Shown: in pieces, positions 1 through 21,542 of the stretch
How positions within the stretch are numbered: position 1 is the stretch's first letter
Layout of the letters: each line of letters starts with the position of its first letter
Virus record (IMG/VR): IMGVR_UViG_3300048032_000599
Span: 1-21,542 of that record
DNA from: a virus
DNA length: 21,542 nucleotides
Reading direction: 5' to 3' (one strand)
Program-made: the position numbers and the translations under genes
The notes under the pieces: generated by a model
Seen by the model: the letters and a program-made list of their open reading frames with translations, nothing else
Databases searched by the model: none
Told to the model about the DNA's origin: nothing

Positions 1-151
1 GGCTGGTAGTTGCTGTAGTAGCTGCTGCTTCTACTTCTTCGCCACCGATAACACCGAGCATATTAAGTACGATGAGTACGACTACAAGGCCGACTACTGT
101 TTTCTTTTTATTGGCTTTTACCCAATTAATTAATGTTGCGATATATTCCAT
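1..151 (-). CDS. Small one-TM protein, partial (C-terminus off the window)
   Basis: The reading frame opens with ATG at 149-151 and runs off the left edge after 50 codons, so the C-terminus is unknown. It begins MEYIATLINWVKANKKKTVV, followed by a hydrophobic stretch (about residues 18-36) and then an acidic/alanine-threonine rich segment. This suggests a single membrane anchor with a basic cytoplasmic side (NKKK) and a low-complexity tail. The start lies one base after the stop of the upstream 58-residue gene, so the two are probably translationally coupled and share the late promoter at 333-340. No family is recognised. Confidence 0.6.
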   Translation of the reverse strand, partial: MEYIATLINWVKANKKKTVVGLVVVLIVLNMLGVIGGEEVEAAATTATTS

Positions 152-152
152 T

Positions 153-329
153 TTATTTTTTTCCGATTAATTTGCCCATAAGACCAAAGACTTGTCCAAA
201 GACGCCTAAGCACTTTCCAAAGAAAGAGTCTTTTGGTATGAGCATTGTTAGCATTGATAAGATACCAATCGTTGCGATCGCTATCTCGATTAAATTTCCT
301 TTACACTGTTGAATTATATATTGTATCAT
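153..329 (-). CDS. Small one-TM protein, 58 aa
   Basis: A 58-residue protein starting MIQYIIQQCKGNLIEIAIAT. It has one hydrophobic segment (about residues 13-29) and a C-terminal half with alternating glycines and hydrophobics that ends in GKK. It is probably a small membrane protein. A T4-type late box (TATAAATA, minus strand, 333-340) sits only three bases upstream of the ATG. The late transcript would therefore begin at or inside the start codon, unless another promoter or start is used. The next gene starts one base after this stop. I do not recognise a family. The intact frame and tight spacing support a real gene. Confidence 0.6.
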   Translation of the reverse strand: MIQYIIQQCKGNLIEIAIATIGILSMLTMLIPKDSFFGKCLGVFGQVFGLMGKLIGKK

Positions 330-332
330 AAC

Positions 333-340
333 TATTTATA
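333..340 (-). promoter_or_regulatory. T4-like late promoter box TATAAATA
   Basis: An exact match to the T4 late consensus TATAAATA on the minus strand, in the 11-base gap between the acidic protein gene and the 58-residue gene. Initiation is expected about six bases past the box, which is at the ATG of the downstream gene. Confidence 0.55.
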
Positions 341-1786
341 TTAAAATTGAGTTGCGTATAACGGACCAGCTGGTGAAACTACAATACCACCATCAATTGG
401 AGTAATTACTATTGGAAATTCTTCATCTTCGTTAACTGTTTCTTCAATTACGTCGTCAATTGCCGTTACTTCGATTCCTGGATCGATTAAAATGTCGTCA
501 ACTATTACCTCGGCGTTAGCTACCACATTAGAAATATCTATTTCAACTACAGGTTCTTTAACAACCTCTGCCACTGCAGGCATTTCAAGTTGTATTTCTG
601 GCTGTTCTTCGCTAGAAATGGGTGGGGTCTCCGTTTCTGATTCGACTTCTGCGATCTCAATCACAGGTTCCTCATCAGCAGATATATCACCTTGTTTAAC
701 CACCTCCTCTTCATTAGTATTAATACCAAATAACGAAAGGAGACCACCACCACTCGATTTCTTTACACCATTCGATTCTGCAGAATTGGCGTTCGTTTCA
801 GGTTGTGTAGCCTGTTCGCCTCCGTCAACTTCTGCCTCAGCCGTTTCCGTCTTAGGCTCCTCAGTAGACTCTTCTTCTGTTTGCTCATCTGGTATTGTGT
901 CGCCATCTTGTGTTGGTTCTCCTTGTTCTTCAGATTCGGGCTCATCCTTATCGTCATCTCCGCCTGTGAGAAAACTAAATAAACCTCGTTTCTTCTTGGG
1001 TTTTTCTTCAACCTGTTCCTCGGCTTCGGGCTCAGGTTCGTTAGATTCTTCTTCAGATTCTTTAGCTTCTTCAGCCTCAGCTTCTGGTTCGGGCTCTGAT
1101 TCTTCTTCAGCCTCTTCGGCTTCCTCTTCATCATCGCCTCCTAAAAGTTTTGAGAAGAAACCTTTTTTCTTTTTCTTAGGCTCTTCCTTTTCTTCTTCTA
1201 CGGGTTGTTCATCCTTAGCTTCGGTTTCAGCTTTTTCAACTTCGGTTTCAGCTTCAGCAGCCTCTGTCTCAGATTCTTCATCGATTTCAGCTTCTTCGCC
1301 TGAAACCTGCGCAGCTGTAGGTGTTGGTGGATCTAAATCAATCTCTATATCACCCATTCCGATGATTGTTGTAAACCCTGCAAGAGGGTCATCCCAATTA
1401 ATATTAGGATGTTCGAGTTTTACTTCTTCCCATTTTTCTTCAGCTACTGCTTGAACTGTCCTTGTTTCTTCAACGACTGTGTCAACTTGGAAATACGCTG
1501 CAGAACCTAGTGCTATAAGACCTGCAGGTCCGAGTGCAGCAGCTTGGCTTCCAATTTGCTCTAAAAAGCTTGGTGGTTTAGTTAATTCTTCTGTAGCTGA
1601 TGGTCCACCTCCGCCATCTTCGTCTTCTTCAAATTCGAATCCAGGTTGGACTTCGTTTAGTAGAGTTGATGATGCTTTCTTAAGAAGTTCGAGTTCCTCA
1701 TTAGGCCTATCTGGTTTAGATAACCTTTTGACAGCGTTAATTGCTTCTTCGAGTGATAATTCTTCTGTGTCTTTATTTTCTGCCAT
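341..1786 (-). CDS. Acidic low-complexity protein with a hydrophobic segment and three basic/amphipathic modules, 481 aa
   Basis: A 481-residue, strongly acidic protein. Residues 1-50 are predicted helical. Residues 79-101 form an alanine/glycine-rich hydrophobic segment that could be a membrane span. Residues 160-400 are Glu/Pro/Ala-rich disorder interrupted by three related modules: K-rich, then G-F/L-F-S-x-L, then GG-DD (204-219, 264-279, and a degenerate copy at 342-355). The C-terminal 80 residues are more hydrophobic and beta-like (IVITPIDGGIVVSPAGPLY). It is driven by a minus-strand late box at 1803-1810, with a TAGGTTAC-type leader. Late expression suggests a virion or envelope role, but no family is recognised. 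Antisense frames through this gene are Ser-rich mirror images of the Glu codons. Confidence 0.8.
   Translation of the reverse strand: MAENKDTEELSLEEAINAVKRLSKPDRPNEELELLKKASSTLLNEVQPGFEFEEDEDGGGGPSATEELTKPPSFLEQIGSQAAALGPAGLIALGSAAYFQVDTVVEETRTVQAVAEEKWEEVKLEHPNINWDDPLAGFTTIIGMGDIEIDLDPPTPTAAQVSGEEAEIDEESETEAAEAETEVEKAETEAKDEQPVEEEKEEPKKKKKGFFSKLLGGDDEEEAEEAEEESEPEPEAEAEEAKESEEESNEPEPEAEEQVEEKPKKKRGLFSFLTGGDDDKDEPESEEQGEPTQDGDTIPDEQTEEESTEEPKTETAEAEVDGGEQATQPETNANSAESNGVKKSSGGGLLSLFGINTNEEEVVKQGDISADEEPVIEIAEVESETETPPISSEEQPEIQLEMPAVAEVVKEPVVEIDISNVVANAEVIVDDILIDPGIEVTAIDDVIEETVNEDEEFPIVITPIDGGIVVSPAGPLYATQF
722..1177 (-). repeat. Three diverged amphipathic modules inside the acidic protein
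   Basis: Protein-level repeats at residues 204-219 (KKKKKGFFSKLLGGDD), 264-279 (KKKRGLFSFLTGGDDD) and 342-355 (KKSSGGGLLSLFGI), separated by about 45-65 acidic residues. Each joins a lysine cluster to a short hydrophobic G-(F/L)-(F/L)-S-x-L core. The first two end in GG-D-D. The third is degenerate. Confidence 0.7.
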
Positions 1787-1802
1787 AACCGTAACCTAAA
1801 TG

Positions 1803-1810
1803 TATTTATA
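1803..1810 (-). promoter_or_regulatory. T4-like late promoter box TATAAATA (minus)
   Basis: An exact TATAAATA on the minus strand, 16 bases upstream of the ATG of the acidic protein gene, which leaves room for a short leader. It is divergent from the plus-strand late box at 1859-1866. Confidence 0.7.
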
Positions 1811-1858
1811 CTTAATAGCTTTTTTAACGCCATTAATTTGTGTTAAAATGCTTTCTAG

Positions 1859-1866
1859 TATAAATA
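1859..1866 (+). promoter_or_regulatory. T4-like late promoter box TATAAATA (plus)
   Basis: An exact TATAAATA on the plus strand at the head of the plus-strand island. It is five bases upstream of the ATG at 1872. With a start site about six bases past the box, initiation would fall on that ATG. Confidence 0.6.
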
Positions 1867-1871
1867 GATAT

Positions 1872-2357
1872 ATGTTTGGATTGATAACAATGTTACTAAC
1901 AACCCTTGGCGCTACCGGCATGGGATCAATGTTAAAAATAGTCGGTGGCCTAGTACAAAGTATAAGTGATGAAAGAGAAGCAAAAGCAAAACGTGAGATG
2001 GCTCGAGACATGGCAATGTCTAACGCAGACCTTAAATTTCAACAAACGGTATTCGGAAATTCTTCAGATCCCGAAGCAAACTTATTTACTCGGGCTACTC
2101 GCAGGCTCATTGCTCTTATCGGGATGCTCAACTTTGCGACCATATCCATTCTTTGCACCCTCTACCCCAGCGTCGAGCTCGTCACCTTCACACCACCAGA
2201 AAACAAAGAAGCCATTTCACTTATTTGGGGACTCATTAAATTCCCAAGTGGTGCCGACATCACGACCTCAATCACGACGGGACACATTTCTCTTGTTTCA
2301 ATCGCCACTTTGGGAGCAATAGTTGGTTTCTACTTCACTCCTGGCGGTAAAAGATAA
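1872..2357 (+). CDS. Holin-like 2-3 TM protein (GTA_holin_3TM-like)
   Basis: From ATG 1872 the product is 161 residues. ATGs at 1920 and 1929 are alternatives, and the upstream in-frame ATG at 1800 lies before the late box, so it is less likely. After a basic/acidic helical stretch (ISDEREAKAKREMARD) come a TM segment (RRLIALIGMLNFATISILCTLYP), a loop, and a C-terminal TM ending LGAIVGFYFTPGGKR. The R-rich entry to TM1 and the IVGFYF-x-x-G-x-R ending resemble the GTA-type three-TM holin family. That is a resemblance seen by eye, not a search result. The expected role is membrane permeabilisation at lysis. The stop overlaps the next start (TAATG). The 2090-2290 stretch is about 50% GC, well above the local AT-rich background, and also encodes a second open frame. 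Confidence 0.6.
   Translation: MFGLITMLLTTLGATGMGSMLKIVGGLVQSISDEREAKAKREMARDMAMSNADLKFQQTVFGNSSDPEANLFTRATRRLIALIGMLNFATISILCTLYPSVELVTFTPPENKEAISLIWGLIKFPSGADITTSITTGHISLVSIATLGAIVGFYFTPGGKR
1969..2322 (+). CDS. Candidate nested Rz1-like outer-membrane lipoprotein (o-spanin-like), +1 frame inside the holin-like gene
   Basis: A second frame, +1 to the holin-like gene, is open from GTG 1966/ATG 1969 to TAG 2320-2322. From codon 2059 it has a good bacterial lipoprotein signal: a short n-region with Lys, the hydrophobic core YLLGLLAGSLLL, and lipobox L-L-S-G-C with Cys encoded at 2125-2127. The remaining roughly 65 residues are Pro/Ser-rich (RPYPFFAPSTPASSSSP). This is the layout of Rz1-type o-spanins, which in lambda are also nested +1 in another lysis gene. 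The elevated GC and atypical codon choice of the holin frame here fit a dual-coding constraint. The weak point is the start: ATG 1969 gives a 52-residue leader, while a start near the signal would need a rare codon (ATT 2059). It could be chance. Confidence 0.35.
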   Translation: MKEKQKQNVRWLETWQCLTQTLNFNKRYSEILQIPKQTYLLGLLAGSLLLSGCSTLRPYPFFAPSTPASSSSPSHHQKTKKPFHLFGDSLNSQVVPTSRPQSRRDTFLLFQSPLWEQ

Positions 2358-2578
2358 TGCTTTCGAAACTCATTCTTTTTGTTCTTGCTCTAACAGTTGT
2401 TGGATGTTTCTATCTACAGACTCAACAGACAATTGATTTAGAAAATAAAATTGAATCTCTTGAATCAGATATCGTAAACATTAACGAAACAATCGATGAG
2501 TTCGATGAAGTTTTTATTCTTTTAATTCAAGAAATAAGAAAAGAAAATAGCCAAAATTTAGCACATTATTATAAATAA
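2357..2578 (+). CDS. TM/coiled-coil protein, possible i-spanin-like or lipoprotein, 73 aa
   Basis: A 73-residue protein starting MLSKLILFVLALTVVGC. It is a short N-terminal hydrophobic segment followed by a coiled coil rich in Leu/Ile/Glu/Asn (about residues 25-62). The VVGC at residues 14-17 fits a lipobox, so it could be lipid-anchored. Without processing it would be a type II membrane protein with a periplasmic coiled coil, which is the architecture of an i-spanin. Its start overlaps the stop of the holin-like gene (TAATG), so coupling to lysis is plausible. The function is inferred from layout only. Confidence 0.65.
   Translation: MLSKLILFVLALTVVGCFYLQTQQTIDLENKIESLESDIVNINETIDEFDEVFILLIQEIRKENSQNLAHYYK
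2570..2577 (+). promoter_or_regulatory. T4-like late promoter box TATAAATA (plus)
   Basis: An exact TATAAATA overlapping the last codons of the 73-residue gene, five bases before the ATG at 2583. The box-to-ATG spacing is the same as for the late box at 1859-1866. Confidence 0.5.
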
Positions 2579-2582
2579 TAAT

Positions 2583-2867
2583 ATGACTGGCGATATACTC
2601 AATTTTATTCAATCTGTTGGAGTACCAATCACGGTGGCTTTAGCTACTGGAGGATTTTTATTCTTAATTCTTAAATTTATTTTAAGTCAAGTTACAGATC
2701 AAATAAAAGGTATTTCAAACTCTTTACTTTCACTTGAAAACAAGTGTGACGTTATGAATAACGATATCGTAAAAATCGATGCTCTTTTTTCAAGTGCATT
2801 TAATGTAGAACCAAACCTTGACCGCATTGCAGCGAGTGAAGGTAAAGAAGATTGTAGGGACGACTAA
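2583..2867 (+). CDS. TM plus coiled-coil protein, paralogue A, 94 aa
   Basis: A 94-residue protein with a short N-terminal amphipathic segment (MTGDILNFIQSVGVPITVAL), one TM span (about residues 15-35) and a coiled coil with the pattern LENKCDVMNNDIVKID. The N-terminal Gly-x-Pro-(I/V) into a TM resembles the small YvrJ-type proteins, but only loosely. The next gene on the same strand has the same layout and a matching coiled-coil phrase, so the two look like diverged tandem paralogues. The stop overlaps the next start (TAATG). Function is unknown. Late expression is suggested by the late box immediately upstream. Confidence 0.7.
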   Translation: MTGDILNFIQSVGVPITVALATGGFLFLILKFILSQVTDQIKGISNSLLSLENKCDVMNNDIVKIDALFSSAFNVEPNLDRIAASEGKEDCRDD

Positions 2868-3154
2868 TGAGCGGAAGAGATTTTACATTCTGGGCCGATA
2901 CAATCCAAACATTTGGATTCCCTGTTATTGCATTACTTTTAACCGGTTATTTTATTTGGTACATTTGGAAATGGGTAATCAAAGAAGTAAGACCAGCGCT
3001 GAGTTCTGCAGGTAGTTCACTTGGAAAACTTAAAAGACAAATTCAAGCACTTGATAATGATATGATTCGCTTGAATATGAAGCTTAAGATTTTAATTCAA
3101 GAAAGACATATCACAGATAAGCATAGAACAACGGATGAGCTTCAAGGAAAATAG
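2867..3154 (+). CDS. TM plus coiled-coil protein, paralogue B, 95 aa
   Basis: A 95-residue protein with an N-terminal amphipathic stretch (FTFWADTIQTFGFPVIALLL), an aromatic-rich TM (about residues 17-38, including YFIWYIWKWV), then a basic coiled coil (LKRQIQALDNDMIRLN). It aligns by eye with the preceding gene at the Gly-x-Pro entry to the TM and in the coiled coil (LDNDMIRLN against MNNDIVKID). It overlaps the previous stop (TAATG), and its end overlaps the start of the next gene by 20 bases. It is probably a small membrane protein that oligomerises. No specific function can be assigned. Confidence 0.7.
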   Translation: MSGRDFTFWADTIQTFGFPVIALLLTGYFIWYIWKWVIKEVRPALSSAGSSLGKLKRQIQALDNDMIRLNMKLKILIQERHITDKHRTTDELQGK

Positions 3155-3317
3155 TTCTGTATATCAGTATTATCAAAAGGAACTAAACGAAGTCCTAAAA
3201 CACAAGTGGATCATATCAGAAAAAGCCGGCAGAGATGTCGGCTTTAATGCTGCACTCACAGATTGGATAAGACACCATCGTGAAGCTTGGCGCGAAAGCA
3301 TAAAAAAGCCCCACTAA
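3135..3317 (+). CDS. Small soluble protein with EKAGRDVGF...WIRHHREAWR motif, 60 aa
   Basis: A 60-residue basic protein with no TM. Its C-terminal half, EKAGRDVGFNAALTDWI followed by RHHREAWR, looks like a compact helical motif of the kind found in small uncharacterised phage and bacterial proteins, but I cannot name a family. The start overlaps the end of the preceding gene by 20 bases. The stop codon TAA (3315-3317) lies inside the terminator hairpin. It is the last gene of the plus-strand island. Confidence 0.65.
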   Translation: MSFKENSSVYQYYQKELNEVLKHKWIISEKAGRDVGFNAALTDWIRHHREAWRESIKKPH

Positions 3318-3330
3318 AAGTGAGGCTTTT
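3304..3330. terminator. Bidirectional intrinsic terminator between convergent genes
   Basis: An inverted repeat of 12 positions (3304-3315 with 3319-3330) and a 3-base loop, with core GCC-CACT/AGTG-GGC. On the plus strand one position is a C-A mismatch, but on the minus strand the same position is a G-U pair. A T-rich tract follows on both sides (GCTTTTGTTTTTTT on plus; GCTTTTTTA on minus). It sits exactly where the plus-strand island meets the minus-strand genes. Confidence 0.8.
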
Positions 3331-3345
3331 GTTTTTTTAAAAATT

Positions 3346-3549
3346 TTACTTTTTAACTGACTTCTTTGTAGGAGTCTTTTTCTTCGTAGGCTTTTTGACC
3401 TTTGCTTTGAGTTCAGCAATTTCTGCTTGAGCCTTTTCATAAAGCTCGGCTGCATCTTCAACTGCGCGGTTAACTTTTGTTGCGTTATTGCGAGCAACTA
3501 AGATACCTGCAATAAAACCTGCGAGGACGAGTAGGATTGATACGATCAT
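3346..3549 (-). CDS. Membrane-anchored coiled-coil protein with Lys-rich tail, 67 aa
   Basis: A 67-residue protein with an N-terminal TM (MIVSILLVLAGFIAGILVA), a coiled coil rich in Ala/Glu (about residues 25-52) and a Lys/Thr-rich tail (KKPTKKKTPTKKSVKK). The layout is common among short proteins of T4-like marine phages. The function is not known to me. It lies directly downstream of the convergent terminator and is the last gene of the late minus-strand unit starting near 4.0 kb. Confidence 0.65.
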   Translation of the reverse strand: MIVSILLVLAGFIAGILVARNNATKVNRAVEDAAELYEKAQAEIAELKAKVKKPTKKKTPTKKSVKK

Positions 3550-3572
3550 GATCTATTTTATTTTGTTGTTGT

Positions 3573-3845
3573 TTATTTGGTGTATATACCTTGTAGGTAA
3601 GTTTCGAATTGCTCAATCTTTTCGAGTCGATTGGGCCAAAGGATATATTCCTTTGAAGGATTCGCTTTGAGATTATTTAGGAGTGGTTGAATAGCGTTAT
3701 AAAGTGCATCGACCTTTTCTTGAGTGGCGTTTGCGACTTGGGCTGTCTCTTCAACTTTAGCCTTTGCTTCAGTTGCTTGTTGATAAGAATGTAATTCACT
3801 CTCATCGACTGTGGTAAAACCAAAATCAAATAGTTCTTCGCTCAT
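3573..3845 (-). CDS. Conserved T4-like marine phage protein, 90 aa
   Basis: A 90-residue acidic protein beginning MSEELFDFGFTTVDESEL, then an Ala/Glu helical stretch that is probably a coiled coil, ending KEYILWPNRLEKIEQF. I recognise the DFGFT start and the YI(L)WPNR-x-EKI-x-x-F ending as features of small conserved proteins in cyanophage-like myoviruses, but not a function. The ATG follows directly on the stop of the upstream 53-residue gene (TAAATG), so the two are likely coupled and expressed from the late boxes at 4015-4036. Confidence 0.7.
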   Translation of the reverse strand: MSEELFDFGFTTVDESELHSYQQATEAKAKVEETAQVANATQEKVDALYNAIQPLLNNLKANPSKEYILWPNRLEKIEQFETYLQGIYTK

Positions 3846-4007
3846 TTATTTTTCTCTATTATTGTTGATTGCTTTATCAATTTTAGGTGTAACCATACGA
3901 TTGACATGTTCGTTAAAAACTAATGGGCCAAATGAACGACCTAATAGTTTTCTTTTACTTGGATTTGGCGCTCTTATGTCTGCACCAGGTTTTAATCTTT
4001 TACTCAT
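3846..4007 (-). CDS. Small basic protein, 53 aa
   Basis: A 53-residue basic protein starting MSKRLKPGADIRAPNPSKRK, with no TM, Arg/Lys/Pro-rich in its N-terminal half. Its stop immediately abuts the ATG of the next gene. A late box (TATAAATA) lies seven bases upstream of its ATG, with a second one further up. No family is recognised. The frame, promoter and coupled stop/start support it as real. Confidence 0.65.
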   Translation of the reverse strand: MSKRLKPGADIRAPNPSKRKLLGRSFGPLVFNEHVNRMVTPKIDKAINNNREK

Positions 4008-4014
4008 GTTTATT

Positions 4015-4036
4015 TATTTATATGTTTTTATTTATA
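4015..4036 (-). promoter_or_regulatory. Two tandem T4-like late promoter boxes
   Basis: Exact minus-strand TATAAATA octamers at 4029-4036 and 4015-4022, overlapping the last codons of the 2OG oxygenase gene. Either could start late transcription of the 53-, 90- and 67-residue genes. The region is very AT-rich, so one copy may be incidental. Confidence 0.55.
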
Positions 4037-4632
4037 GGATCGCACACTGGCGCGGTGTTAGGTAACCATACGTAAGATGATATAACATACTTAGGACCAG
4101 AAATTGGAGTTGCACCTTTATGAGGAAAAGTCCAATGTGGAGGAAAGCAACATACTGTTCCTGCCTTTGGCTCTACTTTTACTTCTTCTCCTATGTCAAA
4201 TACAGTTTCGCCACCTTCTTCAACATCATTTAAATACCAAAACATAACGAGTGCGCGCTTCGCAGATGCTTCATCAAAGGAATCTACGTGCCAATCGAAA
4301 ACACCTTCATTCGGTTCATACCTTTTGATGCGCGGTGCTTCGTAATCCTTCAATGGTTCATAGCACACTAACTTATCTCGTAATACGTTATGAACTTTAT
4401 CCATGTAAAAATTATTTACAGCCTGCATTAACGCACCCATAGGTTCTTTAAAGTCTTCAAACGCTGAGTGATTCAGCATATTTATTTCATCGAACTTATA
4501 GATAGCATTATCACGTTTTTCGTAATGCTCATCGTCTTTGCTCACCGAATCATACGTGTCAATAAGAGCTTTGCACATGTCTAAAGGCATGGCATCATTT
4601 AAGACTAAAATATGCTCAGCCAGCGTCTTCAT
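4018..4632 (-). CDS. 2-oxoglutarate/Fe(II)-dependent oxygenase (prolyl 4-hydroxylase-like)
   Basis: A 204-residue protein with the double-stranded beta-helix signature of the P4Hc superfamily: the iron-binding H-x-D (H115, D117 in FDWHVDSFD), the EGGETVF strand (139-145), the G-T-x-x-x-F-P-P turn, the distal iron ligand H171 in FPHKG, and K181 as the likely 2-oxoglutarate-binding residue in GPKYV. It should couple 2-oxoglutarate decarboxylation to hydroxylation of a protein or other substrate, which the sequence does not identify. Such enzymes are common accessory genes in marine T4-like phages. Its start overlaps the end of the preceding 69-residue gene. Confidence 0.88.
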   Translation of the reverse strand: MKTLAEHILVLNDAMPLDMCKALIDTYDSVSKDDEHYEKRDNAIYKFDEINMLNHSAFEDFKEPMGALMQAVNNFYMDKVHNVLRDKLVCYEPLKDYEAPRIKRYEPNEGVFDWHVDSFDEASAKRALVMFWYLNDVEEGGETVFDIGEEVKVEPKAGTVCCFPPHWTFPHKGATPISGPKYVISSYVWLPNTAPVCDPINKNI

Positions 4633-4825
4633 TAATGTCTTTTATAGTTTCTTGAAATTGTTCCCAGCCGAAGCCTTCTTTATACGATACAACAAACCAT
4701 AACCACCCTCGGTGGACGTAAGCATATCCTTTCTCTTCGCTGTTTTCTTCATATTCCAGTTCGACTCTAAACCAAGGACGCAATTCAAACTCGGTTATAT
4801 CTAAAATGTATTTTCCTATTCTCAT
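4616..4825 (-). CDS. Small acidic protein, 69 aa
   Basis: A 69-residue acidic protein rich in aromatics: MRIGKYILDITEFELRPWFR at the start, GWLWFVVSY in the middle and FQETIKDINEDAG at the end. The alternation suggests a small beta-sheet fold rather than a membrane protein. It overlaps the start of the 2OG oxygenase gene by 17 bases, so the two are likely co-translated. No family is recognised. Confidence 0.6.
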   Translation of the reverse strand: MRIGKYILDITEFELRPWFRVELEYEENSEEKGYAYVHRGWLWFVVSYKEGFGWEQFQETIKDINEDAG

Positions 4826-4829
4826 AATT

Positions 4830-4985
4830 TTAACTTGTTGTTTTTGCGCAGTGTGTTAAGAAAAACAATAGCATGATAGCGGCGCAAGCGTACATCAGCA
4901 TTGATTTCCAAAAGTCTTTATTCTTCCAAAAAGTCATTGAACCATACTTCGGAGAACACACACAGCTTTTATTATCTTTTTTCAT
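4830..4985 (-). CDS. Small Cys-containing one-TM protein, 51 aa
   Basis: A 51-residue frame starting at ATG 4983-4985. The stop of the upstream gene overlaps that start (TAATG). The N-terminus carries a Cys-x-Cys (residues 8 and 10) and aromatic/basic residues. A C-terminal TM (MLMYACAAIMLLFFLTHCA, about residues 29-47) is followed by a short KTTS tail. The coupled start and the tight fit between neighbours, with only four bases to the next ATG, support it. Function is unknown. Confidence 0.6.
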   Translation of the reverse strand: MKKDNKSCVCSPKYGSMTFWKNKDFWKSMLMYACAAIMLLFFLTHCAKTTS

Positions 4986-5233
4986 TAGTCTGTAAATTCG
5001 TCGGCATGTGGATAAGGACGGTGCGGATTAGCCTTCATTTCTTTTTGACGGAATTCATCAACTGTCGCAGGCCGCGATTTCTTAACTTTAGTTGTTGTCT
5101 TTTTTTGTCGAGAAATAACAACATAGTTACAGAACGTATTAGTCAATACCGCAATGTATAACCCTGTCATTATATCGTATAACGCCGCGATAAAGGACAC
5201 GGCCATGCCTGTTGCTATAACTTTACTTTTCAT
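4985..5233 (-). CDS. One-TM protein with basic/His-Pro C-terminal tail, 82 aa
   Basis: An 82-residue protein with an N-terminal hydrophobic region (about residues 5-38, ATGMAVSFIAALYDIMTGLY onward), followed by a basic segment (SRQKKTTTKVKKSRPATVDEF) and the tail NPHRPYPHADEFTD. It is likely an inner-membrane protein with a cytoplasmic tail. Its ATG overlaps the 3' end of the ParB-like gene by 11 bases, and its stop overlaps the next start (TAATG). No family is recognised. Confidence 0.65.
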   Translation of the reverse strand: MKSKVIATGMAVSFIAALYDIMTGLYIAVLTNTFCNYVVISRQKKTTTKVKKSRPATVDEFRQKEMKANPHRPYPHADEFTD

Positions 5234-5672
5234 AATATCTTTTTGCGAATGGTTTTCTCATAAATTTTTGTAGGCTTATTGCCTTTGCTATAGATGGAAG
5301 TACTACACTAGCGATGTGCGTGTACTTTAAAGTTTTTGCAACATCAACACGTTGGCTTCCTCCCCAGACACTCCATTGATATTTTGATTGAGGATTTCTA
5401 TCGTTGTGCCAAAATGGTAGAGTGTTGATTTTGTCTTCCCACTTTTCTTTCGCTTCAATTAATTCTTTATGACTTGTTTTCACCACCATTACGGGAAAAT
5501 GCATTCCATCCTTACGAATGTCATTTATCAGGTTCTTCTTAAATGGACGATTGTCATAAGGCAAAAAGTCGACAGAAGGAACACTTTGCCAAATGTCTTC
5601 AATCTTTAAATCGATAATTGGAAAGTGATTCCAATGATCTTTAAAATTGCATCTAAGAATCTTTTTCGCCAT
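5223..5672 (-). CDS. ParB/sulfiredoxin-fold (ParB-N-like) protein, 149 aa
   Basis: A 149-residue protein. Residues 30-65 (DFLPYDNRPFKKNLINDIRK, then FPVMVV) and 104-124 (GGSQRVDVAKTLKYTHIASVV) match the pattern of the ParB N-terminal/Srx fold: a loop giving a list of sites, a short helix, then G-x-x-R-V-x-(A)A-K-x-L-x-Y-T-x-I. ParB relatives bind CTP or act as nucleases, and stand-alone copies occur widely in phages. There is no helix-turn-helix or dimerisation domain, so it is unlikely to be a partition protein. It overlaps its neighbours at both ends. Its role here is not known. Confidence 0.7.
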   Translation of the reverse strand: MAKKILRCNFKDHWNHFPIIDLKIEDIWQSVPSVDFLPYDNRPFKKNLINDIRKDGMHFPVMVVKTSHKELIEAKEKWEDKINTLPFWHNDRNPQSKYQWSVWGGSQRVDVAKTLKYTHIASVVLPSIAKAISLQKFMRKPFAKRYYEK

Positions 5673-5829
5673 ACATTATTCTTTTTGTGAGTTCGTAAAT
5701 TTCTGTTGGATAGATTTTAAAACATTCCCAAGTAGCTAACATATATACCAGAAACATGTGGTATATCATCAGAGGTACTAGCAATAGCGCAAATAATATT
5801 TCAAAAAGAATTCTTTTTCCGACATTCAT
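5653..5829 (-). CDS. Small membrane protein, 58 aa
   Basis: From ATG 5827-5829 the protein is MNVGKRILFEILFALLLVPL and continues with a second hydrophobic segment (MIYHMFLVYMLATW) before a charged tail ending EIYELTKRIMYGEKDS, giving one or two TM helices. An in-frame ATG at 5889 would add 20 polar residues but would overlap the preceding gene, so the inner start is preferred; neither has a strong Shine-Dalgarno. The end overlaps the ParB-like gene by 20 bases. No family is recognised. Confidence 0.55.
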   Translation of the reverse strand: MNVGKRILFEILFALLLVPLMIYHMFLVYMLATWECFKIYPTEIYELTKRIMYGEKDS

Positions 5830-5873
5830 TTTTATTTTTTTCTTTTTTCTTATCCTTAAATTGGATTGTTGGC

Positions 5874-6101
5874 TTAGGAAGGATTCCACGCACCTTCTTC
5901 AACACGTCCAACGTAGTGATCGTACCAAGCTTGTTCGTCTGCTTCTTCGAGTGCATCTTTCGCGGTGGTTGTTAATTTAATTCCTTCTTGTTTAAATTTG
6001 CGGGCTTGATCTATACTGATTATATTCTCATCATTGTTATTTATTAAAACAAATCGGGTGTTGTTGAAATCGATCATAGAGTTGGTTTTGTTTTCTATCA
6101 T
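5874..6101 (-). CDS. Hypothetical protein, 75 aa
   Basis: A 75-residue soluble protein with no TM: an Asn-rich start (MIENKTNSMIDFNNTRFVLI), a basic helical centre, and an acidic, Trp-containing end (DEQAWYDHYVGRVEEGAWNP). The -10 box of a strong sigma70-like promoter ends at 6108, six bases before the first ATG. The transcript may be leaderless, or translation may start at the second Met (6077). No family is recognised. Confidence 0.6.
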   Translation of the reverse strand: MIENKTNSMIDFNNTRFVLINNNDENIISIDQARKFKQEGIKLTTTAKDALEEADEQAWYDHYVGRVEEGAWNPS

Positions 6102-6107
6102 ACTTCT

Positions 6108-6136
6108 ATTATAAACTAAGTTTGCATATTTGTAAA
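6108..6136 (-). promoter_or_regulatory. Sigma70-like promoter (TTTACA-17-TATAAT)
   Basis: On the minus strand, -35 TTTACA (6131-6136) and -10 TATAAT (6108-6113) are separated by exactly 17 bases. The stretch CAAACTTAGTTTATAATAGA is almost identical to the promoter at 13660. It is likely a host-RNA-polymerase early promoter for the genes below 6101. Confidence 0.8.
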
Positions 6137-6139
6137 CTA

Positions 6140-6865
6140 TTAAAAATTATGAATATTTTCAAACAGATTATTCACCTTTTTGCGTGAGTTCTTGACATAG
6201 TTAGAATCTGATAAGAAGTCGTGTATTAAACCTTGATTCTTATGAGTATTTGCAGGAATAACTTCAGCTATTCTTTGGCCTAAAATAATACTGATGATAA
6301 GCGCATGATAGCTTATAGATGAAACACCTTTATACTGCGCAAGTGTATTCATAAAATATTCTGCGCTGTTTTTAGTATTTAAATCAGATCCATGACGGAC
6401 TTTTACTAAATTCTTTATTGGCTTATGTTTAAGTTTAGCCAAGCGTTTATTCGTAAAAATAATATCAGGGACGGTGTCGACAGGCTTACCTATCTGACGT
6501 GCGCAAGCTGCAGCGCTGAACGATTCTCTGCACGAAATGTACTTAAAGTTTTTAAGTCTCTTCTCAGTCTTGTTATCTTGGAACACGGTGTTAATTAAAA
6601 TTGAAGGCCACTTTTCTCCAACTTCTAAAATGTCACTACGGCGATTATGATGAAAGGAACCTTCTCCGTTTATAATTACCAAATCAGCTTTATCGAGAAT
6701 AGAGCTGATGTGCTTCTGCTGATTGCGGATCATATCTTTTTTTACGCTTCCAACAAACTCGCAATCAACTCTTTTGAGTTGATCTTTAAATGTTTCCATT
6801 ACAAGCTCACATCCAAAGTGTTTATAGTTTTCTGTAAAACAGTCGTTATATATCGCTACTTTCAT
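6140..6865 (-). CDS. Polysaccharide pyruvyl transferase family protein
   Basis: A 241-residue protein with family landmarks: MKVAIYND at the start, DLVIINGEGSFHH (61-73) as the glycine-rich acceptor/donor loop, ISCRESFSA (110-118) with the R-x-S pattern, VPDIIF (132-137), and a C-terminal half containing the YHALI...GQRIAEVIPANTHK segment typical of this GT-B-like family. Members add pyruvyl ketals or act as glycan-modifying transferases. It overlaps the upstream glycosyltransferase-like gene by four bases (ATGA), so the pair is probably co-translated and works on the same glycan. It is shorter than many bacterial members, but the fold landmarks are present. Confidence 0.8.
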   Translation of the reverse strand: MKVAIYNDCFTENYKHFGCELVMETFKDQLKRVDCEFVGSVKKDMIRNQQKHISSILDKADLVIINGEGSFHHNRRSDILEVGEKWPSILINTVFQDNKTEKRLKNFKYISCRESFSAAACARQIGKPVDTVPDIIFTNKRLAKLKHKPIKNLVKVRHGSDLNTKNSAEYFMNTLAQYKGVSSISYHALIISIILGQRIAEVIPANTHKNQGLIHDFLSDSNYVKNSRKKVNNLFENIHNF

Positions 6866-7398
6866 TTTATAATTTTATATTTTTTCTTTAGTACAAAAAA
6901 GTCTTGAGTAAAAAACGCTTCTTTATTATAATCGTGTGGTTCGTTTTCTCTTATTATCCTTTTATCATAGTACGTAGGAGTTGCTTTAAAATCGAAGCCA
7001 ATAAGCGTTACACTTTTTATTTTTAATCTAGATTGACATAAGAACGCATTTGCTATGAAACCTGAACTAGGCCTTTTCACGTCTGCTATTTTTTTAAGAG
7101 TTTCTATTGTGTTTAGAGGTATAGTATAATCAGCGGTGAGTGATGGGCGCTGGACCGGTGAGCAATGAATAGTCAATGAATCTCTTACATCAATTCTTGA
7201 GTTCCACCAATCTGCGACTGCCAGAAACGCGACATCTGGTTTAAATCTTTCTACTCCTTTATTAAATGCGCACGTAATAAGGTTTTCTTTATTCTCTGTT
7301 ATAGCATTTAAGCGATTTCTATTAAGACTTATAGCGTTTCCAATAACCACGACGTCTTTGCCTGAAAACAATTCTACTACTTCTTTTTCAGATTTCAT
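6862..7398 (-). CDS. Glycosyltransferase, GT29 sialyltransferase-like or DUF115-like, 178 aa
   Basis: A 178-residue protein with a nucleotide-binding-like loop DVVVIGNAISLNRNR (15-29), ADWWNSR (62-68), KRPSSGFIANAFL (108-120), TLIGFDF (131-137) and an HD dipeptide (155-156) followed by a conserved acidic helix. This order (VVxGNxxSL, P-S/T-G-x-x-A, GFDF, HD) matches the L, S and later motifs of CMP-sialyltransferase-type GT29 and the related DUF115 group. The acceptor cannot be read from sequence. The downstream pyruvyltransferase-family gene overlaps it by ATGA, which argues for joint glycan modification of host or virion. Confidence 0.65.
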   Translation of the reverse strand: MKSEKEVVELFSGKDVVVIGNAISLNRNRLNAITENKENLITCAFNKGVERFKPDVAFLAVADWWNSRIDVRDSLTIHCSPVQRPSLTADYTIPLNTIETLKKIADVKRPSSGFIANAFLCQSRLKIKSVTLIGFDFKATPTYYDKRIIRENEPHDYNKEAFFTQDFFVLKKKYKIIK

Positions 7399-7406
7399 TG
7401 CTTAGA

Positions 7407-8075
7407 CTACTTAATACGATAGTTGTTGTTATTCAGTATGACGTCAAGCCCCTGATCTTTCATTACTTCAACGATAGGAGTTCCATTAATTAGAAATGCT
7501 TTATAGCAAAAATTAGAAGTTCCTACTATAGATCTACACGCTTTTGCTATAGTGTTATACCTTTGCCCATTTACATAGTAGCCATCTTCCTTTAGAACTC
7601 CCTCAACTGGCTTAAAGCTATTCCAAGTGTCAACCGTTAAAGACGTTTCGCCAATCTTTTTGTATAACTCTCGTTCTAACTTAGCCCAAGAGTTTGATTG
7701 TTTTGCTTTCTTAAATTCTTCTTCATTCGTGTATGTGCCTAAGTCGATTTCAGCAGATTCGTGTTTTAAGTGTTCAATCAAAGCTGTGATCGCATCTACT
7801 AAAGTTAGATCTTCATCTAAGATCCATTCACCTGCGTAGGGTTGGCGAATGTTGTGAATTAGTTTTTCTACTTCACTCGCTACAGATTCTTTAAACTCCC
7901 ATGCTTTGACCACGACGTATCCAAAAGGCATAATTGTACTCGCGTTCTTTTTAAGTTGACCTTCTCTAATAGGAAGATGACCTTTCGATTGAGTGATTCC
8001 TACCTTTTTTCTATTTTGAACGTCTACTTCTTCGAGTGGATCGTATGGTTGTCCAATGTATAATACATGTTTCAT
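7407..8075 (-). CDS. T5orf172/GIY-YIG superfamily protein with C-terminal DNA-binding-like region
   Basis: A 222-residue protein from ATG 8075, which overlaps the stop of the 27-residue upstream frame (ATGA). An earlier in-frame ATG at 8108 would overlap that gene. Residues 4-85 match the T5orf172/MUG113 branch of the GIY-YIG fold: YIGQP, KVGITQS (24-30), a conserved R37, a helix with VEKLIH (69-74), and GEWI (82-85). The C-terminal part (YYVNGQRYNTIAKACRSI...AFLINGTPI) resembles a NUMOD/DUF4357-type DNA-recognition module. It could be a nuclease or a DNA-binding regulator. Confidence 0.7.
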   Translation of the reverse strand: MKHVLYIGQPYDPLEEVDVQNRKKVGITQSKGHLPIREGQLKKNASTIMPFGYVVVKAWEFKESVASEVEKLIHNIRQPYAGEWILDEDLTLVDAITALIEHLKHESAEIDLGTYTNEEEFKKAKQSNSWAKLERELYKKIGETSLTVDTWNSFKPVEGVLKEDGYYVNGQRYNTIAKACRSIVGTSNFCYKAFLINGTPIVEVMKDQGLDVILNNNNYRIK

Positions 8076-8155
8076 AAAATTCCTACTAGCCAATAAATGA
8101 ACGTACAAAGAAGTCCTGTTAATACTACACCTGTGCTAAACATTAATATATCCAT
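8072..8155 (-). CDS. 27-residue single-TM micropeptide
   Basis: ATG 8153-8155 opens a 27-codon frame, MDILMFSTGVVLTGLLCTFI and seven more hydrophobic residues, ending TGA at 8072-8074. That stop overlaps the ATG of the GIY-YIG-like gene (ATGA). It is almost entirely one TM helix. A GAGGA purine tract lies about 12 bases upstream. The coupled stop/start is the main support. It could instead be a translational leader. Confidence 0.4.
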   Translation of the reverse strand: MDILMFSTGVVLTGLLCTFIYWLVGIL

Positions 8156-8163
8156 AGTTTTAT

Positions 8164-8367
8164 TTATCCTCGCATAAAGTTCTTGACACAGGACCGTGGT
8201 CCATTTGGTACATAGTATTTCTTATTGCGTTCCCATGATTCGTTAGTAAATACTTGAATCGATCCCGCAGTCTTATGACCGTAATTCATAACACCTCTAC
8301 GATTGCGAGTAGTCTCACGTGGAGGTGCACTGTTTAATCCAAGTATAGCTTTTATGTTTGCGTCCAT
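8164..8367 (-). CDS. Small basic hypothetical protein, 67 aa
   Basis: A 67-residue Arg/Asn-rich basic protein (MDANIKAILGLNSAPPRETT at the start, then RNRRGVMNYGHKTAGSI), with no TM or coiled coil. It looks like a small nucleic-acid-binding or structural adaptor, but no family is recognised. Its ATG overlaps the stop of the previous gene (TAATG). It is the fifth of a chain of overlapping minus-strand genes from 9493 down. Confidence 0.6.
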   Translation of the reverse strand: MDANIKAILGLNSAPPRETTRNRRGVMNYGHKTAGSIQVFTNESWERNKKYYVPNGPRSCVKNFMRG

Positions 8368-8678
8368 TAGCGTGGTAGTATTTTTAAGATTTCTTTTGAG
8401 CTATAACCTTCGTCGAGAAGAAGCGTTATGACTTGTTTAATATCGACATATCCGTAAACATCGTCGCCAGTGTCTTGAAGCTCAGGTATATTAGCAAAAA
8501 CACTATCGTTAAGAAGGTATGCGACTTCAAAGCATGTGTATGGTCCGTGGTCGTGCTTTGGATGACAATAATTAAATGAGCTTGCTTGAATAGAAAGCCT
8601 ACCATCACGAAACTTTACTGGAGGATTCTGTGGCTTTATAGGAGAATTGTATTCTTTTTGTATATCGTCTGGATTCAT
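8367..8678 (-). CDS. Hypothetical protein with His/Cys-rich centre, 103 aa
   Basis: A 103-residue protein. The centre (FNYCHPKHDHGPYTCFEVAY, about residues 36-55) packs two Cys and four His, which could bind metal. A helical C-terminus follows (DIKQVITLLLDEGYSSKEIL). The start overlaps the upstream stop (TAATG), with a GGGAGAA purine tract as the likely ribosome-binding site. I do not recognise a family. Confidence 0.65.
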   Translation of the reverse strand: MNPDDIQKEYNSPIKPQNPPVKFRDGRLSIQASSFNYCHPKHDHGPYTCFEVAYLLNDSVFANIPELQDTGDDVYGYVDIKQVITLLLDEGYSSKEILKILPR

Positions 8679-8884
8679 TATATTCTCCCGCTTAGTATAT
8701 AGTCAGTCGTCGTTGGAAGACTGTCGCGATATTTGATAAGATCATATATAAGATGATCTAACGTTTCGCGATTATGTTGATGTTTATCAAAGAACGCGTT
8801 GCCGTGAACGAGGCCTTCGACCACCATGCCAATTGTGGTATGAGAGGGAAATTCCTTTTCTTCTTTTTCTGATACGATAGTCAT
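8678..8884 (-). CDS. Small hypothetical protein, 68 aa
   Basis: Starts at ATG 8882-8884. The longer frame from 8905 would only translate the Shine-Dalgarno element as MEGGNYI, so it is rejected. The product (MTIVSEKEEKEFPSHTTIGM onward) is a soluble alpha/beta-looking 68-residue protein with a central His-rich segment (FFDKHQHNRETLDHLIYDL). It is translated from a very strong GGAGGT site that lies within the end of the previous gene. No family is recognised. Confidence 0.6.
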   Translation of the reverse strand: MTIVSEKEEKEFPSHTTIGMVVEGLVHGNAFFDKHQHNRETLDHLIYDLIKYRDSLPTTTDYILSGRI

Positions 8885-8901
8885 TATATAGTTACCTCCT
8901 T
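8882..8901 (-). promoter_or_regulatory. Repeated coupling element: AAGGAGGTAACTATATAATG
   Basis: On the minus strand, AAGGAGGT (8894-8901) is a near-perfect anti-16S match that ends the upstream gene as the codons for K-E-V-T-I-stop. The stop overlaps the next ATG (TAATG). The same 20 bases recur at 9196-9215. Confidence 0.8.
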
Positions 8902-9198
8902 CCAACCAAAAGATTCACACAAGAAGCCAACTCCATCTACTTCTACGACATCTCCTGTTGAGAGTGAGTAGTTACCTGGAGCTCGAAAATCATTTGCGAT
9001 GTTGAGTTCGACTTCGCTTAGCATTTCTTCAGGTGCATTCAAAATGTGAAACATGAGTTCAGCAGCTTCTTCGGCAAATCGTTCCTTCTTGATAGTAGGA
9101 AGATTGCACTCAAAAACTACTGTGCGTTCAGTGTTTTCATCAGCGTCAGAGGAGCCTCTGAATTCTGATGGACGATGGATTTTGATTGAGTTGCTCAT
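8884..9198 (-). CDS. Hypothetical protein with SLSTGDVVEVDG motif, 104 aa
   Basis: Starts at ATG 9196-9198. An upstream frame from 9246 merely translates the ribosome-binding element and is rejected. The 104-residue product has a soluble N-terminal half and a C-terminal beta module, YSLSTGDVVEVDG then FLCESFGWKEV. The R/Y-S-(L/M)-S-x-G-D-V-V-x-(V)-D-G pattern is found in YodL-like and similar small plasmid or phage proteins, so this is a loose resemblance. It lies between two copies of the same 20-base coupling element and shares the C-terminal KEVTI with its 30-residue neighbour. Confidence 0.6.
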   Translation of the reverse strand: MSNSIKIHRPSEFRGSSDADENTERTVVFECNLPTIKKERFAEEAAELMFHILNAPEEMLSEVELNIANDFRAPGNYSLSTGDVVEVDGVGFLCESFGWKEVTI

Positions 9199-9215
9199 TA
9201 TATAGTTACCTCCTT
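9196..9215 (-). promoter_or_regulatory. Repeated coupling element, second copy
   Basis: Twenty bases identical to 8882-8901 (AAGGAGGT at 9208-9215, overlapping stop/start TAATG at 9196-9200). It again encodes K-E-V-T-I-stop in the upstream frame. Confidence 0.8.
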
Positions 9216-9290
9216 GAGTTTGAGTGTGTAAAGAATTTTGTTCCAAAATGAAGCTTTGCGCTTCAGACGTGCTTTGTATCGACTTGTCAT
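9198..9290 (-). CDS. 30-residue basic micropeptide
   Basis: ATG 9288-9290 opens a 30-codon frame, MTSRYKARLKRKASFWNKIL plus ten residues ending KEVTI. Its stop is inside the 9196-9215 coupling element. It is Lys/Arg-rich and amphipathic. A TGGAGGT site at 9300-9306 precedes it, so translation is well supported. The role may be coupling of the flanking genes or a short nucleic-acid or membrane-binding peptide. Confidence 0.55.
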   Translation of the reverse strand: MTSRYKARLKRKASFWNKILYTLKLKEVTI

Positions 9291-9306
9291 AATTATATTA
9301 CCTCCA
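9288..9306 (-). promoter_or_regulatory. Third, variant coupling element with strong GGAGGT site
   Basis: TGGAGGTAATATAATTATG on the minus strand. GGAGGT lies in the last codons of the 66-residue gene (M-E-V-I-stop), and the next ATG begins two bases after that stop. It is related to the copies at 8882-8901 and 9196-9215. Confidence 0.7.
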
Positions 9307-9493
9307 TTTGAGATACTGACCTGACTTGGACATCTGCCCTGAAGGTGAAGTATGTGTGACCAACATTCGCTGCAGGAATATATTCCTTAGCTTGGTCGCG
9401 AGTGATTTCAGTATGCTCACCAGTGCGAGTGTTGGTGAGGTCGAATATGTCGCCATATCCCTTGTGGTCGATGATGTATTTTATTTTAGCCAT
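9293..9493 (-). CDS. Small hypothetical protein, 66 aa
   Basis: The start at ATG 9491-9493 is chosen because an AGGA site lies about six bases upstream and the sigma70-like -10 lies at 9521-9526. An ATG at 9601 would start upstream of that promoter. The 66-residue soluble protein (MAKIKYIIDHKGYGDIFDLT, then NTRTGEHTEITRDQAKEYI) looks like a small beta-rich domain with a conserved-looking Thr-rich hairpin. It is the first gene of the overlapping six-gene chain. Function is unknown. Confidence 0.65.
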   Translation of the reverse strand: MAKIKYIIDHKGYGDIFDLTNTRTGEHTEITRDQAKEYIPAANVGHTYFTFRADVQVRSVSQMEVI

Positions 9494-9520
9494 AATTGTT
9501 CCTAACTTGATTATGGTACT

Positions 9521-9549
9521 ATTATACCATAAGAAACGAGTTATGTGAA
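9521..9549 (-). promoter_or_regulatory. Sigma70-like promoter (TTCACA-17-TATAAT)
   Basis: Minus strand: -35 TTCACA (9544-9549) and -10 TATAAT (9521-9526) with a 17-base spacer. It drives the chain of small genes from 9493. The rest of the gap, 9550-9655, holds no gene. It contains only weak hairpins (for example GTTGA-TAG-TCAAC) without a U-tract. Confidence 0.75.
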
Positions 9550-9655
9550 CAGTTATTTTCGGCCTGCAAGCCCTTAAGGTGCACAAGCTAATGGCAGTCA
9601 ACTACTTAAAAACTGCACTTTTTTTCACCTTTTCATAAGTGGTTGACTATCAACA

Positions 9656-9778
9656 CTAGAGTAAACTTAACCACATAAAGAGGGCAATAGCGAAACATAC
9701 GCCGAATATCCCTATTATCATCTTATCTGCTGTCGTAAGACTACGATCAGCGTTTCTTTGATTCATTGATTTTTTCAT
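9656..9778 (-). CDS. 40-residue one-TM micropeptide
   Basis: ATG 9776-9778 opens a 40-codon frame (MKKSMNQRNADRSLTTADKM, then IIGIFGVCFAIALFMWLSLL) ending TAG at 9656-9658. It has a polar, basic N-terminus and a C-terminal TM helix. Its ATG overlaps the stop of the SemiSWEET-like gene (TAATG), so the two are likely co-translated. It could be an accessory peptide of that transporter. No family is known. Confidence 0.5.
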   Translation of the reverse strand: MKKSMNQRNADRSLTTADKMIIGIFGVCFAIALFMWLSLL

Positions 9779-10047
9779 TATTTTTTATATTTGTAATATA
9801 CGCAAATCATTACTATAACAAATATAGCACTAAAGATATAGTTCAGACATAGCCAATAATCAAAGCCAAACTTTAAGACAGCATATCCTAACGCTGCAGC
9901 ATATCCGATTATAGACATAAAGCATAGACCTATACTCACGTCCTCAACTGACTTTGTTTTAATTGACTTTATTATTTGAGGCCAAAAACATCCGATAAAA
10001 CAGACGTTATATATTATTCCTAAGGTGTTTTCAACAAATCCACTCAT
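9778..10047 (-). CDS. SemiSWEET/PQ-loop family membrane transporter, 89 aa
   Basis: An 89-residue, three-TM protein with the PQ-loop signature: P23-Q24 in FWPQIIKSIKTKSVEDVSIG, a glycine/tyrosine-rich second TM (GYAAALGYAVLKFG), and a third TM with the conserved Asn (N69 in LCLNYIFSAIFVIV). Length and order match bacterial SemiSWEETs, which dimerise to move sugars or related small solutes across the inner membrane. The GGAAGGAT site upstream of ATG 10047 fixes the start, overlapping the HAD gene by 17 bases. A transporter in a phage early operon is unusual. The substrate is not readable from sequence. Confidence 0.78.
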   Translation of the reverse strand: MSGFVENTLGIIYNVCFIGCFWPQIIKSIKTKSVEDVSIGLCFMSIIGYAAALGYAVLKFGFDYWLCLNYIFSAIFVIVMICVYYKYKK

Positions 10048-10600
10048 ATAGATCCTTCCAATTTTTTACTCGAGTTACGTTATCGTTTACGTTATAATAT
10101 TTATTGTACGGTTGATTTAAGAGAAAAGACTTTAGTCCAAGGTTAGCTCCTACTTCAGCGTTTTCGGGTTTATCCTCAACCCATATGAATTCTGAATCTT
10201 CGTACCTCTTTAGTGCTTCTGTCTTATCAGCTCCACAATCGAGACACTCGATTCGTTCGAAAACTGTTTCTCCAAATACTCTTTTTAGATTTTCTTCACG
10301 TAGTCGTTGAGCATAAGGTTCTGTACCAAGAGATGTAATGCAGTGAAATACTGCGCCGTGTTCTTCGTGTAACTTACGAACATACTTAATCGCATCGCCC
10401 AATGGAGGTAGAAAACCAATGGCTGCTGATTCGTTAAAGTGTCTTACAAGAACATCAGCTTCATCGTCTGATATGCCATATACCTCTGACACCTTATACG
10501 AAATCTGAGGACTTTTCTTAAAGCCTTTGCGCTTCATCCACCATTCAAAAGAGTGAACCCATGATAGGAGCACTCCATCACAATCTGTTAATATAATCAT
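10031..10600 (-). CDS. HAD-superfamily phosphatase, possibly 5'(3')-nucleotidase-like
   Basis: A 189-residue protein with HAD motifs: motif I D6-C-D8-G-V-L-L, motif II around T89-S90 (CITSLG), K126 as the likely motif III lysine (DKTEAL), and motif IV E142-D143 (WVEDKPENAEVG). The small cap between motifs I and II and the DxDGVL start resemble 5'(3')-deoxyribonucleotidases. Polynucleotide phosphatases and general hydrolases are alternatives. Its context with nuclease and reductase genes suggests a role in nucleotide turnover. The upstream 57-residue gene couples to it through ATGA. Confidence 0.75.
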   Translation of the reverse strand: MIILTDCDGVLLSWVHSFEWWMKRKGFKKSPQISYKVSEVYGISDDEADVLVRHFNESAAIGFLPPLGDAIKYVRKLHEEHGAVFHCITSLGTEPYAQRLREENLKRVFGETVFERIECLDCGADKTEALKRYEDSEFIWVEDKPENAEVGANLGLKSFLLNQPYNKYYNVNDNVTRVKNWKDLYEWIC

Positions 10601-10770
10601 TGTATAAATTTTCGCATTGCAGCACTCATCTTATGCATAGATGTTTGAAAATCTTCAGGATCAGGCTGTTCTTCTTTTTCAATATTTTGTAGTGTTCCAA
10701 GTAATCTAAAACAAGCTTCACTTAAATCGCTTATTGGATCGCTAGGAGGAGTTGGATCTTTCGGGTTCAT
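10597..10770 (-). CDS. Small acidic hypothetical protein, 57 aa
   Basis: A 57-codon frame from ATG 10768-10770 to TGA 10597-10599. Both ends overlap neighbours through ATGA. The product (MNPKDPTPPSDPISDLSEAC, then FRLLGTLQNIEKEEQPDPED) starts Pro/Asp-rich and ends in a basic, Met-rich helix (MHKMSAAMRKFIQ). No family is recognised. The double coupling makes a real gene likely. Confidence 0.6.
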   Translation of the reverse strand: MNPKDPTPPSDPISDLSEACFRLLGTLQNIEKEEQPDPEDFQTSMHKMSAAMRKFIQ

Positions 10771-11456
10771 TTTCTATTTTCGTAATAATAAGTTAGTTCT
10801 TCAATCAAAGGATCAATCCAATCTTCTTTGTTTTCTTTAAAAATAATTGGCTTAGGATCTCCATCAACTACCATCAGCGTGACGAGTTGATCAATTGCAA
10901 TTCCAGTACGTTCTTCAAACATGATAGCATAAGCGCATTCTTGCATAAAGTAAGAACTAATTTCGCTGCGTTCTTTAACTCTACCAGCTGTTTTAAAATC
11001 GACGATAGATAGTTTACCATCAAATTCAGCGATGCAATCTACTCGTCCTGCAACCTTAAGCTTATCTGAATAAAGAGGGCACTCTTGCATATAGACTTTA
11101 CCTACGTTATCATCAATTACATCTTTTAATGTGTTCCAACTATATTGAACATGCGGCATTTTATCGCCTGGTGTACGGATAAAGTCTTCTTCGTTATTGA
11201 TATACCTTTCGGCAATATTGTGAACTGCGGTTCCACGTGTTGTAGCATGACGGGTGATCCTCTTAGCTTCTTCTTCACCAATACTTTTACGCCACTTAGC
11301 CCACTTCCAACGATCCCTATAACCAAGTGCAGTCGTAATCGAAGGATACTTTTCGCCTTCAGGCGTAACATAAGTACGTCCTGATTTAAGTGTTTCAGCC
11401 TTAAGATCTTGATAGCCAAGATCGACGTTTTCATGTATAAATTTAGTAGTGTTCAA
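10767..11456 (-). CDS. PD-(D/E)XK phage exonuclease
   Basis: A nuclease with the PD-(D/E)XK core: H79 in RGTAVHNIAERYI, E125 in QECPLYS, D140 in GRVDCIAEFD, D153-x-K155 in SIVDFKTA, and Q172 in MQECAYAI. The start is taken as TTG 11456 (229 residues) because an AGGA site lies eight bases upstream, the overlap with the previous gene is then only 14 bases, and the first residues match the usual beginning of phage homologues (GYQDLKAE..SGRTYVTPEG). ATG 11504 or TTG 11549 would give 62- to 107-base overlaps. It is likely a recombination or host-DNA degradation exonuclease of T4-like marine phages. Confidence 0.82.
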   Translation of the reverse strand: MNTTKFIHENVDLGYQDLKAETLKSGRTYVTPEGEKYPSITTALGYRDRWKWAKWRKSIGEEEAKRITRHATTRGTAVHNIAERYINNEEDFIRTPGDKMPHVQYSWNTLKDVIDDNVGKVYMQECPLYSDKLKVAGRVDCIAEFDGKLSIVDFKTAGRVKERSEISSYFMQECAYAIMFEERTGIAIDQLVTLMVVDGDPKPIIFKENKEDWIDPLIEELTYYYENRK

Positions 11457-11718
11457 TTGTGTTTTCCTTTCCAGATGCTTTTTTAATTCCTTTGAGAACG
11501 TCATTCCATTCAGATCCTGCTCGTTTAATTGTTGAAACTGACCCTTCAAAACTTAATCCTGGTGCAGTCATCGATCTTTCAACCAATCCTTCACAACTTT
11601 CAGGCTTTTCGCAATATTCTTTAGGGCAAGATTTTCCAACGGGATTATCCCGGTCATTCATGGGATGTTGTTCTTCCCATATAACGCCGCATTTACTACA
11701 TGTGTAATCGTATAACAT
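11443..11718 (-). CDS. FmdB-type zinc-ribbon protein, 91 aa
   Basis: Starts at ATG 11716-11718. A longer frame from 11829 runs into the previous gene and is rejected. A zinc ribbon is formed by C7-x-x-C10 (YDYTCSKCG) and C31/C36 (CPKEYC), with a further C42. The conserved tail RAGSEWNDVLKGIKKASGKEN is typical of the T4-like marine phage members I recognise. It probably binds zinc and nucleic acid or acts as a small regulator. It lies seven bases downstream of the previous gene and overlaps the exonuclease start. Confidence 0.78.
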   Translation of the reverse strand: MLYDYTCSKCGVIWEEQHPMNDRDNPVGKSCPKEYCEKPESCEGLVERSMTAPGLSFEGSVSTIKRAGSEWNDVLKGIKKASGKENTIEHY

Positions 11719-11725
11719 AATTTTT

Positions 11726-12274
11726 TTAGTTGATGAACCAATGTGGAATAGTACGTTTTGACCAAGCCATACTAAATCTTTCTTGTTTTGTTTTGTAAAA
11801 GGCACGGTATGACTTAACGGGATCGTCAAACATACATTCTGGATTTGATTTCATAGCCAATGGAAACTTAGTCAGCTTGCCATTTGGAATATTTGCTGGT
11901 GCATCGAACAATTCTTTACGAAGAATTTGATCTGTTTTGTGAACTTTACCATAGCGATATGTATACTCGTCACATAGGGCATCAAACAACTTCCAATGCC
12001 AACGATAGTTTTCGAGCGTTTCCATAGTCCATACTGTACAAGGATGATACTTATGAACTGCTTTGTAAAGTACATTTTCGCGGTCATCAGACAAAGCATA
12101 GTATTGTTGAATTGTTTTACCTGATACTGAACGGCGTTTTTCTGCCTTGCCGTCAAGCATGCGATGAGCAGTTGACAACATTTGTGCAGATTCAATAATC
12201 ATTTTTACTACGTGTTTATCGCAGTGTTCTTGAGCAGCAATTACTGGATCTTTATTAAGTACAAATACATTCAT
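11726..12274 (-). CDS. Conserved phage protein with HCDKHVVKM motif, 182 aa
   Basis: A 182-residue protein starting MNVFVLNKDPVIAAQEHCDK, then HVVKMI-E-(S/T)-AQMLSTAHR, with HPCTVW and a C-terminal YRAFY-K-x-(K)...W-x-KR-x-(I)PHWF. This is a widespread conserved protein of marine T4-like phages and some bacteria. The His/Asp/Lys-rich start suggests a metal or nucleic-acid site, but no biochemical function is known to me. It is the first gene behind the sigma70-like promoter at 12281-12308. Confidence 0.75.
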   Translation of the reverse strand: MNVFVLNKDPVIAAQEHCDKHVVKMIIESAQMLSTAHRMLDGKAEKRRSVSGKTIQQYYALSDDRENVLYKAVHKYHPCTVWTMETLENYRWHWKLFDALCDEYTYRYGKVHKTDQILRKELFDAPANIPNGKLTKFPLAMKSNPECMFDDPVKSYRAFYKTKQERFSMAWSKRTIPHWFIN

Positions 12275-12280
12275 AATATA

Positions 12281-12308
12281 ATTATAACAAAGTTACGTTA
12301 TTTGTACA
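12281..12308 (-). promoter_or_regulatory. Sigma70-like promoter (TGTACA-16-TATAAT)
   Basis: Minus strand: -35 TGTACA (12303-12308), -10 TATAAT (12281-12286), 16-base spacer. The downstream ATG at 12274 is six bases past the -10, so the leader is very short. Confidence 0.6.
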
Positions 12309-12311
12309 TTA

Positions 12312-12752
12312 TTATTTTAGCAATTCGGGGAATGCTGCTTCAACGAGACTTTTTGTAATTTTACGATACTTCTTGTTTTGAAGATTTGTGATAGTTCCAT
12401 CTTTAGCAGCGCATAGTATGTTAGCATCTTCTTCGTGGATTTGTTCTAAAATACCAATAAAGATTTTTTCTTTCTTTATTTGAGAAATTTTATTTGTTAC
12501 TACACACATACCAATAGGTTTAAACGCATTAGCGAGAGATGCAGGTTCACGACCTTCTGGACACTCTTCAAATGGAGGCTTACCCTTAGGTAACGACAAT
12601 TGAATTTTATCGTTATAGCAAAGTTGTAAAACCGTCTTTACTTGCTTAAACGCGTTTTTCTTCAAGTACTCGATACGATCATTGCGATCTTCAAGTTTGC
12701 ATACTTCTTCGAATACTTCGTGAATATATTTTTGAAATGTTGGTTTTTCCAT
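12312..12752 (-). CDS. DUF6433-like conserved T4-like phage protein, 146 aa
   Basis: A 146-residue protein with the layout I associate with DUF6433: a helical N-terminus (DRNDRIEYLKKNAFKQVKTV), LPKGKPPFEECPEGREPASL in the centre, then a helix with FIGILEQIHEEDANILCAAK and an ending KSLVEAAFPELLK that matches the LTE-x-LV-x-EAFP pattern. Function is unknown, and it is often found near replication and recombination genes. It lies eight bases behind the RNase H gene, so they are likely co-transcribed. Confidence 0.7.
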   Translation of the reverse strand: MEKPTFQKYIHEVFEEVCKLEDRNDRIEYLKKNAFKQVKTVLQLCYNDKIQLSLPKGKPPFEECPEGREPASLANAFKPIGMCVVTNKISQIKKEKIFIGILEQIHEEDANILCAAKDGTITNLQNKKYRKITKSLVEAAFPELLK

Positions 12753-12760
12753 AATTTAAT

Positions 12761-13627
12761 TTAGTTGACAAAGAAGTCTTTTGCCGATTCTACAAGCAAA
12801 CTGCATCTTTTAGTTATTAGATAATTCAAGACTTTATTGTTTGATTTGCCTTGTTGAGATTTATATTTATCCATGATATTAGATTGAATATCTGCAGGGA
12901 TACAATCTAAGTCGATCATAAGTTTGTTACGGCAATAGTTTCTATATTGCTCTTGTGTCATTACATCTTCATCGCACAGATTAGGATATGCTTTGTACCA
13001 TTCTTGAATCTTTTTAGTACGTAAAGGCGTTTGGCGTAAACCATCGCTGAATGTGTTATCAGCACTGAGCATGTTTGGTACACCATCACTTACATCACCT
13101 TTACAAATGTGTTCGAACTTATAGTAAACAGGATCGTCGACCTTTAAGAAGTTACGCTTCATAGGACTAAACTGTTTGACGTTTGAATAACGATGCAGTT
13201 GAATAAAGTCTTTATCAGAAGAAACAATCATGACTGGCTCGTTTTGGCCGAATTCTTGAGTAGATTCTACTAGTACACCAATCACATCATCTGCTTCTGC
13301 ACGGTCTACGTGAACTACAGGATACGCCATTTCCTCAGCGATTTCATCACGAATGTTGTTAAGAAACCCAAAGAACTTGCCCCAATCGAGAGGTGATTCT
13401 TCGCGGGATGATTTGCGTTTTGCTTTGTACTGAGGGTACTTTTCCTTACGCCAGGATGTACTATCACAGGCCAGTATCATAGGGCCATATTCATCCCTGA
13501 ATTTGACATTGTACCTCCGAAGGGAGTTTAATATCATATGACGGATAAGGCTTTCTTCAACCTCGTCCGGACGATCTTGTGAAAATATTGCGGCGATCGC
13601 AATACCGCTATAATCTACTATTATCAT
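12761..13627 (-). CDS. rnh: RNase H, T4-type 5'-3' exonuclease (FEN-1-like)
   Basis: A 288-residue protein with FEN-1/T4 RNase H metal sites: D5 in MIIVDYS, D55 in CDSTSWRKEKYPQYKAKRK, the acidic cluster E111-A-D113-D114 (EADDVIG), D138-x-D140 in SSDKDFIQL, and D178/D181 in GDVSDGVPN. It removes RNA primers from lagging-strand fragments during phage replication. T4 RNase H is about 305 residues, so the length fits. A strong sigma70-like promoter (13660-13688) lies about 30 bases upstream of the ATG. Confidence 0.9.
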   Translation of the reverse strand: MIIVDYSGIAIAAIFSQDRPDEVEESLIRHMILNSLRRYNVKFRDEYGPMILACDSTSWRKEKYPQYKAKRKSSREESPLDWGKFFGFLNNIRDEIAEEMAYPVVHVDRAEADDVIGVLVESTQEFGQNEPVMIVSSDKDFIQLHRYSNVKQFSPMKRNFLKVDDPVYYKFEHICKGDVSDGVPNMLSADNTFSDGLRQTPLRTKKIQEWYKAYPNLCDEDVMTQEQYRNYCRNKLMIDLDCIPADIQSNIMDKYKSQQGKSNNKVLNYLITKRCSLLVESAKDFFVN

Positions 13628-13659
13628 AATTTAGTGTACTTTTACTTGATTTAGTATCT

Positions 13660-13688
13660 ATTATAAACCAAGTTTGAGGGTTTGTACA
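13660..13688 (-). promoter_or_regulatory. Sigma70-like promoter (TGTACA-17-TATAAT)
   Basis: Minus strand: -35 TGTACA (13683-13688) and -10 TATAAT (13660-13665) with a 17-base spacer. CAAACTTGGTTTATAATAGA differs from the promoter at 6108 by one base over 20. It drives the RNase H gene. Confidence 0.75.
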
Positions 13689-13696
13689 CTGTTTAG

Positions 13697-14125
13697 TTAC
13701 TCAAAATCTTCTGCACTAAGATCCTTTAAATGACCTCTGTGAATCTTTCCGCCGAAAAAAGCATTATGATATTCTTCAGGTTTAAGAAGTGCGTGGGTAT
13801 TCATTTGTTCATAGCATTCCATATAACTCATTACTCCTTTAGATTTACATAGATGGATGATTTCACGATGGAAGTGGTCTAGGCCGTTTTGTTCTACAAT
13901 CAATTTTACGGTTTCGCTTGACCCACAATACGTTTTCCAATCAGATTCTTTTAAAGATCGACGTTTACGAGTTTTGCCTTTCAGAGGTGGTTTGGTCACT
14001 TTAGAAAAGAAGTTCTTTTTCCCAATGTATTTCATGCCTGTAGAAGTATCTGTAACTACGTAGACAAAGCCTACATTATCATCGATCATTTCACTACTAA
14101 ACTCTTTACCTTTGTAACTCCACAT
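13697..14125 (-). CDS. GIY-YIG superfamily nuclease-like protein, 142 aa
   Basis: A 142-residue protein. Residues 19-40 (GFVYVVTDTSTGMKYIGKKN) match the VY-x-(V)...YIGK core of the GIY-YIG fold, followed by a basic KGKTRKRR loop, SDWKTYCGSS, and HREIIHLCKSKGVMSYMECY with the candidate catalytic Arg and Glu. The long basic insertion and the HALLKPEEYHNAFFGG tail are shared with a recognisable group in T4-like phages. Homing or DNA-repair nuclease roles are both possible. It is not inside an intron or another gene. Confidence 0.7.
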   Translation of the reverse strand: MWSYKGKEFSSEMIDDNVGFVYVVTDTSTGMKYIGKKNFFSKVTKPPLKGKTRKRRSLKESDWKTYCGSSETVKLIVEQNGLDHFHREIIHLCKSKGVMSYMECYEQMNTHALLKPEEYHNAFFGGKIHRGHLKDLSAEDFE

Positions 14126-14133
14126 GGAGTTAT

Positions 14134-14289
14134 TTATTCATCCCATTCAGTGTCTTCTGGTTCTCCGTTAAACTCTTCTGCGCACATTGGGCAGAAATTA
14201 GGTTCTAAAAAATCAGGAGATGCATCTTCATCAAATTCGATATGAACATGAATTCTGCATCTGGAGCAATATAGTTTTTCTGCGTACAT
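14134..14289 (-). CDS. Small zinc-ribbon protein, 51 aa
   Basis: A 51-codon frame from ATG 14287-14289. C8-x-x-C11 (YCSRCR) and C33-x-x-C36 (FCPMCA) form a compact zinc ribbon with an acidic linker and tail. It begins three bases after the NrdA stop and ends eight bases before the GIY-YIG gene, so it is likely co-transcribed with nrdA. A redox or regulatory partner of the reductase is possible, but not shown by sequence. Confidence 0.7.
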   Translation of the reverse strand: MYAEKLYCSRCRIHVHIEFDEDASPDFLEPNFCPMCAEEFNGEPEDTEWDE

Positions 14290-14292
14290 ATA

Positions 14293-15927
14293 TTAACCTT
14301 CGCAGGAAGTGCAGGTGAGTAGATTCCGCGATAGTTCCTGTGAGGGATTAGTTCCACGATGATAGTAAAGTGTCTTTACACCCTGTTCCCATGCATAAAT
14401 AAGAAGTTGATTAGTATCACGTGGTGGTGTTTTAGGATGAATCATGAGATTAATACTCTGTGATTGATCAATGAATTTTTGTCTTATACTCGTTTGTAGT
14501 ATAATTTCCTTCTGTGATATTTCACCAAACGTTTTAAACACATCTTTTTCATGATCTGATAAGAACATAAGGTGTTGAACACTTCCACCTGTTACAAGAA
14601 TAGATTTCCAAACGTCTGGTGTGTCGTGTCCATAAGACGCAAGCACTTCTTTTAGGTGTGGATTCTTATATGTGAACTTACCTTTAGCCAAATCTTTAAC
14701 AAAGTAGTTACTATTGAGTGGTTCAATACTAGGCGATACTTGACCAAGGATAAAGGAACTCGAAGTTGTAGGTGCAATTGCTTGCGTTGTCATATTCCTA
14801 CGACCTGATCCTTTAAGCTTTTCAGGTTCTCCTAGTGTTTTGGCCATTTCAGCAGAAGCAGCCAAGCTTTCAGTTTCCATATGACTAAAGATCTGATTAG
14901 TTAGCATCTTCGCTTCTAAACTCTCGAACGCTACACTCTTAGATTGTAAGAATGAGTGCCATCCAAGTACACCAATTCCAAGTGCACGTTGTTCCATCGA
15001 GAACTTACGAGGCGCATCCATAAATGGTAAACCTTCTGTCTTATCAATAAACTCTTCAATCACGGTGTCAAGAAAACGAGTAAGAACTTGTACAGCATCT
15101 GTTTCTTTCCACTCTTCATAGTGCAATAGGTTCATAGATGATAAGCAGCATACAAATGATTCATCTTCAGTTGTTGATAAACAAATTTCAGAACATAGAT
15201 TAGATGCGTAAATTTTACCACTTTCTTTTGGTTTATTCTTATTCACTGTATCACTAAACATAATATAAGGATAACCACTCTCATAGCGTTTTTGGACAAC
15301 CTTACCCCAAATCTTACGTTTATCTTTGTCGCCATCGATCATTTCTTTCATGAACTTATCACTGACTGTTACGCCAATTGACATGTTCTGAATAGGATTA
15401 CCATCACCACGTATTTGAAGAAACTCTAAGATGTCAGGATGTTCAATTGGCATATAACCAGCGAAAGAACCTCGACGAACGTTTGACTGAGAAACAACAT
15501 TCGTCATAGTTTCAAACAATTCCATGAAATGTACAGGACCATTTGAATTACCACCTGCAGATATTTCAGAACCACGACTGCGTAGTTCTCCAAAGTATGC
15601 AGATGTTCCTCCACCCATCTTAGTCATCATGCCGACCTCGGCCTGTTTACCTAAAATAGATTCCATAGTGTCGCCAATATAAGATCCAAAGCAAGAAATG
15701 GGTAAGCCACGTTTAAGCCCATAATTTGCCCAGATAGGTGAGGCAAGTGAATACCATCCCTTCTTCATATAATCTTCAAACTTGTCTGCAAATCCATCTT
15801 CGCCCAATGTTCTTTGAGCTTTAAGCGCGATTTGCCTTACACGTTTTTCAGGCGTTTGACCTTCTGTTAAGTACCCACGCTCAAGAAACAAGCGCGAGTC
15901 TTTATTCAACCAATAATAATCTTCCAT
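14293..15927 (-). CDS. nrdA: Ribonucleoside-diphosphate reductase class I, alpha subunit, lacking ATP-cone
   Basis: A 544-residue catalytic subunit. Key residues: C79 (ISCF) and C260/C261 (CCLSS) in the active-site Cys set; the N243-x-C245-x-E247 radical finger (SNLCSEI); Y521-Y522 for radical transfer (TLYYHRG); and a C-terminal C539-x-x-C542 for reduction. It lacks the N-terminal ATP-cone and is about 200 residues shorter than E. coli NrdA, so dATP inhibition is probably lost. This is typical of phage enzymes making dNTPs throughout replication. It lies 15 bases downstream of nrdB in one operon. Confidence 0.95.
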   Translation of the reverse strand: MEDYYWLNKDSRLFLERGYLTEGQTPEKRVRQIALKAQRTLGEDGFADKFEDYMKKGWYSLASPIWANYGLKRGLPISCFGSYIGDTMESILGKQAEVGMMTKMGGGTSAYFGELRSRGSEISAGGNSNGPVHFMELFETMTNVVSQSNVRRGSFAGYMPIEHPDILEFLQIRGDGNPIQNMSIGVTVSDKFMKEMIDGDKDKRKIWGKVVQKRYESGYPYIMFSDTVNKNKPKESGKIYASNLCSEICLSTTEDESFVCCLSSMNLLHYEEWKETDAVQVLTRFLDTVIEEFIDKTEGLPFMDAPRKFSMEQRALGIGVLGWHSFLQSKSVAFESLEAKMLTNQIFSHMETESLAASAEMAKTLGEPEKLKGSGRRNMTTQAIAPTTSSSFILGQVSPSIEPLNSNYFVKDLAKGKFTYKNPHLKEVLASYGHDTPDVWKSILVTGGSVQHLMFLSDHEKDVFKTFGEISQKEIILQTSIRQKFIDQSQSINLMIHPKTPPRDTNQLLIYAWEQGVKTLYYHRGTNPSQELSRNLLTCTSCEG

Positions 15928-15942
15928 AATATATCTATACCT

Positions 15943-16920
15943 TTAAAATAGGTCGTCTTCGTCGTATGATTTGTCTTTCTTCGAATATTCAGTAGGTCGT
16001 TTAAAGAAGAAGTCAGTAGCAGTATTGCCTAATACATCTTCATCAAACCATTCCGTTTTTGCAAGTAACTCTTTATCGATATCATCAAACACTGGCTCAA
16101 TGCCAATTTGTGTTAATGAGTCATTTAATCTGTTTTTAATAAAGCTATGCATGATAGGAGAACTGAGGTTCTCCGATTGATAACCATTTACAGACCACTC
16201 GATAATCTTAGATTCTGCTTTAAACGCTTCAACACACTCAGAACGAATACGTTCGATAAGCTCTTCATCAAAAAGCTCAGGATGTTCTTCGCGGATAACG
16301 TTTATTAGCTTTACGCCTACCATAGCATGAAGCATTTCTTCTTTTGAGGTGTACGCTACTTGCTGAGCAACATCCTTCAATTGATTTTTAAAACGATTAA
16401 AGTAGTTAATAGTATAAAATTGACTAAACAGTGATACGTTCTCTACATACAAAGTAAACAATACAAGAGAATAAACGTATTGTTTTTTAGCATCTTTGTA
16501 ATGTTTCTTTAGATACTTACGCAAGTACTTTACACGATTTTGAATAATATCTAATTTGAGATTTTCTTCAAAGATGTCTTCCATATCGAGAATATCGATA
16601 AGTCTTTCATAAGCATTGTTGTGAATTACTTCTACGTTTGCCATCACATAACCTAAGTCAGTGATAGACGGGTGAGGTAGGTTTTGGCCTACGTTAGCCC
16701 AAAAGGTTTTGACCGCAACTTCAATTTGTGCGATTGCTGAAAGACAACGTGTGACCATTTCACGTTCGTCTTCTGACATATTGACTTTAAAGTCTTGTAC
16801 ATCAGATTGAAAATTAAATTCTTTATCTGTCCAAAAGCCATTATGCATGGCCTGTATAAAGTCCTCTGTCCAAGGATAGTGATCTGGTTTTCTGGAAATT
16901 TGTTCTACGAATATTGACAT
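15943..16920 (-). CDS. nrdB: Ribonucleoside-diphosphate reductase class I, beta subunit
   Basis: A 325-residue di-metal radical subunit. The ligands visible are E97-x-x-H100 with Tyr104 at the E. coli Y122 position (EVIHNNAY), E160, and E195-x-x-H198 (EEMLH). The first carboxylate ligand appears to be E67 (QIEVAV) rather than Asp. The acidic C-terminal tail ends DEDDLF, which should bind NrdA. It is the first gene of the nrdB-nrdA operon behind a strong sigma70-like promoter (16948-16976), so it is probably expressed early. The E-for-D change occurs in several R2 lineages, so the metal (Fe or Mn) is not certain. Confidence 0.94.
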   Translation of the reverse strand: MSIFVEQISRKPDHYPWTEDFIQAMHNGFWTDKEFNFQSDVQDFKVNMSEDEREMVTRCLSAIAQIEVAVKTFWANVGQNLPHPSITDLGYVMANVEVIHNNAYERLIDILDMEDIFEENLKLDIIQNRVKYLRKYLKKHYKDAKKQYVYSLVLFTLYVENVSLFSQFYTINYFNRFKNQLKDVAQQVAYTSKEEMLHAMVGVKLINVIREEHPELFDEELIERIRSECVEAFKAESKIIEWSVNGYQSENLSSPIMHSFIKNRLNDSLTQIGIEPVFDDIDKELLAKTEWFDEDVLGNTATDFFFKRPTEYSKKDKSYDEDDLF

Positions 16921-16947
16921 GTGCGATTAAGTGATTGTTAAGGTTTA

Positions 16948-16976
16948 ATTATACACCATGCTAACAACAATGTAAA
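16948..16976 (-). promoter_or_regulatory. Sigma70-like promoter (TTTACA-17-TATAAT)
   Basis: Minus strand: -35 TTTACA (16971-16976) and -10 TATAAT (16948-16953) with an exact 17-base spacer. It is the best match in the window and is placed about 28 bases before the nrdB ATG. Confidence 0.85.
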
Positions 16977-16985
16977 CAACAAAAT

Positions 16986-17001
16986 GAGTATTTAATTACT
17001 C
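16986..17001 (-). terminator. Weak hairpin at the end of the late transcript
   Basis: GAGTA-ATTAAA-TACTC stem-loop, followed on the minus strand by ATTTTGTTGTTT. It covers the stop codon of the 95-residue gene. The stem is only 5 bp, so this may be a weak terminator that separates late genes from the early nrdB promoter. Confidence 0.35.
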
Positions 17002-17283
17002 GTTTGCTGCTCTTGGTCGTATAGCCCTCAACGCACCTGTCTTTTCATTTCGAAGATATATTACAGCATTTCTATTTTTATTATAAAAGTCGTAAATAGA
17101 TTTTTCTGTTTCGTCTAAAACATTAAGATACTTGCTCCATCTTTCGAACTTAGTTCTTCCTGTTGCAAAGCGATTAAAGGTTTCATCAGAGATTGTGAAC
17201 TCTTTGTCTTTTCGTTTTTTCTTTGCTCCAAGTGGTCTATCCGCTATTGCGACAGCAGCAGTTGTCATGTTGTCATTTATCAT
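16996..17283 (-). CDS. Conserved hypothetical protein, 95 aa
   Basis: A 95-residue basic soluble protein. Features are a Lys-rich N-terminal third (GAKKKRKDKEFTI), FATGRTKFERWSKYLNVLDE, then YDFYNKNRNAVIYLRNEKTG and a basic RAIRPRAANE end. The regular spacing of aromatic and Arg residues suggests a small helical/beta domain, possibly nucleic-acid or head associated. It overlaps the upstream gene by ATGA and is the last gene of the late block. No family name is assigned. Confidence 0.65.
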   Translation of the reverse strand: MINDNMTTAAVAIADRPLGAKKKRKDKEFTISDETFNRFATGRTKFERWSKYLNVLDETEKSIYDFYNKNRNAVIYLRNEKTGALRAIRPRAANE

Positions 17284-17858
17284 CGTATGATATCTTCTTG
17301 TGTGATATAGATTGTTTGTTGAGTTTTTATGTGTTGTGCTTTAAACACCGGATGGCCAAGTACTGATCCATGCGGTGCGGATTCCATGATTTCGACCCAA
17401 GTCTTTTTCTTTGCGAGTAATTCGCCTGTCTTGGGTAATGCTATATCACGCGCTAGAGCATATTTTCCAGTTTCTATTTCTCCATCTTTAGCTAAATACC
17501 ATTCATTGATTTTAGGCTTGTAGTCAGAAAAGTCCAAGCCAGTCGATTCCTTTATAACCTTTATTAATTTTTTATCACTAATGCCAGCATGCTCTTTAAT
17601 AAGGAAAAGCGCAGCTGCATAGGAGGCAAGGGTCGACTTACCAAGTGGAATCTTATTTATCAAGCGTTTGATATTATATACTAATTTATGGAATGTGTTG
17701 TACGCCGATTTTTCTTCGGCTGTTTTTGGTTTTTTAAGAATTTTGCCGTTTTTATCTACGATACCTAAATTGAACGCGCTTGTTTTTTCCCACTTAGTGG
17801 TAAGCAGGCGTAAGAAACGTAATGCGTAGAAAAAATCTGGTCCTCTTAAAAATCCCAT
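17280..17858 (-). CDS. Conserved T4-like marine phage protein, 192 aa
   Basis: A 192-residue basic, mixed alpha/beta protein. It begins MGFLRGPDFFYALRFLRLLT, contains WEKTSAFNLGIVD and ASYAAALFLIKEHAGIS, and ends with a beta-rich tail. I recognise the GFLRGPDFFYALRFLR start and the helical YNTFHKLVYNIKRLINK as a conserved group in cyanophage- and pelagiphage-type myoviruses, but not a function. It begins one base after the stop of the DUF7207-like gene and overlaps the next by ATGA. A late box at 17898-17905 lies about 40 bases upstream. Confidence 0.7.
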   Translation of the reverse strand: MGFLRGPDFFYALRFLRLLTTKWEKTSAFNLGIVDKNGKILKKPKTAEEKSAYNTFHKLVYNIKRLINKIPLGKSTLASYAAALFLIKEHAGISDKKLIKVIKESTGLDFSDYKPKINEWYLAKDGEIETGKYALARDIALPKTGELLAKKKTWVEIMESAPHGSVLGHPVFKAQHIKTQQTIYITQEDIIR

Positions 17859-17859
17859 G

Positions 17860-18225
17860 TTATAATTGTTTTAGTTTTGTTGCTATTGCTAGATCAATAT
17901 TTATATTTTTGTGTAAGCTTTCAGGTAAATAATTCAAATAAATTAAAAATGTTTTTAGCGCTGGCCAGAGATTAAGATCCACCCTATGGAATATCATTCT
18001 GTTTGCTGCATGAATTTCAAATACGTTATAGATTGTTATGATATGATTTAAGAGAAGTCTCTCCTGTATCTTACCAGTATCTCGGTATCGTCTAAGCAAT
18101 CGTACAACGTATTTGAATTTTGCTACATCATCATAGAAATCTTGCGCATCTAAGCAAGCAGAATTTCTATAATGTCTAGCAGCATATAATTCAAAGTTCG
18201 CATTATTTAATTCATCAAAAAGCAT
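17860..18225 (-). CDS. DUF7207-like conserved phage protein, 121 aa
   Basis: A 121-residue helical protein starting MLFDELNNANFELYAARHYR. It contains KFKYVVRLLRRYRDTGKIQE, LLLNHIITIYNVFEIHAANR and WPALKTFLIYLNYLPES. I associate this pattern with the DUF7207 family of T4-like marine phages. Function is unknown. A late box at 18234-18241 lies eight bases upstream of the ATG, which implies a leader of only a few bases. Confidence 0.72.
   Translation of the reverse strand: MLFDELNNANFELYAARHYRNSACLDAQDFYDDVAKFKYVVRLLRRYRDTGKIQERLLLNHIITIYNVFEIHAANRMIFHRVDLNLWPALKTFLIYLNYLPESLHKNINIDLAIATKLKQL
17898..17905 (-). promoter_or_regulatory. Possible internal T4-like late box
   Basis: An exact TATAAATA on the minus strand, coding for N-I-N-I in the DUF7207-like gene and about 40 bases before the next ATG (17858). 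It may be functional or simply a result of AT-rich codons. Confidence 0.35.
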
Positions 18226-18233
18226 TATAAAGT

Positions 18234-18241
18234 TATTTATA
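18234..18241 (-). promoter_or_regulatory. T4-like late promoter box TATAAATA
   Basis: An exact match on the minus strand between the modular 398-residue gene and the DUF7207-like gene, eight bases before the latter's ATG. Confidence 0.65.
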
Positions 18242-18245
18242 CCAC

Positions 18246-19442
18246 CTATTCAGCGTCGGCTGATTGCTGGCCTAGCTCGAAAAGATGGAAGTCTGCTGTA
18301 TCTTTCTTGAAGGGATTCTTTTTTACTTTGCCCTTATAACCATCTTGATATGCAGCATTTGATTCAACAGCTTTTGCTAATTTGCTATCAATAAAAAGTT
18401 TTGATAACATACCATCGACCTCGCGCTTTGTGACTTTAGCGTCTCCGCCTTTTACAAAATCCGCAGGTTTTATTGCTTCTTCAAGATTAGCTGATTCGTC
18501 CTTTGGCATTTCGTTATATTTCTTTTCAACAAATTTAATAACATCGCTAGCACTAGAAAACTGTTCTTCGTAATCTTTACCTTTACCGTTTGTACGATCA
18601 TCATGAGTAACTACTATACCTTTTTTACCACCAAGTCGAAGAGTGATAACGTTCATAATAGTAAGATTGATAAACGCAGTGCCGTATTTCTTAGAGATAT
18701 CAAGCTTGGCGCCTGATAGATTCTTTTTGGCCCACTTCATTACCTTTTCGATATCACCAAAGTTTGCTGCTTCTTGAAGTTCAACCGATTCCTTTTTTCC
18801 AAGAATCTTTTCAGCAGCATCTTGACCAATTTCTACAGGATACTTTTTACCGTCAAACTCGAATTCATCTTCGCCAGCAAGTTTAGCTTTAGCGGCAGCT
18901 GCAGTAAATTCATTGCCTTCTTTAGTAAAATCACTTGATTCTTGCATACCAGCAGCAACTTTCATTGCTTTTTCAATGTCACGTACTGAACCTTCAAATC
19001 CCATTACGTGGAATTCTTTACCGCCGCGCTTCATTACAACTGGGTTGCTTATTGGCTTAATTTTAAGCTTCTTAGCCATCGACTGGAATTTAACTAATCC
19101 GTCTTTTGTTGAAAAACCAAAGAAATTATCTACGGCTTCTGTAATAGCTTCTTTTTCTTCGACTTGTCTTTCCTTTTCAGGATTATCTTTTTTATCGACA
19201 GCGTGAAGATCTACGATGTCTTTATCAGAATCTTGTACTTCGGTTTCATTTTTTTCACTTGGCTTTTCATGAGTATAACCCATGTCTTTCATCTTTAGAT
19301 GATCTTCAAGTGTCTTTGCTTCATACTCTTTACCTGTTTTTGGATCATACATTGTATGAGGTTTAAAGTCTTCTTTAGCTTCTATGACTTGCTTTACGGC
19401 TTGGGCCACAGACTGTGTTTTATTGTCGTTTATGTTATACAT
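18246..19442 (-). CDS. Modular late protein with repeated (L/I)xE-A sites, probable prohead/core protein, 398 aa
   Basis: A 398-residue acidic/basic modular protein. Short domains are separated by sites of the form (L/I)-x-E-A: VIEA (19-22), ITEA (100-103), LQEA (222-225) and LEEA (320-323). T4 prohead protease gp21 cuts after Glu in (L/I)-x-E, so the protein may be cut into pieces during head maturation. Domains visible include PKTGKEYEAKTLEDHLKM near the N-terminus and EFDGKKYPVEIGQDAAEKIL (195-214). Late box at 19465-19472. It is not matched to a named T4 protein. Confidence 0.65.
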   Translation of the reverse strand: MYNINDNKTQSVAQAVKQVIEAKEDFKPHTMYDPKTGKEYEAKTLEDHLKMKDMGYTHEKPSEKNETEVQDSDKDIVDLHAVDKKDNPEKERQVEEKEAITEAVDNFFGFSTKDGLVKFQSMAKKLKIKPISNPVVMKRGGKEFHVMGFEGSVRDIEKAMKVAAGMQESSDFTKEGNEFTAAAAKAKLAGEDEFEFDGKKYPVEIGQDAAEKILGKKESVELQEAANFGDIEKVMKWAKKNLSGAKLDISKKYGTAFINLTIMNVITLRLGGKKGIVVTHDDRTNGKGKDYEEQFSSASDVIKFVEKKYNEMPKDESANLEEAIKPADFVKGGDAKVTKREVDGMLSKLFIDSKLAKAVESNAAYQDGYKGKVKKNPFKKDTADFHLFELGQQSADAE

Positions 19443-19464
19443 GTTAGGTTTCTTTCTGTTTTGT

Positions 19465-19472
19465 TATTTATA
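19465..19472 (-). promoter_or_regulatory. T4-like late promoter box TATAAATA
   Basis: An exact minus-strand match, 22 bases before the ATG of the 398-residue gene, leaving a purine-rich (AGAAAG) leader. It has the most conventional promoter-to-gene spacing of the late boxes here. Confidence 0.75.
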
Positions 19473-19474
19473 CG

Positions 19475-19843
19475 TTATGCGGTTGCTGTGGCCGCCTTTA
19501 ATTTTTTAAGTCTTTCGTCTTCTGCCTTTTTGATTTTAGGCATTAGCTTTTTGGCTATTTTTTTTATCACCATTGTTTTTCCTGAAAGTTTTTTATCAAT
19601 GGAAAGTTTTTCGCCATAAGATAAAGAATTATAATCTTTATCTTTTAAATATTTCGCGCGTAGAATATCTCTAGCCTTTGCTTCGGCACGTTTTTTCAAA
19701 ACTCCTGTAGGGGCCTTTTTCTTTGCGGCCATTTTTCTTTTCATTGCCATTTTAGGAGCAAGTCTTTTCATTAACCGGCCTCTAGCAATTCTTTGCTGAG
19801 GTGTTAAAGGCTTCTCAATCAAAAACTGTGAGAAACTCATCAT
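19475..19843 (-). CDS. Lys/Arg-rich protein with capsid-targeting-like N-terminus, 122 aa
   Basis: Starts at ATG 19841-19843, overlapping the upstream stop, or at the next ATG (19840). The long frame from 19909 is rejected. The N-terminus MMSFSQFLIEKPLTPQQR resembles the T4 capsid-targeting leader pattern (M-x-x-F/Y-x-x-F-I/L-x-E) with a possible gp21-type site L-I-E. It is followed by a strongly basic helical protein (RIARGRLMKRLAPKMAMKRK). It may be an internal head or prohead core protein that binds DNA or scaffold, by analogy with T4 gp67/gp68 or the internal proteins. This is inference from motifs and late context. Confidence 0.6.
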   Translation of the reverse strand: MMSFSQFLIEKPLTPQQRIARGRLMKRLAPKMAMKRKMAAKKKAPTGVLKKRAEAKARDILRAKYLKDKDYNSLSYGEKLSIDKKLSGKTMVIKKIAKKLMPKIKKAEDERLKKLKAATATA

Positions 19844-20139
19844 AGTGACGGTGTCCCCCAAAAGATCATTGCCACTGAACCTGTGATAAGTGCCGTAATC
19901 GCAATCCAAATAACTTTATTTAATACACCCATTGAAGTTTCAACGTCGTGCACTTTAGTTTCTACCTGCCTCATTCTATTGTCGAGATCTTGAAGTTGTT
20001 GGTGCTGTGCTATGTTTAAAGATTCAAGACCAGATAGTTTCTCTTCTGCTCTCGCAATAGAAACAACTGCATCGGCGAGCTTATCAATCTTCTCTTCGAT
20101 GCGGTCTAATCTTGTTGATTCCCCTTTATTCATTGTCAT
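19840..20139 (-). CDS. Coiled-coil protein with C-terminal TM, XhlA-like, 99 aa
   Basis: A 99-residue protein: a long amphipathic coiled coil (RLDRIEEKIDKLADAVVSIA, continuing to DVETSMG) and a C-terminal TM (WIAITALITGSVAMIFWG). This is the layout of XhlA-type hemolysin/holin-associated proteins and other tail-anchored phage proteins. The start may be ATG 20139 or ATG 20133. The stop overlaps the next start (ATGATG). It lies among head genes, so a lysis role is not certain. Confidence 0.65.
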   Translation of the reverse strand: MTMNKGESTRLDRIEEKIDKLADAVVSIARAEEKLSGLESLNIAQHQQLQDLDNRMRQVETKVHDVETSMGVLNKVIWIAITALITGSVAMIFWGTPSL

Positions 20140-20145
20140 AAAATT

Positions 20146-21312
20146 TTATTTTACCGCTTTACCTTTTAGTTTAGATAGAACATTCATAATTACACGTGGA
20201 TTTAAACCTGAACCTGACATAGCGTTATTGATGTCACCCCACATATACTTATCTTTATTAGATTCTTCAATTGATTCTCCTAGTACCGCATCTACACTTC
20301 CGCTTGGTACTGTGTTTGGATTAGCCTTCATTTGTTTAAGGCCTTTCTTAATAGCTTCAGCAGAGTTACGGGCCTTTACATCAACTGTTTGACCTTTAAA
20401 GAGTTTACCAGCTTTCTTAGTGATAGTAACTGTCCAAAACTTAACTGCTTCTTCAAGATCTTCTGCGTACATGTTGTATCCACGAACGTCTTCTTCGTCT
20501 TGCGTTTTCTTTATAAACTTTTCTGCGGCTGATTGGTCTTTAAAAGACTTTTTCATCTTTTTGCCATTCCACAATTCGACTGAAGCAATTACTTTTTTTG
20601 CTTCTTCAAGATCAACCGAATCCTTAAGAACAAACTTAACTTCTCTTGCGCCTTTAAAAAAGTTAATTAGTTTAGGATCGTTTGGAAAAATAATTTCGTC
20701 ATCTTCAAGTTGTTCAATTTCACCTTTATATTGAGGAAACTTTTTCTCTGCTTGTTTAATAAACCTTTTAATGCCTTTTGGATTATAGACAATCGCGCGG
20801 TTTTCGTTAAGTTCAAAGGACTTATACGCATCTTTGATTTCAGAAGGCTTAGTAAAGTCTACATCTTCGTAAATAAAGTTTTGATCGAAGTCTTCACCAA
20901 GCACTATCGAACACGTCCTTTTGAGACGTTCTTCTTTTAAACGAGTTGATTCGAACGTATCGCCGATCATACCGTTTGTATAGTCTTGAATCTTCTTTAG
21001 CCTATTTTTATCATTGGGATTATCAATATATTTGGCATAAGCTTTTTGAAATTCAGCATCATCCATTACTTTATCAATGATTCCACCAATCTTTTTAGCA
21101 GAAGCTTTTACTGATTTAATGATGTCTTTAATAGAAGCTTCTTCTACTTCTTCTGTTTTTCGTGTACTTAACTCTCGAGCAAGATCTTTTACAATCGTCT
21201 TTGCCTTTGGATTAGATACACCTTTAAAGATGTTGAGGAATGCAGTTAGCTGGCTTACATCAAGTAATGATAATTTTTTTTGATTGATTTCTGAAATGTT
21301 CATAGTTCCCAT
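20146..21312 (-). CDS. Modular late protein with repeated LEEA sites, probable prohead/core protein, 388 aa
   Basis: A 388-residue protein from ATG 21312. ATG 21303 (MNISEIN) is an alternative and would give 385 residues. Like the 398-residue neighbour it contains (L/V/I)-x-E-A/S sites: VEEA (56-59), LEEA (235-238), LEEA (286-289) and IEES (348-351), separating small alpha/beta modules such as VIASVELWNGKKMKKSF and FWTVTITKKAGKLFKG. Residues 60-130 are helical and basic. The repeated sites fit processing by a gp21-type protease in the prohead. Late box at 21326-21333. No named T4 homologue is assigned. Confidence 0.65.
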   Translation of the reverse strand: MGTMNISEINQKKLSLLDVSQLTAFLNIFKGVSNPKAKTIVKDLARELSTRKTEEVEEASIKDIIKSVKASAKKIGGIIDKVMDDAEFQKAYAKYIDNPNDKNRLKKIQDYTNGMIGDTFESTRLKEERLKRTCSIVLGEDFDQNFIYEDVDFTKPSEIKDAYKSFELNENRAIVYNPKGIKRFIKQAEKKFPQYKGEIEQLEDDEIIFPNDPKLINFFKGAREVKFVLKDSVDLEEAKKVIASVELWNGKKMKKSFKDQSAAEKFIKKTQDEEDVRGYNMYAEDLEEAVKFWTVTITKKAGKLFKGQTVDVKARNSAEAIKKGLKQMKANPNTVPSGSVDAVLGESIEESNKDKYMWGDINNAMSGSGLNPRVIMNVLSKLKGKAVK

Positions 21313-21325
21313 TAGGTTGTTATTC

Positions 21326-21333
21326 TATTTATA
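21326..21333 (-). promoter_or_regulatory. T4-like late promoter box TATAAATA
   Basis: An exact minus-strand match in the gap between the truncated upstream gene and the 388-residue gene, 13 bases before ATG 21312. It probably transcribes the 388-, 99- and 122-residue genes as one unit. Confidence 0.7.
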
Positions 21334-21339
21334 ATAAAG

Positions 21340-21542
21340 TCACCCTCCAAATTCATGGCCGGCAACTCTTTTCATTTGTTTTTTATATTCTTCAAAGTCT
21401 GGTTTTTGCTTATAAAGCTTAATGGAAATTTCATCACGGTCTTTACCTTTAATACGCCATTTAAATCCCTTTTCTAAATGTTCAGGTTTAGTGGTTTTAA
21501 CTACACGCCGTTTAAAACCATCTTCCCACGGTTCGCTTTTGC
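21340..21542 (-). CDS. C-terminal end of a larger protein (partial)
   Basis: An open frame entering from the right edge, 67 codons, ending TGA at 21340-21342. The visible end is basic and charged: WEDGFKRRVVKTTKPEHLEK, WRIKGKDRDEISIKLY, then KRVAGHEFGG at the C-terminus. The AGHEFGG ending looks like a conserved terminal motif, but I cannot name the protein without its N-terminal part. It precedes the late box at 21326 and is transcribed in the same direction as the head block. Confidence 0.6.
   Translation of the reverse strand, partial: KSEPWEDGFKRRVVKTTKPEHLEKGFKWRIKGKDRDEISIKLYKQKPDFEEYKKQMKRVAGHEFGG

Follow-up and report, generated by a model that had tools for sequence, protein, structure and literature searches.

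Two-component spanins are classed by how the gene of the outer-membrane component (o-spanin) lies relative to that of the inner-membrane component (i-spanin): embedded, overlapping or separate (PMC6139136, PMC12596118). Among 677 phages surveyed, no spanin was found in 91, and 196 of 528 o-spanins were unannotated (PMC6139136). Lambda Rz1 is a short lipoprotein of the outer membrane whose mature part is rich in Pro and Ser; it is read in the +1 frame and located wholly within another lysis gene. The nested lipoprotein gene described here shares this layout, including a mature part in the range of about 40–65 residues and a position at roughly 0.4–0.9 of the host ORF. However, its host encodes a multi-TM holin-like protein instead of a single-TM i-spanin, and the nested product has neither the penta-proline stretch of Rz1 nor detectable sequence homology to it. 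The separated spanins PseT.3/PseT.2 of T4 offer a second comparison, with the same two-component logic; the 21.5-kb record studied here also carries T4-type genes (T4 RNase H, ribonucleotide reductase subunits, a SegE-like GIY-YIG nuclease). By contrast, the T4 o-spanin gene stands alone, whereas the candidate presented here is nested in a holin-like gene. We found no description of an o-spanin within a holin gene in the open-access literature, and an o-spanin held there rather than in an i-spanin gene appears to be undescribed. Such a gene would add a fourth arrangement to the known ones. Moreover, holin-nested frames could explain some of the phages seemingly devoid of spanins, since nested frames escape gene callers.

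The window, that is the entire stretch of 21,542 nucleotides that was analysed, contains the following features around this locus.

1872..2357, plus strand: holin-like host gene, 161 aa (ATG at 1872, stop at 2355–2357)
2059..2322, plus strand: nested lipoprotein gene, candidate o-spanin, precursor of about 87 aa (+1 frame, stop TAG at 2320–2322)
2113..2127, plus strand: lipobox L-L-S-G-C in the +1 frame (Cys codon TGC at 2125–2127)
2125..2319, plus strand: mature lipoprotein, 65 residues including the Cys, rich in Ser, Pro and Gln, net positive
2357..2578, plus strand: ORF of 73 aa with a predicted N-in TM segment and a coiled coil, overlapping the holin stop (TAATG)

The initial annotation had proposed a +1 frame inside the holin-like gene with an LLSGC lipobox, a mature part of some 65 residues and a stop at 2320, and each of these elements was found in place. 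Translation of the frame, which spans about 0.39–0.93 of the host ORF, yields ILQIPKQTYLLGLLAGSLLLSGC followed by STLRPYPFFAPSTPASSSSPSHHQKTKKPFHLFGDSLNSQVVPTSRPQSRRDTFLLFQSPLWEQ. No hydrophobic segment, and hence no second TM, occurs beyond the signal peptide of the window product. The Ser at position +2 after the lipobox Cys leads us to expect sorting to the outer membrane. Across the members of the two families introduced below, the mature part measures 49–84 residues, and the Cys is in most cases followed by S, V, A, L or Q rather than D.

The host protein combines a Gly-rich hydrophobic N-terminal helix, a charged helix and two strong C-terminal hydrophobic (TM) segments, compared with which the N-terminal one is weaker; its C-terminus is basic (PGGKR). 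The matching ATG serves as start in relatives (MFGLITM/MFGLVTM). No convincing Pfam or PHROG model matched the protein. Its layout is that of GTA_holin_3TM (PF11351) and other 3-TM holins, namely a Gly-rich hydrophobic N-terminal segment, a charged middle and two C-terminal TM segments. However, the profile is matched only below threshold: two of 23 family members gave sub-threshold hits (best 0.046), none of the 23 reached the Pfam gathering score, and four related records gave no match. We thus infer a holin from topology and a very weak Pfam match. An AlphaFold model was poor (pLDDT 60), and Foldseek returned no matches for it. Searches of cultured phages gave no homologue for the window protein at E up to 1e-5 or for locus L016 at E up to 1. 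With L084, the founding member of family B (see below), two very weak matches were obtained and taken as possible outgroups: Roseobacter phage CRP-7 gp70 and Vibrio phage 2.275.O NVP2275O_289 (25% and 16% identical as aligned). The +1 frames of both are full of stops and contain no nested gene, so that the nested gene belongs to two clades and not to all such holins.

Family A consists of the window and 80 IMG/VR loci (proteins 68–100% identical; 72 distinct DNA sequences). Not one of the 72 has a +1 stop in codon columns 49–128 (about 80 codons), +1 stops being frequent in columns 2–48 and 129–146; the +2 frame has many stops in columns 49–128 and across most of the gene. For 25 representatives with less than 85% DNA identity, within-gene synonymous permutation predicted 67 ± 6 stops in the +1 frame (minimum 49 in 500 trials), codon usage taken from outside the overlap predicted 109, and even the overlap's own codon usage predicted 39; none is seen. 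A 40%-identical relative on a gammaproteobacterial MAG contig, L084, served as lead to 80 further loci (L160–L239), with which it forms family B. The proteins of this family are about 40–46% identical to that of the window and correspond to 67 distinct DNA sequences, and on one representative contig the neighbouring genes are of podovirus type (head-tail adaptor, scaffold, major head and tail proteins). Codons 39–137 (99 codons) are free of +1 stops in all 67, with 36.8 expected for 12 representatives and none observed. The frame is likewise open in twelve additional loci, retrieved with L083 and other queries. These counts show that purifying selection maintains the +1 frame in two lineages of phages that are divergent from each other, and openness in homologues, a check put forward with the initial annotation, was seen in every distinct sequence of both families. 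The carriers are two groups of marine bacteriophages. Both frames are constrained despite divergence to about 40% identity of the host proteins and across very different genome contexts.

Depression of synonymous sites in the holin frame, another check proposed earlier, was also evident. Fourfold divergence in family A falls from 0.655 before the overlap to 0.303 in the signal/lipobox region and then climbs to 0.50 in the mature part and 0.66 at the C-terminus; the corresponding values of family B are 0.652 outside, 0.477, 0.388 and 0.60. A strict lipobox is present in 19 of 25 family A and 10 of 12 family B representatives, as compared with 2.5 and 1.0 expected after synonymous recoding that avoids +1 stops. 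Among distinct sequences the strict form occurs in 60 of 72 (family A) and 52 of 67 (family B), and a relaxed form in 70 of 72 and 64 of 67. In each of the 35 family A representatives inspected, position −1 of the lipobox is supplied by a host Gly codon that is either GGG or GGC; GGA and GGT, which would introduce Glu or Val, are absent. Codon-level evidence of this kind shows that selection maintains the lipoprotein signal and the lipobox. Chance or a composition artefact as the source of the open frame is ruled out by the codon permutation, the +2-frame control and the lipobox tests.

In family B members L177, L183, L184 and L214 the usual nested Cys is lost or its lipobox is weakened. Six codons upstream, such members carry another lipobox (LGGC, LVGC), so that the lipidation site has apparently been relocated within the dual-coded frame, a shift that would make little sense if lipidation were dispensable. 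The families thereby illustrate how a lipobox may change its position within a frame that is under constraint.

The GC content of positions 2101–2280 had been given as 48–52%, with AT-rich genes downstream. We measured 50.0% for this segment, 47.7% for 2059–2322, 30.5% for 2357–2867 and 36.9% for the whole record, in which only 0.4% of 264-base windows reach 47.7%. GC3 in family A is 0.37 before the overlap, 0.42–0.53 inside and 0.38 after it. Within the overlap the share of TTA among Leu codons drops from 0.19 to 0.04 and that of CTC rises from 0.17 to 0.54, a shift that is expected because TTA, CTA and CTG before A would create +1 stops. Of the two origins initially considered for the composition shift, dual-coding constraint is supported by the GC3 profile and the Leu codons. 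A transferred GC island is ruled out, as in family A GC3 climbs within the overlap and drops again after it. The GC rise, read from these codon patterns, is a consequence of dual coding.

The shifted GC and codon usage of the region could be taken to mean that there is no second gene and that codon bias, composition or RNA structure accounts for the open frame and the conserved codons. The tests refute this reading, which we regard as scarcely credible: stops are predicted under the region's own biased codon usage but are not seen, +2 stops are common over the same stretch, the lipobox is retained or relocated, and family B is equally constrained without a clear rise in GC3. Stops in the +1 frame, a lack of synonymous constraint or a GC rise tracking only the holin frame had been named at the outset as observations that would speak against nesting; none of the three was made. 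The nested lipoprotein gene is thus real, far beyond chance, on the joint evidence of the open +1 frame, constraint at fourfold sites, lipobox retention and a GC profile that fits dual coding.

Initiation of the nested gene is likely to differ between groups. No canonical start codon was found near the signal peptide of the window product; here and in some relatives only AUU, AUC or AUA is present nearby. Codon 2059 is ATT in the window and its homologue is ATG in sister L003, with ATC at 2068 as an alternative. Thus, non-AUG initiation is predicted for the window, probably at AUU 2059. Group C of family A (about a dozen representatives with one extra codon) has an ATG after GGAG, and in family B an ATG is found in 15 of 18 representatives, most of those examined having a strong GGGAGG-type Shine-Dalgarno sequence (up to −11 kcal/mol). 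A third set has Asp-Lys or Asp-Thr at this site and nearly always keeps GAT, so that ATA is retained (apparent exception, L080). In family A loci L009, L012, L024, L028 and L041 the +1-frame ATA lies at host Asp61, in several cases preceded by GGAG; it lies close to the nested signal peptide, in a stretch that offers no ATG, and is a candidate AUA start. AUA starts are very unusual in bacteria. No single conserved start codon was found: family B and group C have AUG behind a Shine-Dalgarno sequence, most members of another group have AUA, and the window has AUU.

The best explanation of the nested product is an Rz1-like o-spanin, to which we assign a probability of roughly 0.7. The lipoprotein architecture on which this assignment had first been made was borne out; the spanin function is plausible. 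By motif match the product has an N-terminal Sec/Lsp lipoprotein signal with lipobox, and its predicted periplasmic domain is short and lacks a C-terminal TM, which rules out a u-spanin. Embedded o-spanins match it in length, Pro/Ser-rich mature part, lack of a C-terminal TM, +1 frame and position (PMC6139136). PHROG profiles matched nested products weakly, several Rz-like spanin families among them; the spanin profile phrog_456 recurred in 7 of 27 products (best 0.02), which may reflect the signal peptide only. A crude scan of 42-kb and 142-kb relatives revealed no other convincing short lipoprotein gene. We propose that the precursor would be exported by Sec, lipidated on the Cys and sorted to the outer membrane. 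Late in infection, the o-spanin would pair with an inner-membrane partner encoded elsewhere and so span the periplasm, and the inner and outer membranes would be fused after holin triggering and peptidoglycan cutting. Nesting in the holin gene would place both products on one late mRNA, and the weak AUU start at 2059 may keep the nested output below that of the holin.

Upstream of the holin gene, L068 carries a cell wall hydrolase (Hydrolase_2, PF07486; L068:2128-2556) with an N-terminal hydrophobic segment, and similar ORFs precede the holin gene in L024 and L041. The L068 enzyme is a candidate endolysin for these phages. An SLT enzyme is encoded elsewhere in the 142-kb relative.

The nested product might instead be a genuine lipoprotein for superinfection exclusion or receptor masking, like Cor of phi80/N15 or Llp of T5, which are likewise small lipoproteins encoded by phages with Gram-negative hosts. 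This view is compatible with the weak matches of 5 of 27 members to a Cor profile (best E 0.16, none significant) and with the lack of a conserved i-spanin neighbour. Exclusion proteins, however, usually act early and Cor and Llp are not nested in holins, whereas a gene located inside a holin-like one is expected to be expressed late, along with lysis. Spanin profiles also match more members, and slightly better, and the arrangement is identical in two very different genome contexts. We therefore consider an exclusion role unlikely.

Antiholins are often encoded within holin genes (PMC9025707), which raises the question of a lipoprotein that regulates its holin, as antiholin or lysis timer, and does not act at the outer membrane. 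In favour of this, every copy that was seen stays with its holin even where the other neighbours differ. Conservation nevertheless centres on the lipobox, the residue after the Cys is of the kind described above rather than D, and embedded antiholins are, to our knowledge, in-frame holin variants and not lipoproteins. A regulatory role is thus quite improbable.

An o-spanin of a two-component system would be paired with an i-spanin encoded in the same genome. The initial annotation had joined the 2357 ORF to the locus as the i-spanin of a compact holin/o-spanin/i-spanin cassette, a proposal that did not hold up. The ORF is confined to the three closest relatives (L001–L003), contains a lipobox-like VVGC, and its weak Rz-like match, phrog_739, is uninformative because this profile also responds in all 14 control genomes. 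No N-in TM and coiled-coil gene is a constant holin neighbour across relatives. The 2357 ORF is thus ruled out as a conserved cassette i-spanin; it is possibly a lineage-specific one. L009 (4761-5006) and its relatives encode an 82-aa N-in TM and coiled-coil protein near the holin, a possible lineage-specific analogue of the 2357 product. Two adjacent plus-strand paralogues of phrog_18771 (2583-2867 and 2867-3154), with a single TM and a coiled coil and predicted to be N-out, are syntenic with the holin in many relatives; the second has a relative in Methylophilales phage Melnitz.

The host protein itself could be the i-spanin of an ordinary embedded pair, given that the position and +1 frame of the nested gene match lambda Rz/Rz1 and that no other conserved i-spanin candidate was found beside the gene. 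Yet i-spanins have a single TM and a periplasmic C-terminal domain. The two strong C-terminal hydrophobic segments of the host, its weaker N-terminal one and its basic C-terminus instead place the charged helix, by prediction, in the cytoplasm. On this topology the host is not the i-spanin that an embedded (EOS/EIS) architecture demands, and we judge such a pair very improbable. It is tempting to speculate, although we hold it rather improbable, that the lipoprotein has its inner-membrane partner in the periplasmic loop of the holin itself, the two proteins forming a self-contained lysis unit without a separate i-spanin. If true, the DNA of a single gene would encode both the hole and the membrane-spanning fusogen.

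Elsewhere in the window, positions 341-1786 on the minus strand encode an acidic protein of 481 aa and low complexity, in which a basic/hydrophobic motif recurs (KKKKKGFFSKLLGGDDEE, KKKRGLFSFLTGGDDD, KKSSGGGLLSLFG) and for which there was no Pfam or PHROG match. The Ser-rich ORF of 320 aa on the opposite (plus) strand, at 492-1454, probably represents an antisense artefact.
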